Shown here piece by piece: positions 1 through 64,000 of a stretch of 64,000 nucleotides of DNA (position 1 is its first letter; every line of letters begins with the position of its first letter). A program made the translations under genes and the position numbers. The stretch lies in the NCBI RefSeq assembly GCF_020696975.1, contig NZ_JAJGBK010000021.1, positions 1 through 64,000 on the forward strand, in the 5' to 3' direction. Under the pieces are notes generated by a model that saw nothing but the letters and a program-made list of their open reading frames with translations, was not told where the DNA came from and did not search any database. The stretch is from Methanoculleus sp. (GTDB lineage Archaea > Halobacteriota > Methanomicrobia > Methanomicrobiales > Methanoculleaceae).

Positions 1-331
1 AGGAGTTGGAGCACCGCAGGTGCGACTGAGGAGCGCGACGCGCGGGTGGGGTGGGGGTTACAGGTGTCCTTACGGAGTAGAGACGGGGGAGGGGGGGCTC
101 GCCCCCCTCGAAACTCTTCGAGTTTCTCAAGCTCGCTAAGCTCGCACTCCCCACCTGACGGTGGTCGAGCTCCATTCCTATCGGAACGTCGCACTCCCCG
201 TCAGCCCCACTTCGCACCTTCGGTGCTCGAACTCCGTTCTTTCAGGACGTCGTTCTCCGGAGCGTCGTTCCCCCCATGGCGATATCCCCACGGTCCAGTG
301 TATGGGGCTTTTCTTCGCTTGGTGTTCTGCT
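1..331. repeat. Intergenic repeat element E1 (compound)
   Basis: A gene-free stretch built from several hairpin units that recur elsewhere in the window. A GCACC-GCA-GGTGC hairpin is at 11-23, CCACC-TGAC-GGTGG at 151-164 and GCACC-TTC-GGTGC at 214-226. The last two are in inverse orientation and are each followed by a second small hairpin (175-186; 235-249). Between them lie a G-run/C-run hairpin (about 86-108) and a GAAACTC-TTC-GAGTTTC hairpin. The 279-300 segment (GCGATATCCCCACGGTCC) matches the 18.1 kb element, and its CCACGGTCCA core matches the 61.1 kb element. It lies beyond the 3' end of the histone gene. An open frame through it has no protein-like character. Function unknown. Confidence 0.75.
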
Positions 332-432
332 AGTTGCTGACCGAATTCCAGTGTCTCCTCACGCTCTACTCCCGGAAGAAACGCCACCGGTCGCACCCAA
401 CCACCAGAACAACAAACACGACACCGTCCGGC

Positions 433-480
433 AAAAACCCACAGAATAGAGACCTGTGAAGGGGGTCTGATTACCCCCCG
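433..480 (-). terminator. Probable terminator of the histone gene
   Basis: Read on the minus strand downstream of the histone stop, there is a pyrimidine-rich tract, then a GGGGG/CCCCC hairpin (461-465 with 474-478), then a CACAG/CTGTG hairpin (440-444 with 454-458) followed by a T-run (complement of 433-437). T-runs are the main archaeal termination signal; the hairpins add support. The assignment is inferred from sequence only. Confidence 0.5.
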
Positions 481-503
481 TAAAGAGAAGAGAGAAGACC
501 GAG

Positions 504-710
504 TTACGCGGACTTGACCGCGAGCTCGACGTCTTCTGCCTTGATCGTCTTGCGTCCTGCGTGCTGGGCAAGCCTGTTGGCTTCCTTGGTCAGCTCGGCG
601 ATGTACGCCTCGGCCTTGGTAACCAGTGCAGCAGCGGCGTCGCTGCCCACTCTCTCAGCACCATTCTTCTTTGCGATACGAACAACCGCAGCAATAGGTA
701 GATCTGCCAT
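504..710 (-). CDS. Archaeal histone
   Basis: Small DNA-packaging protein of 68 residues, the usual length of a single histone fold without tails. The order is visible: short alpha1 (LPIAAVVRIAKKNGAERV), long alpha2 (SDAAAALVTKAEAYIAELTK) and alpha3 after the R-T pair (GRKTIKAEDVELAVKS). These dimerise and wrap DNA. Monocistronic: it is followed by a terminator and preceded by its own TATA box. The start ATG has a GAGGTG ribosome site 8 bases upstream, and that site is one arm of a perfect palindrome (see 720-737). Identity is certain at family level. Which paralogue it is in this genome cannot be told. Confidence 0.97.
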   Translation of the reverse strand: MADLPIAAVVRIAKKNGAERVGSDAAAALVTKAEAYIAELTKEANRLAQHAGRKTIKAEDVELAVKSA

Positions 711-719
711 AATCTAATT

Positions 720-757
720 CACCTCTAAAAAGAGGTGTATGAGTTAATATTTAAACA
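720..757 (-). promoter_or_regulatory. Histone promoter with palindrome over TSS/RBS
   Basis: On the minus strand a TATA-like TTTAAATA (750-757) is followed by the perfect inverted repeat CACCTCT-TTTT-AGAGGTG (720-737). Its second arm contains the GAGGTG ribosome site of the histone gene. With the usual 25-base TATA-to-start spacing, transcription would begin inside or next to the palindrome. It could therefore be an operator, or, if transcription starts further up, an RNA hairpin hiding the ribosome site. The rest of 711-896 is A+T rich and shows no gene. Confidence 0.55.
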
Positions 758-896
758 TTTCGGGATTATCTCGAAAATTTGCGTTTCTCTTCCCCATCGG
801 GATTACATATGGAGAGTGCATCTCGATACCCGGCAGAGAATTGAGGCGATTCAAAAAAAGGCAAATATTGCGTTTTTTGGGAAAATGAGGTCAAAT

Positions 897-1658
897 TTAA
901 GAACGCCGGTATTCCACCAGCGATTTTGCGAGTAATACTGCATTGGTATAATTTGCTGAGGCGCGCGACGTATCCACGAAAATTTCATCGATATTTACCA
1001 CCGGAGCACCGTGTCCCATCCCCGCTCCGAGGAACGTGAGCGTACGGAAGATCAGGTTCCCCGAGACCCCGTCGGGAGCGACGACCATCCCGTAGCGCCC
1101 CGCTGTCTCCTCGATCAGGATCTCGGCATGCTCCGCACCGGTCAGGCGGGCGACGAGCTCGGCATCCGCCATCGTCCGGTCGACGACCGGGTGCCGCCCG
1201 ATATCCCCGAGCCTTCCGCCCGAGAGGACCGCCACCCCCTCCGGAAGCCCGAAACTCCTGGCAATCTCCCTGCCGCGCTCCACGAACCGCACCTTCTCTT
1301 TGACGGTCCAGCCCTCATCGACCCCGACCGGGGCGAGGAGGAAGAGGTCTCCACCGGCTGTCTCAAGCAGCGCAATCCGCTCCAGGTGGTCGACGCCTGC
1401 GGCCAGTTTGAGGGCCTTTAACGTGGAGGACGCAGGCAGGGTACCCCTGACGGCGGCATCGATCCTGCCGTCCGTGAGAGCCGAAACGAGGGCCGTCTCC
1501 GGCCGGTCCGCCTCGACGACCCGCACGGCGTCTCCAAAAAAACCGGCAGTGCCCGGGTGGGAAAAAAGGATAAGGTCAACCTCCGGGCCGATCGCCCGGA
1601 TGGTCGCGAGGATTCTCTCATCAGGGGATGCCGCACCAAGACCGACCGTTACCGGCAT
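897..1658 (-). CDS. mtxX: Methanogenesis marker protein 4 (MtxX family)
   Basis: A 253-residue protein with the phosphate acetyl/butyryl-transferase-like fold of the MtxX family, known as methanogenesis marker 4 because it is found almost only in methanogens. Recognised by its N-terminus (PVTVGLGAASPDERILATI), the glycine-rich VVAPDGVSGNLIFRTLTFLG and the C-terminal GAPVVNIDEIFVDTSR. No reaction has been established, and the old name 'methyltransferase' is not supported by any motif I can see. Its start overlaps the end of the marker 2 gene by 10 bases, so the two are translated from one message. Confidence 0.85.
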   Translation of the reverse strand: MPVTVGLGAASPDERILATIRAIGPEVDLILFSHPGTAGFFGDAVRVVEADRPETALVSALTDGRIDAAVRGTLPASSTLKALKLAAGVDHLERIALLETAGGDLFLLAPVGVDEGWTVKEKVRFVERGREIARSFGLPEGVAVLSGGRLGDIGRHPVVDRTMADAELVARLTGAEHAEILIEETAGRYGMVVAPDGVSGNLIFRTLTFLGAGMGHGAPVVNIDEIFVDTSRASANYTNAVLLAKSLVEYRRS

Positions 1659-2659
1659 GCCCCTCCTTCAGAGAAGATCCGCATGATACCGTTCTGGTCC
1701 AGGTCAAAGACCTCCGTCTCCCGGCCCAGGTACCTGACGGTCAGTCTCCGGCTGCCGTCGACCTCCCCGATGGTGGCCGCAGCGATCCCGACATCGGCGA
1801 ACCGGCGGCAGACCTCCTCCGCATGCTCCTTCTTTGCGGTCAGGATGAACCCCATACCGGGATACATCCGCACCCACTGCTCGAAGGGAAGACCGATCGC
1901 AGTGAGATCCGGCCGCGGGATCGCCTCAAGGTCGATCACCGCTCCCTTCCCGCTCATCTCAAGGAGCATGCCGAGGGTCCCGATGACACCCGGGTTGCTG
2001 ATGTCCTTGCCGGCCGTCACCAGGCGCTCTCTCCCGAGATCCTCCATCACCTGGATCTGGGCCCGCACCACCTCTGCCGGCTTCATCGTGACCGAGTCCC
2101 AGTTAAAACAGCATGACGGGTGCACCCGGCCGTCGATATCGATCGCCGCGATCACCCGGTCACCCTCCTCTGCCGTGTTCGAGAAGATGAGCTGGTTCAT
2201 CCGGGCCGTCCCGAGAATCGCCACATCCACAACGCTGTATGGCGTCGCCGGGTGCAGGTGCCCGCCAACGATCGGGACGCCGAATTGTCCGGACGCGGCG
2301 ACCATGCCCCGGGTCACCTCGTCGCGGATCCGGTCGTCCGCAACAGAGAGGATATCAACCATCGCAACAGGCCTCCCCCCCATGGCAGCAATATCGTGGA
2401 CGTTCACGAGCACGGCACAGTAGCCTGCCCAGAACGGGTCCGCTTCCATGAGTTTGCTCCAGATGCCGTCTGCCGCAAGCAGTAGCGCATCCTCCGCGTT
2501 ATGCCGGATGACCGCGGCATCCTCACCAAACGACGCGACGACGTCGGGACTCTCGATATGGAGAGACCGGATCATCTGCCCGATCACCTTCTTCCGGGTA
2601 ACGCCCTCATAGTCCCTGACGGCCTGTGCTACCGTATCGGTGGAGCAATCTTTCACCAC
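1649..2659 (-). CDS. Methanogenesis marker protein 2 (AIR synthase-related)
   Basis: A 336-residue ATP-binding protein of the PurM/ThiL/SelD superfamily, matching methanogenesis marker 2. It has the N-terminal SFGEDAAVI loop with the acidic Mg-ATP residues, a LLLAADGIW strand, VNVHDIAAMGGRPVAMVD, and the glycine-rich VTAGKDISNPGVIGTLGML in the C-terminal domain. It probably activates a substrate by phosphorylation, by analogy with the superfamily; the true substrate is unknown. The start is GTG (2659), with a second GTG one codon later. It is upstream of and overlaps mtxX. It is divergent from rfcL across 249 bases that carry both promoters. Confidence 0.85.
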   Translation of the reverse strand: MVKDCSTDTVAQAVRDYEGVTRKKVIGQMIRSLHIESPDVVASFGEDAAVIRHNAEDALLLAADGIWSKLMEADPFWAGYCAVLVNVHDIAAMGGRPVAMVDILSVADDRIRDEVTRGMVAASGQFGVPIVGGHLHPATPYSVVDVAILGTARMNQLIFSNTAEEGDRVIAAIDIDGRVHPSCCFNWDSVTMKPAEVVRAQIQVMEDLGRERLVTAGKDISNPGVIGTLGMLLEMSGKGAVIDLEAIPRPDLTAIGLPFEQWVRMYPGMGFILTAKKEHAEEVCRRFADVGIAAATIGEVDGSRRLTVRYLGRETEVFDLDQNGIMRIFSEGGACR

Positions 2660-2908
2660 AAGAACACCAGCACTCCACTTTTCTTTATGGTATTCTGTCT
2701 CATCAGAGATAATGTATTTGATTCACCGGTATTATGCACTCCGTCCCGCGAGCCGGTCGCGGTAGAGGGGGACCGACCGGTCCGGATCCGGATGAGGAGC
2801 CAGGAAGGCTCCAACCGGGAGAGGCGTTCTTCCCATGCAGGACGTGTCCCGGATCCCCGTGCCCAACCCGGGGTTGTATTTTTGATGCACCGCGACGAAT
2901 AGATCGGT

Positions 2909-4255
2909 ATGGATTGGGTGGAGAAGTACAGGCCACAGCGTCTCTCGGACATTGTGGGGAACTCCGGCGCCGTCAGGCAGATGTACGAATGGGCGCGGGA
3001 CTGGTCGCGGCAGAAAAAGCCGCTGCTCCTGTACGGAAAGCCCGGTATCGGCAAGACCTCAAGCGCGTACGCCCTTGCAAACGACATGAACTGGGAGGTG
3101 GTCGAGTTGAACGCCTCCGACCAGCGGACCAAATCGGCCCTTGAGAAGGTGGCGGGATCGGGGTCCACGACGGCCAGCCTCTCCGGTGCAAGCCGCAAAC
3201 TCATCCTGCTCGACGAGGCCGACAACCTGCACGGGCAGGCGGACCGGGGCGGAGCGAAGGCGATCGTGGATATCATCGCCGAATCGCAGCAGCCGATGAT
3301 CCTGATCGCAAACGACTACTACTCCCTCTCAAGAGACCTCAAAGCGGCCACGGAACCGGTGCAGTTTCGGGCGCTCCAGGCCCGCTCGATCGTCCCCCGT
3401 CTCCGCCAGATCTGTGCCGCAGAGGGCGTGGCGTGCGATCCCGTCGTGCTCGAGGAGATCGCGAACCGCGCCGGCGGCGACATGCGGGCCGCCGTGAACA
3501 TGCTCTACGCCGCAGCTCTCGGGAAGGAGCGCCTCCTTGCCGGCGATGTCCAGACCTCCGCAAAGGACGAGCGTTCCACCATCTTCGAACTCGTCGGGGG
3601 GGCATTCAAGGGACGTAGAGACGCCGACCTGCTCCGCATGGCCGTGGAGGTCGAGGATACCCCGGATGCCGTCGAGCAGTGGCTCGAAGGAAATATCGAT
3701 CATATGCCGGACTCCGCCTCCCGGGCGAAGGGTTATGCCTGCCTCGCAAGAGCGGACGAGTATATCGGCCGGACCTACCGGCGGCAGTACTACACCCTCT
3801 GGCGGTATGCGAACGCCGTCATGCTCCTCGGCATCGCCGACGCCGCCGGCGGGCACGGTGTCCACGGCCGCATCATGCCGCCGTCGCGCTGGCAGAAGAT
3901 GGGGACATCAAAGAAGCAGAAGGCGCTCAGGGCCGGACTGACCCGGAAACTCAGCGAGATGGCGCACATCCCCGAGAGCGTCCTGCGCGAAGACTTCTTC
4001 ACCGCGATCAGTATCCTCGTCGAGCAGAACCCGAAAGGATACGTTCGCGAGTTCGGGCTCGACGCCGATGAGCTCGCCCTCTTCATCCACGACAAACCCC
4101 TGGCCACGAAGATGGTCAAGGAGGTGGCAAAAGAGGAGAAGGCAAAAGAGAAGAAGGCTTCCGGCAAAGGAAAGAAGCCGAAGAACGACGATCCGCCTGG
4201 AGATGCCGGGGAGACGCACCAGGATCTTCCTCGTGGCCAGGCGACGCTCTTCTAA
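2909..4255 (+). CDS. rfcL: Replication factor C large subunit
   Basis: A 448-residue clamp-loader subunit that, with the small subunit, opens and loads PCNA at primer ends. The AAA+ core has the N-terminal MDWVEKYRP, Walker [10 protein letters not shown] (about residues 43-51) and Walker [10 protein letters not shown]. The C-terminal third is the RFC collar, followed by a lysine/glutamate-rich linker. The last residues are GQATLF, a PCNA-interacting (PIP-type) peptide cut off directly after its LF. A TATA-like element lies at about 2873. The stop overlaps the stop of the convergent UPF0146 gene at 4252-4255. Confidence 0.96.
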
Positions 4256-4659
4256 GTCCGGCGGCGGTGATAGCAGTGGAGAAGAGCGGGACCGCAGTCC
4301 ACGATCTCGCCGCCGTCTTCGTAAATCTCGCACCCCAGGTGATAGACCAGGAGGTCGCAGTTGACCCGGCCGGCAAGAGCGATCAGCGACGGGACCATCT
4401 CGACACCGGGCCGTACGGCATAGATCAGGTCCGCACCCGCATAGAGCCGGAGATCGGGCTCGAAGATATCGTCGGTCACCACGGTGAGCCCGTCGTGCCG
4501 GATACCGGGCCGGATATCGGTGCAGAGCATAAGAGCACCTGCGGCCGCGATCAATCTTGCGGCCTCCGGGTTGTTGCCGATGCCCACTTCCACAGCCTTT
4601 CGGTAATGATTGGCGATATACTCCCCGATACTCCGTTCAATACGTTTATAGTGACACAT
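4252..4659 (-). CDS. UPF0146 family protein
   Basis: A 135-residue protein of an archaeal family of unknown function. It resembles a small Rossmann/methyltransferase-like fold: [16 protein letters not shown] corresponds to a glycine-rich motif I, and LCTDIRP and [20 protein letters not shown] follow in the order of SAM-dependent methyltransferases. No catalytic motif beyond this is evident. It is convergent with rfcL, sharing four bases at the stops, and divergent from amzA with only 17 bases between starts. Confidence 0.8.
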
Positions 4660-4676
4660 TACCCAGAAATTAGGTG

Positions 4677-5204
4677 ATGGGCATCAATATTCTTTGGGAC
4701 CCGCTGGCACCGGAAGGTATCGAACTCCCGGTCGCCCGGATGATCGCGATGATCCTCGGAAGAGAACCCGAACTCATCGATTATCCGTTCCTCATCGAAG
4801 GCTATGACAGAACTCGCAACCAGTACGATGCTCAAAACATCCTGGACCGCCTTCAGGACACCTTCACCCGCAGGTATCCGATCTCCGGCCCCCTGCTGCT
4901 CGTCACCTCCCACGACCTCTACGTCAACGGGTGTGACTTCGTCTTCGGTCTCGCACGGCCGGCATGCGGCGTCGCCGTCGTCTCGACCGCCCGCCTCGGG
5001 AACGAGTACTACGGCAGGACGCCGGACGATACCGACCTCGTTGACCGGGTTGCAAAGGAGGGAGCACACGAACTCGGGCACCTCCTCGGACTCGGGCACT
5101 GCGGCAACCCCGAATGCGTAATGTTCCGGCCGCGGACCCTGGACGAACTGGACAGGAAGAGGAAGATGCTCTGCCCGGCCTGCACAAGGGCGCTCGCGCC
5201 ATGA
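4677..5204 (+). CDS. amzA: Archaemetzincin zinc metalloprotease
   Basis: A 175-residue metalloprotease of the archaemetzincin family. The diagnostic extended zinc motif is complete: HELGHLLGLGHC, then GNPECVM with the met-turn, then CPAC near the C-terminus. The three histidines bind catalytic zinc, the glutamate is the general base and the four cysteines hold a second zinc. The physiological substrate is unknown. A GTG lies one codon upstream (4674); ATG 4677 is preferred. The start faces the UPF0146 gene across 17 bases, so the two promoters must overlap the opposite coding regions. Confidence 0.93.
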   Translation: MGINILWDPLAPEGIELPVARMIAMILGREPELIDYPFLIEGYDRTRNQYDAQNILDRLQDTFTRRYPISGPLLLVTSHDLYVNGCDFVFGLARPACGVAVVSTARLGNEYYGRTPDDTDLVDRVAKEGAHELGHLLGLGHCGNPECVMFRPRTLDELDRKRKMLCPACTRALAP

Positions 5205-5371
5205 AAGAGGGACAGGCGAGGATCCCGGGAATCCTCCCCCGGAGCAGTCCTCCCGCCGTCGTCCCGGTGAGAGCAATTGAGATCCCCGCAAGCATCCTTC
5301 CGGCGCTTCGGCGGGAGGCATGCGGCAACGGCCAATCAAAAGTATTAAACGAGAGTTTCGGGATACAATGA
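5201..5371 (+). CDS. Possible small ORF overlapping amzA stop
   Basis: An ATG that shares the amzA stop in an ATGA overlap opens a 56-codon frame. The first two thirds have codon use like the neighbours; the last 15 codons run through the A+T-rich promoter (TTAAAC-type box at about 5341) of the next gene. No recognisable domain or membrane segment. It could equally be chance. Kept because of the translationally coupled start. Confidence 0.25.
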   Translation: MKEGQARIPGILPRSSPPAVVPVRAIEIPASILPALRREACGNGQSKVLNESFGIQ

Positions 5372-5382
5372 AGTGAGTTACC

Positions 5383-5925
5383 ATGGGATACTCTTCTGCC
5401 CTGATCCAGCGAAAGTTCAAAGATATCGTCGGGAGGCGCTACGAGTCGGTCCTCAAGGAGTACGGTGAGTTTCTGCTGGCCGACGAGGAGATGCTCGTCC
5501 CGGAGGTCCGCTCCATCCTGATACCGCTCGACCTCTTCGCCCATGATATCACCGATGAGGCCATCGACATCCTCTCCGCCTACGATGCCACCATCTCGCT
5601 TGCCTACATCACCGACGCCGGGGTGGTCGAACTCATTGAGCAGACGCTTGACCGTGCATCAATGGAGGAGTTCCAGGCAAAGAAAGAAGAGTACGGGCAG
5701 AGACTGCTCGAACGAACCGTGGCAAAACTCGAAGAACACGGTTTTTCAACCCAGACAAGGATGTTTGTCGGGCATAAGGGCGACGATGTCGTCCAGATGG
5801 CGAAGAATCACGATATGGTCGCGCTCTCCCGGCGCTATGCGAACGGGGAATCGACCGATCTCTCGATCAGCCCGACCGTCCTGCGCATCTGCCAGCGGGT
5901 GGAGACGCCAGCTCTCATCTACTGA
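5383..5925 (+). CDS. Universal stress protein-like protein
   Basis: A 180-residue protein with a UspA-type alpha/beta fold: strand SILIPLDLF, a helix with DEAIDILSAYDATISLAYI, and a C-terminal strand ETPALIY. The nucleotide-binding G-x2-G-x9-G-S/T of ATP-binding Usp proteins is not intact (GHKGDDVVQMAKNHDMVALS), so ATP binding is doubtful. It carries an N-terminal extension of about 45 residues. It is the first of three plus-strand genes, 11 bases before the permease, which suggests a regulatory or sensory partner of that transporter. A TATA-like box is at about 5341. Confidence 0.75.
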   Translation: MGYSSALIQRKFKDIVGRRYESVLKEYGEFLLADEEMLVPEVRSILIPLDLFAHDITDEAIDILSAYDATISLAYITDAGVVELIEQTLDRASMEEFQAKKEEYGQRLLERTVAKLEEHGFSTQTRMFVGHKGDDVVQMAKNHDMVALSRRYANGESTDLSISPTVLRICQRVETPALIY

Positions 5926-5936
5926 CAGGTGCGTGG

Positions 5937-7259
5937 ATGGATACAATTGCACTGATCGCAGTAGCGGTCTTTCTCTTCACCTACGCCCTCATCATCGACG
6001 AGCGGATCCACCGGGCTGTTGCCGCCATGATGGGAGCGGCGGTCGTCGTCTTCATCGGGATCATCACCTGGGAGGGACTCCTCGAGCATATCGACTTCGG
6101 GACGATCTTTCTGCTCCTCGGGATGATGATCATCGTCAATACCGCCCGTGGCAGCGGTCTCTTCGAGTATATCGCAATACGCACGGCGAAACTCGCAAAA
6201 GGGAGTCCAATCAGGGTCATGATACTCTTTGCGATCGTGACCGCGATCGTGAGCGCGTTCCTCGACAACGTCACCACGGTCCTTCTCCTCACCCCGATGC
6301 TCCTTTACGTCGCGAGGGTGATGAACCTCAACCCCATCCCGTTCCTCGTCACGGAGATCTTCGCCTCCAACGTCGGCGGGGCCGCAACGCTCATCGGCGA
6401 CCCGCCGAACATCATGATCGCATCGTCAGCGGGACTGACGTTCAATGAGTTCCTGATCCACCTCGGGCCCATCATGGTCGTCAATATGGTGCTCCTCATC
6501 GGGCTGATGTACCTCATCTACGGCCGGTCCATGAGGGTGAGCCCGGATGAACGGCAGGAACTGGTCCGGACACTCAACGGTCTCGATGAGCGGGCGGCGA
6601 TCGTCGACCGGTCGCTCTTCAACAAGTCAGTGGCCGTCATCGCCTTTGTGGTCCTTCTCTTCTTCATCCACGATCGGATAGGCGAGATTCTGCACACCGT
6701 CCTGCCGTTCGTCGACCCGACGATGGGGCTTGAGCCCGCGGAGGTGGCCCTCATCGGGGCGGCAATCCTCCTCTTCTGGAGCAGACAGTCCCCTGAGGAG
6801 ATCTTTGAGAAGATCGAGTGGCCGGCCCTCTTCTTCTTCGGGGGGCTCTTCGTCATCGTCGGCGCCCTCGTCGAGACCGGGATCATCTCAAGCATCGCTA
6901 CAGTCATGGTCGAGAACGTCGGAACGACCGGGGAAGCGATGTTCATCGTTACCTGGTTTGCCGCCATCGCCTCGGCGATCGTGGACAACATCCCCCTGAC
7001 CGCGGCGATGATCCCGCTCATTCACGACCTGGGGGCGACAATGGACGTCTACCCGCTCTGGTGGTCACTTGCCCTCGGTGCGTGTCTCGGCGGAAACGGC
7101 ACCGCCATCGGTGCGTCAGCAAACGTCGTGGTCATCGGTATCGCCGAACGCGAGGGGATCGGCATCACGTTCATCGACTTCCTGAAGGTGGGGATGCTCG
7201 TACTCTTCCTGACGGTTGCAGTAGGATTTGGAATACTCTGGCTGAAATTTGCGATGTGA
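5937..7259 (+). CDS. ArsB/NhaD-type ion transporter (SLC13-like permease)
   Basis: A 440-residue integral membrane protein of the ion transporter superfamily that includes ArsB, NhaD and CitM, with about 11-12 hydrophobic segments. The family's paired re-entrant motifs are visible: NVGGAATLIGDPPNIMIAS in the first half and CLGGNGTAIGASANVVVIG in the second. SAFLDNVTTVLLLTP and SAIVDNIPLTAAMIP are the matching helix signatures of each half. The transported ion cannot be read from sequence; arsenite, sodium/proton exchange and small anions all occur in the superfamily. It is sandwiched between two Usp-like genes, 11 and 5 bases away. Confidence 0.88.
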   Translation: MDTIALIAVAVFLFTYALIIDERIHRAVAAMMGAAVVVFIGIITWEGLLEHIDFGTIFLLLGMMIIVNTARGSGLFEYIAIRTAKLAKGSPIRVMILFAIVTAIVSAFLDNVTTVLLLTPMLLYVARVMNLNPIPFLVTEIFASNVGGAATLIGDPPNIMIASSAGLTFNEFLIHLGPIMVVNMVLLIGLMYLIYGRSMRVSPDERQELVRTLNGLDERAAIVDRSLFNKSVAVIAFVVLLFFIHDRIGEILHTVLPFVDPTMGLEPAEVALIGAAILLFWSRQSPEEIFEKIEWPALFFFGGLFVIVGALVETGIISSIATVMVENVGTTGEAMFIVTWFAAIASAIVDNIPLTAAMIPLIHDLGATMDVYPLWWSLALGACLGGNGTAIGASANVVVIGIAEREGIGITFIDFLKVGMLVLFLTVAVGFGILWLKFAM

Positions 7260-7264
7260 ATGAC

Positions 7265-7714
7265 ATGAAGATTCTGGTGCTTATCGATGGTTCGAAGTGG
7301 AGCCAGAAAGCGGCTCTGCACGCGATTGGACTGGCAAAGCGGAAGAATGCCGAGGTGGTCCTCTTCTCGGTGCTGGATATCGCGGAGGCAAAAGCGATGA
7401 CGTTCAACTTCTGCGCCCAGAGCGGGATCTGCGAGCAGTTGAAGGATTATGAGAGCAGGATCTGGAAGGACATGCATAAGAGCATCGAGGACGACCAGAA
7501 CAGCCTCCTTACCCGCTACCGGGGGGAGAAAGTCCTGTGCTCGGGTAAGATTGTCGAGGGCAGTGTCCGCGACGAGGTCGTCAGGGAGGCAAACTCCGGC
7601 GACTACGGGCTGGTCGTCATGGGGGCTTTCGGCCGGAGCGGGAAGACCCGGATCAGCGCCCTGCTCGAGCAGATCGGCGGCGCGGTCAGCCCCCCGCTGC
7701 TCGTTGTCCGGTAA
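7265..7714 (+). CDS. Universal stress protein family protein
   Basis: A 149-residue UspA-fold protein starting five bases after the permease stop. The N-terminal strand MKILVLIDGS and the C-terminal segment VVMGAFGRSGKTRISALL-x-PPLLVV correspond to the Usp core. The GxxG part of the nucleotide loop is present (GAFGRSG), but the spacing to the following small residues is not canonical. Four cysteines are mid-protein or before (FCAQSGIC and others). It probably modulates or senses with the co-transcribed transporter; this is inferred from gene order only. Confidence 0.8.
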   Translation: MKILVLIDGSKWSQKAALHAIGLAKRKNAEVVLFSVLDIAEAKAMTFNFCAQSGICEQLKDYESRIWKDMHKSIEDDQNSLLTRYRGEKVLCSGKIVEGSVRDEVVREANSGDYGLVVMGAFGRSGKTRISALLEQIGGAVSPPLLVVR

Positions 7715-7857
7715 TCTCCACTTTTCCAGGCCGGGTCTTAAATCCCGCCCACAGTCTTTTCTCAACCGAAGAACGGTTTTCCCGAAGGAGGATTTCTGCC
7801 ATATGAGCTGGCGCTCTACTCTCGGTTCAGGCAAAGGGCGCAAAAAATGAGTGGTTC

Positions 7858-8682
7858 TTACTCAACCTTCTCAAGATCGTCCGAGAGGTCTGTCGAGAGG
7901 TCGACCGTCCAGAAGTCGCCGCTCGCGGGGAACGCCATGCTGAAGTTCGTCGTGGTGTCAACCTGGATGCTGCTCCCCGCAGGCGCCACCATCTCAAGCA
8001 GGTGCCCGCCGGCGGTGCGATCGGCGGTGATGAAGTGGAGATGGTAACCCGGGACGTTGATCCCTTTCGCGAGCGCCGGCGTCCAGAACCCGACGGCAGT
8101 CCCGGTGACGTTCTCAAACGTAAAGACCATCTGGTTCGCCGTCACATCAGCGAGCCGTGGGTAGGGTCTCTCCTGGGCGGGCACGCTCCGGGTCACCACC
8201 CGCGGGAAGGTGCCGTCCATCCGGATCGCATAAAAGAGGTTCTCGGAGGGGAGCTCCGCCGCCAGGCGGCGCCCGAGACCGGTCAGGTTCATCGGTTCGT
8301 CGATCGTGACCGAGAGGTCCGGGTCAAAGAACGTCGCGACGGCAAACGGCGTCGTCTCGTTCCCGGCGACCGGGTAGGCCCGGCCGTCAACCCGGATAAG
8401 GTACCACTCGCCGTCGACGCCGATCAGTTCCCCGTCGAGCCGGTCACCGCACCCGATCCCGAGATCCCCGTAGGTCGCGAGATCGTCGTACGCCACGCTC
8501 CCGTCATACACGCCCTGCAGGAGTGCATCGATCGTCGAGACCTGAAAGAGCGTCTCCCGATCGACGTCCTTGCCGGGTACAGGCCCGGCAAGGATGGGCG
8601 CGACGGCAAGGGCGACACAGGCGCCGATGAGGAAGAAGACGGCGGCAACGGCGGCGTAAGGAAGCAATGCACGTGTAGCCAT
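7858..8682 (-). CDS. Alpha-acetolactate decarboxylase, membrane-anchored or exported
   Basis: Converts alpha-acetolactate to acetoin. The 274-residue protein has family landmarks (FQVSTIDALLQGVYDG, DLGIGCGDRLDGELI) and the zinc triad spaced exactly H-x-H-x10-H (H214, H216, H227). Residues 1-35 are a hydrophobic segment after a short basic start, ending near ALAVAP. The enzyme is therefore exported or anchored outside the cell, unlike the usual cytosolic form. It lies ten bases after the cytosine deaminase gene on the same strand, so probably co-transcribed. A methanogen could use it to vent excess acetolactate from branched-chain amino acid synthesis. Confidence 0.88.
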   Translation of the reverse strand: MATRALLPYAAVAAVFFLIGACVALAVAPILAGPVPGKDVDRETLFQVSTIDALLQGVYDGSVAYDDLATYGDLGIGCGDRLDGELIGVDGEWYLIRVDGRAYPVAGNETTPFAVATFFDPDLSVTIDEPMNLTGLGRRLAAELPSENLFYAIRMDGTFPRVVTRSVPAQERPYPRLADVTANQMVFTFENVTGTAVGFWTPALAKGINVPGYHLHFITADRTAGGHLLEMVAPAGSSIQVDTTTNFSMAFPASGDFWTVDLSTDLSDDLEKVE

Positions 8683-8692
8683 GAAGCGCCCC

Positions 8693-9127
8693 TCACAGCA
8701 CCCCGATATCCTCGTACCAGAGATGGGGATGAGCCTCGATGAACGCGTGCATCATTGTTTTGCAGATATCGAGATCCAGGTCGAGCACCTCGACCCCGTG
8801 GGACTCAAGGAAGTCCCGCGCTCCCGGGAAGTTCACCGACTCCCCTGCCACAACCTTCCCGATCCCGAACTGGACGGCCGCTCCGGCACAGAGGTAGCAG
8901 GGCATCAGTGTGGAGTAGAGGGTACACTCGGTGTAGTTCTGGATCCTCCCGGCGTTCCTCAGACAGTCGATCTCGGCATGGAGTATGGGGTCGTTGCACT
9001 GGACACGGCGGTTCCGCCCCCTTCCGATGATCCGACCGCCGCGGACCAGCACCGCCCCGATGGGTATCCCACCTTCCTGCAGGCCCTCTTCCGCCTCTTC
9101 AATGGCGCACTTCATGAATAAGTCCAT
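8693..9127 (-). CDS. Cytosine deaminase, fungal (Fcy1) type
   Basis: A 144-residue zinc deaminase of the cytidine deaminase superfamily. Zinc ligands and proton shuttle are HAE (H50, E52) and PCYLC (C77, C80). The C-terminal half (GKVVAGESVNFPGARDFLESHG, ending HPHLWYEDIG) has the layout of yeast cytosine deaminase, including the W-[FY]-EDIG end, which favours cytosine over guanine or tRNA adenosine as substrate. It would feed uracil salvage. The ATG has a GGGAGA ribosome site; an A+T-rich TATA-like stretch is at about 9178-9190. The nucleobase-transporter gene at 23.3 kb could supply its substrate. Confidence 0.85.
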   Translation of the reverse strand: MDLFMKCAIEEAEEGLQEGGIPIGAVLVRGGRIIGRGRNRRVQCNDPILHAEIDCLRNAGRIQNYTECTLYSTLMPCYLCAGAAVQFGIGKVVAGESVNFPGARDFLESHGVEVLDLDLDICKTMMHAFIEAHPHLWYEDIGVL

Positions 9128-9390
9128 CTACATTCTCCCGGGGCGCTGATCTTACGATACGTGGAGCGCAGCTGTTAGTTAAATAAATGGAGTTGCTACT
9201 AGGTTATAAACCCATATGGGATGAACGCGGCGCACCCGGGCTATGATAAGCGAAACAGCATTCTGATGGGTACGTAAACAGCCGGGACCGCATCAGACAA
9301 CCCCGCCACTACGGGTTCCAACCCGGGCCTGATAACCCGCGCTCCGCGTGGACCGAGATGACCGGCCGCTGGAGAGAGACGGCATCCGCG

Positions 9391-9933
9391 TCAGATGGCC
9401 GGGATCTCCCGCTCGGTCCCGATCTCATCGAGCGCCTGCCGGGCAGCAAGCCCGACCTCGCGGTCAGGATCGCCGAGGAGGCGTGCCAGGGGCTCCCGGG
9501 CCTGTGAATTGCCTATCCGCCCGAGCGCCCATGCAGCCATCTTCCGGACCCGGGGTTTCTCGTCGTCGAGCATCCGGATCAGCGGTTCGACGGCCCGGGG
9601 GTCACCGATGTTCCCGAGCGCCCATGCTGCGCCCGCCCGGACCCAGGGACTCGCATCCTCCAGGCTCTGTATCAACGGGAGAACGGGTTCGCGGTCATCG
9701 AGGATCCCGAGCGCTCTTGCCGCCTTCCACCGAACATCGACGTATTCGTCGTCCAGCGCCCGGATCAGGGGCTGCACCGCACGGCGGTCCCCCATCTCCC
9801 CGAGGGCATCAGCGGCTCGCCACCGATCGTTGAGATTCTCGGACTCCAGCATCGAGAGGTACCTGTGGAGTCTCTTCTCCCTGTTGAGGCTCCCGACCCC
9901 TCCTCCCGGTACCGGCGAATCCTTCCCCACCAT
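9391..9933 (-). CDS. HEAT-repeat (PBS lyase-like) protein
   Basis: About 180 residues consisting almost wholly of five HEAT-like helical repeats of 31 residues with the pattern WRAA-ALG-IGD-RAV-PLI-ALDD. Such repeats form a curved scaffold for protein partners. No catalytic domain is present, so the old name 'phycobilisome lyase' is not meaningful here. Start chosen at 9933, where GAGGTG precedes the ATG; the frame stays open a further 78 codons upstream, but that part has no repeat character and overlaps the divergent promoter at 9966. The 263 bases downstream (9128-9390) show no gene. Confidence 0.85.
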   Translation of the reverse strand: MVGKDSPVPGGGVGSLNREKRLHRYLSMLESENLNDRWRAADALGEMGDRRAVQPLIRALDDEYVDVRWKAARALGILDDREPVLPLIQSLEDASPWVRAGAAWALGNIGDPRAVEPLIRMLDDEKPRVRKMAAWALGRIGNSQAREPLARLLGDPDREVGLAARQALDEIGTEREIPAI

Positions 9934-9998
9934 AGGCCACCTCACGCCCAACTTGGGCCACCGATGTATAAGGTTTTCCCCGAAAAGAAGACACACGC

Positions 9999-10007
9999 AG
10001 GAGGTGA
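9999..10007 (+). promoter_or_regulatory. Perfect Shine-Dalgarno without a start at normal distance
   Basis: AGGAGGTGA, a full match to the anti-Shine-Dalgarno sequence, follows a TATA box (TGTATAAGG, 9965-9973) at a distance expected for a leader. The nearest in-frame ATG of the following gene is at 10039, 31 bases further on. No ATG, GTG or TTG lies 5-10 bases after it in that frame. An ATT-initiated frame of nine codons would end at 10037, one base before the ATG. Either the annotated start is wrong, a non-standard start is used, or a leader peptide exists. Confidence 0.4.
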
Positions 10008-10038
10008 ATTTTTCTACTTTCTCTGCCTTCACCATAGT

Positions 10039-10467
10039 ATGGAGAGTTCGACCGGTATACCGGAGGGCAGAACGTTCCCGCCGGACCTGGAACGCATCGG
10101 TGTCGCCCCCGGAGCGAAGATCGACATCAGGGATCTCGACACCCTGAGTAAGCATCACAACTTCCATGTTTATCTGTACTTTGAGGAAGACCTGGCCCGG
10201 GATTCCACACTCCGAAAAGACCTGCAGGAATACAGCGACGTCCCGGACCTGGAACGCCCGTTCATCAGGCTGGATGCGTTTCTCCGGTTCGCAACCGAGT
10301 CGGACCCTCTCTTCATCCAGCGCTTGAATGAACTTCCGCTGGTCGTTGAGGTCATCGCTTACGGGGAGATCGCGATCCGGGGAGGGAAGAACACACCGTA
10401 CGTAAAAGGAGTGATGCCGTTCCTGGACGAACTCACGATGGAAGAGGATACGCCCGGGGGACCCTGA
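10039..10467 (+). CDS. Hypothetical protein
   Basis: A 142-residue acidic soluble protein that I do not recognise. It has no signal peptide, membrane segment, cysteine cluster or nucleotide-binding motif. Mixed helix/strand character; a strand-like run NELPLVVEVIAYGEIAIRGG lies near the C-terminus. Divergent from the HEAT-repeat gene. A TATA box at 9965 and a strong ribosome site at 9999 support transcription on this strand, but the ribosome site is too far from ATG 10039 (see separate entry), so the true N-terminus is uncertain. Confidence 0.7.
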   Translation: MESSTGIPEGRTFPPDLERIGVAPGAKIDIRDLDTLSKHHNFHVYLYFEEDLARDSTLRKDLQEYSDVPDLERPFIRLDAFLRFATESDPLFIQRLNELPLVVEVIAYGEIAIRGGKNTPYVKGVMPFLDELTMEEDTPGGP

Positions 10468-10503
10468 TCCCTCGCCTTTCTCCCCCGGGCACTTTCAGCA
10501 CGG

Positions 10504-11358
10504 TCACGAAACCCGAACCGTGCCCGCACCCTTCAGGATATCCAGGCTCACGTCGAAGTTCCTGACCGTATGGGTGAGTGACCCCATACTGATGATATCG
10601 ATCCCGGTCGCGGCGTAATCGGCGAGGTCATCGGCAGTAACCCTCCCCGAGACCTCGAGGGTCAGACGGTCCCGGAGGCCCCGCCCGGTCAGCGCACGGA
10701 CTGTCTCCCGGACCGCGTCCGGGGCCATGTTGTCGAGCAGGATGATATCGGCCCCGGCACCCGCAGCCGTGATCGCGTCCTCCGTTGTCTCGACTTCCAC
10801 CTCGACCGCCCGGTAGAGGCTCTGTTCCTTCGCTCCCCGAACCGCCTTCGCGAGCGGCACCAGTGCGAGGTGGTTATCCTTGATCAGGACCATATCCGAG
10901 AGGGAGTACCGGTGCGGGTCCCCTCCGCCAAGCACCACCGCCTTCTTGTCCAGCATCCGCAGCCCCGGGGCCGTCTTCCGGGTGGCGGCGATCCGCACGG
11001 CAGGCGAGACCTTCCTGACTGCATCGACCGCTTCCCGCGTCCGGGTCGCAATCCCGCTCATGCGCCCGATGATATTGAGTGCCGTCCGTTCCACGAGGAG
11101 GATCGCTCTCGCAGGCCCGTCGAGTTCGAGAAGAGTCGTCCCCGGTGCGACCGTCCTGCCGTCCGGGATACGCTCGCGAACCCCAACCCCGAAATGCTCA
11201 AAGAGCGCCCGCGCCTCTGCAAGGCCGGCAACGGTCCCCGAATCCTTCGCCCGGATCACCGCCCGGCAGGGGATGTCGGGGACGACCGTCTCGGACGTGA
11301 CATCCCCCCAGGGTGCATCCTCCCGGACGAACCGGAGCAGGTCCTCGATCGGGATCAT
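10504..11358 (-). CDS. nadC: Nicotinate-nucleotide pyrophosphorylase (carboxylating)
   Basis: Quinolinate phosphoribosyltransferase, 284 residues: quinolinate plus PRPP gives nicotinate mononucleotide and CO2. Family signatures in order: EDAPWGDVTSE, VERTALNIIGRMSGIAT, RKTAPGLRMLDKKAV, GGGDPHRYSLSDMVLIKDNH, VEVEVET and the C-terminal GIDIISMGSLTH. The barrel and N-terminal ferredoxin-like domains are complete. ATG 11358 is chosen over GTG 11364 because the latter overlaps the GAGGTG ribosome site. It is last in the nadX-nadA-nadC operon, 7 bases after nadA. Confidence 0.96.
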   Translation of the reverse strand: MIPIEDLLRFVREDAPWGDVTSETVVPDIPCRAVIRAKDSGTVAGLAEARALFEHFGVGVRERIPDGRTVAPGTTLLELDGPARAILLVERTALNIIGRMSGIATRTREAVDAVRKVSPAVRIAATRKTAPGLRMLDKKAVVLGGGDPHRYSLSDMVLIKDNHLALVPLAKAVRGAKEQSLYRAVEVEVETTEDAITAAGAGADIILLDNMAPDAVRETVRALTGRGLRDRLTLEVSGRVTADDLADYAATGIDIISMGSLTHTVRNFDVSLDILKGAGTVRVS

Positions 11359-11365
11359 GCACACC

Positions 11366-12259
11366 TCACGCCCCGACGGCGATCATCCGCTCGATAGACC
11401 GTCGTGCCCGGTCCATGACCTCACGGGGCAGGACGATCTCATGCTCCTCGCGATCGAGCGCCCGACGGAGGTCGGCGACGGATGTCTTCTTCATATCTGC
11501 ACATACAGCCTCTGGCTTCTCGTAAAAGACCCTCCCGGGATAGAGCACCCGGAGGCGGGCGGCCATCTCCCGCTCGGTGAAGATCGACCAGGACCTGTCC
11601 GTACCGGCGGCGCTCCTGACCATACCGCTCGTGGACGCGACCAGGTCGGCCTGCTCCTGGATCTCCGGCGGGCATTCGGGGTGGCAGACGATCATGTCGC
11701 CTCTTCTCCGGGCCGCTTCAACGTCAGCGAGGGTGAATCCCGCATGAACGTAGCAGTGGCCGCCGGGCGGGACCGGGATGATCGTCTTTCCGGGGAGTTC
11801 ACGCTGGACGTATGCCGCAAGGTTTGCATCCGGCCCAAAGAGGATCGTATCGTTCGGGAGCGACGCGACAACCCTGACCGCGTTTGCGGAGGTGCAGGTT
11901 ATATCGGCAATCGCCTTGACCTCAGCCGTACTGTTGACGTAGACCACAACGGCCGCATCGGGATGCCGCTCTTTTGCCGCCCGGATCAGGTCCGGGGTCA
12001 GGAAGTCAGCGAGGGGACACCCGGCGTCCTCCACCGGGATGATGACCTTCCGGTCCGGGTTGAGGATCTTTGCCGTCTCGGCCATGAACCGGACGCCGCA
12101 GATGACGATCAGGTCCGCCCCGGTCGCTTTTGCCTTCGCCGCGAGTTCAAGGCTGTCACCAACCACATCGGCAAGCGCCTGGATCTCCATGGGCTGGTAA
12201 TTGTGCGCCATGACGGTTGCGTTCTTCAGGGTTTTGAGTGCACGAATCTCTGTCTCCAT
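11366..12259 (-). CDS. nadA: Quinolinate synthase
   Basis: Condenses iminoaspartate with dihydroxyacetone phosphate to quinolinate using a [4Fe-4S] cluster. 297 residues with three pseudo-symmetric domains. The three cluster cysteines lie in VICGVRFMAETAKIL, ITCTSANAV and CHPECPPEIQ; VMAHNYQ at the N-terminus and VPPGGHCYVHAGFT contribute to the active site. It sits two bases after nadX, whose product supplies iminoaspartate, so substrate may pass directly from enzyme to enzyme. Confidence 0.97.
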   Translation of the reverse strand: METEIRALKTLKNATVMAHNYQPMEIQALADVVGDSLELAAKAKATGADLIVICGVRFMAETAKILNPDRKVIIPVEDAGCPLADFLTPDLIRAAKERHPDAAVVVYVNSTAEVKAIADITCTSANAVRVVASLPNDTILFGPDANLAAYVQRELPGKTIIPVPPGGHCYVHAGFTLADVEAARRRGDMIVCHPECPPEIQEQADLVASTSGMVRSAAGTDRSWSIFTEREMAARLRVLYPGRVFYEKPEAVCADMKKTSVADLRRALDREEHEIVLPREVMDRARRSIERMIAVGA

Positions 12260-12261
12260 TG

Positions 12262-13020
12262 TTACGTTCCCACCACCAGAGGGTTCTCGAGGTTCTTTAA
12301 GAGTGTCAGGATGGAGAGAGCTGCCATGTAACTTGTTGCAGGGTTGTCAGGGCTCGGTACGTTCCTGACCCGTATATAGATGTCCCCGAAGTCGCCCTCG
12401 ACGAATACCTCGTGTATATTTCTCTCCGCTGCAGGGTCGACCCAGAGCTCCACGTCGACGTCCCTGCCGGCAGCAAGTCCCAATGCCACCGCGACGTTGA
12501 TGTTCTTCGGATACTGTTTTATGCAATCGTGGGCGAGCCCCTTAAATATCTCTGTCCGGTTCGCGACAGGGATCCCGAGCGATGCAGGGGGTTTCGTCGT
12601 CCGCAGGAGGAGTTTCTCCGGCGGCGAGACCTGGCCGATCTTGAGGTTATCGAGCCCGACGATGGCGCCGCTCGGGATCCGGATCTTCTTTCCCGCCTCA
12701 CGGGCAACCCCGATAAGGCGCTCACGGAACTCTTCGTCGGCGAGAGCCCCCCCCGAGAGGAGGATGATATCCCGCCCCGACCGAAGGACAGTCTCCGCGT
12801 GACACCTGACGGCGTCGACCGAGGCGGCTTCCACGACAATCGAGAAATCCTCCTGCATGAAGGCGTCAAAGTCCGTATACGGACGGGCATGGCAGAGCGC
12901 CGCGAGTTCCTCCGCCCGCCCGGGGATGATATCGAAGACTGCAACGACCTGGATGCTCTCGGCGTGCGTGGCGATAATATGCCCGACGTTGCCGCATCCC
13001 AGCAACCCTATTTTAATCAT
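12262..13020 (-). CDS. nadX: L-aspartate dehydrogenase
   Basis: Oxidises L-aspartate to iminoaspartate with NAD(P), replacing the FAD-dependent NadB. 252 residues: Rossmann motif IGLLGCGNVGHIIATHA at the N-terminus, SGAIVGLDNL, and the family's C-terminal domain with KNINVAVALGLAAGRDVDVELW containing the N-x-A pattern and NPATSYMAALSI. ATG 13020 is used; a TTG one codon earlier also exists. There is little ribosome-site signal, so it may be leaderless. First gene of the NAD operon; divergent from the methylthiotransferase gene. Confidence 0.95.
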   Translation of the reverse strand: MIKIGLLGCGNVGHIIATHAESIQVVAVFDIIPGRAEELAALCHARPYTDFDAFMQEDFSIVVEAASVDAVRCHAETVLRSGRDIILLSGGALADEEFRERLIGVAREAGKKIRIPSGAIVGLDNLKIGQVSPPEKLLLRTTKPPASLGIPVANRTEIFKGLAHDCIKQYPKNINVAVALGLAAGRDVDVELWVDPAAERNIHEVFVEGDFGDIYIRVRNVPSPDNPATSYMAALSILTLLKNLENPLVVGT

Positions 13021-13113
13021 CAAGTAAAGAAGTTGTAATGTCAGCGGTTAAGTATTGTGCTCGGCACAGACGGATAAACATCCATCGTCGGCGGAGAGCC
13101 GGTTAACGGCCGC

Positions 13114-14373
13114 GTGCAGGGAGAGTCGATCACCATTACCCTGGAGAACCTGCGAGGAAAACGGGTCTACATCGAGAGTTACGGGTGCACCTATAACCAC
13201 GCCGATACCCGGAGGCTCGCGGCGATACTGGAAGGTCTCGGCTGCAGGCTGACCGGGCCGGACGACGCTGACGCCGTCATCGTCAACACCTGCACGGTGA
13301 TCGGCGCGACCGAGCGCAAGATGCTGCGGCGCCTTGCGACCCTCGCCGACCGCGACCTCTATGTGACCGGGTGCATGCCGGTCGTCCAGGAGGACCTGAT
13401 CCGATCGGTCTGCACGCCGCAGATCATCCATCCGGACGAGATCCACGAACGAGCCTGCGGCGTCGGCACCCGTCATGCTGGGGCGGTCGGCGTGGTCCAG
13501 GTGGCGAGCGGGTGCGTCGGCAAGTGCAGTTACTGCATCACGCGGCTTGCACGCGGGCGCCTCAAGAGCGCGCCGCTCGAGGAGATCCTCGACGCAGTCC
13601 GGGACCTTGCCGCATCGGGAGCCTGCGAGATCCAGTTGACCGGGCAGGACGTGGCCGCCTGGGGGCTCGACCGGGGCGAGTCGCTTCCCGACCTCCTGCA
13701 GGCGATCGCGGAGGTCCCCGGGCGGTTCGCCGTCCGGTTGGGGATGATGCACCCCGCATCGGTGCTCGGGATCTTAGAACCCCTCGTTGAGGCCTACGAG
13801 AGCGAGAAGATCTTCCGGTTTCTCCACCTCCCCGTCCAGTCCGGCTCGGATTCCGTCCTTCAGCGGATGCAGCGCGGTTACCGCGCAACCGATGTCATAA
13901 GGATCGTCGATGCGTTCCGGGACCGCTACCCGGATATGATAATCTCGTCGGACTTCATCACCGGGTTTCCCGGGGAGACGGATGAGGAGTTCGGACAGAC
14001 GCTCGAGCTCCTGCAGCGGGCAGCATTCGTGAAGGTGAACATCACCCGCTACTCCCGGCGGCCCGGCACACCCGCCGCCGCTTTAAAGGACCTCCCCGAG
14101 CGGGTCCGGAAAGTTCGATCCCGGGCGCTGCTCATCGAGGCAGACCGGATCTACGACCGCTACAACGAGCACTGGATCGGGAGGGAGACACCGGTCGTTG
14201 CAACCGAGAAGAACGCGCCGGGGTCGACCGTCTGCCGTAACCCCTGCTACCTCAACGTCGTCGTCAATGAGGATCTGCCGTTCGGGCTCTCCGGGAGAGC
14301 GGTGATCACGGAGAGCCGGCGGCACTATGTCATCGGTGAGTGGATCGGGAACGGCGTCGGGCAGAATGTTTAG
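13114..14373 (+). CDS. tRNA t6A37 methylthiotransferase (archaeal e-MtaB type)
   Basis: Radical SAM enzyme that converts t6A37 to ms2t6A37 in ANN-decoding tRNAs. 419 residues: N-terminal UPF0004 domain with three cluster cysteines (YGCTYNHAD, NTCTVIG, VTGCMPV), radical SAM motif CVGKCSYC at about 130, barrel motifs FLHLPVQSGSD and ITGFPGETDEEF, and a C-terminal TRAM-like domain (GRETPVVATEKN to GRAVITESRR). Length and motifs match the archaeal/eukaryotic CDKAL1-like branch. GTG start at 13114 without a strong ribosome site; the start is the least certain part. Confidence 0.9.
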   Translation: MQGESITITLENLRGKRVYIESYGCTYNHADTRRLAAILEGLGCRLTGPDDADAVIVNTCTVIGATERKMLRRLATLADRDLYVTGCMPVVQEDLIRSVCTPQIIHPDEIHERACGVGTRHAGAVGVVQVASGCVGKCSYCITRLARGRLKSAPLEEILDAVRDLAASGACEIQLTGQDVAAWGLDRGESLPDLLQAIAEVPGRFAVRLGMMHPASVLGILEPLVEAYESEKIFRFLHLPVQSGSDSVLQRMQRGYRATDVIRIVDAFRDRYPDMIISSDFITGFPGETDEEFGQTLELLQRAAFVKVNITRYSRRPGTPAAALKDLPERVRKVRSRALLIEADRIYDRYNEHWIGRETPVVATEKNAPGSTVCRNPCYLNVVVNEDLPFGLSGRAVITESRRHYVIGEWIGNGVGQNV

Positions 14374-14415
14374 CCCCACCGAAAATTTTTCTTCCGGCAG
14401 AGCATATCCTCTCCC

Positions 14416-14856
14416 ATGCAGAGCATCACCGGGCATGAACTCTCCGCGAAGAAGGCGGAATATCTCAAATACATCCTTATGCAGGGAGATGTCGTGAAAA
14501 CGACCGAGATAGCCGCCCACTTCTCGGTCGCGCCCTCGACGGTGACGAAAGCGCTCACGGAGATTGCAAAAGCAGGATACATCGAGCATACGCCCTACCA
14601 CGGGGTGAGACTCACCGTCCTTGGCGCCAGTTACGCCCGGTTCCTGATCCGGCGCCACCGGATCGTCGCCCTGGTGCTCAGCCGGCACGGCCTTGAGCCC
14701 GGCGAGGCCTGCAGGGAGGCGAAGAAGATCGAGCAGTGCTTCTCAAAAGACCTCACCGACAGGATGTGCACATCGCTCGGGCACCCGATGATGAGTGTCT
14801 GCGGCGAGATCGAGCATGACCACTGCTGCTGCCCTTCCGGCGACTACCAGGGATGA
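14416..14856 (+). CDS. DtxR/MntR-type metal-dependent regulator
   Basis: A 146-residue repressor. The N-terminal winged helix (KTTEIAAHFSVAPSTVTKALTEIAKAGYI) binds DNA; the helical dimerisation domain (RRHRIVALVLSRHGLEP-x-AKKIEQCFSKDLTDRM) carries the metal-binding positions of the family. It lacks the SH3-like third domain. The C-terminal tail is unusual: CGEIEHDHCCC, four cysteines and two histidines in a row, which could form an extra metal site. It lies 65 bases upstream of a znuA-like ABC importer operon, its likely target. Zn, Mn or Fe cannot be separated by sequence. Confidence 0.88.
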   Translation: MQSITGHELSAKKAEYLKYILMQGDVVKTTEIAAHFSVAPSTVTKALTEIAKAGYIEHTPYHGVRLTVLGASYARFLIRRHRIVALVLSRHGLEPGEACREAKKIEQCFSKDLTDRMCTSLGHPMMSVCGEIEHDHCCCPSGDYQG

Positions 14857-14921
14857 CGGCAAACATTTTTACTCCAGCACGGATGAAAGTTTAGACCCAT
14901 ACCAAATTACGGGGGAGAATC

Positions 14922-15824
14922 ATGGGATCACAAAATCGTGGCAATATCACCTCCTTATCGCTCGTTGCAGCCGTATTCTTAGCCCTCCTCTTCGCAGCAG
15001 TCACGGCAGGGTGTGCCGAAACCGAGCGGGAGGATGACGGACGCGTCGTCGTCGCGGTCACCATACCGCCCGAGCAGGAGTTCGTGGAACGGGTGGGGGG
15101 CGACCACGTCCGGGTGGTCGTGCTGGTGCCGCCGGGGGCCGACCCGCACACCTATGAACCTCCGCCGGGAGTCCTCGCCGGAGTCTCGGAGGCAGATATG
15201 TATGCCGTGGTGGGATCGGGGATTGAGTTCGAACTGGCCTGGAAGGATAAGATCGCCGCCCTGAATCCGAATATGCTGGTCGTCGACTGCTCGCGCGGCG
15301 TCAACCTGATATCGACCGGCGAAGGCGGTCACGCGGGGACGGACCCCCATATCTGGGTATCCCCGCGGAATGCGAAGATTATGGTCGAAAACATCCGTGA
15401 AGGGCTCACGGAGGTCGACCCGGCAAACGCCGACGATTACCGCAGGAACGCCGCGGCATACCAGGCAGAACTCGATGCCCTTGATGCGGAGATCGCCGGG
15501 GCGCTCGCCGGGTCCGGGGTAAAGAAGATCATAGTCTACCACTCATCGTGGGCCTACCTGGCCCGGGACTACGGTCTTGTCGAGGTCCCGATCGAGGACG
15601 AGGGGAAAGAGCCTTCCCCGCAGAGGATCGAGCATCTCATCACGCAGGCAAAAGAAGAACAGATCAGGGTAATCTTCGCATCGCCTGAACACTCCACCCG
15701 GAGCGCAGAGGTGATCGCGGGCGAGATTGATGGGACTGTGGTCACGGTAAGCCCGCTCGCGAAAGATTACCTGGAGAATATGTGGCGCGTGGCATCGGCA
15801 TTCACAGGGAGCAGCAGGCCATGA
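14922..15824 (+). CDS. Metal ABC transporter substrate-binding lipoprotein (ZnuA/TroA type)
   Basis: Extracellular receptor of a divalent metal importer, 300 residues. Signal peptide with lipobox-like AAVTAGC at about residue 30. Family metal ligands are in place: histidine in GADPHTYEP, histidine in TDPHIWVSP, histidine in VYHSSWAYLARDYGL and an acidic residue near the C-terminus in the EIDGTVVTVSPL region. There is only a short histidine-poor loop (GEGGHAGT), so the classic zinc-scavenging His-rich loop is missing; manganese or iron remain possible. The stop overlaps the ATPase start by four bases. Confidence 0.92.
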   Translation: MGSQNRGNITSLSLVAAVFLALLFAAVTAGCAETEREDDGRVVVAVTIPPEQEFVERVGGDHVRVVVLVPPGADPHTYEPPPGVLAGVSEADMYAVVGSGIEFELAWKDKIAALNPNMLVVDCSRGVNLISTGEGGHAGTDPHIWVSPRNAKIMVENIREGLTEVDPANADDYRRNAAAYQAELDALDAEIAGALAGSGVKKIIVYHSSWAYLARDYGLVEVPIEDEGKEPSPQRIEHLITQAKEEQIRVIFASPEHSTRSAEVIAGEIDGTVVTVSPLAKDYLENMWRVASAFTGSSRP

Positions 15825-16588
15825 GCACCCCCGTGATCGAGGTCGACGACGTCTGGGTCAGGCTGCACGGCCAGACCGTGCTCGAGGCCGTAAGCCTCGC
15901 CGTCAACCCAAACGAGTTCTACGCCATCATCGGACCGAACGGCGGCGGAAAGACGACGCTTCTCCGGGTGATCCTCGGCCTCCTCGCCCCTTCCCGCGGC
16001 GTCGTCCGGATCCTTGGCCGGACGGAGAAGGAGATGCGTAAGGATCTCGGCTACGTCCCCCAGTTCCGGACGTTTGACTTCGAGTATCCCATCACGGTCC
16101 GGGAGATGGTCCTCTCCGGCCGCCTCGGCCACATCACCCGCTTTCCAAGGCGCTACGACGAAGAAGACCACGCCCGGGCGGAACAGGCGCTTGAGACGAT
16201 GCAGATCGCCAATCTTGCCGACCGGCAGATCCGGGACCTCTCGGGCGGGGAGCAGCAGCGGACGATCATCGCCCGGGCGCTCGTCAGCGACCCGAAGGTG
16301 CTCCTTCTTGACGAACCGACGGTCTACGTGGACGCCCCGACGGAGGCGCAGTTCTACAGAATCCTGGATCGGCTCCGGACCCGGATGGCGATCGTCCTCG
16401 TGACCCACGACATCGGTGTGATCCCCGAACGCGTGAACCGGGTTGCCTGCTTGAACCGGCGCCTCTACACGCACGGCACAAACGAGATCACGCCGGATAT
16501 GCTCGAGGCCGCATACCATTGCCCGGTGGACCTGATCGCTCACGGGGTCCCCCACAGGGTCCTTTCGGAACACTCAAGGGAGGAGTAA
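15821..16588 (+). CDS. Metal ABC transporter ATP-binding protein (ZnuC type)
   Basis: ATPase of the metal importer, about 255 residues from ATG 15821, which shares ATGA with the end of the receptor gene. Walker A GPNGGGKTT, Q-loop YVPQFRTFD, signature LSGGEQQR, Walker B VLLLDEPTVYVDAPT and H-loop VTHD are all intact. It couples ATP hydrolysis to uptake through the downstream permease. The frame is open 13 codons further upstream inside the receptor gene, but the coupled start fits operon logic better. Confidence 0.95.
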   Translation: MSTPVIEVDDVWVRLHGQTVLEAVSLAVNPNEFYAIIGPNGGGKTTLLRVILGLLAPSRGVVRILGRTEKEMRKDLGYVPQFRTFDFEYPITVREMVLSGRLGHITRFPRRYDEEDHARAEQALETMQIANLADRQIRDLSGGEQQRTIIARALVSDPKVLLLDEPTVYVDAPTEAQFYRILDRLRTRMAIVLVTHDIGVIPERVNRVACLNRRLYTHGTNEITPDMLEAAYHCPVDLIAHGVPHRVLSEHSREE

Positions 16589-16589
16589 G

Positions 16590-17399
16590 ATGCTTGAGGT
16601 GCTCGGGTTTGAGTTCTTCCGGAACGCCCTCGCCGCCGGGATACTTGCGAGCGTCGCCTGCGGGATCATCGGCACCTACGTCGTGGTGCGGCGGATGGTC
16701 TCGGTCAGCGGCGGGATCTCGCACGCGGCCTTCGGCGGGATTGGCCTCGGATACTACCTCGGGATAGACCCGCTCCTCGGCGCCGCCGGGTTTACCGTCG
16801 CCTCGGCACTCGGGATGGGAGCGCTCCAGCTCCGCGCCAGGCAACAGATGGATACACTCATCGGCGCATTCTGGGCAGCCGGGATGGCGATAGGCATCCT
16901 CTTCGTCTACCTGACGCCCGGGTTCGCTCCCGACCTCTTCTCCTACCTCTTCGGCAACATCCTCCTCGTGCCGCAAGGCGACATCCTGTTGATGGCGGTC
17001 CTCGTCATCATCATCATCGCCGTCGTGGCCCTCCTCTACCGGGAGTTCCAGGCGATCACCTTCGACCCGGATTACGCGACGGTCATGAACCTGCCGGTCG
17101 AACGGCTTTCCCTCCTCCTCCTTGTGCTGATAGCACTCACGGTGGTGATGCTGATCCGCGTGGTGGGGATCATCCTGGTGATCGCGCTCCTCACCCTCCC
17201 GGCGGCGATCAGCCGCCTGTACACGACCCGGATATGGACGATGATGCTCCTTGCGGTCGCCCTCGGCATCGCGTTCTCCGTGACGGGGATAGGCCTCTCT
17301 TACATCCTGAACGTCCCGTCGGGAGCGACGATCATCCTCGTCAGCACGCTCGCGTATGCGGGCGCCCTCGGCGTCGAGCGCCTCCGGCAGGGGGACTAG
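16590..17399 (+). CDS. Metal ABC transporter permease (ZnuB type)
   Basis: Membrane subunit of the metal importer, 269 residues with about eight hydrophobic helices. ABC-3 family landmarks: GIIGTYVVVRRMVSVSGGIS with the SHAAFGG loop near the N-terminus, LFGNILLV in the middle, and GIILVIALLTLPAAISRLYT, the cytoplasmic coupling region for the ATPase. It begins two bases after the ATPase stop, completing a receptor-ATPase-permease operon driven from upstream of 14922 or from the regulator gene. Confidence 0.94.
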   Translation: MLEVLGFEFFRNALAAGILASVACGIIGTYVVVRRMVSVSGGISHAAFGGIGLGYYLGIDPLLGAAGFTVASALGMGALQLRARQQMDTLIGAFWAAGMAIGILFVYLTPGFAPDLFSYLFGNILLVPQGDILLMAVLVIIIIAVVALLYREFQAITFDPDYATVMNLPVERLSLLLLVLIALTVVMLIRVVGIILVIALLTLPAAISRLYTTRIWTMMLLAVALGIAFSVTGIGLSYILNVPSGATIILVSTLAYAGALGVERLRQGD

Positions 17400-17449
17400 C
17401 AGGACAAACCGGTGCGCTTATGCCGCCGTACGCGAGAGGTGAGTGAGCA

Positions 17450-17974
17450 ATGGATCCGATCATCGAAGAGGGATACGCCCGGCTCCTCGAGACCCTCGAG
17501 GACCTGCAGGCGAAGAAGGAAACGTCGGCCGCTGAACTCCGGGGCAACGTAGGAGCCCTCGTTTCGCGGATGGCGGCCGATACGGCACCGATTGTGGAGA
17601 AGATCGGGCTTGAGATGCTCCGGCGCGCAAAGAGGGAGGCATCCGGGGAACTTTACGACCAGGAGTTCTACGAGAAGAAGATGATCGTCCTCGGGAAGGG
17701 CGAACCGCTCCCGTACCGCCCGGATGACCCATCGAAACCCGTCGATACCCAGATATGCGTCCTCGATACAGACGGGGCCTTCCACGAGTTGATGTACACC
17801 ACTACAGAGATTCGTACCGACTCGTATCTCGCCCCCCTGACGCCGGAGGAGGCGTTCGATATCTACGGCTACGACCTCGTCTTCATGCTCTACCGGGCGC
17901 TCTACGAGTACGCGAAGGAGGATGAGGAACTGACCGCCGCGCTCGCGCGGGCGATCGAGTATATCGGGTCCTGA
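17450..17974 (+). CDS. Hypothetical protein
   Basis: A 174-residue soluble acidic protein, not recognised. The N-terminal 70 residues look like an amphipathic helix or coiled coil (EEGYARLLETLEDLQAKKET), followed by a strand-rich part (TQICVLDTDGAFHELMY) and a helical C-terminus. GAGGTGA precedes the ATG. It lies 50 bases after the metal permease on the same strand, so it may be the operon's last gene, but nothing in it suggests metal binding. Repeat element E5 follows its stop. Confidence 0.8.
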   Translation: MDPIIEEGYARLLETLEDLQAKKETSAAELRGNVGALVSRMAADTAPIVEKIGLEMLRRAKREASGELYDQEFYEKKMIVLGKGEPLPYRPDDPSKPVDTQICVLDTDGAFHELMYTTTEIRTDSYLAPLTPEEAFDIYGYDLVFMLYRALYEYAKEDEELTAALARAIEYIGS

Positions 17975-18110
17975 ATTATTTTTGCTCAACTACACGGTGT
18001 CCTTGCCCCTGCCGGGCGCCCCATGAAGACCTGCAGATCCCGGGGCCCGGGCCTTAAACGCCGAGGGTTGGGAGTCATAGCCGCAGAAACAATCAAAGCC
18101 CGTAAATTCT

Positions 18111-18175
18111 GATAGAGCGGACCGCGGGAATATCGCTTGAGAGGAGAGGGGTTGCAGGGGGGGGGTGAGACCCTC
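18111..18175. repeat. Intergenic repeat element E5
   Basis: Between two convergent genes. GCGGACCGCGGGAATATCGC (18118-18137) is the reverse complement of the type II module at 279-296 (16 of 18 positions). It is followed by GAGGGGTTGCAGGGGGGG, which occurs again exactly at 61163 in element E4. The position between converging 3' ends fits a role as transcription end or simply tolerance of insertion there. The rest of 17975-18175 shows no gene. Confidence 0.65.
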
Positions 18176-18628
18176 TCACCTGCTTCCGAAGATCGGGAAG
18201 AGCGGTTCGGTGGGGTCGCGCCCGGCACCGAGCGCCGTGAGCGAGTACGAGCGCTGGAACTGCTGGCCTTCTGAATTCTCGTAGGTGACGACCGCCTTTG
18301 CCTCCGAGACCATCGAAGCAAGGCTAAAACCGGATTCCTCGTCCGGGTCCAGCGAGGCGATCTCGAAGTCGATGTTGAGCGGGACGAGGGCAACCTGGAT
18401 CTTCTGCGCTCTCGCTGTGCCCGTGTTGGTGATGATGACCTCCCGTGCATCCTCCGAGAGATCCGCGGTGACGAGCGGGTAGTTCTTTGTATCTCCCATG
18501 ATGCGGAAGCTCATTAAGAGAACAAGGATGATTATCAGGGCGATGAGGGCGAAGAAGACGTCGATGAAGAGCAGCCCGAGCGCGATGAGGCCGCCAGCCA
18601 CCAGGACGATCCTCTGATTCTTATCCAT
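18176..18628 (-). CDS. Hypothetical membrane protein
   Basis: A 150-residue protein with two adjacent hydrophobic helices at residues 8-45 (IVLVAGGLIALGLLFIDVFF and IALIIILVLLMSF) and a soluble C-terminal domain of about 100 residues. That domain has beta-rich, CARDB/Ig-like character (EVIITNTGTARAQKIQVALV ... FEIASLDPDEESGF). No known function. TTATAA about 20 bases before the ATG suggests a leaderless message. Divergent from serS. Confidence 0.8.
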   Translation of the reverse strand: MDKNQRIVLVAGGLIALGLLFIDVFFALIALIIILVLLMSFRIMGDTKNYPLVTADLSEDAREVIITNTGTARAQKIQVALVPLNIDFEIASLDPDEESGFSLASMVSEAKAVVTYENSEGQQFQRSYSLTALGAGRDPTEPLFPIFGSR

Positions 18629-18782
18629 AGAGAAATGGTTGGTTTTTCAGGAATTATAAGAGTAGGTTTCAGGTGAGACGGCACGACGCGCCCGGACGCA
18701 AGATGGGTGATCGTCCGCACTCACACCGCAGGAAGGGCAACATGACCATATACCGTCATGGCGAAGTATGTACAGAGACAGC

Positions 18783-20060
18783 ATGCTTGAGTTGAAGTTC
18801 GTTCGTGCACACCCCGAGATCGTCAGGGCAGACCTCATCAAGAGGGGAGATACCGAGAAACTGGCCTGGGTCGACGAGGTGCTGGAGATGGACCGGAGAG
18901 CACGGGAACTCACCGTGGCAATCGGCGACCTGCGCAATCGGAGAAACGTCATATCCCGCGAGATCAGCCAGGCGAGAAAAGCGGGAAAGGATATCGCGGG
19001 CCTCCTCGCCGAAGCGGCGGATCTCCCTGCGCGGGTCAAGGAGGCGGAGGCGGAGCGCGACAGCCTCACCGAGCAGGTGCGGTACCGCCTGATGCGCCTC
19101 CCAAACATCCTGCACGAGAGTGTACCCATCGGCAAGGACGATACCGAGAACGTCGAGATCCGGCGGTGGGGTGAACCGGCCGTCCCCGGGTTCGACCTGG
19201 AGAACCACGGCGCGCTCGCCGTCAAGCAGGGGTGGGCGGACTTTGAACGCGCGGCAAAGATATCCGGAGCCGGGTTTTACTTCCTGAAAGGCAGGCTTGC
19301 CCTGCTCGATATGGCTCTCCAGCGGTTTACGATGGACCTGCTCGTCGAGCGCGGGTATACCCCGATAATCCCCCCCTACATGATGAACCGCGCCGCATAC
19401 GAGGGCGTGACGGATCTCGCCGACTTCGAGAACGTCATGTACAGGATCGACGGCGAGGACGAGTATCTCATCGCAACGAGCGAGCACCCGATGGCCGCGA
19501 TGTACAGCGGCGAGATCTTCGAGGAGAAGGATCTCCCGCTCAGGCTCGCGGGCTTAAGCCCGTGCTTCCGGCGGGAGATCGGGGCGCACGGCCTTGATAC
19601 GAAAGGGCTCTTCCGCGTCCACCAGTTCCACAAGGTGGAGCAGTTCGTCTATGCTACTCCCGAGCAGTCCTGGGAGATCCACGAGGAACTGATGGCAAAC
19701 GCCGAGGAGGTCTTCCAGCGGCTCGGCCTTCCCTACCGGGTCGTTTTGATCTGCACGGGGGACATCGGGACCGTCGCCGCGAAGAAGTACGACCTCGAGG
19801 TCTGGATGCCGCGCGAGGAGCGCTACCGCGAAGCGGTCTCCTGCTCGAACTGCACGGCCTACCAGGCGGTCAGGCTGAATATCAAGGTGCGCCACCCGAC
19901 CGAGTTCACCGAGAAGCGCTACGTGCACACCTTGAACAGCACCGCAATCGCAACCTCCCGCGCGATCCGGGCGATCCTTGAGAACTACCAGAACGAGGAC
20001 GGTTCGGTCACGATCCCAAAGGCCCTCAGGCCGTATCTCTACGGCGAAGAGACGCTGTAG
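18783..20060 (+). CDS. serS: Seryl-tRNA synthetase (bacterial type)
   Basis: Charges tRNA-Ser. 425 residues from ATG 18783 (LELKFVRAHPEIVR); an in-frame ATG five codons earlier is likely upstream of or at the transcription start given the TATA-like ATATAC at about 18749. N-terminal coiled coil for the tRNA long arm (residues 30-100), then a class II core: motif 2 CFRREIGAHG followed by GLFRVHQFHKVEQF, and motif 3 NSTAIATSRAIRAILE. This is the common SerRS, not the rare zinc-dependent methanogen form. Confidence 0.96.
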   Translation: MLELKFVRAHPEIVRADLIKRGDTEKLAWVDEVLEMDRRARELTVAIGDLRNRRNVISREISQARKAGKDIAGLLAEAADLPARVKEAEAERDSLTEQVRYRLMRLPNILHESVPIGKDDTENVEIRRWGEPAVPGFDLENHGALAVKQGWADFERAAKISGAGFYFLKGRLALLDMALQRFTMDLLVERGYTPIIPPYMMNRAAYEGVTDLADFENVMYRIDGEDEYLIATSEHPMAAMYSGEIFEEKDLPLRLAGLSPCFRREIGAHGLDTKGLFRVHQFHKVEQFVYATPEQSWEIHEELMANAEEVFQRLGLPYRVVLICTGDIGTVAAKKYDLEVWMPREERYREAVSCSNCTAYQAVRLNIKVRHPTEFTEKRYVHTLNSTAIATSRAIRAILENYQNEDGSVTIPKALRPYLYGEETL

Positions 20061-20196
20061 AGCACTCCGGGTCTGCGAGAGCCCGACAATACTTTTTTGG
20101 CGAACCCGGACATCTGCCGGTCTCTTCTTCGCATACCCCGGGCGCTCTTTCGAAAGAAAGAGACGACATATAAGCGGAAAACTCCCAGGTAAGGTT

Positions 20197-21420
20197 ATGG
20201 TTCCCTATCAGCGTACGAAGTTTCACATACTCCTTCTCATCGCTATCGCCATAGCCGCGGCCGTCCTCACTTCCGGGTGCATGCAGAACGCCGGGCCCGT
20301 GCAGGAAGCAGGTGACGTCAGCCGGAGCACCCCCCCTCCGGCGATAGCCTCCGACCTTGAGTCGATCGTCTCGGCCGGAGTCCGGAGTGCCGGCGTTCCC
20401 GGCACCCTGATCGAGATCTCGACGCCGGAATGGACCTGGAACTATGCGGCCGGCAACACCTCGTTCTCCCCGACAATGACGGCAACGCCGGAGATGCGGT
20501 TCATTATCGCGAGCGTGACAAAGACCTTCACGAGCGTCGCCATCCAGCAACTCGCCGAGGACGGAAAGCTCTCGCTTGACGATCCCATCGGCCGCTGGCT
20601 GCCGGCGGATGTGGCGGGGGAGATCCCGAACTCTTCCGCGATCACCGTCCGTCACCTCCTCGACCACACGAGCGGGATCGCGGACTACGACGAGCACACG
20701 ATCCTCCTCAAAGAGTACGAAGACCCCGACACACCGGTCCCCTACCAGGTGGGGCTGCGGCAGGCCCTCGATGCGGGCCCCCTTTACCCGCCGGGAACGG
20801 ATTTCACCTACTCGAACGCGAACTACATCCTCTTGACGCTGATCATCGACAAGGCGGCCGGCGTCCCCTACGAGGACTACGTCACCCGCAACATCCTCGT
20901 CCCGGCGGGGATGAACGATACGTTCGTCCACAGGACCAACCACATCCCCGGCCCGCACATGAGGGCCCTGGAGAGTGGGGAAGACGGCACCGTCATGGAC
21001 TTCAGCGACCTCTACATCCAGTTCGACCGGGGCGCCGGGGATATCGTGAGCACGACGGCCGACCTCAACAGGTTCCACCGGGCACTCCGCTCCGGAGCGC
21101 TGATCAGCCCGGCATCGTTTGCTGCAATGGAGAATACCTCTCCGCAGTCCCGGCAGACCAGGGAGGTGCTCGGTCTCGGAGAGGTGAGCCTCGGATACGG
21201 TTACGGATACGCTGCGCAACAGAACGCATTAGAGGGCCTGACCCTCTACGGGCATACCGGCGGGTACTACGGCTCATACACGATCCTCTATTACTGGGCC
21301 GAGAAAGACACCCATATCGCCATGAACAGCAACTCTGCGGCAAAAGCGGGCGCGGTAAATGAGGAGATCCTCGCCCCGGTCATCCAGTACCTCAAGGAGG
21401 GGACGGCGGCCGGACGGTAG
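20197..21420 (+). CDS. Beta-lactamase-family serine hydrolase lipoprotein
   Basis: A 407-residue exported protein of the class C beta-lactamase / penicillin-binding-like family (Pfam Beta-lactamase). Signal peptide with lipobox LTSGCMQ near residue 28. Catalytic motifs: S-V-T-K (nucleophile and lysine), Y-S-N (in FTYSNANY) and H-T-G-G in place of K-T-G. These proteins are usually esterases or peptidases; this archaeon has no peptidoglycan, so the substrate is unknown. A TATA box (CATATAAG, about 20167) and AGGTAAGG ribosome site mark the start; the longer upstream frame inside serS is discarded. Confidence 0.92.
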   Translation: MVPYQRTKFHILLLIAIAIAAAVLTSGCMQNAGPVQEAGDVSRSTPPPAIASDLESIVSAGVRSAGVPGTLIEISTPEWTWNYAAGNTSFSPTMTATPEMRFIIASVTKTFTSVAIQQLAEDGKLSLDDPIGRWLPADVAGEIPNSSAITVRHLLDHTSGIADYDEHTILLKEYEDPDTPVPYQVGLRQALDAGPLYPPGTDFTYSNANYILLTLIIDKAAGVPYEDYVTRNILVPAGMNDTFVHRTNHIPGPHMRALESGEDGTVMDFSDLYIQFDRGAGDIVSTTADLNRFHRALRSGALISPASFAAMENTSPQSRQTREVLGLGEVSLGYGYGYAAQQNALEGLTLYGHTGGYYGSYTILYYWAEKDTHIAMNSNSAAKAGAVNEEILAPVIQYLKEGTAAGR

Positions 21421-21438
21421 GCCGGCCCGTTTTGCACC

Positions 21439-22140
21439 TTACGGAATCGTTCTGACGATCCGCTCCTTCGTCACCTTCCCGGCGATGAAGCGGGCGAGGG
21501 CGAGGAGCGAAAGCCCGACTGCCGCAAGGACACCCTCCATCGCCGGCGAGATGCCCGCCCCGCCCGGTACGACGGCCTGGAGCCCGCCGACCAGAAAGAT
21601 GAACCCGAATATAAGGATGAACCCGAGGATCTGGTTCTCCCGCATCCCGAGCGCGAGCTGGGCCGCGCCGATGAGCCCGGCCGCCGCGAGGATCCAGACC
21701 GGGACGACGGCCGCGAGATGGATGAGGAGCAGGGGTTCGGCGGCGACGGAGACACCCGAGAAGGTGGAGGCCGCCGCGATGGCCACTGCGGCCGAGAGGA
21801 GCATCATCAGACATGCCGGGACGGCGACCCCGATAGCCTTCCCTTCCCAGAGACGCTGGAGCGAGACGGGGGCGCAGAGGAGCGTCTCGATGGTGCCGTC
21901 CCGCTTCTCGCGGAGGAAGGTGTCGGCGCAGAAGATGTAGCCCATGAAGACCCCGACCGGGAGGGTGATCGCGGCGATGCCGCCTGCAACGGCTGCGGTG
22001 TCCCCACCGGCGCCCACAGCGATGCTGAGGGTCGACATCACCGGGAACCAGACGGCGAAGATGAACGCGGCGATGAGGGCGCTCCGGTTCCGGACGGCGA
22101 GCCTTATCTCGCGGCGGGCGATGACGGAGAGCGTGCTCAT
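21439..22140 (-). CDS. ABC-2 type exporter permease
   Basis: A 233-residue membrane protein with about six helices, the permease of an ABC exporter. The N-terminal cytosolic VIARREIRLAVRNRSALI and the loop FLREKRDGTIETLLCAPVS, ending in the coupling region LWEGKAIGV, are typical of ABC-2 permeases. It overlaps the ATPase gene by four bases (ATGA). Substrate unknown. Confidence 0.9.
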   Translation of the reverse strand: MSTLSVIARREIRLAVRNRSALIAAFIFAVWFPVMSTLSIAVGAGGDTAAVAGGIAAITLPVGVFMGYIFCADTFLREKRDGTIETLLCAPVSLQRLWEGKAIGVAVPACLMMLLSAAVAIAAASTFSGVSVAAEPLLLIHLAAVVPVWILAAAGLIGAAQLALGMRENQILGFILIFGFIFLVGGLQAVVPGGAGISPAMEGVLAAVGLSLLALARFIAGKVTKERIVRTIP

Positions 22141-23069
22141 GCGCCGCCCTCCGCCCGGCTGACGTGTTCGAGGTAGATCTCCTCAAGCGATCGGGATGAC
22201 CGGCGAATCTCCTCGATGCGGAACCCTGCCCTGACAAGGGCCGCGATGAGCTCGGGTGTTGCGCCTGGTTCGGCGAGGGTGCAGTGGAGGGCGTCGCCAT
22301 CGACGTCGCACCCGGCAACGAACGGGAGTCCCCCGACGGTCTCGCATGCGCGGGCACGCTCGCCCGGGTCGGCGAGGGCGACGGTCACGGCCGGGCGGCC
22401 GGAGGCCCGGGTGAGGTTTGCCACCGTATCAAAGGCACGAATCCTCCCTCCGGCCAGGATCGCCACCGTCGAACATATTCGCTGGACCTCGTCGAGGTGG
22501 TGGGAGTTTAGAAAGACCGTCATCTCCTCCCGCCGGGAGAGTTCAACGATGAGGTCGCGGACCATCCTCTGCGCGCCGGGGTCGAGACCGGAGGAGGGTT
22601 CGTCAAGGAAGACGACCTCCGGCCGGTGGAGGATCGCCCGGGCAATCCCGAGCTTCCGCTTCATCCCGGTCGAGAACGTCCCGACCGGGTCGTCCCGCCG
22701 GTCAGCAAGATCGACGAGCACGAGGAGCTCGTCGATCCGCTCTGCCGGGTCGTCGATCCCGTAGAGCCCGGCGTAATAGGCCAGGTTGTCCGCGGCACTC
22801 ATCCGGTCGGCAAGACCGTTGTTCTCGAAGAGCACCCCGACTCTCCTGCGCGCATCGTCGTCGGCGGCGAGGTCTCTCCCGAGGACCCGGACCTCCCCCG
22901 CGCCAGGCGCAAGGAGGCCGAGCAGGATCCGGATGGTCGTGGTCTTCCCTGCCCCGTTCGGGCCGAGGTAGCCGAAGATCTCGCCGTGCCCGACGGTGAA
23001 CGAGACATCGCGGAGGATATCGCGGCCGTCGAACGACCGCGAGAGGCCCCGGACCTCGACGGCGCTCAC
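22137..23069 (-). CDS. ABC exporter ATP-binding protein
   Basis: A 310-residue ATPase of the CcmA/NatA/DrrA type. Walker A GPNGAGKTT, Q-loop GVLFENNGL (glutamate replaces the usual glutamine), signature FSTGMKRKL, Walker B VVFLDEPSSGLDP, H-loop NSHH. A C-terminal domain of about 80 residues follows, as in drug and sodium exporters. It is the upstream gene of the two-gene operon with the ABC-2 permease. Export substrate not predictable. Confidence 0.94.
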   Translation of the reverse strand: MSAVEVRGLSRSFDGRDILRDVSFTVGHGEIFGYLGPNGAGKTTTIRILLGLLAPGAGEVRVLGRDLAADDDARRRVGVLFENNGLADRMSAADNLAYYAGLYGIDDPAERIDELLVLVDLADRRDDPVGTFSTGMKRKLGIARAILHRPEVVFLDEPSSGLDPGAQRMVRDLIVELSRREEMTVFLNSHHLDEVQRICSTVAILAGGRIRAFDTVANLTRASGRPAVTVALADPGERARACETVGGLPFVAGCDVDGDALHCTLAEPGATPELIAALVRAGFRIEEIRRSSRSLEEIYLEHVSRAEGGA

Positions 23070-23306
23070 GAAGGCAGCCTCCTCGCCCCCGGAGCGTCCC
23101 GGAGATCCCGGGCTGTATGACCGGAAAACATAGGGATAGATACTCTCGTAAAAATGTAAAAGGAATGGATTTTGTGCGAGAGGCGGGACCGGGGTATCTA
23201 TCCCCGACCCGGATGGGAAACGCTATCCCGCCGCAGGGAGAGATCCTCTAGCGCTGCGCCGGAATACCCGCCACCCGTTCCGGCAGCCCTGGGAGGAGCC
23301 TGTGCG

Positions 23307-24581
23307 ATGAAGTTCACCTGCGGTATCGACGACCGGCCGCGGCCGGCATCGCTTATCATCTTCGGCCTTCAGTGGCTGGCGGTGAGTCTTCCCCTCATCC
23401 TCATCATCGGCGGTGTGGCGGCCGGTCTCCAGGGAGAGGGGTCGGCCGCCCCCTACCTGCAACGGCTCTTCCTCCTCGTCGCCCTGGTTCTCCTCGCGCA
23501 GGTCTACCTCGGCCACAGGCTCCCGCTGGTGCTCGGTCCGGCGACGGTGCTCCTGGTCGGTATCCTCACAAGCCTTGATGCGGGGCCTGGAGCAGTCAAC
23601 GCATCGCTGCTCCTCGGGGGGCTCGTTCTCTCCGGGCTCGCGGCAACCGGGCTCCTCGGGCGCCTCAAAGCCCTCTTCACGCCCCAGGTGATCGCGGTCG
23701 TCCTTATGCTCATCGGGTTCACCCTTGCCCCCACGATCCTCGATCTGGTCACCGACGGCGGCGGCACGGTCGGCACGGGCCGGGTCTTCCTCTTCTCGAT
23801 CGCGTTCGCTCTCATCCTGTTCTTCGTAAACGGATACCTCACCGGCATATGGAAGTCGACCCTGGCGCTCTGGGCGCTCCTCCTCGGCACCCCGGCCTAC
23901 ATCGCCCTCTTCGGGGCGGCATCCCTCCCCTCCGGAGATATCGCCCTCTTCGCGCTTCCCGGCGGCCTGCCCGCGCCGCTCGCCGTGCCTGACGGAGGAG
24001 TCCTTGCGGCGTTCCTGATCTGCTACCTCGCGCTTGCCACAAACGATCTCGGGTCCATCCAGTCGGTGGGCGGCCTTCTTTCAGCTGACAGGATGGAGGA
24101 GCGGGTGAACCGCGGGATGATCGTCACCGGCCTCGGGAACGTTCTCGCCGGCATCACCGGCGTTATCGGCCCGGTGAACTACTCCCTCTCCCCCGGGGTT
24201 ATCGCCGCCACCGGGTGTGCGTCCCGCCTCGCCCTGGTCCCGGCCGCCGTGGCGCTCGGTCTTGTGGCCGCATCGCCGCTTGCCATAGGCTACCTTGAGA
24301 GCATCCCGGCGCCGGTCATCGGCGTCGTCCTCACCTACATCATGGGATCCCAGATCGCAGCGGGGCTCGTCCTCGGTCAGGAGAGCAGGGCGATCGGGAC
24401 GTTCGAGGAAGGCCTGAGCGTCGGCATCCCCCTCCTCCTCGGGACCGTGGTGGGGTTCCTGCCCCCGGAAGTCGCCGCAGAGTTCCCGGCAACGCTCCGC
24501 CCCCTTGTCACGAACGGGTTTGTGGTCGGGATCATCACGGCCCTGGTGCTCGAACACGTCGTCTACCGCCGGCGAACGTAG
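23307..24581 (+). CDS. NCS2 family nucleobase permease
   Basis: A 424-residue membrane protein of the uracil/xanthine permease family with about 12-14 helices. The family's central motif region is around ALATNDLGSIQSVGGL, followed by RGMIVTGLGNVLAGITGVIGPVNYSLSPGVIAATGCASR; the LSPGVI... stretch and the N-terminal half match NCS2 proteins. GGGAGGAG ribosome site ahead of ATG 23307. An A+T-rich TATA-like stretch at about 23150 implies a leader of about 120 bases, G+C rich and able to fold. It could import cytosine, uracil or xanthine. Confidence 0.9.
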   Translation: MKFTCGIDDRPRPASLIIFGLQWLAVSLPLILIIGGVAAGLQGEGSAAPYLQRLFLLVALVLLAQVYLGHRLPLVLGPATVLLVGILTSLDAGPGAVNASLLLGGLVLSGLAATGLLGRLKALFTPQVIAVVLMLIGFTLAPTILDLVTDGGGTVGTGRVFLFSIAFALILFFVNGYLTGIWKSTLALWALLLGTPAYIALFGAASLPSGDIALFALPGGLPAPLAVPDGGVLAAFLICYLALATNDLGSIQSVGGLLSADRMEERVNRGMIVTGLGNVLAGITGVIGPVNYSLSPGVIAATGCASRLALVPAAVALGLVAASPLAIGYLESIPAPVIGVVLTYIMGSQIAAGLVLGQESRAIGTFEEGLSVGIPLLLGTVVGFLPPEVAAEFPATLRPLVTNGFVVGIITALVLEHVVYRRRT

Positions 24582-24639
24582 GGTTGCCCTCGCCGGGGGA
24601 GAGAAGGCTGCGTGGCGAAGAACAAGGATGAAAAAACGA

Positions 24640-24712
24640 TGGGCCCGGTGCGATTCGAACGCACGACCTCCCGGTTATCAGCCGGGTGCACCACCGGCTA
24701 TGCTACGGGCCC
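24640..24712 (-). tRNA. tRNA-Ile (GAT)
   Basis: 73 bases. The acceptor stem GGGCCCG pairs with CGGGCCC, the D-arm starts AGCCGGTGGTGC, and the anticodon arm is CCCGG-CTGATAA-CCGGG with anticodon GAT. The T-arm is GTGCG-TTCGAAT-CGCAC, discriminator A. CCA is not encoded. Intact cloverleaf. It is one of two near-identical copies 281 bases apart on the same strand. Confidence 0.97.
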
Positions 24713-24993
24713 GGAGACAATTGTATTAGTGCCTGTAAATGTTGTATCACCATCATCTTAAAGGTTGCGTCAAAACCCCGCTCACAAACCGCCGGATAAC
24801 AGAATCTTTAACAAGCACGCACGGGATACCGCAACAGCGAGACCACAAAAAGCGCCTCCGCGGAAGACGAAGGCATCCCCCCACCCCGCCCCTCAAGAAG
24901 GGTCTCATCTTCTCTCCTCCGCCGAAGAGAAACCAGGCGGTCCCGGGGTAGAGATAACAGCGCGAGTTGCAAAGACGCATGCTAAAAGGGATA

Positions 24994-25066
24994 TGGGCCC
25001 GATGCGATTCGAACGCACGACCTCCCGGTTATCAGCCGGGTGCACCACCAGCTATGCTACGGGCCC
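24994..25066 (-). tRNA. tRNA-Ile (GAT), second copy
   Basis: 73 bases, same acceptor, anticodon arm and anticodon GAT as the copy at 24640. It differs at single positions in the D-arm (AGCTGG) and by a G-T pair closing the T-stem (GTGCG/CGCAT). It is upstream of the first copy in transcription direction and may be co-transcribed. An A+T-rich box at about 25101-25112 is its probable TATA. The 281-base spacer (24713-24993) holds no gene I can support. Confidence 0.97.
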
Positions 25067-25092
25067 AACAAAATTACTCTGCAGTTTCTGAC

Positions 25093-25126
25093 ATCCAAGC
25101 ACTTAATTTTTTGGATTGGCATCCAA
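25093..25126. promoter_or_regulatory. Repeated ATCCAA sites in tRNA-Ile/iorA divergent promoter
   Basis: ATCCAA occurs at 25093-25098 and 25121-25126 and, inverted, as TTGGAT at 25111-25116. The last two make the perfect palindrome TTGGAT-TGGC-ATCCAA. They lie between the tRNA-Ile start and the A+T-rich TATA candidate of iorA (about 25135). This could be a regulator-binding region for iorAB; the regulator is unknown. Confidence 0.4.
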
Positions 25127-25172
25127 ACCGCTATGTTAAAAACCGACAATAGAAGTACAGTTGAGTTGAACA

Positions 25173-26942
25173 ATGGCAGTACGATACCTACTCGGGAACG
25201 AAGGCATTGCGCACGCATGCCTGGAGGCAAACATCGATTTTGCCAGCGGCTACCCGGGGACGCCGTCTTCTGAAGTGATCGACGTCCTCCGGGTGCAGAA
25301 GGAGCGCCCCTTCACCGTGGAGTGGTCCACGAACGAGAAGGTTGCCTTCGAGAACGCGCTCGCCGCCGCCTGGTGCGGTCTGCGGGCACTCTGCACGATG
25401 AAGCACGTCGGGCTGAACGTGGCGGCCGATCCCCTGATGACGAGCGCATACACCGGGGTGACCGGCGGGTTCGTCATCCTCTCTGCAGACGACCCCTTTG
25501 CGCACAGTTCTCAGAACGAGCAGGATACCCGGCGCTACGCGCATTTCGCCCGGCTCCCCTGCCTCGACCCGTCATCGGTCCAGGAGGCGCACGATATGCT
25601 GCGGGACGCCTTCGCTCTCTCCGAGGAGTTCAGCCTCCCGGTCATCTTCCGCCCCACCACCCGGATCTGCCACTCGAAGGGCGACGTCGACCTCGGAGAG
25701 ATCGGGACCGAGCACCGGACTGCCGCATTCCAGCGCAACCCGAAACAGTACGTGGTCATCCCCGCGCACACCCGGGTTCTGCATAAAGTCCTGAACGAGA
25801 AGCAGCCGGCGCTCAAGAAGCGCCTGGTTGAACTCGGCTACAACCGCCACACCGTCCGCGGCCCGACCGCCGTCATCGCAAGCGGTGTCGCGGCCGCTTA
25901 CGTCCAGGAGGTGCTCCCCGACGACGTCTCGCTCGCGATCATCGGCGCTTACCCCATCGACGAGGAGTGGCTCAAGGACTTTGTCGACCGGCACGAAAGA
26001 GTCCTCGTCGTCGAGGAACTCGCCCCGGTCGTCGAGGAGGCGGTGCGCCAGGTGGCGACGAAGACGGAGGTCTTGGGTAAGACAGACGGCACGGTGCCGT
26101 ACGAAGGGGAGTTCACCCCGGCGACCGTCGCCGCCGCCCTCGAGAGCGCGGGCATCACCCCCACGACAGCCTTCCCGGCGGCCGCCCCGGTCCAGGGAGT
26201 CCCGCCCCGCCCGCCGATCCTCTGCGCCGGGTGCATGCACCGGCCGACGTTCTATGCCATCCGGAAGGTCTTTCGCGACGGCATCTTCCCAAGCGACATC
26301 GGGTGCTACACCCTCGGCCTCCAGCTCGGTGCGGTCGACACCACCATCTGCATGGGCGCCTCGATCACCGTCGGGAGCGGGATCGCCCGGTCGGGGGAGG
26401 AGCGTCCCGTGGTCTCGACCATCGGCGACTCGACGTTCCTGCACACGGGGATTCCAGGACTCCTGAACGCTGTCTACAACGGCGCCGATATGGTCGTTGT
26501 CATCCTTGATAACCGGATCACCGCCATGACCGGCCACCAGCCAAACCCCAACACCGGGTTGACCGCCACAGGCAAGGAGAGCACCCCGATATCGCTTGAG
26601 GCGATCTGCCGGTCGTGCGGGGTCTCCTGGGTCGAGACGGTCGACCCCTACGACCTCCCCGTGCTTCTTGACACCTTCAAAAGAGCAAAAGAACGTAACG
26701 GCGTCCGGGTGATCATCGCAAAGCAGCCCTGCGTCATCACCGCACGAAAGAGCGGGATCCGGCGCAAAGCCTACGCGGTCGATCTCGACCGGTGTACGGG
26801 CTGCGGCGTCTGCCGGTCGTTCGGCTGCCCGGCGATCGCGTTCATCGATAAGAACGCGACGATCACCGAACTCTGCGCCGGGTGTGGCGTCTGCGCGGAT
26901 ATATGCCCGTCGGGGGCTATCGGCATGGAGGGACGGCGATGA
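25173..26942 (+). CDS. iorA: Indolepyruvate ferredoxin oxidoreductase, alpha subunit
   Basis: Oxidatively decarboxylates aryl pyruvates from aromatic amino acids to aryl acetyl-CoA, reducing ferredoxin; in methanogens it also runs in reverse to make aromatic amino acids from aryl acids. 589 residues: pyrimidine domain (FASGYPGTPSSEVID), TPP-binding core (CAGCMHRPTFYAI, then GDSTFLHTGIPGLLNAVYNG and ILDNRITAMTGHQPNP), and a C-terminal ferredoxin domain with two clusters (CTGCGVCRSFGCP and CAGCGVCADICP). The second motif set is a normal 4Fe-4S pattern; the first has a shifted spacing (CxxCxxCxxxxCP), as is usual in this family. Overlaps iorB by ATGA. Confidence 0.96.
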   Translation: MAVRYLLGNEGIAHACLEANIDFASGYPGTPSSEVIDVLRVQKERPFTVEWSTNEKVAFENALAAAWCGLRALCTMKHVGLNVAADPLMTSAYTGVTGGFVILSADDPFAHSSQNEQDTRRYAHFARLPCLDPSSVQEAHDMLRDAFALSEEFSLPVIFRPTTRICHSKGDVDLGEIGTEHRTAAFQRNPKQYVVIPAHTRVLHKVLNEKQPALKKRLVELGYNRHTVRGPTAVIASGVAAAYVQEVLPDDVSLAIIGAYPIDEEWLKDFVDRHERVLVVEELAPVVEEAVRQVATKTEVLGKTDGTVPYEGEFTPATVAAALESAGITPTTAFPAAAPVQGVPPRPPILCAGCMHRPTFYAIRKVFRDGIFPSDIGCYTLGLQLGAVDTTICMGASITVGSGIARSGEERPVVSTIGDSTFLHTGIPGLLNAVYNGADMVVVILDNRITAMTGHQPNPNTGLTATGKESTPISLEAICRSCGVSWVETVDPYDLPVLLDTFKRAKERNGVRVIIAKQPCVITARKSGIRRKAYAVDLDRCTGCGVCRSFGCPAIAFIDKNATITELCAGCGVCADICPSGAIGMEGRR

Positions 26943-27535
26943 AGCCACCGTTCGATATCCTGATCGTCGGTATCGGCGGCCAGGGAACTGTCCTCGCCTC
27001 GAACGTCCTCGGCGAGGCGTGCATCATCGAGAACCGGACCGTCCGAAGCGCCGAGACCCACGGGATGGCGCAGCGCGGTGGGTCGGTGGAGAGCCATATC
27101 CGCATCGACGGGAGGTTCGGGTCCCTGATTGCACCGGGCACGGCCGACCTTCTCGTCGCCTTCGACCTCCTCGAGGCCCTCCGCTACCGCCATTATCTCC
27201 CGGCCGGGGGAAGGCTCGTGGTGAACCGGCACCTGGTCGTCCCGACGTCGGTCTACCAGCAGGCCCTGGACGTGCCCGACGAGGAGAGCATCCTTGCGGC
27301 GCTTGCCGACCTCGACGTCACCTGCATCGACGCCGCGGCCCTCGCAGAGGAAGCGGGGAGCATCCTCTCGCAGAATATCGTTATGCTCGGGGCAGCGTCG
27401 GGCGCGATCCCGCTCCGGCCGGAGACCCTCGAAGAGGCGGTGCGGCGGTGCGTGCCACCTAAAACCGTCGAGGTTAATGCCCGGGCATTCCGGCTCGGCC
27501 GGGATGCGGTGAAGCGGGGTTCCGGCACGTCCTGA
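26939..27535 (+). CDS. iorB: Indolepyruvate ferredoxin oxidoreductase, beta subunit
   Basis: A 198-residue gamma-type domain subunit that completes the IorAB enzyme. N-terminal ILIVGIGGQGTVLASNVLGE and SAETHGMAQRGGSVESHIRI are the family signatures; QNIVMLGAASGA lies near the C-terminus. ATG 26939 overlaps the iorA stop. The pair is transcribed together from upstream of 25173. Confidence 0.95.
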   Translation: MKPPFDILIVGIGGQGTVLASNVLGEACIIENRTVRSAETHGMAQRGGSVESHIRIDGRFGSLIAPGTADLLVAFDLLEALRYRHYLPAGGRLVVNRHLVVPTSVYQQALDVPDEESILAALADLDVTCIDAAALAEEAGSILSQNIVMLGAASGAIPLRPETLEEAVRRCVPPKTVEVNARAFRLGRDAVKRGSGTS

Positions 27536-27623
27536 GCGGGAAGGCGCAAGCCCCCGCTGCCACCGTTTTTCTGCACACCAAGCGCCGTAACCTGTATTAC
27601 CCACCCCGCCAAGCTGGTATGCC

Positions 27624-29135
27624 ATGAGCGAGCGGGATACTGTTGCAGCACTGAAGCGCCTTGCAGAGACAAAACCCGAGTTCCGGCTCTCTGAACTGCA
27701 AAGAGACCTGAAACCCGGGCAGCCGCTCGAACGTCTCGCCGGGGAGGTCCGCCCGCACCTCGACGGCCTCGGCCTCACCCTCACGTCAGCAGACGACGAC
27801 TACGTCGTCCGCCGCGGCCCGGGAGGGCCGTTCAGGGTCGATGATGCCGGACGAGAGCGCCAGCTCGCGTTCTTCCGCGACCCCGGGGTCCCGGACTACA
27901 TCCAGACCCTGGTCGGGTCCTACATCGAGAAGAAGACGGGAAAACCCTGGGACGACCCGGTCGTGCTCGACAGGATGGCGAACGCCATCCTCGCCCAGAA
28001 GAGCCAGTACTGGAAAGAGCGCCAGGTGAGTTACCGGAAGGCCTACCAGGTCCTCGGCTACCTGGCCTACCACGCGCCGGTCTACCTGGTGCAGTTTGAG
28101 CACATCCTCTGGCAGGTCATCAGCCAGGGGCTCGCAAAGCCCCACATGCGCATCCTCGATCTCGGCACCGGGCCGGGAGTCGTGCCGCTCGCCGTCATCG
28201 ACCTCCTCGGACGGGTCGGGAGCGGCTCCGCGGAGGTCTACGCCGTCGAACGATCGGAAGAGCACCTGGAGGCCTACAACGCCCTCGTCCCGGCCGCAGC
28301 CGCAGCGCAGGGGAGCATGGTGCGGGTGGAAAAACCCATCAGGGGAGATATCGAGGCGCTCGCCGCCGCAGACCTGCCCGACCGGATAGATCTGGCGGTC
28401 TTCTCGAACGTCTTGAACGAACTCCGCCGCATGGATATCGACCGGCGTGCCGACCTCGTCGCCACCCTCGCCGACCGGCTCTCGCCCGACGGGACTATCG
28501 TCATCGTGGAGCCCGCCGATCTCGCCAACGCGACCGCTATGCGCCAGACCGTCCGCGCGATCGCAGACCGTGGGCTTGCCATCCACAGTCCCTGCTCGTT
28601 CATCTGGGGCACTACCTGCAACCCCGCACGGTGCTGGACCTTCGAGCAGAAGGGCGATATCCGGCCCACCCGGCTGATGGAGCGGCTTGCCAGGGAGAAA
28701 GACGGCTACCGGTTCGTCAACGTCGACATCAAGTACTCCTCGGCGCTCCTCCGGAAGGACAAAAAGACACAGCACGCTTACCGGGTCCCGCCGGGAGCGA
28801 AGTTCGCCCGGCTCTCTCACCTCCGCCGGCACCGCGACAAAAAGATCAACATCGTCGGTGCGGTGATGTCCGGGAACCTCGGCGATGCCCGGACAAAGGT
28901 CTATAAGGTCTGCGACGGGACTCCCGCGGACCCGGCCTACGCCATCGTCCCGGCAACGCTGCGCGGCACAAACCGGGATGCGCTCGAGGGACTTCCTTAC
29001 GGGGCAATCGTCCAGTTTTACGGGGTCCTCGTCCGGTTCAACCGGGACCACGGCGCGTACAACCTGGTTATCCTGCCGGGAACCCGGATTGAGACGGTCG
29101 GGTGCCCGGTGGCGGAGGGGACGGAGATAACGTAG
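27624..29135 (+). CDS. Rsm22-like SAM-dependent methyltransferase
   Basis: A 503-residue protein with an N-terminal helical region, a Rossmann methyltransferase domain (motif I RILDLGTGPGVVPLAVIDLL at about residues 172-191) and a cysteine cluster after it (CSFIWGTTCNPARC). That pattern fits the Rsm22 family, whose mitochondrial members methylate or help assemble the small ribosomal subunit and bind a metal or Fe-S centre with such cysteines. The last 130 residues form an extra domain with basic RHRDKK and a beta-rich end, perhaps RNA-binding. Substrate inferred, not shown. Confidence 0.65.
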   Translation: MSERDTVAALKRLAETKPEFRLSELQRDLKPGQPLERLAGEVRPHLDGLGLTLTSADDDYVVRRGPGGPFRVDDAGRERQLAFFRDPGVPDYIQTLVGSYIEKKTGKPWDDPVVLDRMANAILAQKSQYWKERQVSYRKAYQVLGYLAYHAPVYLVQFEHILWQVISQGLAKPHMRILDLGTGPGVVPLAVIDLLGRVGSGSAEVYAVERSEEHLEAYNALVPAAAAAQGSMVRVEKPIRGDIEALAAADLPDRIDLAVFSNVLNELRRMDIDRRADLVATLADRLSPDGTIVIVEPADLANATAMRQTVRAIADRGLAIHSPCSFIWGTTCNPARCWTFEQKGDIRPTRLMERLAREKDGYRFVNVDIKYSSALLRKDKKTQHAYRVPPGAKFARLSHLRRHRDKKINIVGAVMSGNLGDARTKVYKVCDGTPADPAYAIVPATLRGTNRDALEGLPYGAIVQFYGVLVRFNRDHGAYNLVILPGTRIETVGCPVAEGTEIT

Positions 29136-29164
29136 ATTTACTGAAGAGACTTCTGCCGGAGTGA

Positions 29165-29240
29165 TGGGCCGTAGGGCCGGAGCATGAGCACCGGAGGTGC
29201 GAGTCTCCCCCGGTCCGCCGTATGGGGCTTTGCCCGTCAT
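29165..29240 (+). repeat. Intergenic repeat element E2
   Basis: Just past the stop of the Rsm22-like gene. It contains the GCACC-GGA-GGTGC hairpin (29188-29200) flanked by GGAGC and GAG as in E1 and E4. It then has CCCCCGGTCCGCCGTATGGGGC followed by TTT, which matches the end of E1 (285-310) at most positions. The CCCC/GGGG pairing followed by T-rich sequence could end transcription. The remaining bases up to 29386 hold no gene. Confidence 0.65.
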
Positions 29241-29386
29241 TTCAATTCTATTATTCACACAATTGGGATGCTCCTAACCGGGAGAAGGAGAATGCGTCTT
29301 CTTTCCACAGGCCGGGAACTCTCTCGCTACGGCCACACATCCCCTACCGGGACGCAGCACACCCCGAAAACCCGCCGAAAAAGAGA

Positions 29387-30367
29387 TTACGCCCTCCCAC
29401 CCGCACGGAACGGGCAGACGCTCCTGAGCGCATAGAGGATCCCGCCGTAGCCGAGGCTGACTGCGATGACCTGGACGATCGCTCCGAGGAACGGGATGAA
29501 GATGAGGATCTGCAGGATCACGAACCCCAGGACGAATATCCACGCACGCCCCGGCCTCCATCGGGTCCGGGAGAGTATGACGTCCCCGAGGGCGTAGGCG
29601 ACAAAAAGAGACGAGAGCATCAGGGCGACGATGAAGAGCAGCCCCCCGACGAGCGCAAGAGGGAGACCGATGATGGTGATGGCGACGATGAAGAGGACGA
29701 TCGCCGATACGATGATCGCGACGAACCCGATGATCGTCAGGATGACCGGACTCCTCTCAACCTGCCGGACCACCGCCAAAAAGAGGTCGGGAAACCCCCG
29801 GATCAGAAGAAGGCCAAGGATCAGGAAGCCTATCGCAATAAGGATCGAGAATATCCCGGGCACCGCCGGCCCCGGATCCTGCTGCTCCTCGAACGTGACG
29901 TTCCCGGCGGTGCCGGTGTTGCTGAAGGTCCCGGCCGAGACCGTCAGGTTGCCAAGGACCGATCCGGCGTTGGTGACATCCCCGGCACTGATGAATGCAT
30001 CACGCTCGATGACGGCGTCTTCGCCGATCCGGACCGTGCCTCCGGTGACGAGAGCGTTCGTCGCATTCCCGTTCAGCTCGATCTCCCCCCCGGCGGCGAG
30101 CACCTTCCCGCCGACATCGCCGTTGACGATCAGGGTGCCCCCCGCCGCAATGACGTCGCCCCGGACCGGCGCATCCACCGTCACGATGCCCCCGGCGACC
30201 GTCAGGCTGTCGACAGGGGCGTTGACAGTCACGGACCCACCCGAGGCGACCACGTCGTCGGGGATAGGGGTCTCGATCACCTGCTGATCGCCGCCAAGGA
30301 AGGTGAGCGCCTGGGCACCGGCGGGGATGAGCAGCAGACCGAGGATGATCAGTATCAGATGCTTCAT
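29387..30367 (-). CDS. Bactofilin-like (polymer-forming) membrane protein
   Basis: About 326 residues. Signal peptide (HLILIILGLLLIPAGAQA), then about 130 residues of short beta-helix repeats alternating hydrophobic and glycine/asparagine positions (GGSVTVNAPVDSLTVAGG, GGTLIVNGDVGGKVLAAGG, GNLTVSAGTF). This is the pattern of polymer-forming bactofilin/DUF583 proteins. The C-terminal third has four or five membrane helices. The beta-helix would face outside the cell. Start at ATG 30367; the nine upstream codons are not part of the signal. A surface or envelope scaffold role is inferred. Confidence 0.75.
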   Translation of the reverse strand: MKHLILIILGLLLIPAGAQALTFLGGDQQVIETPIPDDVVASGGSVTVNAPVDSLTVAGGIVTVDAPVRGDVIAAGGTLIVNGDVGGKVLAAGGEIELNGNATNALVTGGTVRIGEDAVIERDAFISAGDVTNAGSVLGNLTVSAGTFSNTGTAGNVTFEEQQDPGPAVPGIFSILIAIGFLILGLLLIRGFPDLFLAVVRQVERSPVILTIIGFVAIIVSAIVLFIVAITIIGLPLALVGGLLFIVALMLSSLFVAYALGDVILSRTRWRPGRAWIFVLGFVILQILIFIPFLGAIVQVIAVSLGYGGILYALRSVCPFRAGGRA

Positions 30368-30474
30368 GCGGCGGGGATGGATCGCTCGCCACAAAAAGGT
30401 TCGTGCGGACCCGAAGCAGGTGAAGATCAGCCCGCAGCCGGGGACGAAAAAAAGACAGAGCGGCTCTGCTCCCG

Positions 30475-31107
30475 CTACACCAGGTTCGCAAGGCGGCTCT
30501 TGAGCTCGGCGATCGCCTCATCCTTCCCGGGAACATCCGTCTTCTGGATCGAATTGATGTTCTCCTCGACGGATGTGGCGATCCACTCCTTCGGAACGCC
30601 GGATGCCCCGAAGAGCTCCTGCCACTCATCGGTTCCGAACGGGATGACCTGGACCAGTTTCCCGAGAATGTTCCAGTCGACGACCTTGTAATCCTCCCCA
30701 GTGCTGGTATCCGCGACCTGGAACGACCGGTCCTCGTTGCACTTCATGATCCGGCCGTGGATGACGTAGACACTCACCTCGTTCTTATCGGTGAAGGAGA
30801 TCTGGACGACATCCCCCGGCTGCGGGCTCTCGGGAACCATGTAGAGGACGATATCACCCGGATACATCAGGTCCGGCTCATACCGGTCTGCGATACCGAT
30901 GTAGCCGGTATCGGAGACGTAGAGCCGGAGGTACTCCTGATAGAACTTTCGAACAATCCAGTAAACCGCTCCGGGATGCGTCTCCGCCAGTTTCAGGAGA
31001 AGATTGTGGATGGCGCTCGGGATGCTCTCCGGCCGATTCAGCACCTCACGGGCCAGCCTGTCGTATGCTTCCACAACCCCGGTATCTATCTGTGTTGCCT
31101 CTGCCAT
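30475..31107 (-). CDS. Hypothetical protein with S24/S26-like strand region
   Basis: 210 residues from ATG 31107, with a TATA-like TTTTATGG about 30 bases upstream. The N-terminal half is helical (VVEAYDRLAREVLNRPESI). The middle contains MYPGDIVLYMVPESPQPGDVVQIS followed by VYVIHGRIMKCNEDRSFQV and VVDWNILGKLVQVIPFG, which resembles the beta-core of LexA/signal-peptidase-like (S24/S26) folds. The catalytic serine-lysine pair is not evident. A structural resemblance only; function unknown. Divergent from the 31.3 kb gene. Confidence 0.7.
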   Translation of the reverse strand: MAEATQIDTGVVEAYDRLAREVLNRPESIPSAIHNLLLKLAETHPGAVYWIVRKFYQEYLRLYVSDTGYIGIADRYEPDLMYPGDIVLYMVPESPQPGDVVQISFTDKNEVSVYVIHGRIMKCNEDRSFQVADTSTGEDYKVVDWNILGKLVQVIPFGTDEWQELFGASGVPKEWIATSVEENINSIQKTDVPGKDEAIAELKSRLANLV

Positions 31108-31285
31108 AACAAACCCCGCCGAATAATACGGGTCGTACCATAAAAGTGTTCCTCCAGGATTTTTCTCATGCACCGCTGGGACCGGCCGCCATACCAGCAC
31201 CGAAGTGAGGGGACTGCCGGAGGGAAGAAAGAACTACAATACTTATATTCGACCGTGACCATACAGTAGAGCAGAGGATATTGAT

Positions 31286-31699
31286 ATGGGTGGCATAAAG
31301 GATTCTACGTATCTTGATGTCCAGAAGACCCTTGCCCGGCGGTTCTCTGCCCGGGACGGGTGGCAGTTTGCATGGTCTCCAGCCGGCAGTGTGCAGCCGG
31401 AATGTGTGCTCTCCCGCCGGGTCGCCGGCAGGACGGAGCGGGTGGCCGTGAGCGTGAAGATGGCGCCCGAGGTCCCGGTGAGCAGCATTGAGGCGCTCCA
31501 GGCTGCCGCAAGCGCCGGAAGCGTCGACAAGGCGGTCCTCGTCGTACCCTGCGGGGCAGACGTCTCAGGGGTCCCGGCAGGGATCGACGTTCTCGAGCTG
31601 GGCACCTGGCAGGTCGTCGACGGCCGCATTGCCTGGTCAAAGAATATCGAGAGGAGCGCGTTCATCCAGGAAGAACGCGCAAAGAGGGGTCTCGCGTAA
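31286..31699 (+). CDS. Hypothetical protein, possibly restriction-endonuclease-like fold
   Basis: 137 residues, no signal or membrane segment. The order helix (TYLDVQKTLARRFSARDGW), strands (ERVAVSVKMAPEVPVSSIEA), helix, then strand VDKAVLVVPCGADVSGVPAGI and DVLELG resembles Mrr-type PD-(D/E)xK folds. The catalytic ExK/QxK is reduced to V-S-V-K, so nuclease activity is doubtful. A TATA-like box at about 31238 precedes it. Convergent with polB, 20 bases between stops. Family assignment is weak inference. Confidence 0.6.
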   Translation: MGGIKDSTYLDVQKTLARRFSARDGWQFAWSPAGSVQPECVLSRRVAGRTERVAVSVKMAPEVPVSSIEALQAAASAGSVDKAVLVVPCGADVSGVPAGIDVLELGTWQVVDGRIAWSKNIERSAFIQEERAKRGLA

Positions 31700-31719
31700 A
31701 GCGCCCCCCAACACTTTTC

Positions 31720-34158
31720 TTACATCCCGAAATCAAAGAGTGTCGTCCGTGACGGATCGACGTCGTGCCAGTCCCACCCGAGCGGCTCGATGATCCTCGA
31801 TATGGGTCCTTTGAGCGTCTTCTCAAGCATCGTCTCCCAGTCGACGACAAACTCCGGCGGCACCTGGTCGGCGTACTCGAAACAGACCACGTCCGTTCGC
31901 GGGTACTTCGCCGTGACGGTCTTGATGTAGACGCGTTTGGGCTTGCTGCCCCGCTTGAAGTCGGTCCCGAGATACTCGTTCGAGTACTTGGCGCCGCGGA
32001 TATGGGCATCGTCGTTCTCGTAACTCTCCAGGTTCTTCCCGATCCCGCCCGGGATACCGGCCTCGTCGAGCGAGTACTCACCGCGGCGATACTTCCGTAT
32101 GACGTCGCGCAGGTACGCCTGCACGTCCTCGAACGCATCCCCGCGGAGGATCATCTCGATGACGGTCCGCTGCACTTCCCGCGTTATCTGCGGCGAGTCG
32201 CTCCGCCGGATTTCGAAGCCGACGACATCCACCTCGTCGACGTCCTTGCCCTCTTTCCAGACCAGGTGCCCGGCATAGCGCTTCTTCTTACCGGCCTGGA
32301 AGAAGCGGCGGTAGACCTTCTCGAACTTGATCGAGAAGTAGTGCGTATCGGCGCCGAGCTCGGTCTTTGCGAAGTCGCCGTAACTGGCGTTCAGTCGCGC
32401 CTCGATCGCCCTCGCCCGTGCGATGGTCTCTTCAAGGGTCCCCGGCGGGACCTGGATCATACACGAGTCGGTGTCACCATAGAGGACCGTGTACCCAAGA
32501 CCGGTGATGATCTCGCGGGTGTGCTTGATGATCGCCCGGCCGACCGAGGTGACGGCCGACCCGATCTCACGGTCGTAGAGCCTGAACCGGGTGTAGCCGG
32601 AGACCCCGTAGTAGGAGTTCATGATCACTTTGAGGACGTTCTGCTGGAGATCGTAGAGCACGTACTCAGGCGACCCGAAGGGGTACTGGTTGCGCAGGCG
32701 CTTGCGCTCGTCCCGTTCGCTGAGGAGTTCGGAGAGGATGCTCCTCGTTAACCCGTCGGGCTCCCGGGAGAACCGGATGCCGTTCGGGGCCCGGAGTTCG
32801 CCGTCCGGATTCTTCGTCTCGGGCGACGCGTTGATCGTCATCATCGCCATCGGGTAGAGCGACTTTAAGTCGAGGACCACCACGTTCTCCCGAAGGCCGG
32901 TCGCCGGCTCAAAGACGGTCGCGCCCTCGAACTCGTCGCCCGCAGCAAGGCCCTTGGAGGGGAGGACGAACCTGCCTGAAGCCTTCCTGAGGACATAGAT
33001 ATCGATGACGTTTGACGAGTTCAGCGTCCGGTCGAGCGGGCACCCGACATACCGGGCGATCTCCCGGTAAAACTCGATGATGTTATTCTTCTTATCGATC
33101 CCGACGCAGAGCTCGACGTCCCGGCAGTTGTACTCCACAAGCCGCGCCGGGTCGGACCGCCAGAGCGAGGTGACCGTCCCGCTGTAGCGGACCTTCGTCA
33201 CCCCGAGTTCCTCCCCGGCGATCGCGTCGAGCCGGTAGGACTCCTTCTGGGCCTGGTGCATCTTCCGGTAGGCGGAAAGGAGATCGAAGATTGCTCGCCC
33301 GCGGACGGCGTTTCGCTCGGTCTGCCCGGGGAGACGCGCAAGATCCTCGCCCCGGAGACCGAGCGCCGCCATACGCTGCAGGATGTAGGGGATATCGAAC
33401 TCAACGAAGTTCCAGCCCGAGAGGATATCCGGGTCATGCTCCCTGACGTAGGCAACAAGCCCCCGGAGCATCGCCTTCTCGTCCGGGTACCGGACGACAC
33501 GGTGGTGCTCGTGGACGCGGAGAGCCGGGTCTTCGACGGGGGCGTCGCCCGGCACACCGCCGGGCTGCCAGAGGAGGGTCGTATACTCCTCGTCAAAAGA
33601 GTCCCAGCAGGTGACGCAGATGATCGGGTCCCGCTCGGCCTCGGGGAAGCCATTCTCGTCCACGCACTCGATATCCATGATGCAGGTCCGCGCGGGAGCC
33701 GCAACGTCGGACGGCACGAGTTCATGGTAGTCGGCCGGGGAGGTCCCGGCAGGAAGTTCCACGCCGGCGGAGAGACCGCAGTCGATCATGAACCGGGTGG
33801 CAAACGGGATGTCCGCCTCAAAGTGCTGGTAGCGGTCACGGGCTTCGCGGACGTCGCCAGGGCGCCGGGTGTAAAGCCGCCGCAGCGGCTCGCCGCGGAT
33901 GGAGCGATACGCCGTCTCCGTCTCCACGTCGACGATTAGCGGGTGAAGGGGCGTGTCGTCCACCTGCCCGGCGGGCGCGTAGAAGTAGGGGCGAAAACCG
34001 GTCACATCGACCCTGACGGCCTTGCCGGAGGCGTCCCGGCCGAAGATGTGGATGACCGGGATATCAACGCCGACGCTGTACTCCACCTGGTGGATGCCGA
34101 TCCGGACCTTCCCGAAGTCGTCCAGGGTCGCCGGGGTGCTTATGTGGGACTCAGCCAT
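31720..34158 (-). CDS. polB: DNA polymerase family B
   Basis: Replicative/repair DNA polymerase, 812 residues from ATG 34158. Exonuclease motifs are intact: Exo I CIMDIECVD, Exo II NFVEFDIPYI, Exo III YNCRDVELC. Polymerase motif A is DLKSLYPMAM, motif B KVIMNSYYGVSGYTRFRLYD and motif C YGDTDSC. No intein interrupts these sites. The C-terminus SRTTLFDFGM is a PIP-like PCNA-binding peptide. The start overlaps the end of the mdh gene by eight bases, so the two are cotranscribed. A longer upstream frame is discarded as it runs antiparallel to nothing recognisable and inside mdh. Confidence 0.97.
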   Translation of the reverse strand: MAESHISTPATLDDFGKVRIGIHQVEYSVGVDIPVIHIFGRDASGKAVRVDVTGFRPYFYAPAGQVDDTPLHPLIVDVETETAYRSIRGEPLRRLYTRRPGDVREARDRYQHFEADIPFATRFMIDCGLSAGVELPAGTSPADYHELVPSDVAAPARTCIMDIECVDENGFPEAERDPIICVTCWDSFDEEYTTLLWQPGGVPGDAPVEDPALRVHEHHRVVRYPDEKAMLRGLVAYVREHDPDILSGWNFVEFDIPYILQRMAALGLRGEDLARLPGQTERNAVRGRAIFDLLSAYRKMHQAQKESYRLDAIAGEELGVTKVRYSGTVTSLWRSDPARLVEYNCRDVELCVGIDKKNNIIEFYREIARYVGCPLDRTLNSSNVIDIYVLRKASGRFVLPSKGLAAGDEFEGATVFEPATGLRENVVVLDLKSLYPMAMMTINASPETKNPDGELRAPNGIRFSREPDGLTRSILSELLSERDERKRLRNQYPFGSPEYVLYDLQQNVLKVIMNSYYGVSGYTRFRLYDREIGSAVTSVGRAIIKHTREIITGLGYTVLYGDTDSCMIQVPPGTLEETIARARAIEARLNASYGDFAKTELGADTHYFSIKFEKVYRRFFQAGKKKRYAGHLVWKEGKDVDEVDVVGFEIRRSDSPQITREVQRTVIEMILRGDAFEDVQAYLRDVIRKYRRGEYSLDEAGIPGGIGKNLESYENDDAHIRGAKYSNEYLGTDFKRGSKPKRVYIKTVTAKYPRTDVVCFEYADQVPPEFVVDWETMLEKTLKGPISRIIEPLGWDWHDVDPSRTTLFDFGM

Positions 34159-35017
34159 TGAACCGCCTGCAGAGGTCCTGCACGAACGCTCCCGCTTCTG
34201 CCATCTTTGCATTCTCCCACGGGTCAAGGTCCCACTCCTCGATGCCGATGACGCCCTCGCGGCCGATCCGTGCCGGGACGCCAAGCGAGCAGCCGGAGAG
34301 ACCGTACTCGCCGTCAAGCACGCACGAGCAGGGAAGCACCTCGCGCCGGTCCTCGAGGATTGCACGGATCAGCATGGTGATGTGGTATGCCGGGCCAAAG
34401 ACCGTGCCGCCCTTGCCGCGGATCACCTCCATGCTCGCCCCCCGCATCCGGGAGAGGATTGCTTCCCGCTCGGCGAGCCCGATATTCGCACCGACTTTCG
34501 AGAAGAGCGGCACCTGGTGTTCGCCGTGCTCGCCGAGCACCCAGGCAGGCCCGCAGTTCCCCGCATCCTTAAGGAGACGGGCAAAGCGTGCGCTGTCGAG
34601 CTGGCCGCCGAAGCCGATGCACCGTTGCCGCTCAATGCCCATCATCTTCCAGAGTCCGTAGTTGTTCGCGTCCATGGGGTTCGTGACGGTGATGACAACA
34701 CCGGCAAACCCCCGCAGGAGTTCACTGCAGCGCTTCGCCACCGGGATGTTGGCCTCGAGGAGGTCGGCCCGGGTCTTTATGTCGGGCGTCCTCGGGGTGC
34801 CTGCCGCAAAGACGAAGATGTCGGCCTCCCGCATCGCCGCCGTATCGGTGGAGAACGCAACATCGATACCCGTGTGCTGCAGGTCAAGCACCTGTGCCCG
34901 AAGAATGGGCTCGTAGATGTCGTAGACGATGATCTCATCGGCGAGACCGAGCGCGGCGGAGAGGAACGCTGTCTCGCCCCCTACCTTTCCTACACCTAAG
35001 ATTGCGAGCGAGGTCAT
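34151..35017 (-). CDS. mdh: Malate/lactate dehydrogenase family protein (probable malate dehydrogenase)
   Basis: NAD(P)-dependent 2-hydroxyacid dehydrogenase, 288 residues. Rossmann motif GVGKVGGETAFLSA, acidic DIYE after beta2, substrate arginines in AGTPRTPDIKTRADLLEAN, asparagine in TVTNPMDANNY and catalytic histidine in WVLGEHGEHQVPLFS. Arginine at the 'specificity' loop (PRTPDIKTR) favours malate. It would link oxaloacetate to the incomplete reductive TCA branch. 8-bp direct repeats GACCGATA lie just upstream of the ATG. Overlap with polB is unusual for metabolism and replication genes. Confidence 0.9.
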   Translation of the reverse strand: MTSLAILGVGKVGGETAFLSAALGLADEIIVYDIYEPILRAQVLDLQHTGIDVAFSTDTAAMREADIFVFAAGTPRTPDIKTRADLLEANIPVAKRCSELLRGFAGVVITVTNPMDANNYGLWKMMGIERQRCIGFGGQLDSARFARLLKDAGNCGPAWVLGEHGEHQVPLFSKVGANIGLAEREAILSRMRGASMEVIRGKGGTVFGPAYHITMLIRAILEDRREVLPCSCVLDGEYGLSGCSLGVPARIGREGVIGIEEWDLDPWENAKMAEAGAFVQDLCRRFNG

Positions 35018-35185
35018 AGTATCGGTCCAGATTCTCTATCGGTCAAGATTGTGCGCGCAAAGAAGCCCCGCTTCACGGAGAATAACGATCCGGCAGGGGA
35101 AAGGGACGTCTTACCGCCTTCCGTACCGGAATCCGGGCCCCGGAGAGCGGAGCTCAATCGTCCTTTGCTAGTACACTTGGCGCGA

Positions 35186-35201
35186 GAGTATAATAATACT
35201 C
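35186..35201 (+). promoter_or_regulatory. pyrDK promoter: TATA box inside a palindrome
   Basis: GAGTATAATAATACTC is a perfect 16-base palindrome whose centre is the TATA box of pyrD, about 25 bases from the ATG at 35220. Transcription would start at or next to the ATG, so the message is probably leaderless; indeed there is no ribosome site (CCTTTTTTCA precedes it). A dimeric repressor binding the palindrome would block TBP. The rest of 35018-35185 holds the mdh promoter and no gene. Confidence 0.55.
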
Positions 35202-35219
35202 TACTCCCACCTTTTTTCA

Positions 35220-36107
35220 ATGGTTGCGCTTTATCCAGGCTCCATCGAGGTCGGTGGCATCCGGTTGAAGAACCATCTTCTTCTGGCGGCCGGCATCCTC
35301 GGAACCACCGGGGCGTCGCTCGCCCGCGTCCTCGCGAGCGGTGCAGGTGGTGTGGTCACGAAATCCATCGGCCCGAGCCCCAAGGAGGGACACCCCGGAC
35401 CCTGCCTGATCGTCGTCGACGGCGGCATCATCAACGCGATGGGTCTCCCCAACCCCTCGGCCGCATTCGTGGACGAACTGACCGTCCTCCGGGACGAGCC
35501 GGTGATCGTGAGCATCTTCGGGGGGACGCCGGAAGAGTTCCGGACGGTTGCCGGGTGGTTTGCCGGCACGGCTTCCGGGCTCGAACTGAACCTCTCCTGC
35601 CCCCACGCGGAGGGGTACGGGGCGGCGATCGGGAGCGACCCGGCTCTCGTGGAGGAGTGCACACGGGCGGTGGCCTCTCTCGGGGTTCCGACCTGGGTGA
35701 AACTCACCCCGAACGTCGCCGATATCGGCGAGATCGGGGCAGCCGCAGAACGTGGCGGAGCGGACGCGATCGTTGCGGTGAACACCGTGAAGGCGATGCG
35801 GATATCGACGGCCCTTCGCCGACCGGTGCTTGGAAACCGTTTCGGCGGGCTCTCGGGGAAAGCGATCTTCCCCATCGCTGTCCGGTGCGTCTACGACCTC
35901 TACGAGGCCTGCTCCATCCCGATTATCGGGTGCGGCGGGATCTCCACCGCCGACAACGTCGTCGAGATGATGATGGCGGGTGCGAGCGCCGTGGAGATCG
36001 GGAGCGCGGTCATCGATGGCATCGATATCTTTGCTACGATTGGAAAGGACCTCTACAGCCGCGACGGCATCGACGCACGCGAGATCGTGGGGTGCGCCCA
36101 TGCATGA
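35220..36107 (+). CDS. pyrD: Dihydroorotate dehydrogenase B, catalytic subunit
   Basis: FMN enzyme that oxidises dihydroorotate to orotate, 295 residues. Family features: LAAGILGTTG with the FMN-binding region, KSIGPSPKEGHPGP, INAMGLPNPS, LELNLSCPH with the catalytic cysteine of class 1B in the following NLSCPHAEGYG loop, VKLTPNV, NTVKAMRI, and GCGGISTADNVVEMMMAGASAVEIG at the C-terminus. It overlaps pyrK by eight bases; both make the heterotetramer that passes electrons to NAD. Confidence 0.95.
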   Translation: MVALYPGSIEVGGIRLKNHLLLAAGILGTTGASLARVLASGAGGVVTKSIGPSPKEGHPGPCLIVVDGGIINAMGLPNPSAAFVDELTVLRDEPVIVSIFGGTPEEFRTVAGWFAGTASGLELNLSCPHAEGYGAAIGSDPALVEECTRAVASLGVPTWVKLTPNVADIGEIGAAAERGGADAIVAVNTVKAMRISTALRRPVLGNRFGGLSGKAIFPIAVRCVYDLYEACSIPIIGCGGISTADNVVEMMMAGASAVEIGSAVIDGIDIFATIGKDLYSRDGIDAREIVGCAHA

Positions 36108-36864
36108 GCAGATGCCTCTCGGGGTTACGATAACGAGGATCGTAGAGGAGACGCCGTCGATCAGGACGTTCGTCTTCGACCGCGAGATCGCCGCCCGGCC
36201 GGGGCAGTTCGTGATGGTCTGGGTGCCGGGCGTGGACGAGGTTCCGATGGCCCTCTCCTCCCCGTCCTCGATCACCGTCCAGAAGGTAGGGGACGCGACC
36301 GCCGTCCTCTTTGCGATGGGCGAGGGAGACCGTATCGGGATACGCGGTCCCTACGGCAACGGGTTTGCCGTCTCGGGGCGGACGCTCGCCATCGGCGGCG
36401 GCGTCGGGGCCTCCCCGCTGCTGCCGCTTGTCACGGCCGGGCATGTGGACACCTTCCTTCTCGGCGCACGGACGGCCTCCGAGCTCCTCTTTGCGGACCG
36501 GATACGCGAAGATGCGACGCTGATGGTCGCGACCGACGACGGCACCGCCGGCCACCACGGGTTCGTGACGGAGCTCATCTCACGGGTGGACCTCGCCGAC
36601 TTCGCCCACATATGCGTCTGCGGGCCCGAGATCATGATGAAGGCGGTGCTCGCCGTCCTCGACCGGGAAGGGTGTGCAGAGCGGGGGCAGTTCTCCCTCC
36701 ACCGTTACATGAAGTGCGGGGTTGGTCTCTGCGGTTCATGCTGCACCGACCCGCACGGCCTGCGGGTCTGCAGGGACGGGCCGGTCTTCACCGGCGACGT
36801 CCTGCTCGGAAGCGAGTTCGGGCACCACACACGCGACGCAAGCGGGAGCAGGCACAGGGTCTGA
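36100..36864 (+). CDS. pyrK: Dihydroorotate dehydrogenase B, electron transfer subunit
   Basis: FAD and [2Fe-2S] subunit, 254 residues. N-terminal ferredoxin reductase-like barrel (ARPGQFVMVWVPGVDEVPMAL), the NAD region (LAIGGGVGASPLLPL, HICVCGPEIMM) and the C-terminal cluster cysteines in CGVGLCGSCCTDP and RVC. The ATG at 36100 overlaps pyrD in another frame; the choice is forced by frame. Electrons go FMN to Fe-S to FAD to NAD. Confidence 0.95.
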   Translation: MHEQMPLGVTITRIVEETPSIRTFVFDREIAARPGQFVMVWVPGVDEVPMALSSPSSITVQKVGDATAVLFAMGEGDRIGIRGPYGNGFAVSGRTLAIGGGVGASPLLPLVTAGHVDTFLLGARTASELLFADRIREDATLMVATDDGTAGHHGFVTELISRVDLADFAHICVCGPEIMMKAVLAVLDREGCAERGQFSLHRYMKCGVGLCGSCCTDPHGLRVCRDGPVFTGDVLLGSEFGHHTRDASGSRHRV

Positions 36865-36896
36865 GAACGTCCCGTAAAAAGTCAGAAGAGGGGGAG

Positions 36897-38159
36897 TCAG
36901 GCTAAGAAGTCCTCCTGGGGCTCAAGGAAGAGGGAGATGATGTTCTCCACCCATCCGAGCACCTGCGAGACGATCGGGACCTCCCCATCCGGCACCCGGG
37001 CGTCCGCCTCCACGACACTGCCGGAACTCTCGTTTGCAGCCGTCGGCAGGGGGGTCAGGTCGTCCTCAACCGGAGTCGGGAGTTCAACCCCCCCTCCCAC
37101 TGCCTCTTCCGGCTCCCCGCTCTCGAGCAGGGCCGTATCCCTCGTGAAGAGACGGATGAACCGGTCGCCGTCGCCACCCCCGACAACCAGGAACGTGCCG
37201 TCAGGCGTCACGGCAACAGACTCCGCACGACCATTGAGGGTGATCTTCTGGATCTCGGCTCCCGTACGGTCGAGGACATAGACCGTCCGGCCGGATGCGG
37301 CGAAGACCTCTCGTGCTTCGTTCGTCAGCGCTGTTGAGAGGATGGCATCGCTGGTCGGGTACTTCCAGAGGTGCTCCCCCTGCCCCGTCGAGAGGTAAAC
37401 ACACCGGTCAAGCGATCCGGCTGCCACAAACCTCCCGTCCGGGGTGAGGGCAATCCCCTCCACGCGCTTGCCGGTGCCGTAACTCCATGATTCTCCCTGC
37501 CTGCTGTTGAGATAATAGACCCCCTGGTTGTCACACCCGACCGCAATGACGCGGCCGTTATCCGATATGGCAATACCGTGAGTATCGGTCCCCATATCGT
37601 AATCCCAGAGGGTCTTCTTATTCTTATCAAAGAGATATATCGCGCCGTTATCGCACCCGGCGGCGATATAGGCTCCGTTAGAGGAGAGTGCCACGTCATT
37701 GTAGACGAAGGTCGTCTTCTCGGTCCAGACCAGATCTCCGCTTCTATCAAAGAGGTAGAGTTTGTCCGCAGCGACACCGATCAAAGACCCTTCGGGTGAT
37801 ATCCCGACACCGTTCACCCGCGAACCGACAGGGGTCCTCCAGATAACGGCACCCTCCCGATCCACGAGGTATACCACCCGGCCCGCACCGGCAACGATCG
37901 TTGAACCGTCCTGCGTGATTGCCACAGAACTGACGGCATCGCCGGCCCCGAATTCCCACAAAGGAGCATAGGTCTCCCCCGCAGCGGATGCAAACCCGCA
38001 CAGGGCAGTGATGAGACAGCAGAACAGGAAGAGCGATGCAAAGAGCCGATTGGTCCGGGACCTGCGGGATCCGTACCCGGAGTGCGCGAATACCAGGCTC
38101 GCGGGCTCTGCCCGGCCTCGCATGGTAGAGTGAACTGAAGTTACTTCCCCCGATAACAT
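36897..38159 (-). CDS. Secreted beta-propeller (WD40/PQQ-like) protein
   Basis: 420 residues: a long basic N-region, signal segment LFASLFLFCCLITALCGFASA, then about eight blades of a propeller with the repeated pattern GIAISDNGRVIAVGCDNQGVYYL / DRxGxxxW. A linker rich in P, E and V and a C-terminal amphipathic helix follow. No enzyme motif. A strong TATA box (TATATA, about 38185-38190) sits 25-30 bases ahead of ATG 38159, giving a nearly leaderless message with its own promoter despite the tight packing behind the small ORF. Surface sensor or scaffold, inferred. Confidence 0.85.
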   Translation of the reverse strand: MLSGEVTSVHSTMRGRAEPASLVFAHSGYGSRRSRTNRLFASLFLFCCLITALCGFASAAGETYAPLWEFGAGDAVSSVAITQDGSTIVAGAGRVVYLVDREGAVIWRTPVGSRVNGVGISPEGSLIGVAADKLYLFDRSGDLVWTEKTTFVYNDVALSSNGAYIAAGCDNGAIYLFDKNKKTLWDYDMGTDTHGIAISDNGRVIAVGCDNQGVYYLNSRQGESWSYGTGKRVEGIALTPDGRFVAAGSLDRCVYLSTGQGEHLWKYPTSDAILSTALTNEAREVFAASGRTVYVLDRTGAEIQKITLNGRAESVAVTPDGTFLVVGGGDGDRFIRLFTRDTALLESGEPEEAVGGGVELPTPVEDDLTPLPTAANESSGSVVEADARVPDGEVPIVSQVLGWVENIISLFLEPQEDFLA

Positions 38160-38170
38160 CAGACCCTGAC

Positions 38171-38440
38171 TTATCTGATCGTGTATATATCCCTTACGGG
38201 GAGCCGGGCCGGCCTCACACGCCGGAGGGTCCAGAGCACACGCTCAACTCCCTGTTCGGGATGGCACGGCATCGCCAGGGTTTCAAGCACGTCGCAGAGA
38301 GCGGTTAGGATAGATCCGGTGAAGCCCGGGTTGGCGGTCATGCCCGGGGGGTATACCGGGGTAACAATGAGACAGGGTGAACCGCCGGGAAAGACCCGGA
38401 GTACCGGCCCGCTTATGACGGCCCCTGTTCGGACCTGCAC
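38171..38440 (-). CDS. Possible small protein after mobA
   Basis: An 89-codon frame beginning with GTG inside the last codons of mobA (28-base overlap) and ending 12 bases before the propeller gene. Codon third positions are about three quarters G/C, as expected for a gene here, and the protein is plausible (SILTALCDVLETLAMPCHPE ... VERVLWTLRRVRPARL), but no family is recognised. Its last codons contain the TATA box of the next gene. Likely real but unproven. Confidence 0.45.
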   Translation of the reverse strand: MQVRTGAVISGPVLRVFPGGSPCLIVTPVYPPGMTANPGFTGSILTALCDVLETLAMPCHPEQGVERVLWTLRRVRPARLPVRDIYTIR

Positions 38441-39048
38441 GCATCGTCTCCACCGTGCTCTGCGGACGGGTCGAACAGTTCCAGGTCCTTTAAGTTATTG
38501 ATGTTGGTGAACGTCAGCAAGTCCGGATCGATCTCCCGGATCTTCTCCACGCTCACGTACCGGGCATTCAGGCTCCGCACCATCGAGCGAAGCGAGAGCG
38601 ACTCGTGCTCCTCAAGGTAATCGAGGAGTGCGCTCGTCCGGTAGACCGCGTGGAGCGGTTCAAGCATATCGGCGTTCCAGCTCGGGATGGCAGCATCGTA
38701 GCCCTCCGCGGCCCCAAAGAGCATCCTCACCACCCCGGGGTGGATGCAGGGCATATCGCAGGCGGCAACGAAGATGTACTCGCCGTGCACTGCGAGGGCA
38801 CCCGCATGCAGCCCGCCGATAGGTCCAAGGTCCCTCCTGATATCCGGTATGCACCGGATCTCCCCGAGATGGCCGAACCGTTCACACTGTTCGGGGTCCC
38901 GGGCAACCACCACGATCTCATCCACCACCTCAGAGAGGGTACCGATGAGACGGTCGATGAAGGTCTCGCCCCGGAAGGTGAAGAAGTACTTCTCCCGACC
39001 CCCGGCGCGCCGTGCCGCTCCACCAACAAGGACTATTGCAGACTGCAT
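38413..39048 (-). CDS. mobA: Molybdenum cofactor guanylyltransferase-like protein
   Basis: Nucleotidyltransferase that adds GMP to molybdopterin, giving the dinucleotide cofactor used by (tungsto)molybdo-enzymes such as formylmethanofuran and formate dehydrogenases. 211 residues with the glycine-rich start AIVLVGGAARRAGGREKYFF (the usual R-M-G is R-A-G-G), LGPIGGLHAGAL and the metal-binding ACDMP. The C-terminal third is longer than needed for a minimal domain. It lies 19 bases after panE in the same operon. Confidence 0.85.
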   Translation of the reverse strand: MQSAIVLVGGAARRAGGREKYFFTFRGETFIDRLIGTLSEVVDEIVVVARDPEQCERFGHLGEIRCIPDIRRDLGPIGGLHAGALAVHGEYIFVAACDMPCIHPGVVRMLFGAAEGYDAAIPSWNADMLEPLHAVYRTSALLDYLEEHESLSLRSMVRSLNARYVSVEKIREIDPDLLTFTNINNLKDLELFDPSAEHGGDDACRSEQGPS

Positions 39049-39067
39049 GCTCCTCTCCCCCCGACCG

Positions 39068-39979
39068 TCAGAGCCGCTCCCGGAAGCGGATCAGTTCGGC
39101 GATGCAGGTATTGTAGGGCGCGTCGATGCCGTGTCTCCGGGCGAGCGCCGCCACCGCGCCGTTCAGGAAGTCGATCTCGGTCCTCCGGCCCAGGGTGAGG
39201 TCCTGGAGCATCGACGAATGATGAGCGGCCGTCGGCGGGAGTTGAGTCGTCCGGAGGTGCTCCAGGTACGCTTCCGGCGTCATCCAGGGGAGGGTGACGC
39301 CCTCGGCATCCACCACCCGATAGGCCTCCTCCACAATCGCGGTGACGATCGTCCAGGCGTGCGGATCGGTGAGCGCGCCGTAGGGGACGTTCATGACGGC
39401 TCCGAGCGGGTTCAACGCGCAGTTGTAGAGGGTCTTACTCCAGATATCGGTCCGGATTGCATCGGTCGCCTCCACCCGGATGCCGGCCTTCCGGATGAGG
39501 TCCGCGAGAAGCCCGACCCGGTCGTCCATGCCGGAAGGGAACCGGCCCAGTTTCATCGGGGCCGCCTCGACCGAGACATGGACCGATGCATCGCCCCGCC
39601 ACTCGAACCCGGTGATGATCATGGCGCCGATGATCCGATCGGTGAACCGCCCGATGATCTCCTCGTTGCCGATCCCGTTCTGGAGGCTCACGACCTCGCG
39701 CCCCCTGATGGCGTCGGCGAACTGGCGGCAGACCGCCTCCGTGTCGGTTGACTTTGCGGTGATGATGTAGTAGTCGGCGTCCTGCCACGCATCGGGGAGA
39801 TCCTCGGAGCAGCTGAAACGGTATGTGCCCTCTCCCCAGATTCCAGTCAGCAGGAATCCGCGTTCCCGCACCGCGTCCGCATGCCGCTTCCTGGCGACGG
39901 CGTGGACATCCGCAACGCGGGATAATTTTGCGGCAATGGTCAGGCCGACCGCCCCCGCACCCAGGACTGCGATCTTCAT
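39068..39979 (-). CDS. panE: Ketopantoate reductase family (2-dehydropantoate 2-reductase)
   Basis: NADPH-dependent reduction of ketopantoate to pantoate for coenzyme A. 303 residues from ATG 39979: Rossmann motif KIAVLGAGAVGLTIAAKLS, VSLQNGIGNEEII, then the catalytic lysine region IWSKTLYNCALNPLGAVMNVPYG, RRTEIDFLNGAV near the C-terminus and the family's terminal helix. The open frame continues far upstream without homology and is discarded. Between ogt and mobA, 19 bases from each. Confidence 0.9.
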   Translation of the reverse strand: MKIAVLGAGAVGLTIAAKLSRVADVHAVARKRHADAVRERGFLLTGIWGEGTYRFSCSEDLPDAWQDADYYIITAKSTDTEAVCRQFADAIRGREVVSLQNGIGNEEIIGRFTDRIIGAMIITGFEWRGDASVHVSVEAAPMKLGRFPSGMDDRVGLLADLIRKAGIRVEATDAIRTDIWSKTLYNCALNPLGAVMNVPYGALTDPHAWTIVTAIVEEAYRVVDAEGVTLPWMTPEAYLEHLRTTQLPPTAAHHSSMLQDLTLGRRTEIDFLNGAVAALARRHGIDAPYNTCIAELIRFRERL

Positions 39980-39998
39980 CTCAAGTATATAGGTTGAG

Positions 39999-40469
39999 TT
40001 ACCTGTTAATTCCTCTCTTTTCCGACGCACAGGGGCCGGGTGCACGGCGTTCCATGGCGAGCAGCGCCTCCTTGATCGAGAGATCCGGGGTGAACCCGCC
40101 GATACCGGTCTTCGCGACGACACGGTGGCAGGGCACCACGATCGGGGTCGGATTCCGTGCCATTGCCGATCCGACCACCCGCGGCGCGGTCCCGACGATC
40201 CGGGCGATATCGCCGTAGGTGACGGTCCCGCCGCAGGGGACCGTACGGACGGCGCGGTAGATACGGGCAGATGTGGAGTCTCCCTCGGTTGCGATGCTTC
40301 TGAGGGAAGTGAGGTCTGCCGGCAGCCCGGCACAGTAGCGCCGGATCTCTTCCGGGACCGGCCCCGGAAGTTCAACACGGGCGAACCGGACCCGGTAGAT
40401 GAGGTCGTCCTGCCATGCCACATGGACGTACCAGAGGCCGAACCGGCACGACCCGGTCACGATCGCCAT
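39999..40469 (-). CDS. ogt: Methylated-DNA--protein cysteine methyltransferase
   Basis: Suicide repair enzyme that takes the methyl group from O6-methylguanine onto its own cysteine. 156 residues; active site VPCHRVV at about residue 113, DNA-binding helix VTYGDIARIVGTAPRVVGSAM and arginine finger, and IGGFTPDLSIKEALLAME at the end. The N-terminal domain is short, as in archaeal Ogt. The start overlaps the 3' end of the helicase gene by 13 bases, so the two repair genes are translationally coupled. Confidence 0.95.
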   Translation of the reverse strand: MAIVTGSCRFGLWYVHVAWQDDLIYRVRFARVELPGPVPEEIRRYCAGLPADLTSLRSIATEGDSTSARIYRAVRTVPCGGTVTYGDIARIVGTAPRVVGSAMARNPTPIVVPCHRVVAKTGIGGFTPDLSIKEALLAMERRAPGPCASEKRGINR

Positions 40470-42469
40470 TTACCGGCCTCCTTCTTGAAGAGGTCGATGG
40501 TGCATGCGGTCATCTCCTCCTGCATCCACGGCGGCAGCCCGGCATGGACCCGGGACTCGAGGAACCGCTTATCCCCGACAACAAGCATTCCGCGATCCTC
40601 GGGTGTCCGGAGCACTCTCCCGAGTGCCTGCAGCGCGCGGTTGACCGCCGGGAGGGTGTAGCTGATGAACTCCCCCTCTTCGCCGAACTTCATCCGGAAG
40701 TAGTCAATCACCATCCTGCGGACACGGTTGAAGGGGGCGAGCGGGAGGCCGATGACGAGCGCTCCCGAAAGCATATCACCCCGGTAGTCCAGGCCCTCGC
40801 TCCACTTGCCGCCGCATACCGCAAAGAGGATGCCCGAGCGGCCCGTCCCGGGGAGGGCCATAAACTCCCGAAGCATCCCGGCCGAGGCTGCGGTATCCTT
40901 TGACTCGATGTAGATCTGCTTTCCCCGGATCCGGGGAGCGCAGCGTTCTGCAAACGTGTTCAGGAGGTCGTACGAGGGGAAGTAGATCGCGAGGTTCCCC
41001 GGGAGGCGGGCAAACGTGGTGATGTAGTCCTCGGTCCGCGCGAGGTTCTCTTTGTCCCGGCGCATCGAGTAGGCGGTGGTGATGTCGCTTGTGCAGAAGA
41101 TGCGGCGGTTCTCCGGGGGGAAGGAGTTCGGGAGCGATATCGTTGTGACGGGAAGGTCGCCGAAGTAGTAGCGGCGGTAACTCTCGATGGGAGAGAGCGT
41201 TCCGGATATCAGGACCGTGCAGGCGTGCGCCTGGGCGATATCCTGGAGTTTGGTGCTCGGGTCGATGTTTCGGACCTCAAGCGCCACAGTCCCGTCATCC
41301 TCCTTCCGGTAGACCGTCAGGTACGCCGGGTCGGCCGCCGACCGGAAGATCCGGTAGAAGAACTCGGTCAGCCGCTCGATTGCGCTCTCCCGGAACTCGC
41401 CCGCCTGCATGTTCTTCTCGCGGATCCCCTCGCTGATCTTGAGGAGGTCGTCCACGACCTCCTCCATGCTCCGGTAGAGTGTGCCGGAGAGGATCATCCG
41501 CTGGAAGATCGCGGGGTCGAACCAGTCCTCGATCTCGTGGGAGGCTTTGAGCGCCTCCATGAACCGGGTTATCTGAGGAAGGATCTGGGCGACGGCGTCC
41601 GCCTGGTGCTGGGAGCGCCGCCGACCGGCGAGTTCATGTTCGGCCTGGACGATATCGCGCTCCTCGATCGTCACGCTCTCGATGCTCTGGACGACATCGC
41701 CGCAGTTGTGGGCCTCGTCGATGAGCAGCAGGGTATCGTGCCCCTCAACCCCGAGCGACTGGTAGAGCTGCTCCCGGATGATGTCGTCAAAGAGGTGATA
41801 GAAGTTCACGAGCACCACATCGGCTTCCCGGGCGGCATGCATCATTGTGTCGTAGGGGCAGATGTCGCCGCAGAACCCGGCAAGCTGGTCGGGCCAGATG
41901 AGCTCGGTGCTCACCCGCTCGGCCCGGACGCGCAGGGCCGCCGACGGGATCATCTTCAGCCCGGCATCCTCAGGCTCCACAAAAGATTTGCCGTGGATGA
42001 AGTAGGGGCAGATGAGCGGGTGGTCCGGGTCCATCTTCCGGATCTGCTGCCGGATCTGGCGGTCGTTTGCCGGGACGAGCGATCCCTTCTGCGCCCGCTC
42101 CCGCATCAGCGCCGTCGAGAAGGCCTTGACGCCCTCGCACCGCCGGTAGATATCCCCCTCGCCGCCGAGCGGGCACATGCTGGACTTGCCGATGAGGTAG
42201 GCGAACTTGAGGCCGCCACGCCTCTTCCGGATGAGATCGAGTTCGCGCATGAACGTCGAGAGTTGACTGATAGTCCTGACGGCGACGAGCACTTTGCGTC
42301 CCCGGCTCTCCGCGAGGAGCGCGGAGACCACGCTCGACTTGCCGCTCCCGGTCGGGGCATCAATCATGGCGATGCCGCCGTCGCGCGCGACAGATGCAGC
42401 CGCCTCAAGCATCTCCCGCTGGTTGGGCCGGTACTCCCGGTACGGGAACCAGCCGTCGAGGGTATCCAT
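40457..42469 (-). CDS. XPD/DinG-family Fe-S DNA helicase
   Basis: A 670-residue superfamily 2 helicase. Walker A DAPTGSGKSS, DEAH box LLLIDEAHNCGD, motif III-like VLISGTLSP, and C-terminal motifs FAVCGGKWSEGLDYRGDMLSG and QALGRVLRTPEDRG. Cysteines between motifs I and II (SSMCPLG, YRRCEG, LICPYF, CGDICPYD) fit the 4Fe-4S cluster of XPD. These open damaged or structured DNA 5' to 3'. First gene of the six-gene minus-strand run; its promoter is in 42470-42731. Confidence 0.93.
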   Translation of the reverse strand: MDTLDGWFPYREYRPNQREMLEAAASVARDGGIAMIDAPTGSGKSSVVSALLAESRGRKVLVAVRTISQLSTFMRELDLIRKRRGGLKFAYLIGKSSMCPLGGEGDIYRRCEGVKAFSTALMRERAQKGSLVPANDRQIRQQIRKMDPDHPLICPYFIHGKSFVEPEDAGLKMIPSAALRVRAERVSTELIWPDQLAGFCGDICPYDTMMHAAREADVVLVNFYHLFDDIIREQLYQSLGVEGHDTLLLIDEAHNCGDVVQSIESVTIEERDIVQAEHELAGRRRSQHQADAVAQILPQITRFMEALKASHEIEDWFDPAIFQRMILSGTLYRSMEEVVDDLLKISEGIREKNMQAGEFRESAIERLTEFFYRIFRSAADPAYLTVYRKEDDGTVALEVRNIDPSTKLQDIAQAHACTVLISGTLSPIESYRRYYFGDLPVTTISLPNSFPPENRRIFCTSDITTAYSMRRDKENLARTEDYITTFARLPGNLAIYFPSYDLLNTFAERCAPRIRGKQIYIESKDTAASAGMLREFMALPGTGRSGILFAVCGGKWSEGLDYRGDMLSGALVIGLPLAPFNRVRRMVIDYFRMKFGEEGEFISYTLPAVNRALQALGRVLRTPEDRGMLVVGDKRFLESRVHAGLPPWMQEEMTACTIDLFKKEAGKWRS

Positions 42470-42731
42470 TACATACAGATTCGACGGCTGACGTCAATGT
42501 AGTTTGGGTGCCCGGGGCGAAAGTGAAGGAGGTCGGACCGGTCACCGAATGGCAGGGGAGCGGGGCCCGATATGCCGGGATACCGCTACGAATCGCCATA
42601 GCGAGGATATCACCAGGCCTTGTCGGCAATAAGCGCATTTTGTAGACTCATTCAGCCAATAAACCCCGGAGAGCGGGCCCGGCCGAAAGTATTATAGCGT
42701 CATCGGTACACCTCCCGCCGGAGGAGAACAT

Positions 42732-42986
42732 ATGTCACTCAAGGCTGAGGTCATCGATAAGATAGCGGCCCTCGTCACAGCCGCATTCGGCCTGGTCGCA
42801 GCTCTCGCGTGGAACGGCGCCATCCAGGAACTCTTCACGCTCATCTTCGGAGAGCAGAGCACACTCGTTGCAATGCTGGTGTATGCCATCGTCGTGACGA
42901 TCGTCGCGGTGATCGCGGTTATCCTGATCGGCCGCGCCGCGGCGAAGGCAAAGGGAGAGGATGAGGCGGCGGCAAGAAGAAGGTGA
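42732..42986 (+). CDS. DUF5654 family small membrane protein
   Basis: 84 residues, two hydrophobic helices (IAALVTAAFGLVAALAWNGA and MLVYAIVVTIVAVIAVILIG) joined by a short loop and ending in a charged tail (KAKGEDEAAARRR). This matches the archaeal DUF5654 family, of unknown function. A TATA-like TATTATA at about 42690 and GGAGGAG ribosome site are clear. It is 98 bases before the first corA gene, so co-transcription is possible. The 42470-42685 part shows no gene. Confidence 0.85.
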   Translation: MSLKAEVIDKIAALVTAAFGLVAALAWNGAIQELFTLIFGEQSTLVAMLVYAIVVTIVAVIAVILIGRAAAKAKGEDEAAARRR

Positions 42987-43084
42987 ACCCCGGGCACCCC
43001 TCCATTTTTGGCATACCCTTCTCGACCGGAACCAGCCTGATCTCCGATGAGCCGGCATGATGACCAGCAGCGGGGCGGGGCCGG

Positions 43085-44128
43085 ATGACCGAGGGGCAGG
43101 ACGCTGACGCCGGGGGAGCCGTCTATACCGGCCCTGCCCGTGCACGATCGGTCACCGTCACGGTCATGGACTACGATGCGTCACGCCTCGACGAGTGGAC
43201 CTGCACCCGGTCCGGGGACCTCCGGGCCCTCATCCTCCGTCCGACGGCGGTTACCTGGATCAACATCGACGGTGTCCACGAGACCGGGATGGTCCAGGCA
43301 ATCGGGGAGGCTGTCGGGATCCACCCGCTGACCCTGGAAGACATCACGAACACCCGCCAGCGCCCGAAGATCGAGGACTACAGCGACTACCTCTACGCTG
43401 CAGTCCGGATGCTCGCTCCCGACGGCGATGGTGAGTTCCGGAGCGAACAGGTCAGTCTTGTGCTCGGGACGGGCTACGTTGTGTCGTTCCTGGAACAGCC
43501 GGGCGATGCATTTGAACGCATCCGGGAGCGGCTGCGTGCCGGGTCGGGACGGCTCAGGACCGAGGGGGCGGATTACCTCTTCTACGTCCTGCTGGACACG
43601 ATCGTCGACGGCTATTTTGCCGTGATCGAGGCATTCGGGGAACGCATCGAGGTGATAGAGGAAGAGGTGGTGGCAGATCCCGACCACGAGACCCTGCAGG
43701 CGATCTACGCCTTAAAGCGGTCCCTGGTTGCTCTCCGGAGGGCGGTCTGGCCGCTCCGTGACATGGTGGCGGAACTCGAACGGGGAGAGTCGCCTCAGAT
43801 CCAGGAACCGACACTCGTCTACTTCCGGGACGTCTACGACCACACCATAGAGGTTGCAGAGACCGTGGAGACCTACCGTGAGATGATGTCAGGGACCCTC
43901 GATGTCTACCTCTCAAGCCAGAGCAGCCGGATGAACGAGATCATGAAGGTCCTCACCATCATCGCCACCATCTTCATCCCGCTCACGTTCATCGCCGGGG
44001 TCTACGGCATGAACTTCGCCTACATGCCGGAGATCAGCCATCCCTGGGGCTACCCTCTGGCCCTCGTCTCGATGGCGGCCGTCGCGGGTGTGATGCTCCT
44101 CTACTTCAGGAAGAGAGGCTGGATCTGA
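43085..44128 (+). CDS. corA: CorA-family divalent metal transporter, copy 1
   Basis: 347 residues: a large cytosolic funnel domain (about 280 residues) and two C-terminal membrane helices with the hallmark YGMN motif (FIAGVYGMNF) between them, ending in a short basic tail. The TVTWINIDGV/TAVTWIN region and LTLEDITNTRQRPKIEDY match CorA. Selectivity for Mg, Co, Ni or Zn is not decided by sequence. It is followed by a paralogue about 45 % similar by eye. Confidence 0.93.
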   Translation: MTEGQDADAGGAVYTGPARARSVTVTVMDYDASRLDEWTCTRSGDLRALILRPTAVTWINIDGVHETGMVQAIGEAVGIHPLTLEDITNTRQRPKIEDYSDYLYAAVRMLAPDGDGEFRSEQVSLVLGTGYVVSFLEQPGDAFERIRERLRAGSGRLRTEGADYLFYVLLDTIVDGYFAVIEAFGERIEVIEEEVVADPDHETLQAIYALKRSLVALRRAVWPLRDMVAELERGESPQIQEPTLVYFRDVYDHTIEVAETVETYREMMSGTLDVYLSSQSSRMNEIMKVLTIIATIFIPLTFIAGVYGMNFAYMPEISHPWGYPLALVSMAAVAGVMLLYFRKRGWI

Positions 44129-44368
44129 TCCAGAGAGGCTTTCGGGAGACAGGAACTCCTCTTCCCTTCCCGTCGTGATCACCGGGGGAGAGCGAGCGGA
44201 TCGCCCCGGCGGTGGCGTTTTATACCATGGGGCGAATGCACCCTCCCGGAGGTCACCCCGGATCCGGTGGAGCAGGCGCTCGCGTGCCGGGATATCCCGA
44301 TCGAACGCGATAGGGCAGAACAGCCCCGGGTGGTCCCCATCTCCGGGGCAAAGAGTCCGGAGGTGAAG

Positions 44369-45367
44369 ATGCAGCCGGAAGAGTCATGTCGGATACTCCC
44401 GATCCGGGTGATGGACTACACGAAGGACCGCATTGAGGAGCAGGAATGCATTGAGCTCACGAAGGCCTGGTCGTGGATCAGCCGGGAGACAGTCACCTGG
44501 ATCGACATCGTCGGGGTGCTGGAGCATGACGAACTTGTGGTGCTGGGAGAACAGGCGGGCATCCACCCGCTCACGATGGAGGATATCACGGTCCCTGACC
44601 AGCGGCCGAAGGTAGAAGAGTTCGGGAGTTACGTCGCCGTCATCGCGAGAATGCTCTCGGAGAGAGAAGGCAGGGTCGCAAGCGAGCAGATCAGCCTGAT
44701 CTTCGGGGAGAACTACGTCATAACGTTCCGCGAGCAGTCCTTCCACGTCTTTGAGCACGTCCGGGAGATGCTCAGAAACGAGCAGAGCACTCTCCGGGGT
44801 TCGGGACCGGATTTCCTCGTTTACATGCTCCTCGACGCAATCGTGAGCGTCTACCTCGCCATCCTCGATGCGGTCGACGACCGGGTGGAAGACCTCCAGG
44901 GCAGGGTTCTGGCTTCCGCGGACCCGCTTGCCATAAAGCAGATCTACGAACTCAAGGAAGACCTCGTGACCATCCGGCGAGCGGCCGTCCCGGCACGGGA
45001 GGTCCTCGGTTCGCTTGCCGCCCATGAGTCCGGCCTCGTCCGGAAGGAGACGGTCCCGTACTTCCGGGATGCATACGACCGGTGCATCCAGGCCGCCGAG
45101 ATTGCGGAGTATTCCCGGGATACGCTCTCCGGCGTGATGGACCTTCATGCCTCAAATCAGAGCAACCGGCTCGCCGAGATCACGACGTTCCTCACCATCG
45201 TCGCGACCATCTTCATTCCCTTAAGTTTCATCGCCGGGTTTTACGGGATGAATGTCCGGAACATAACGTTCGTGGACTCGCCCTGGGGCTACCCGTTCGT
45301 CATTCTCCTTATGATAGGCGTCGTGGGCGCGATGCTCCTCTACTTCAGAAGGAAGAAATGGATCTGA
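44369..45367 (+). CDS. CorA-family divalent metal transporter, copy 2
   Basis: 332 residues from ATG 44369, where GGAGGTGA directly precedes. A GTG at 44267 would add 34 residues that have no counterpart in copy 1, so the shorter start is chosen. HPLTMEDITVPDQRPKVEEF, AGFYGMN and the terminal RRKKWI show the family. It has its own TATA box (TTTATACC, about 44218-44226), so it can be expressed apart from copy 1. Divergence from copy 1 suggests different metal or regulation. Confidence 0.9.
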   Translation: MQPEESCRILPIRVMDYTKDRIEEQECIELTKAWSWISRETVTWIDIVGVLEHDELVVLGEQAGIHPLTMEDITVPDQRPKVEEFGSYVAVIARMLSEREGRVASEQISLIFGENYVITFREQSFHVFEHVREMLRNEQSTLRGSGPDFLVYMLLDAIVSVYLAILDAVDDRVEDLQGRVLASADPLAIKQIYELKEDLVTIRRAAVPAREVLGSLAAHESGLVRKETVPYFRDAYDRCIQAAEIAEYSRDTLSGVMDLHASNQSNRLAEITTFLTIVATIFIPLSFIAGFYGMNVRNITFVDSPWGYPFVILLMIGVVGAMLLYFRRKKWI

Positions 45368-45439
45368 CAGCGAGCCCTGCGGCGCGGGGAGAGGGGCGGC
45401 ACCTCTTTTTTGTAGCGAGAATACCAACACTTCTCTACT

Positions 45440-46780
45440 ATGGCAATCCACCCCATCGACTACCGGTACGGCACCCCCGAGATGCGGGCCGTCTGGAGTG
45501 AGGAAAACCGCTTCCGGGCGATCGTCACGGCCGAAGTGGCGCTGGCGCGGGCTGAGGCGGCGCACGGGATGATCCCCCGCGAGGATGCGGAGACGATCGC
45601 ATCCTGCGCGCCCGAGGCACGCCTTGAGCGGGCGAAGGAGATCGAGGCCGAGATCAACCACGACATGATGGCGGTCGTCAAGGCCGTCACCGAGGTCTGC
45701 GGCGACGCCGGGCGGTGGATCCATTACGGGGCGACCTCAAACGATATCCTGGATACGGCGACCGCACTGCAGGTCCGCGAGAGCCTCGCTCTCATCGAGG
45801 AGAAACTGGGCAAACTCCTCTGCGTTCTCCTCACCCGGAGCGCCGAGACGAAGACCCTCGTCTGCGCGGGGCGCACCCACGGCCAGATCGGTGTCCCGAC
45901 GACCTATGGCCTCCGGTTCGCGATCTGGGCAAGCGAGGTCGCGCGTCACATGGAACGGCTCCGCCAGATGCGCCCGCGGGTCGTCGTCGGGCAGCTCACG
46001 GGGGCGGTTGGCACCCAGGCGGCGCTCGGGGATGCCGGTATCGAGATCCAGGCAACGATGATGGAGTTCCTCGGCATCCAGCCGGTGGACGTCTCGAACC
46101 AGATCATAGCGCGTGACCGCTACGCGGAGTACTTCATGCTCCTTGCAAACATCGCGACGACGCTCGATAAAATCGGGCTTGAACTCCGGCTGATGCAGCG
46201 CTCCGAGATCGGAGAACTTGCGGAGGCGTTCGGGAAGAAGCAGGTGGGCTCAAGCACGATGCCCCACAAGAGAAACCCGATCAAGAGCGAACAGGTCTGC
46301 GGCCTTGCCCGCATCGTCCGATCCGCGGTCGAGCCGGCATTGCAAAACAACGTCCTCTGGGACGAGCGCGACCTGACGAACTCTTCCCCTGAGCGGGTGC
46401 TCTTCCCCGAGGCCTCGATCCTCGCCGACCACATCCTCAAGGTGATGATCGGCGTGATGGAGGGCCTTGAGTTCAATAAGACAAACATCCGCAAGAACCT
46501 GATGATGCTCCGGGGCGTGAATCTCGCCGAGTCGGTGATGATCGACCTCACAAAGCGGGGCATGAACCGGCAGGAGGCCCACGAAGTGATGCGGACGGCG
46601 AGCATGCAGGCCCTCGCCGAAGACCGGGACCTCGCCGAGGTGCTCGGCGAGCGGCCGGAGGTCACGGCGTTCGTCACCCGCGAGGAACTCGACGCTCTCC
46701 TCGACCCGGACGCCTACATCGGGACGGCCGTCCGGCAGGTGGAGCGGCTGATCGAGAAACTCACGCCGCTCTGCCGGTGA
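45440..46780 (+). CDS. purB: Adenylosuccinate lyase
   Basis: Cleaves SAICAR and adenylosuccinate in purine synthesis. 446 residues of the fumarase/aspartase superfamily. HYGATSNDILDTATAL and GRTHGQIGVPTTYGL carry the catalytic histidine regions, and the signature GSSTMPHKRNPI contains the catalytic serine loop. Ends normally (VERLIEKLTPLCR). Monocistronic by context; a T-rich run at about 46875 may end its message. Confidence 0.97.
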   Translation: MAIHPIDYRYGTPEMRAVWSEENRFRAIVTAEVALARAEAAHGMIPREDAETIASCAPEARLERAKEIEAEINHDMMAVVKAVTEVCGDAGRWIHYGATSNDILDTATALQVRESLALIEEKLGKLLCVLLTRSAETKTLVCAGRTHGQIGVPTTYGLRFAIWASEVARHMERLRQMRPRVVVGQLTGAVGTQAALGDAGIEIQATMMEFLGIQPVDVSNQIIARDRYAEYFMLLANIATTLDKIGLELRLMQRSEIGELAEAFGKKQVGSSTMPHKRNPIKSEQVCGLARIVRSAVEPALQNNVLWDERDLTNSSPERVLFPEASILADHILKVMIGVMEGLEFNKTNIRKNLMMLRGVNLAESVMIDLTKRGMNRQEAHEVMRTASMQALAEDRDLAEVLGERPEVTAFVTREELDALLDPDAYIGTAVRQVERLIEKLTPLCR

Positions 46781-47783
46781 AGGGATCCCGGGGCGGGGTG
46801 CGCCGCCGCATCCCGTCCGATCACCGGCAACGACGGCCATCATCGCGATAAAAAAAAACGTCCCTTCACCACATCTTTTTACCAACGCGGCACAGGGTGG
46901 CGCTATCTCACCGGTGTGAACGATGACCGCTTCTGCACGAGGACAGTGGTTGGGCGAAACGGAAGGAGTCGCTCAGAACTCTTCCGCGATGCCGTAACCG
47001 TAGGACCGCAGTACCTGACTCCCCGGCATGCCGGACAGTGCCCCGGGGACCAACCGATACAAGAAAAACCAGATCCCTTGAACCTCTTCCGCGCCTGCTC
47101 CCGACGAACGCAATTCCCGGGCACGACGGTTCACCGGACGTGCACCTGACGATGCTCGATGGACGCTCCCTGAGGGGCATCCTGATCCTGAGGATTCACA
47201 CCTCTCCGGGGCGACCGTTGAAGATACACTCGGCGAGATATGGTCGAGCGTGGTAGCGCTGATCCTCTAGCCCGTCGTCGTCTTTGCCGTCGCATACACG
47301 CGGTTCATGCGGACGGATATCCGATGATAGACGGGCGCGCACATTCGCTCCCGGGGAAGGGCTGCATCGGAAGCAAGCTGATTATTCCGCCGGGTTTCGG
47401 TATTTGGGGGAGGTATGCAGGATTCTTACCGGGGTACGCACTCATACCCGCGATCCGGGGACCGAGGTATATTTCCACTGGATGTCGGCAGTACTGCCGG
47501 GAGATGGAACAACGAGCGCGTATCAGGAGAATGCGAAGGCCCGGGTACAGCCACGACAGTTCGATGTTTGTCACAGAAAAGGTATATGGGGGAACGTTGA
47601 CGCCTTGAACGGTGACACCGTGTACGGTATCCCACGGGGGCCGGGAACCCCGATTGCCGTCGTATCCCGGCCCCCAAAAGCGTGCCCGGAGGGCAATAGG
47701 GCTGCTGGGTGCCAGGGGATAGCCGTTGCGGTTCCGTGTTCCTCCAGGCACTGTTACGGAATTTCGAGTGACATAGTATTGCA
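46781..47783. other. About 1 kb without a convincing gene; decayed region
   Basis: All six frames are broken or of poor protein character. One stretch reads like real protein for a while on the plus strand: from about 47082, proline-rich, then acidic (ATVEDTLGEIW), then a hydrophobic run VVALIL, TAG at 47268, PVVVFAVAYTRFMRTDIR and a stop. This looks like the C-terminal membrane anchor of a dead gene. An open frame 47284-47820 has no domain. A degenerate repeat copy lies at 47141. Best read as remnants of former genes. Confidence 0.5.
47141..47172. repeat. Degenerate type I repeat unit (E6)
   Basis: GCACCTGACGATGCTCGA (47142-47159) matches 17 of 18 positions of the unit at 49450 (GCACCTGACGGTGCTCGA). 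The single change turns one stem pair into a G-T pair on the complementary strand. The second hairpin of the unit is lost. It is a decayed copy inside the gene-poor stretch. Confidence 0.45.
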
Positions 47784-48218
47784 ATGGGAAGGAAATGCAC
47801 CAAACAGGATAGTGATGTGATGTCAATTGGTTCTTGTGGTCCTGTTCAGGACGTTAAAATGAACGCATCGGCAAAGATTAATTCTGCAGAATTGTACCAG
47901 AGGGGTGACGGTACCCGCTATGTTGTAATAGACTGGTATGTAAGTGGATGTTTTGATTATAGTCAACAGTTCACGTTCACGAGCTGCGAACTCAGTACAA
48001 CGATCAAAGTGAGTTGGCCTGGCAGCTCGAGTGAGATCGTGAAACCTCTCTATACCGATTACTGCATACAGTCCGGTACGGACAATTTAGCTGTGACGTC
48101 TTCAGCGTCCTCCTATACTGTGGAAGTAAAAGTGCATGCCGAATGTTGGGTCTGGGTCATCAGATGGACGAATATTGGTAGAGAGGACGCTTCTGCTTCC
48201 TGCGTTATATATCCATGA
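47784..48218 (+). CDS. Orphan A+T-rich hypothetical protein with six-plus cysteines
   Basis: 144 codons from ATG 47784; ATG 47820 is an equally good start. Not recognised. Beta-rich, aromatic and cysteine-containing (YVVIDWYVSGCFDY, FTFTSCELSTTIKV, PLYTDYCIQS, HAECWVWVIRWTN). No signal peptide is visible in this frame, although the cysteines suggest an exported domain. Composition differs sharply from its neighbours: 52 of 120 bases at 47820-47939 are G or C (43 %). Probably acquired by transfer. It ends 20 bases before the PGF-CTERM propeller gene. Confidence 0.65.
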   Translation: MGRKCTKQDSDVMSIGSCGPVQDVKMNASAKINSAELYQRGDGTRYVVIDWYVSGCFDYSQQFTFTSCELSTTIKVSWPGSSSEIVKPLYTDYCIQSGTDNLAVTSSASSYTVEVKVHAECWVWVIRWTNIGREDASASCVIYP

Positions 48219-48238
48219 AACGCACAGGAGAGGCCTGT

Positions 48239-49384
48239 ATGAACCGAAAAACGATATGTATCGTTCTCCTGCTGATCGCGTGCGCTCCCCCGGCAGTGGC
48301 TGCACCCGTCGTCCAGCTGACGAACGATTCGGCATTCAATTCGTATCCTTTCTGGTCGCCGGACGGTGCCAGGATCGCCTTCGTCTCATCCGACGGAGTG
48401 CATGCCGGCATCCGGGTGATGGAGCGCGACGGCCGGGGCCTGACGCAGGTGACGGACGACCGTTCGTGGAATCTTTTCACCGAGTTCGATCCCTGGTCAC
48501 CGGACGGGAAGAAACTCCTCTTCCTCTCCGACGGTGGAAGAGGGCTCGACCTCTGGACGATGAACCCGGATGGGACCGGGAAGGTGCGCCTGACCGAAAG
48601 CGGCTGCATCGTCCCCATTCCGGGGCTATCCGGCTACGGGGCGGACTGGAGCGCCGATGGGAGGGGGATCGTCTATACCTCCTGCCTCTTCGATGATGCG
48701 GCCATCCAGGAAGTGAACCTCTCGGCCATCCGCACGGAAGCGGACATCTGGATCATGGACGCGGACGGGGGTAACAAGAAGCAGCTGACGACCGATGGAG
48801 ATGCGCGTTTGCCCCTGTGGCAGCCGCAGGGGGACAGGATCGCATACCTCGCAGACAGAACCGGGAACCGGGAGATCTGGACCATGCAGAGCGACGGAAC
48901 GGGCAAGACACAGGTGACGTTCAGCGAGGGGAGCGTATCCGGGTATTCCTGGTCCCCGGACGGTGCCAGGATCGCCTACGTCGTCGCGTCACCGCCGGGG
49001 ACATTGCCGGAGTTCTCTCTCTGGGTTATCGATAGCGACGGATCGGGTTCGGAGCAATTGACAACCGGAAACCGGGACACATCACCAGTCTGGTCGCCGG
49101 ACGGTACCAGGATCGCCTTCCGGTCGGAGTCGCGGGACCGGGCGCTCTGGGTGATGAAGAGCGACGGATCGGACCTCGCACCCCTCGGTCCTGATAATCC
49201 GGCATACATGATGCACCAGTGGTCTCCCGACGGCAGAACGATCGTCGTGAGCGATGGAAACGACCTGTCTGCAATCCCGCTCGAAGATCCAGCGGCACCC
49301 GCATCGCCGGGATTTGAGGTAGTTTCTGCAGCGGGTGCACTGCTTCTCACGGTATGTCTGCTCAGACTGCGAAAACAGAAATGA
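48239..49384 (+). CDS. Secreted TolB-like beta-propeller with PGF-CTERM anchor
   Basis: 381 residues from ATG 48239 (GGAGAGG ribosome site). Signal peptide TICIVLLLIACAPPAVAA, then six or more propeller blades with the TolB/PD40 pattern P-x-WSPDGxRIAF-x-S (SPDGARIAFVSSDG, SPDGTRIAFRSES), then a short linker and the C-terminus SPGFEVVSAAGALLLTVCLL with a basic end. PGF + hydrophobic + basic residues is the PGF-CTERM signal processed by archaeosortase, so the protein is anchored to the envelope by lipid. No enzymatic motif. Confidence 0.87.
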   Translation: MNRKTICIVLLLIACAPPAVAAPVVQLTNDSAFNSYPFWSPDGARIAFVSSDGVHAGIRVMERDGRGLTQVTDDRSWNLFTEFDPWSPDGKKLLFLSDGGRGLDLWTMNPDGTGKVRLTESGCIVPIPGLSGYGADWSADGRGIVYTSCLFDDAAIQEVNLSAIRTEADIWIMDADGGNKKQLTTDGDARLPLWQPQGDRIAYLADRTGNREIWTMQSDGTGKTQVTFSEGSVSGYSWSPDGARIAYVVASPPGTLPEFSLWVIDSDGSGSEQLTTGNRDTSPVWSPDGTRIAFRSESRDRALWVMKSDGSDLAPLGPDNPAYMMHQWSPDGRTIVVSDGNDLSAIPLEDPAAPASPGFEVVSAAGALLLTVCLLRLRKQK

Positions 49385-49420
49385 GGGAAAAGCGGGAACG
49401 TGCCGCACGAAGACGATTAC

Positions 49421-49490
49421 CGGTGGAGCGCGACGCGTTAACGAGTAGCGCACCTGACGGTGCTCGAGCTCCGTTTCTGCCGAAACGTCG
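49421..49490. repeat. Intergenic repeat element E3
   Basis: Directly after the PGF-CTERM propeller stop. GGAGCGCGACGCG (49425-49437) is identical to E1 30-42. GCACC-TGAC-GGTGC (49450-49463) and CGTTTC-TGCC-GAAACG (49472-49487) are the two hairpins of the type I unit, each corresponding to a variant in E1 with compensated stem changes. Confidence 0.7.
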
Positions 49491-49518
49491 CTTATCGCCA
49501 TCGCCGTCTTCACGCCGC

Positions 49519-49773
49519 TCACTCCTTCTCCCGTGCTCCCCGCAGTGCTTTTACATCCCCCACGGTCACCACGCGAACCGCACCGCCCTGGACGTCGCCT
49601 CCGGCATCGCCCATCCGGTCCTCGATCCAGCCCTCCATCTCCAGGTACGCCGCCCGCAACCCTTCGAGAACATCCGGATCGGCATCCCAGAGGGCGCGTT
49701 CGTGCGCTTCAAGCAGCCGTCTCCCGATCTCCTCCAGCGCCCAGGGATTCTCGTGGGAGCAGACGTTCGCGAG
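49519..49773 (-). pseudogene. C-terminal remnant of a CobN-type cobalt/magnesium chelatase subunit
   Basis: About 85 codons ending at a TGA. The residues ENPWALEEIGRRLLEAHERA followed by LWDADPDVLEGLRAAYLEMEG match the very C-terminus of CobN/BchH-like large chelatase subunits, which are normally about 1,200 residues. The remaining 95 % is absent: upstream the frame quickly turns to unrelated sequence (RIERKRPPTPFP) and overlaps a plus-strand fragment. No start, no promoter. A deletion remnant. Confidence 0.7.
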
Positions 49774-49821
49774 CGGAAACGGCGTGGGGGGACGCTTTCG
49801 CTCGATACGTCGGTGGAGACG

Positions 49822-50073
49822 ATGAAGATCAACCTGACTTCCCAATCACCGCCCACGATCGAAATCGTGGTCAATACAGGCCTCCCGGTTCCGCTGAACA
49901 CGCCACTCTGGGAGGCGTGCAACGAGACGCTGCACGAGACAAGGATATATGCCGATGTCGTTAACTGCACGTCCTCCTCCGGAGACGGCCGGGTGACGCT
50001 CACCTTTGCCGAGGGCCACGCGCCCGAGGTGACGCTGCGTCCGGTCAGGATCACCGTATCCGCCAGGGGGTGA
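49822..50073 (+). CDS. Short hypothetical protein or gene fragment
   Basis: 83 codons from ATG 49822 (MKINLTSQSPPTIEIVVNTG ... VTLRPVRITVSARG). Beta-rich, with N-glycosylation-type N-x-T/S sites (NLTS, NETL, NCTS). It reads like the C-terminal beta-sandwich domain of a surface protein, and the open frame continues upstream through the chelatase remnant, so it is probably the end of a truncated gene. No convincing ribosome site (GGAGA at 3 bases). Confidence 0.4.
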   Translation: MKINLTSQSPPTIEIVVNTGLPVPLNTPLWEACNETLHETRIYADVVNCTSSSGDGRVTLTFAEGHAPEVTLRPVRITVSARG

Positions 50074-50131
50074 CGGATTCAGGCTTAAACCCTCCGAACC
50101 GCCCGCATTTCGCGCCGGCCGGTGTACGCAC

Positions 50132-50183
50132 ATTTATAATTTAACAGTGCAAACACTGACACAGATCCGTTTTTTGAGGTGAT
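50132..50183 (+). promoter_or_regulatory. Promoter and ribosome site of the AsnB-like/gatCAB run
   Basis: TTTATAAT (about 50132-50140) is a good TATA box; 25 bases on gives a start near 50163. GAGGTGAT (50176-50183) is a ribosome site. It suits GTG 50194 (in frame, about 10 bases away) better than GTG 50179, which lies inside it. It drives the genes up to at least gatB. Confidence 0.5.
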
Positions 50184-51237
50184 CGCATACCGCGTGAACC
50201 TCACGGCGATACCTGCCGGATTACGGAATATGCCAACCATGAACCTGAAGGGCTGGATGGAACGTGACGGGGTGCGGCTTATACCGACTGACGTGGAGCG
50301 AATGCTCGGTGAGGGGCCGGAAGCCATCGCCCGGTGCGGCGGCGAGTTCCTGCTCGCCCATGACGACTGGATCGCCCGCGACGCACTCGGGATCATGCCC
50401 GGCCCGGTCCCGCCGGGGACCATCTGCTGCAACGGGCGGGAGGTGGGCCGGATAGCTCCCGACCCTCCGTCCTGCACCCTCGAGGAGGCAATCGTCACCG
50501 CGGTCAACCTCCGAAGCGACGAGGGAGCGGTGGCGTTCTCCGGCGGCGTTGACTCGGCCCTCATCGCCGGGCTCGCTCACCTTCCCTGCGTGACGGTGGG
50601 ACTCCGCGGGTCGCATGATACCGCATGGGCGGCAAAATCCGCCCGGATGATGAGGCTCGACCTCGATATCGTCACCCCGAAGGAAGACGAGATCGCGGAG
50701 GCGCTCGCCCGGGTGGTTCGGACCATCCCCGATCCGACAAACCCCCTCGAGGCCTCGATCGCGACGACCCTGTACTTCGTCGCTCGATGGGCGGGAGAGT
50801 ACGGGTGCACCCGGATCCTCGCCGGACAGGGAGCGGACGAGCTCTTCGGCGGTTACGCGCGCTACCTCGCCTCCCCGGACCTCGCGGCGGAACTCGAGCG
50901 GGACTTTGCGGATCTCGGGCGCCAGAGGATGCGGGACCAGGCGGTGGCGGCGCTTTTTGGGACATACTTCTCGATGCCGTACCTCGATCTCCGGGTAGCG
51001 CGCGCCGCAAGGGCGATCCCGGCTGAGGAGAAGGTGCGCGGCGGAGTGCGAAAGCACCCTCTGCGGATGGTTGCAGAACGGCACATTCCGGCCGAAATGG
51101 CCCGGGCCGAGAAGAAAGCGATGCAATACGGGAGCGGGATCTGGAGAGCAATCCAGCAGCTCGCTCGTAGGAATGGTTATAAAAAGTCGGTACAAGGGTA
51201 CTTAAAGGAGATCAGTAGGGCGGAACATGATAACTGA
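50179..51237 (+). CDS. Asparagine synthetase-like protein lacking the glutaminase cysteine
   Basis: About 347-352 residues. The C-terminal two thirds are an AsnB-type ATP-pyrophosphatase domain: PP-loop AVAFSGGVDSALIAGL, GQGADELFGGYARYL, and RVARAARAIPAEEKVRGG-x-HPLR near the end. The N-terminal part is a shrunken glutaminase remnant (GEFLLAHDDWIARDALGIMP aligns with the end of that domain) without the N-terminal catalytic Cys2. It cannot use glutamine by itself and would need ammonia or a partner. It overlaps gatC by 11 bases, heading the gatCAB operon. The start is GTG; 50194 is also possible. Confidence 0.8.
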   Translation: MIAYRVNLTAIPAGLRNMPTMNLKGWMERDGVRLIPTDVERMLGEGPEAIARCGGEFLLAHDDWIARDALGIMPGPVPPGTICCNGREVGRIAPDPPSCTLEEAIVTAVNLRSDEGAVAFSGGVDSALIAGLAHLPCVTVGLRGSHDTAWAAKSARMMRLDLDIVTPKEDEIAEALARVVRTIPDPTNPLEASIATTLYFVARWAGEYGCTRILAGQGADELFGGYARYLASPDLAAELERDFADLGRQRMRDQAVAALFGTYFSMPYLDLRVARAARAIPAEEKVRGGVRKHPLRMVAERHIPAEMARAEKKAMQYGSGIWRAIQQLARRNGYKKSVQGYLKEISRAEHDN

Positions 51238-51496
51238 GAGGGATATTGAGCATATAGCAGAACTTGCAGATATCGGCATATCGAAAGACGAGGTGCCGGA
51301 GTTCACCACCCAGTTCAATGCAATCCTGGATTACTTTGAGGTTCTCGACACCGTAGTGGGCGAAGGCGCCCCGGCCGCCGGGATCACGAACGTCTTTCGT
51401 GAGGACGAGCCCCGGCCGTGCCTCTCGCAGGAGGCAGCCCTCGCGAATGCGGGATCGACCGAGAACGGATTCATCAAGGCGCCGAGGGTGATGTGA
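51227..51496 (+). CDS. gatC: Asp/Glu-tRNA amidotransferase subunit C
   Basis: 89 residues, the small subunit that clasps GatA and GatB. EHIAELADIGISKDEVPEF and FNAILDYFEVLDTVV are the family's helical pattern, followed by REDEPRPCLSQEAALANAG. Needed for making Asn-tRNA (and/or Gln-tRNA) from mischarged precursors. Its stop is followed by the GTG of gatA without a gap. Confidence 0.94.
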   Translation: MITERDIEHIAELADIGISKDEVPEFTTQFNAILDYFEVLDTVVGEGAPAAGITNVFREDEPRPCLSQEAALANAGSTENGFIKAPRVM

Positions 51497-52798
51497 GTGG
51501 CGGGAACCTTCGACTTCTCGCCGGACGACCGCTGCAACGCATTCATCACCACCTGCAGCACAGCGCCGTTTACCGACGGTCCGCTCGCCGGCACAGCCGT
51601 CGCGGTCAAGGACAACATATCCACGGCAGGGATACAGACCACCTGCGGGTCACGGATCCTCGAAGGCTACGTACCGCCGTACGACGCCCACGTTGTGGAA
51701 CTCCTCCGGAATGCAGGAGCCGCCATCGTCGGCAAGACCAACATGGACGAATTCGGCATGGGCACCACCACCGAGACGAGCGCGTTCGGCCCCACCAGAA
51801 ACCCGGTGGACCCGGAGCGGGTGCCCGGCGGTTCGTCCGGCGGGAGCGCCGCCGCAGTCGCTGCAGGCTTCGTCCCGATGGCCCTCGGCACCGATACCGG
51901 CGGCTCGATCCGGTGCCCGGCAGCGTTCTGCGGGATCGTGGGACTCAAACCCACCTACGGGCGGGTCTCCCGCTACGGCCTCATCGCCTACGCAAACTCC
52001 CTTGAGCAGATCGGGCCGATGGCGCGGACGGTGGAGGACGCTTCAAGGCTGATGTCGGTGATCGCGCGGTATGATCCCCGCGACTCGACGATGCTCGATA
52101 AACCCTACGACCATGGGCCAACGGCCGATATCGCAGGCCTCCGGATCGGCGTGCCGGAGGAGTACTTCGGCGAAGGCGTGGACCCCCGTGTCGCGGAGAC
52201 GGTCCGTGACGCCATCGGGGTTCTTGAAGGGCTCGGTGCCGAGACGGTCCCGGTGAGCATCCCCGGCATGCGGCACGCGCTCGCGGCCTACTACGTCATC
52301 TGCACGAGCGAAGCCTCCTCAAACCTCGCCCGGTTCGACGGCGTCCGCTACGGTCCGGCCGTCGACACCAGGAAGACCTGGCACGAGGCCTACCAGGACC
52401 TGCGGCAGGAGTTGTTCGGCACGGAAGTCAGACGCCGGATCATGCTCGGCACCTTTGCCCTCTCGGCCGGCTACGCCGGCAGGTACTACGCGAAGGCGCA
52501 GGTGGCCCGCCGGAACATACGGGAGGACTTCGAGCGGGCCTTCCGCGACGCGGACATCATCGCCGGCCCGACGATGCCGACCGTGGCCTTCCGCCTCGGC
52601 GAGAAGTCCGACCCGCTCTCGATGTACCTCTCCGACATCCTCACGGTGCCCGCAAACCTCGCCGGCATCCCGGCGATATCCGTACCGTGCGGCAGGGTGG
52701 ACGGCCTCCCCGTGGGCCTCCAGCTGATGGGAAGGCAGTTTGAGGACGAACGCGTCGTCGACGCTGCGTTTGCCTACGAACAGGAGGTGAGGGCATGA
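51497..52798 (+). CDS. gatA: Asp/Glu-tRNA amidotransferase subunit A
   Basis: Glutaminase/amidase subunit of GatCAB, 433 residues, GTG start directly after gatC. The catalytic triad Lys ([11 protein letters not shown]38), cis-Ser ([12 protein letters not shown]) and Ser ([12 protein letters not shown]) is complete. It supplies ammonia from glutamine to GatB. It overlaps gatB by four bases. The presence of a full glutaminase next to a glutaminase-less AsnB-like protein is noted in the findings. Confidence 0.97.
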
Positions 52799-54210
52799 AG
52801 ACGATTGTCGGGCTTGAGATCCACGTCCAGCTCGCGACCGCAACGAAGCTCTTCTGCGGGTGCTCGACGGACTACCGCGACGACGAGCCGAACACCCACT
52901 GCTGTCCGGTCTGTCTCGGCCTTCCCGGGGCGCTCCCGCGCCTGAACAGAAAGGCGGTCGAGTATGGCCTCCGGGTAGCAAAAGCCCTCGACATGAAGGT
53001 GCCGGAAGAGTCGGAGTTCGCCCGGAAGAACTACTTCTACCCCGACCTCCCGAAGGCCTACCAGGTCACCCAGTACGACAAACCGCTCGCGGTAGAGGGG
53101 ACGGTCGAGATCGAGGACGACGAGGGGCACGAGAAGATCGTCCGGATCACCCGGGTGCACCTCGAGGAGGACCCCGGAAGGCTCGTCCACGTCGCGGGCG
53201 GCTCGAAGTACTCGCTCGTCGACTACAACCGGTCCGGCATCCCGCTCCTTGAGATCGTCACCGAGCCGGATATGCGCTCACCACAGGAGGCGCGCCGGTT
53301 CCTCAACAAGCTCAGGACAATCCTCGAGTATCTCGGGGTCTTTGACGGCGACCGGGAGGGGTCGCTCCGTGTGGATGCAAACATATCGCTCGAGGGCTCC
53401 GAGCGGGTCGAGGTCAAGAACATCTCCTCCTACAAGGGTGTCGAGAAGGCCCTCACCTTCGAGGTGACCCGGCAGAAGAACCTGCTCCGGCGCGGCCAGA
53501 AGGTGACGAGAGAGACCCGGCACTTCATGGAAGGGCGGGGGATCACCACCTCCGCCCGCGGCAAGGAGGAGGAGCACGACTACCGCTACTTCCCGGAGCC
53601 CGATCTCCGGCCGCTCCGTGTCGCCGGGTGGGTCGCGGAGATCGATCTCCCCGAACTCCCCGTCGCCCGGAAGAACCGGTTCATGGCTCAGTACGGCATA
53701 TCGCTCAACCACGCCCGGACCCTGACCGGCGACCTGAAACTGGCCGACTTCTATGAGGAGGTCGCTCACGTCGACCCGGCACTCGCCGCCACCTGGGTGG
53801 CCGACACCCTTCTCGGGGAGCTCAACTACCGCAACATGGGCATCGCGGCCGTCCCTGCCGAACGCTTTACGGAACTCCTCGCACTTCTGCGGTCCAAGAC
53901 CATCACTGATGCGGCCGGCGTCCAGGTTCTGCGGGAGATGCTCGATACCTGCGCCGCGGGCAAGCCCTGCGAACCTCCCGCCGCGATCGTCGATCGCGAG
54001 GGGCTGGCCAGGGCCACAGAGAGCGAGTTCACAGAGGTCGTCGAGAAGGTGATCGCTGCAAACCCACAGGCGGTCGAGGACTACCGGGCCGGCAAGAACG
54101 GCGCCCTGAACTACATCGTAGGGCAGGTGATGAAAGAGACTCGAGGCCGGGCTGACCCGCGTGAACTCGGGCGAATCGTAGCCGAAAGTATCGATACAGG
54201 CGGGGTGTAA
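52795..54210 (+). CDS. gatB: Asp/Glu-tRNA amidotransferase subunit B
   Basis: Kinase/transamidase subunit that phosphorylates Asp- or Glu-tRNA and amidates it, 471 residues. Starts [18 protein letters not shown]; the cysteines C-x-C ... CCPVC are the zinc site. [30 protein letters not shown] and [17 protein letters not shown] are family blocks; a C-terminal YqeY-like tail domain binds tRNA. Last of the gat genes; topA follows after six bases. Confidence 0.97.
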
Positions 54211-54216
54211 TCCGCA

Positions 54217-57012
54217 GTGCATCTGATCATCGCAGAAAAGAACATTTCGGCAAACCGGATCGCGCAGATCCTCGCCGGCAACGAGAAGGTGAGGGCGTCG
54301 AAGGACGGAAACGTATCCACCTACTCCTTTGACACGAAGACGGTGGTAGGCCTCAAAGGGCACGTGGTGGAGGTGGACTTCGAACCCGGCTACACGAACT
54401 GGCGAAGCGAAATCCACACCCCGCGAAGCCTCATCGACGCGGGCACCGTCAAGAAGCCGACCGAGAAGAAGATCGTCAACCTCATCCAGAAACTCTCAAA
54501 GAAGGCCGACCTCGTCACTATCGCGACCGATTACGATACCGAAGGAGAGTTGATAGGGAAAGAGGCCTACGAACTCGTCCGTGCGGTGAACCCCGGCGTC
54601 AGGATCAACCGGGCCCGGTTCTCGGCAATTACCCCGGCGGAGATCCGCTCCGCGTTTGAGAACCTGACCGACCTCGACTTCGCTCTTGCGGCCGCCGGCG
54701 AGACCCGCCAGACGGTCGACCTGATGTGGGGGGCGTCGCTGACCCGGTTCATCAGCCTTGCGGCCCGTCGGGGCGGCAAGAACATCCTCTCCGTCGGCCG
54801 GGTCCAGAGCCCGACGCTCGCCATGATCGTCGAGCGTGAGCGCGAGATCGAGAACTTCGTCCCCCAGACCTACTGGATGCTCTCGCTTGCGACCGAGAAA
54901 GACGGGATGCCGGTGGAGGCGCGGCATACCAGAGGACGGTTCACCGACCATGAGGAGGGCCTCGCCGCCGAGGCGGCGACCAGGGAGCCGCTCATCGTCA
55001 CGGACGTGAAAGAGGGGCAGAAGACCGACCGGGCGCCGGCGCCGTTCGATACCACGACGTTCATCGTCGCGGCGAGCCGTCTGGGCCTCTCGGCGGCGAA
55101 CGCGATGCGGATCGCCGAAGACCTCTACATGAACGGGTACATCTCCTACCCGAGGACCGACAACACGGTCTACCCGAAGTCCCTGAACCTGAACGGGATC
55201 CTGGACACCCTCCGGGGAGGGGTCTTTGATAAGGACGTCGCCTGGGTGCAGCAGCACCGGCGCCCCGTCCCGACCCGGGGCAAGAAGGAGAGCACCGACC
55301 ACCCGCCGATTCACCCGACGGGCGCCGCGACCCGCGAGGCCCTCGGGCAGGACCAATGGAAGGTCTACGAACTCATCGTCCGCCGGTTCCTTGCGACCCT
55401 CTCCCCCGATGCGACATGGATGACCACGAAGTGCCTCTTCGACGCGTCGGGCGAGCCCTACACGGCAACAGGCGGCCGGCTCCTCTCCCCCGGGTGGCGC
55501 CGGATCTACCCCTACTCGGAAGCAAAAGAGAATATCCTCCCGGTCTTTGCCGTGGGCGAGAGGCTGCCGATCAAGAAGGTGAACCTTGAGGAGAAGCAGA
55601 CGCAGCCGCCGGCACGCTACTCCCAGAGCCGGCTCATCCAGGTGATGGAGGAACTCGGCCTCGGCACGAAGAGCACCCGGCACGAAGTTATCGGCAAACT
55701 CGTCTCCCGCCGCTACGTGGAAGGGAACCCGCTCCGCCCGACGCTCGTCGGGAGAGCCGTCACCGACGCGCTCGATAACCACGCGGAGACGATTACGGAG
55801 CCCGAGATGACCCGGACGCTTGAAGAGCATATGCAGCTCATCAAGCAGCGCCAGCGCTCCCGCGACGACGTCATCACCGAGTCGCGCGAGATGCTGCATC
55901 GGGTCTTTGACAAACTCGAAGCGCACGAGGCGGAGATCGGCACCGAGATCATGGAGCAGACCGCTGAGGAGCACACCGTCGGCCCCTGCCCGGTCTGCGG
56001 CCACGATCTGCGGATCCGGCATCTCGGCATCTCCCAGTTCATCGGGTGCACCGGCTATCCCGAGTGCCGGTTCAACATCAGCCTGCCCGGCAGCACCTGG
56101 GGGCGGGCAATCCGGATCGAGCAGACCTGCGAGAAGCACAACCTCGCCCATGTCCGCCTCATCCGGAAAGGCTCTCGCCCATGGGATATCGGCTGCCCGC
56201 TCTGCACCCATATCGCCTCGAACGTCGAGGCGCTCCGGATGATGCCCTCGATGACCGACGACCTCGTGCAGCGCCTGCACAAGCACCACATCTACACGGT
56301 CTCTGAGATCGCGGGCACGCAGCCTCACGACCTCATGGAGACTGTCGGCGTCGGTGCCGGGGAGGCCGAAACCCTCGTCCGGGAGGCAGAAGATGCCCTC
56401 GAGATCCTCCGGCGCCGTTCGGAACTCCGAAAATTCGTCCGGAAGGTTGTCCCCCCACGAAAGGGCCGGAGCCATGCGAAGATCATCAAAAGTTTCCTCG
56501 AAGAGGGGATCGGGGACATCCAGGCGCTCTCCCGTGCCGAACCCGCGACCCTGAAGAAGGCCGGGCTCGGCGATGCCGTGGCAACGGAACTTCTTGCGGC
56601 AGCCCGCGGGCTCTGCAACGAGCGCGCCCTCCGGGAAGCCGGGGTCCCCGCTGTCAGCCTGAAGAAGTATCAGGCCGGCGGCGTAGCAACCCCCGACGAC
56701 TTCTGCTATCTCCCCATCCCCTACCTTGCAAGCAAAACCGGCATTAATCCGGAGACCGTACATAAACATGTGGATATGGTCTGCAGGCACCTCGGCCGCC
56801 CCACTCCTGCGAAGGTCACCAAAGCAGCCCTCGAACGCGGGCGAAAAGAACTTCTGGAGATCCCCGGCCTCGGGGAGGCGACCGTTGAGAGGCTCTACCT
56901 TGCAGGCATATACGACGCCGCGACGCTTCGCGAAGCGGATCCGGAGAAGGTCTCCTCGATCACCGGTATCCCAGAGACCAGACTCCACGACTACATCGGC
57001 TATCTGAAGTGA
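54217..57012 (+). CDS. topA: DNA topoisomerase I (type IA)
   Basis: Relaxes negatively supercoiled DNA. 931 residues, GTG start six bases after gatB. TOPRIM acidic residues in TDYDTEGELIG, active-site tyrosine Y311 in ISYPRTDN, and SVGRVQSPTLAMI. After the core there are two cysteine clusters (CPVCGHDLRI ... CTGYPEC; CEKHNLAH ... CPLC), then a C-terminal region of about 250 residues with helix-hairpin-helix repeats (LLEIPGLGEATVERLYLAGI, SSITGIPETRLHDYIG) that extend DNA binding beyond the usual archaeal length. An 880-codon open frame on the other strand is its shadow. Confidence 0.96.
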   Translation: MHLIIAEKNISANRIAQILAGNEKVRASKDGNVSTYSFDTKTVVGLKGHVVEVDFEPGYTNWRSEIHTPRSLIDAGTVKKPTEKKIVNLIQKLSKKADLVTIATDYDTEGELIGKEAYELVRAVNPGVRINRARFSAITPAEIRSAFENLTDLDFALAAAGETRQTVDLMWGASLTRFISLAARRGGKNILSVGRVQSPTLAMIVEREREIENFVPQTYWMLSLATEKDGMPVEARHTRGRFTDHEEGLAAEAATREPLIVTDVKEGQKTDRAPAPFDTTTFIVAASRLGLSAANAMRIAEDLYMNGYISYPRTDNTVYPKSLNLNGILDTLRGGVFDKDVAWVQQHRRPVPTRGKKESTDHPPIHPTGAATREALGQDQWKVYELIVRRFLATLSPDATWMTTKCLFDASGEPYTATGGRLLSPGWRRIYPYSEAKENILPVFAVGERLPIKKVNLEEKQTQPPARYSQSRLIQVMEELGLGTKSTRHEVIGKLVSRRYVEGNPLRPTLVGRAVTDALDNHAETITEPEMTRTLEEHMQLIKQRQRSRDDVITESREMLHRVFDKLEAHEAEIGTEIMEQTAEEHTVGPCPVCGHDLRIRHLGISQFIGCTGYPECRFNISLPGSTWGRAIRIEQTCEKHNLAHVRLIRKGSRPWDIGCPLCTHIASNVEALRMMPSMTDDLVQRLHKHHIYTVSEIAGTQPHDLMETVGVGAGEAETLVREAEDALEILRRRSELRKFVRKVVPPRKGRSHAKIIKSFLEEGIGDIQALSRAEPATLKKAGLGDAVATELLAAARGLCNERALREAGVPAVSLKKYQAGGVATPDDFCYLPIPYLASKTGINPETVHKHVDMVCRHLGRPTPAKVTKAALERGRKELLEIPGLGEATVERLYLAGIYDAATLREADPEKVSSITGIPETRLHDYIGYLK

Positions 57013-57016
57013 CACC

Positions 57017-57709
57017 ATGCACGCGAACTGGAAGACCTGGGCACACGTGACAAAACTGGACCCCGATAAACACCTCCCGCAGGAATCCATCGAGGATATC
57101 GTGACGAGCGGGACCGACGCCCTGATGCTCTCGGGCACCCTGAACGTGACACGGGAGAACCTCCACGAACTCCTGGATCTGGTCTCTGCCTACGGGCTGC
57201 CGCTGGTGGTTGAACCGGCGAGCCCCGACTGCGCTATATTCGACGGGCCAATCGACCACCTCTTCGTGCCCAGCGTGATGAACACAAACGACGCCCGCTG
57301 GATCATCGGGAAGCACTACGCCTGGCTCCGCCGCGCGAGCAGCGTCGACTGGGAGATGGTGGTGCCTGAGGCCTACATCGTCCTCAACCCGAACTCCGCC
57401 GTCGGACGGGTGACGGGGGCGGACTGCTCCCTCTCGGCCGAGGATGTTGCCGCGTTCGCAGAGGTGGCGGACCGTTACTTCCGGTTCCCGATCGTCTACA
57501 TCGAGTACAGCGGGACCTACGGGGACCCTTGCATTGTGCAGGCGGCCGCCGACGCAGTCGAGGATGCCATCCTCTACTACGGCGGCGGTATCCGCTCGGC
57601 GGAGCAGGCCGCGGAGATGGGCCGCATTGCCGATACAATCGTCGTAGGAAACGCGGTTTACGAAGAAGGAGTCGATGTGCTCCGGGCGACGGTCCGGGCG
57701 GTACAGTGA
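57017..57709 (+). CDS. Geranylgeranylglyceryl phosphate synthase
   Basis: First committed step of archaeal ether lipid synthesis: joins sn-glycerol-1-phosphate to geranylgeranyl diphosphate. 230-residue TIM barrel of the PcrB/GGGPS family. N-terminal KTWAHVTKLDPDKHLP, ALMLSGTLNVT, the phosphate/substrate block YIEYSGTYGDP and YGGGIRSAEQA near the end are diagnostic. Four bases after topA and three before the methyltransferase gene, so in one operon. Confidence 0.95.
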   Translation: MHANWKTWAHVTKLDPDKHLPQESIEDIVTSGTDALMLSGTLNVTRENLHELLDLVSAYGLPLVVEPASPDCAIFDGPIDHLFVPSVMNTNDARWIIGKHYAWLRRASSVDWEMVVPEAYIVLNPNSAVGRVTGADCSLSAEDVAAFAEVADRYFRFPIVYIEYSGTYGDPCIVQAAADAVEDAILYYGGGIRSAEQAAEMGRIADTIVVGNAVYEEGVDVLRATVRAVQ

Positions 57710-57712
57710 GAC

Positions 57713-58411
57713 ATGCCTGAGATCTCAATCGTCCTCATCGAACCCCTTTACGAGGGGAATGTCGGATTTGCCGCCCGGGTGATGAAGAACTTCGGGTTTA
57801 CCCGGCTGGTCCTCGTCAACCCCTGCCCGCTCGGCGACGACGCTTTCATGCGCGCCTCCCACGCCCGTGACGTCCTGGAGAACGCCCGCCGGATGACGAT
57901 CGAGGAGGTCTACCGGGAGTTCGATTTCGTCGTCGCGACGACCGGCGAGGTGAGCAAGTCGGTCTGCACCCCGATGCGGATGCCCTACTACGAGCCGGCG
58001 GAGGTCAGGGAGATCGTCGCGGATATCGACGGGACGGTCGCGATCCTCTTCGGGCGGGAGAACTGGGGTCTCGCGAACACCGAACTTAAGCGAGCGAACC
58101 TCATCTGCACCATCCCGACATCGGAGATCTACCCTATCCTCAACCTCTCCCATGCGGTGGGCATCCTCAGTTACGAACTCGCGAACCTGCCGCGCGGGAC
58201 CTACCCGCTCGCGGGGTCCGTCGAGATGGATTCGCTCTACCGGCATATCGACGCGTTTCTCGACCGGATCGACCACCCGGACTTCAAGCGGGAGAACACG
58301 ATGGTCCTCATCCGCCGCGTGCTCGGCCGGACGAAGCTGACCATCCGCGAGGCGAGCACACTTCATGGGTTGATGCGCCGGACGGAGTGGCATCTCGAAA
58401 ACAAAGAATAG
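57713..58411 (+). CDS. trmJ: SpoU-family RNA 2'-O-methyltransferase (TrmJ-like)
   Basis: 232 residues. Knotted SPOUT methyltransferase: motif 1 [19 protein letters not shown], motif 2 [19 protein letters not shown], motif 3 [18 protein letters not shown]-terminal extension with [20 protein letters not shown] typical of TrmJ, which methylates position 32 of tRNAs. Start four bases after the GGGP synthase stop. Confidence 0.92.
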
Positions 58412-58433
58412 TTTGCAGGAGAGATCTAAGGGA

Positions 58434-58991
58434 ATGATTCTTGTCGACTGGCAGATAGAAGACCGCATCAGGCGCGGGCATATCCGGGTGGAACCCTTTG
58501 ATCCCGACCTGATCCAGCCAAACTCCCTCGATATCAGGCTCGGCTCCCACTTTGTCTGGTACGTCCCGGGAGATACGGTGATCGACCCCTACGAGAAGGA
58601 GACCGTCTGCGCAAAGACCGAGGAGATGGTGGCCGATTCGATCGTCCTTGCTCCCGGGCAGTTTCTCCTCGCCGAGACCCTGGAGTCGATCGAACTCCCC
58701 GACGACATCGTGGCAAGCATCGAGGGGAAGAGCAGCATCGCGCGTCTCGGGGTCGAACTCCATCAGACGGGAGGCTGGATCGACGCGGGCTTCCGGGGGA
58801 CGATCACGCTCGAGATGTGCAACGTGAACGCCCGGCCGGTCAAGGTCTACGCGGGGATGCCGATCGGGCAGCTGGTCTTCTACCGCACGGATCGTGCCGC
58901 GCGCCCGTACAACATGAAGCAGGACGCGAAGTACATGGACCAGCGGCAGGCGACCCTCTCCCGCTACCACGAGAACGCGCGTCACGCGTGA
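58434..58991 (+). CDS. dcd: dCTP deaminase
   Basis: Makes dUTP (or dUMP, if bifunctional) from dCTP. 185 residues from ATG 58434, with a purine-rich ribosome site; the seven upstream codons are not conserved in the family. Core blocks [33 protein letters not shown] and [13 protein letters not shown], with the glutamate of the last as general base. Similar length to archaeal Dcd; whether it also hydrolyses dUTP cannot be decided here. Confidence 0.93.
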
Positions 58992-59023
58992 CCCCGCGCC
59001 GGCAATCCGGCAAATCTCACACA

Positions 59024-59046
59024 CCCCTTCCCCTGCCGGGAAGGGG
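59024..59046 (+). terminator. GC hairpin between dcd and thrS
   Basis: CCCCTTCCC-CTGCC-GGGAAGGGG, a perfect nine-pair hairpin 33 bases past the dcd stop. No T-run follows, so it would be a 3'-end stabiliser or weak terminator. The next TATA box (CACTATATAG, about 59088) belongs to thrS. Confidence 0.4.
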
Positions 59047-59135
59047 CGGGCGGGGCGCCAGGTGCTCCCGCCCGGAGAGCGTTATGCACTATATAGCAGG
59101 AAAACAGATATTGAACGATTCAACTGGGGATACCA

Positions 59136-60974
59136 ATGCGACTTCTTCTAATCCACTCTGATCATATCGAATACGAGGCCCGGAAGAAGACGAAGGTCGC
59201 CGAAGAGGATGCGGTCCAGAAGGACGCCCTCGATGAGGCGCTCGCCGTCTTCTGCGCGGTTGAGTCTGTCGACGAGGAGAACATCGAGGATGTCATCAGG
59301 CAGGCGGTAGACGAGATCGTCACGACTGCCGGGCAGCTCGGCACCACCAATATCATGATCTACCCCTATGCCCACCTCTCCTCCGACCTTGCAGCGCCGG
59401 AGACGGCGGTGAGCGCCCTTAAGGGGATCGAGGAGGCTCTCAGCGCGAATGATGAGTTCGTCGTAAAGCGCGCTCCGTTCGGCTGGTACAAGGCTTTCAC
59501 CGTCACGTGCAAGGGTCACCCGCTCTCGGAACTTTCCCGGACGATTGTGCCCGGCGAAGGGGCGGCAGCCGCCCCGAAGAAGGAGATCCAGCACGAGTTC
59601 TTCGTCCTCACTCCCGAAGGGGAGCGAAGAGACGCTGCCGGCTACGTGAAGGAAAACACGCCTTTTGCCTCGCTCATAAAAAAAGAGCTCGGATACCCGG
59701 GGCCGGAGGGAGCCGAACCGGTTCACGTGGACCTGATGCGTGCGAAGGAACTCGTGGAGTACGAGCCACGTTCGGACGTCGGGCACCACCGCTGGATGCC
59801 CCGGGGCAAGTTGATCCGGGACCTTCTCTCTGACTACGTCCTCTCTCAGGTGCTCGAGTACGGCGGGATGCCGGTGGAGACCCCGGTGATGTACGACCTC
59901 GGCGATAAGGCGATCGCGGAACACGCCGCAAAGTTCGGGGAGCGGCAGTACCGGTTCAAGAGCGGCAACCGCGACATGATGCTCCGGTTTGCGGCCTGTT
60001 TCGGCATGTTCTCCATCATGCACGATATGCACATCTCGCCGAACACCCTCCCGATGAAACTCTACGAGCTCTCGACCTACTCGTTCCGGCACGAGCAGAA
60101 GGGCGAGGTGATCGGCTTAAAGCGTCTGCGCGCATTCACGATGCCCGATATGCACACCCTCTGCCGCGACGTGGACGGCGCGCTTGCGGCGTTCGAGGAG
60201 CAGCTCGCGATAGGCTGGAAGAGCGGCGAGGACCTTGAGACCCCCCTCGTCGGGGTCTTCCGGTGCACCCGGGACTTCTTTGAGCAGTACGAACTCTGGG
60301 TGAAGGAGATCGTCGCAAAATCAGGCGTCCCGATGCTGATCGAGGTCCTCTCGGAGCGGACCCACTACTGGATCGCGAAGGTCGACCTTGCGGCGATCGA
60401 TGCCCAGGGAAGGCCGATTGAGAACCCGACGGTCCAGATCGACGTGGAGAGCGCCGACCGGTTCGATATCAAGTATTACGCCCCTGATGGGACGGAGATC
60501 CACCCCCCGATCCTCCACTGCTCACCGACGGGCTCGATCGAGCGGGTGATCTGCGCGATGCTCGAGGGCACCGCGGCACAGGAGGTCCCCTCGTTCCCGA
60601 CCTGGCTCGCCCCGACCCAGGTCAGGCTGGTCCCGGTGGCGGAGCGGCACGTCTGCTTCGCGGAAGAGATCGGCACCCGCCTGAACGCGGCCGGCATCCG
60701 GGCGGACGTCGACGACCGGGACGAGAGCGTGAACAAGAAGGTCCGCGAGGCCGGAATGGACTGGGTGCCCTACGTCGCGGTGATCGGCGACCAGGAGGCC
60801 GAGACCGGCCGGCTCACGGTCACCATCCGGAAACTCTCGGAGAAGAAGAAGCCTTACAAGGAGATGATGACCGAGAGCGAACTCGTCCAGGCGGTGAAGA
60901 TGGAGACCGCCGGAAAGCCCTTCCGGCCGCTCTATACCCCGAGGCTCCTTTCCCGGAAGCCCCGGTTTATTTAA
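59136..60974 (+). CDS. thrS: Threonyl-tRNA synthetase (archaeal type)
   Basis: 612 residues. The N-terminal 140 residues are the archaeal editing domain related to D-aminoacyl-tRNA deacylase ([20 protein letters not shown]), which removes serine from tRNA-Thr. Then the class II core (motif 2 [21 protein letters not shown], zinc ligands among C in [10 protein letters not shown] and histidines downstream) and motif 3 [15 protein letters not shown]-terminal anticodon domain. Own TATA box; T-rich terminator directly after the stop. Confidence 0.96.
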
Positions 60975-60990
60975 TCTTTTTTTGCGCGAT
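60970..60990 (+). terminator. T-rich terminator after thrS
   Basis: ATTTAATCTTTTTTTGCG overlaps and follows the thrS stop. Runs of five or more T on the non-template strand are the normal archaeal termination signal. Confidence 0.6.
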
Positions 60991-61004
60991 TTTCGGGGCA
61001 CCAC

Positions 61005-61232
61005 GATCCAAAGGGGCGGAGCGTGAGCGCCGCAGGCGCGACTTGCGATAGATGTGCCCGCCATCGTCTCCTTCGGACAGTCACACGCAAGTGGCAGCAG
61101 ACGAAGCGGTTGAGCGAGAGAAATCCTGGTACAGTGGACCGTGGTGGCTATCGCCATACGGGGAGGGGTTGCAGGGGGGGGACCCCCCTCCCCTGTCCCC
61201 ACCCCCCAGGGTGATACTCCCACGGTCCACTG
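61005..61232. repeat. Intergenic repeat element E4
   Basis: Between thrS and the ferritin-like gene. Type I hairpin GCGCC-GCA-GGCGC (61027-61039), with the stem pair changed from A-T to G-C relative to E1 and E2. Further on a large inverted repeat has exact 13-base arms CAGTGGACCGTGG (61132-61144) and CCACGGTCCACTG (61220-61232). It encloses GAGGGGTTGCAGGGGGGG (shared with E5) and a G8-A-C6 hairpin. It is the most complete type II copy; with terminal inverted repeats it looks like a small non-coding mobile element. Nothing coding is in 60975-61454. Confidence 0.7.
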
Positions 61233-61412
61233 CATCCAGACATCTCGCTATTCCGTCCCTTCGTTGTTGCAAACCGAGACAGCCCAGCTTCCTCGAAATT
61301 CACGGATTTCCTCCTCAATCATTGCTTTCCTGAGGGTCAGAGGTGAATCTGCAGCCTCTCCTCTCATACATACCCCGACCCAACACCCTACCAAAACCCG
61401 CCCCCAACAAGG

Positions 61413-61454
61413 TATAAAAGCCTCAGATGCTACTCTCCCACCGGTGCATGAATC
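61413..61454 (+). promoter_or_regulatory. Promoter of the ferritin-like gene
   Basis: TATAAAA (61413-61419) gives an expected start near 61441, and GGTG (about 61442) lies nine bases before ATG 61455: a short-leader promoter. Confidence 0.55.
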
Positions 61455-61910
61455 ATGAACGTCGAAGAGTACCGCTCCATCATATCAAACGCCATCGACC
61501 GCGAGATCGAGGCATACACCTTCTACCGGACCGTCAGGGAGAAGGTCAAGGACGAGAACCTGAAAAATCTCTTCAACGAACTTGCCGGTGAAGAGAGCCA
61601 GCACAGGAAGACACTCGAAGGCTTTCTCACGAAAGAGCCCGGAAAACTCGGGTTCGACACAAAGCGGAACTACAAGATCGCCGAGACCCTGGAGACCCCG
61701 CCGCTCTCGGCGGACTTAAAACCGCTCGACGGCCTCGTTATCGCGATCAGAAAAGAACTCGACGCCATGCAGATGTATACCCAGCTTGCGAGCCTCAGCG
61801 TGGATCCCGAGCAGATGGAACTCTTCGAGAGCCTCGCCTCGATGGAACGGGGCCACAAGGCGCGCCTTGAGGACATCTACACCAACATGGCGTTCCCGGA
61901 GGCATGGTGA
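61455..61910 (+). CDS. Ferritin-like diiron protein (rubrerythrin-type domain)
   Basis: 151 residues, four-helix bundle. Carboxylate/histidine ligands are placed as expected: EIEAYTFYRTV (first helix), EESQHRKTLE (E-x-x-H, second), KELDAMQMYTQLA (third) and ASMERGHKARLE (E-x-x-H, fourth). There is no rubredoxin domain. Such proteins reduce peroxide or store and oxidise iron; in a strict anaerobe oxygen defence is likely. Monocistronic with its own TATA box. Confidence 0.88.
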   Translation: MNVEEYRSIISNAIDREIEAYTFYRTVREKVKDENLKNLFNELAGEESQHRKTLEGFLTKEPGKLGFDTKRNYKIAETLETPPLSADLKPLDGLVIAIRKELDAMQMYTQLASLSVDPEQMELFESLASMERGHKARLEDIYTNMAFPEAW

Positions 61911-61973
61911 GGGGAGAGCAGGCGGACCTGCCCCCAGCACCTCCTTCACGCTTCTTCCTGCCCCCGGCCCCTC

Positions 61974-63161
61974 TTACTCCGTGGCGCAGTAAGCACCTTT
62001 GAAGAACCAGTTCCGGTAGACGATCGGGGTGATGAGTGTGGTGAGCAGGCTCATCAGGACGATGGCAACGAAGATCCCCTGGCCGATGAGCCCCGACTCG
62101 AGGCCGATCAGGGCGACGATCATCGCCACCTCACCCCGCGGCGCCATCCCGAACCCGATGATGAGGGAGTCCTCCCGGCACATCCCCATCAACCGGGCAG
62201 GGAGAGCGCACCCGATGACCTTGGTGGCGATGGCGACCAGGGTCAGCACCAGGAGGAAGAGGGTCGTGTCGGACGTGAGCGCACGAATGTCTGCGAGAAT
62301 GCCGAGGGATACGAAGAAGATCGAGGCAAAGACGATCTGGAAGTATTCTGCGCCCTCGTGGACACCCTTACTCTGCCGGAGTTCGACGCCGGCAAAGGCA
62401 ACCCCGGCGAGGAACGCACCGATGATGCCTGATAGGCCCACCAGGTCGGCGAGCATCGCATACAGGAACGCCACCATCATGGCGAAGATGAAGACAAACT
62501 CAGGATACTTCCGCGCCAGGGGGGTTGCGTCCATCCGTTCGATGACCTTTCGGATGCCGAAGTACCCGACGGCACCGGCGACGACGATGAACCCGACGGC
62601 CCTGGCAAGCATCAGGACGGTCGGGGTCAACGAGACATCCCCGCTCACGACGAGATCGGTAGAGACGGCAAGCACCAGGAGGGAGAGGACGTCGTCAATG
62701 ACCGCGGCGCCGATGATCGCCCGTGCCGCCTCAGTCTGGAGCACGCCGATCTCTTTGAGCACGTTTGCGGTTATGGCGATACTCGTCGCGGTCAGGGCCG
62801 TGCCGACGAAGATCGCGCTCGCGAAGTCGAACCCGAAGAGGACAGCCGTGGCGTAGCCGCCTATCCACGGGATGATCACGCCGACAAGGCCGATGACGCC
62901 GTAACGCGGATCAATAATATCCCTGATATTAAACTCAAACCCGATGACGAAGAGGAGGATGATTGCCCCGAGATGCGCCAGGGTCGCGACGAAGTCGGTG
63001 TAGGTGATCAGGCCAAGCACGCTCGGTCCGACCAGAACCCCGACGAGAATCGCCCCGATCGTCGCCGACTGGTTGATCCGGGATGCCACGAGGTAACCGG
63101 CGAGCGCGAGGAAGAGGAGGAGGCTCATCTGGATCTCAATTGTTAGGGCAGCGCTTTCCAT
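61974..63161 (-). CDS. Monovalent cation:proton antiporter, CPA2 (Kef-type)
   Basis: 395-residue membrane protein with about 12-13 helices. GVLVGPSVLGLI, LFVIGFEFNIRDI, GTALTATSIAITANVLKEIG and AAVIDDVLSLLVLAVST (with the ion-binding D-D of the family) are visible. FGMAPRGEVAMIVA near the C-terminus is the conserved R-G-E region. There is no C-terminal TrkA-N domain, so it is the short form. Na+ or K+ exchange cannot be told apart. Its promoter is in 63162-63266. Confidence 0.92.
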   Translation of the reverse strand: MESAALTIEIQMSLLLFLALAGYLVASRINQSATIGAILVGVLVGPSVLGLITYTDFVATLAHLGAIILLFVIGFEFNIRDIIDPRYGVIGLVGVIIPWIGGYATAVLFGFDFASAIFVGTALTATSIAITANVLKEIGVLQTEAARAIIGAAVIDDVLSLLVLAVSTDLVVSGDVSLTPTVLMLARAVGFIVVAGAVGYFGIRKVIERMDATPLARKYPEFVFIFAMMVAFLYAMLADLVGLSGIIGAFLAGVAFAGVELRQSKGVHEGAEYFQIVFASIFFVSLGILADIRALTSDTTLFLLVLTLVAIATKVIGCALPARLMGMCREDSLIIGFGMAPRGEVAMIVALIGLESGLIGQGIFVAIVLMSLLTTLITPIVYRNWFFKGAYCATE

Positions 63162-63266
63162 GGTTACCCATGATTTTGGGAGGAGGCCTTAAGAATTGCA
63201 TGGAACCCGGGGGGGTTGCACGCCTGCCCGGGTCCCGGGGAAACAACAAGAAAGCCTTATTTCGGC

Positions 63267-64000
63267 CTATCTTGCCGGCCCCTGCCGGACAAACCCGCTC
63301 CGCCCGGCATACCGGGCCGTATCCCCGGCCGCCTCCTCGATCCTCATGAGTTGATTGTACTTCTCCACCCGCTCGCCCCGCGCAGGTGCGCCGGTCTTGA
63401 GGTGGCCCGTCTGCATGGCGACGGTGAAGTCGGCAATGAACGTATCGACGGTCTCGCCGCTCCGGTGAGAGACCATCGCGCCCCAGTTCTGCTGCTGCGC
63501 CATGCGCACCGCGGCGATCGTCTCGGTCACCGTCCCGATCTGGTTGGGCTTGATCAGGACGGCGTTGGCGGCCCCCTTCCGGATCCCCTGCTCAATCCGC
63601 TCGACGTTCGTGACGAAGAGGTCGTCGCCGACGAGTTCCACCTGATCGCCGATGGCTTTGGTCAGCAGCCGCCAGCCTTCCCAGTCATCCTCGGCAAGGC
63701 CGTCCTCGATGGCGATGACCGGGTATGCCGCCACAAGGTCGCGGTACCGGTCCACCATCTCGGCAGCGGTCAGGGTCAGCCCTTCGGTCCTGAGGGTATA
63801 AACGTCGTTGTTGTAGAACGCGCTTGATGCCGGGTCGAGGGCAATACCGATCTCCTGACCGGGCGCATACCCGGCACGCTCGATCGCCTCCACGATCAGG
63901 TCGAGCGGCTCGGTGTTTGTGGAGACTGCAGGGGCAAACCCGCCTTCGTCCCCGACACCGGTCGTGTAGCCCCGCGCCTTAAGGATATCTCTGAGCGCAT
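63267..64000 (-). CDS. eno: Enolase, C-terminal part (runs off the window)
   Basis: 2-phosphoglycerate to phosphoenolpyruvate. About 244 C-terminal residues are present; the N-terminal domain lies beyond position 64000. GVGDEGGFAPA, VIAIEDGLAEDDWEGW, ELVGDDLFVTN, the catalytic lysine in VLIKPNQIGTVTET, and MVSHRSGETVDTFIADF with KTGAPARGERVEKYNQLMRI are all intact up to the stop. Convergence or operon with genes to the right cannot be judged. Confidence 0.96.
   Translation of the reverse strand, partial: ALRDILKARGYTTGVGDEGGFAPAVSTNTEPLDLIVEAIERAGYAPGQEIGIALDPASSAFYNNDVYTLRTEGLTLTAAEMVDRYRDLVAAYPVIAIEDGLAEDDWEGWRLLTKAIGDQVELVGDDLFVTNVERIEQGIRKGAANAVLIKPNQIGTVTETIAAVRMAQQQNWGAMVSHRSGETVDTFIADFTVAMQTGHLKTGAPARGERVEKYNQLMRIEEAAGDTARYAGRSGFVRQGPAR

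Follow-up and report, generated by a model that had tools for sequence, protein, structure and literature searches.

Two Usp-fold genes bracket a CitMHS/ArsB-type permease gene in Methanomicrobiales and probably form a regulated transport unit with it

TeaD (structure 3hgm) is the universal stress protein (Usp) of the ectoine TRAP transporter TeaABC of Halomonas elongata. In a passage of PMC8280820, deletion of TeaD is reported to raise transport, and an excerpt of PMC3673472 describes a near-typical ATP motif and bound ATP for this protein. Haloarchaeal transporters of the APC, FNT and SSS families that are fused or adjacent to UspA, with a proposed regulatory role, were noted in 2011 (passage of PMC3102087), and Usp-transporter linkage as such is therefore known. 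Usps fused to amino acid permeases and to Na+/H+ exchangers have also been described (excerpt of PMC12159084). KCC (SLC12) transporters have cytosolic regulatory lobes that resemble USP, together with an N-terminal segment close to the ion path (passage of PMC8280820), and Rv2623, a Usp of Mycobacterium tuberculosis, is reported to bind and negatively regulate the transporter Rv1747 (excerpt of PMC5549992).

The locus described here lies in the window, the whole stretch of 64,000 nucleotides of Methanoculleus sp. DNA that was analysed, the source genome of which (G000) comprises 2.29 Mb in 33 contigs. Three open reading frames on the plus strand, U1, P and U2, follow each other with gaps of 11 bases (U1-P) and 5 bases (P-U2). 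A sequence-only reading had described a permease flanked at these distances by two Usp-fold proteins, and the coordinates of the reading frames and the structural models both agree with that description.

5337-5350, plus strand: AT-rich box CAAAAGTATTAAAC, the likely BRE/TATA promoter of the operon
5383-5925, plus strand: U1, a 180-residue divergent Usp-fold protein with an N-terminal extension
5383-5502, plus strand: N-terminal extension of U1, residues 1-40, a possible docking segment
5937-7259, plus strand: P, a 440-residue CitMHS/ArsB-type permease of the ion transporter superfamily
6264-6278, plus strand: DNVTT motif at residues 110-114 of P, the same in all 18 (18 of 18) permeases from the order that were aligned
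6984-7001, plus strand: DNIPLT motif of P, residues 350-355, the second-half counterpart, invariant in the same 18 of 18
7265-7714, plus strand: U2, a 149-residue Usp
7412-7432, plus strand: cysteine pair C50-x5-C56 of U2, a possible redox or metal site
7622-7633, plus strand: remnant of the U2 nucleotide loop, GxxG at residues 120-123

As for TeaD, Usps are encoded here with a secondary transporter, and TeaD, which has the USP fold, ranks near the top of the structural match lists of U1 as well as U2. TeaD is, however, one Usp with a transporter of another family, whereas the trio has two Usps without the full motif, one of them extended and the other with a cysteine pair. The haloarchaeal APC, FNT and SSS systems are similar in being archaeal transporters with adjacent UspA genes; they differ in transporter family, and the passage of PMC3102087 that deals with them describes no conserved two-sided bracket. 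The Rv2623-Rv1747 system differs in that a tandem Usp acts via the FHA domain of an ABC exporter, and KCC, one fused polypeptide of another superfamily, offers an analogy only.

The AT-rich box CAAAAGTATTAAAC lies 32 bases upstream of the U1 start and is its own sole match in the window at up to one mismatch, where 0.01 were expected. In 12 aligned upstream regions from 12 relatives, its core, AAA..ATTAA, was invariant and the flanks differed, and CAAAAGTATTAAA was found exactly in 8 of the 12. A sigma-70 scan, which is uninformative for an archaeon, found no promoter. An acetolactate decarboxylase gene encoding an N-terminal hydrophobic stretch adjoins the trio (window positions 7858-8682, minus strand). 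The window also holds two predicted tRNA-Ile(gat) genes about 280 bases apart (24640-24712 and 24993-25067, minus strand).

Among 150 genomes drawn evenly from the order Methanomicrobiales, raw matches were found for U1 in 61 (E 1e-5), for U2 in 63 and for P in 123 (1e-20), the last count including permeases near 30% identity. For counting, U1 rows below 30% and U2 rows below 36% identity were removed and P was counted at 60% identity or more, which left U1 in 58, U2 in 61, both in 57 and P in 62 genomes. The presence and absence of U1 and U2 agreed in 145 of the 150 genomes, and co-occurrence gave a Fisher p of 2e-35 in a test that ignores relatedness. U1 occurred without U2 in one genome (G028), and U2 without U1 in G035, G123, G129 and G145, contig ends cutting G123 and G145. 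Only one of the 62 genomes with P, the 80%-complete assembly G148, had neither U1 nor U2; the other 61 kept U1, U2 or a remnant, indicating that the Usps do accompany the permease elsewhere.

When neighbours within 1200 bases were grouped, 57 clusters carried both brackets, 45 as U1-P-U2 and 12 as U1-P-P-U2, in order and on the same strand, with a few of them broken. The trio is thus not restricted to the genome in which it was noticed. In the 45 U1-P-U2 clusters, the gaps were 8-122 bases between U1 and P and 5-22 bases between P and U2. In the U1-P-P-U2 clusters, both P genes were full length in 9 of 12, and one P stretch was a piece in G027, G115 and G135; the U1 of G003, also in such a cluster, is split in two pieces. 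Methanofollis-type genomes have the permease duplicated inside the bracket (locus L105, 3946-10852, in G033; locus L106 in G015), and about 4 kb of other genes lie between the two P copies of G033.

The partial clusters comprised three U1-P, two P-U2, 29 single P and one P-P (two pieces of one gene), besides seven U1-alone and ten U2-alone clusters, counts that include weak ordinary-Usp matches and pieces. As for the U1-P clusters without U2, a U2 adjoins the second P of G033, and a full trio is present as well in both G053 and G101. The genomes with single P copies lacking adjacent Usps nearly always hold U1 or U2 elsewhere; in the source genome, none of the nine Usp matches lies near the single P (contig 1, 142 kb).

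Full-length matches to the U1 profile were confined to the order among 294 genomes of the phylum. The weaker matches (36-41 bits), nearly all outside the order, begin at profile position 30 or later, and therefore none of them has the N-terminal motif region. U2 was found at 1e-20 in 22 of the 294 genomes, all within the order. Genome contigs were also scanned with a single N-terminal pattern, which would miss proteins that lack it; this gave 22 U1 loci, 18 assigned to Methanomicrobiales or a taxon within it and four only to Euryarchaeota.

Decay of the trio is partly shared. In G028, U1 has stops, its trio has neither P nor U2 left, and the remaining single P is frameshifted (possibly a sequencing error); in G115, stops interrupt U2 and P is broken as well. 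Loss is not always joint, however, as G115 retains an open U1, and G129 an open U2 without U1 and with P only as a piece elsewhere. G035 has a remnant of U2. The single P copies fail as proof that the Usps are dispensable, since the single P of G028, where the trio is broken, is frameshifted too. For the single genome pair G000-G096, the dN/dS values (NG86) were 0.24 for U1, 0.10 for P and 0.11 for U2, and YN00 gave 0.030/0.503 for U2, showing purifying selection on the trio genes in this one pair. Since retention and loss of the three genes nearly coincide, they are probably one regulated transport unit. We consider it rather likely that the trio is one operon and one functional unit, namely a CitMHS/ArsB-type secondary transporter of ions or small solutes with two dedicated cytosolic Usp-fold subunits that would set its activity.

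For U1, the score against Pfam Usp (PF00582) was 22.3 bits, under the curated cut-off of 24, and it is therefore termed a Usp-fold protein and not a Pfam Usp member; U2 scored 54.7 bits against the same cut-off. Structure models of both were built from alignments of their own orthologues. The U1 model had a mean pLDDT of 83, the Usp part being mostly above 90 and residues 1-38 near 50, and the U2 model had a mean of 90. In these predicted models, residues 40-180 of U1 matched MJ0577 (1mjh_A) with Z 16.9, rmsd 2.2 and 132 aligned positions, and U2 matched 3s3t_B with Z 19.8, rmsd 2.5 and 137 aligned. The regulatory domain of KCC-1 also matched the predicted models of U2 (Z 10.1, rmsd 3.5, 122 aligned) and U1 (Z 8.5, rmsd 3.6, 121 aligned). 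These Foldseek and VIA-align comparisons of the models indicate that both U1 and U2 have the USP fold. Matches of U1 to farnesyl pyrophosphate synthase (E 0.03-0.1) and to HARP were discarded as chance, and the VIA structure lists also have rows for photolyase, ETF and cyclodipeptide synthase, which were taken to reflect a common arrangement only.

The N-terminal extension is the best conserved part of U1. In 24 sequences, one of which is an ATPase-linked paralogue, the mean column conservation was 0.736 with 7 invariant positions for residues 1-40, as compared with 0.539 and 5 invariant positions for residues 41-180. The motif M-x-Y-x3-L-x2-R-K-[FY] was present in 40 of 41 distinct U1 proteins, and the remaining one has it after a GTG start. 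Its high conservation, together with the low model confidence, would fit a segment that folds on a partner. According to a passage of PMC8280820, KCC was not significantly affected when its N-terminal stretch was deleted, which weakens the analogy of a plug for U1.

The cysteine pair that had been noticed in the downstream Usp recurs as C-x5-C in all 38 distinct U2 proteins, and in none of the three ordinary Usps checked from the same genome (G000). The nucleotide loops of both proteins are altered: the canonical ATP motif G-2x-G-9x-G[S/T] was absent from all 41 distinct U1 and all 38 distinct U2 proteins but present in all three of those ordinary Usps, and the residual GxxG is kept in 38 of 38 U2. 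These sets of 41 and 38 were length-filtered and exclude broken copies. An excerpt of PMC3673472 states that a missing full motif does not exclude ATP binding by a Usp.

These features bear on a reading in which U1 and U2 would be stress proteins made at the same time as a transporter that the same stress calls for, but not bound to it. One likely promoter and the short gaps would explain co-expression of this kind, and many Usps act without a known partner. However, the U1-P-U2 order is kept across families and at two chromosomal sites, the extension of U1 is conserved above its Usp body, and broken units tend to lose several members; we regard co-expression without contact as unlikely.

For P, the scores were 302.8 bits against Pfam CitMHS (PF03600; cut-off 31.9) and 49.4 bits against Pfam ArsB (cut-off 22.2), and VcINDY matches it by sequence (E 1e-18), which are its likenesses to the ArsB/NhaD/MamN/DASS permeases. 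It differs from them in lying under the curated cut-off of every NCBIfam model matched, with 199.4 of 500 bits for the best match, MamN, 97.4 of 457 and 82.9 of 415 for the ArsB models, and 47.8 against 80 for NhaD_1. In the initial designation as an ArsB/NhaD-type permease, the NhaD part is only loose.

A P-type ATPase gene with Ca-type features (PEGLP, NLVTD; best matches SPCA and SERCA) lies directly before the single P in all 18 Methanoculleus loci compared (L099, 1320-5610, and L176-L192 among them; three more such loci, in G076, G112 and G142, lie outside this set), and it also precedes the single P in G028 and G148, not in G080 or G107. Two permease loci of a distant family, f7, have such a gene nearby on the opposite strand. 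In the 42 loci compared, such a gene stands beside only one trio (G025). No substrate of P is read from this pattern.

In family f7, found elsewhere in the phylum, a permease about 31% identical to P is followed 16-25 bases downstream by another Usp in five of the five genomes having it (seven searched), the permease of G168 being in two pieces. Among the distant permeases of the phylum, a Usp lies beside three of eight loci, all of them f7, and the remaining five had no adjoining Usp match, within flanks of about 1.5 kb or less.

Two open U1 paralogues lie away from P (contig 12 of G053; at 85 kb in G101), each being the closest gene on the same strand ahead of an A-type ATPase operon and each without U2. 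Both operons encode a short H-like coiled coil (by eye), then subunit I and a 481-residue c subunit with six ATP-synt_C stretches (Pfam), and that of G053 continues with E, C, F, A, B and D (Pfam). In these operons (loci L146, 1892-12373, and L149, 1069-5636), the c subunit is one chain of six hairpins, and that of L146 has IPQTQ in the first hairpin versus CETQ in the next four. A similar operon in G009 has no U1, which rules out the U1-ATPase link as a rule. The sequence-only interpretation is supported in part, and its claim that the Usps are dedicated to the permease needs to be qualified in one respect, for these two ATPase-linked paralogues.

These paralogues, which head alternative A-type ATPase operons without U2, would also suit a reading in which U1 and U2 are a sensor whose chief target is a different ion machine, such as an A-type ATPase, or the energy state of the membrane, with the permease as one of several clients. 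This is improbable: the arrangement is seen in two genomes only, the G009 operon does without U1, and the source genome has a single ATP-synt_C match and therefore no second such ATPase. In addition, the paralogue of G101 shares only 25% identity with U1, although its full-length match to the U1 profile scores 112 bits.

At many loci in Methanoculleus, Methanofollis and Methanomicrobiaceae, the trio lies downstream of counterparts of the RFC-L, UPF0146 and archaemetzincin genes of the window; in some Methanomicrobiaceae three genes are inserted upstream with the trio whole, and the downstream side varies. A second site is found in the Methanoregulaceae G053 and G101, beside AcnX and UbiD genes. 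AcnX also lies within the compared flank of the single P in 6 of the 18 Methanoculleus loci, and likewise in G080 and G107, which suggests, without proving it, that the single-P site of Methanoculleus once held a trio. In G129 and G035, only U2 or what is left of it lies next to AcnX.

A tree of 37 permeases contains a group of 17 (support 96/97) that includes the P of the window and those of the U1-P pairs of G053 and G101. Outside this group, in a branching order that is partly unresolved, fall the P of the Methanoregulaceae trios, the tandem copies of Methanofollis and the single P of Methanoculleus. Usp neighbours occur on both sides of this split, and the Usp-permease link is therefore older than the split. 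That the linkage is only apparent, in a region stable by descent, is very improbable: the upstream RFC-L, UPF0146 and archaemetzincin genes are also conserved in three families, but the Methanoregulaceae trios have a different neighbourhood, the trio stays whole in some Methanomicrobiaceae despite three genes inserted upstream, and U1 and U2 agree in presence and absence in 145 of 150 genomes.

The regulated transport unit thus remains our preferred reading. It is supported by the f7 permease-Usp pair as an independent parallel and by the ion theme of the U1 paralogues before A-type ATPase operons. Counting against it are the common single P copies, the arrangements with one Usp missing, the decay that is not always joint, the Usps at only three of eight distant-permease loci, and a synteny that partly reflects a stable region in three families. 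As in the TeaD class, a Usp gene lies in a transporter operon, co-transcription being judged from the spacing, and the arrangement is conserved. By analogy with TeaD and with the USP-like lobes of KCC, the trio is most likely a transporter that two cytosolic Usp subunits regulate in a TeaD-like manner, and the terms gated transporter and regulators that the sequence-only reading applied to it appear reasonable. In such a unit, U1 would dock on the membrane protein via its N-terminal extension, and U2, perhaps paired with U1, would sense a cytosolic signal, either an adenine nucleotide at the residual loop or the thiol or metal state at C50/C56. The U1/U2 pair may then restrain the transporter, as reported for TeaD on TeaABC, and in Methanoculleus the Usps of the trio may act in trans on the second P copy, which is unbracketed, as well.

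A bolder proposal, which we hold to be doubtful, is that U1 is the founder of a portable family of clamp subunits for ion-translocating machines. Its N-terminal segment would dock on or plug either a CitMHS-type permease or an alternative A-type ATPase, and its Usp body, without the canonical motif, would relay the state of a partner sensor, U2, switched by redox or metal at its cysteines.

A literature search found no title on the U1-P-U2 trio or on Usp-CitMHS pairs in methanogens, and the excerpt of PMC10785759 on ammonia shock in Methanoculleus names other antiporters and no stress protein. As far as this search shows, the two-sided bracket, the non-canonical loops of both Usps, the extension of U1, the cysteine pair of U2 and the paralogues linked to ATPases are new.

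The roles of most universal stress proteins are still unclear, and here two of them are tied to one transporter by order, co-occurrence and partly shared decay, with the conserved N-terminal segment and the cysteine pair as candidate working parts. The idea that Usps are regulatory subunits of transporters therefore becomes directly testable with three small genes. There is also a hint that, in some methanogens, A-type ATPases are connected with this family and, if the clamp proposal were true, Methanomicrobiales would couple ion flow and ATPase use to the redox or energy state via one protein family.
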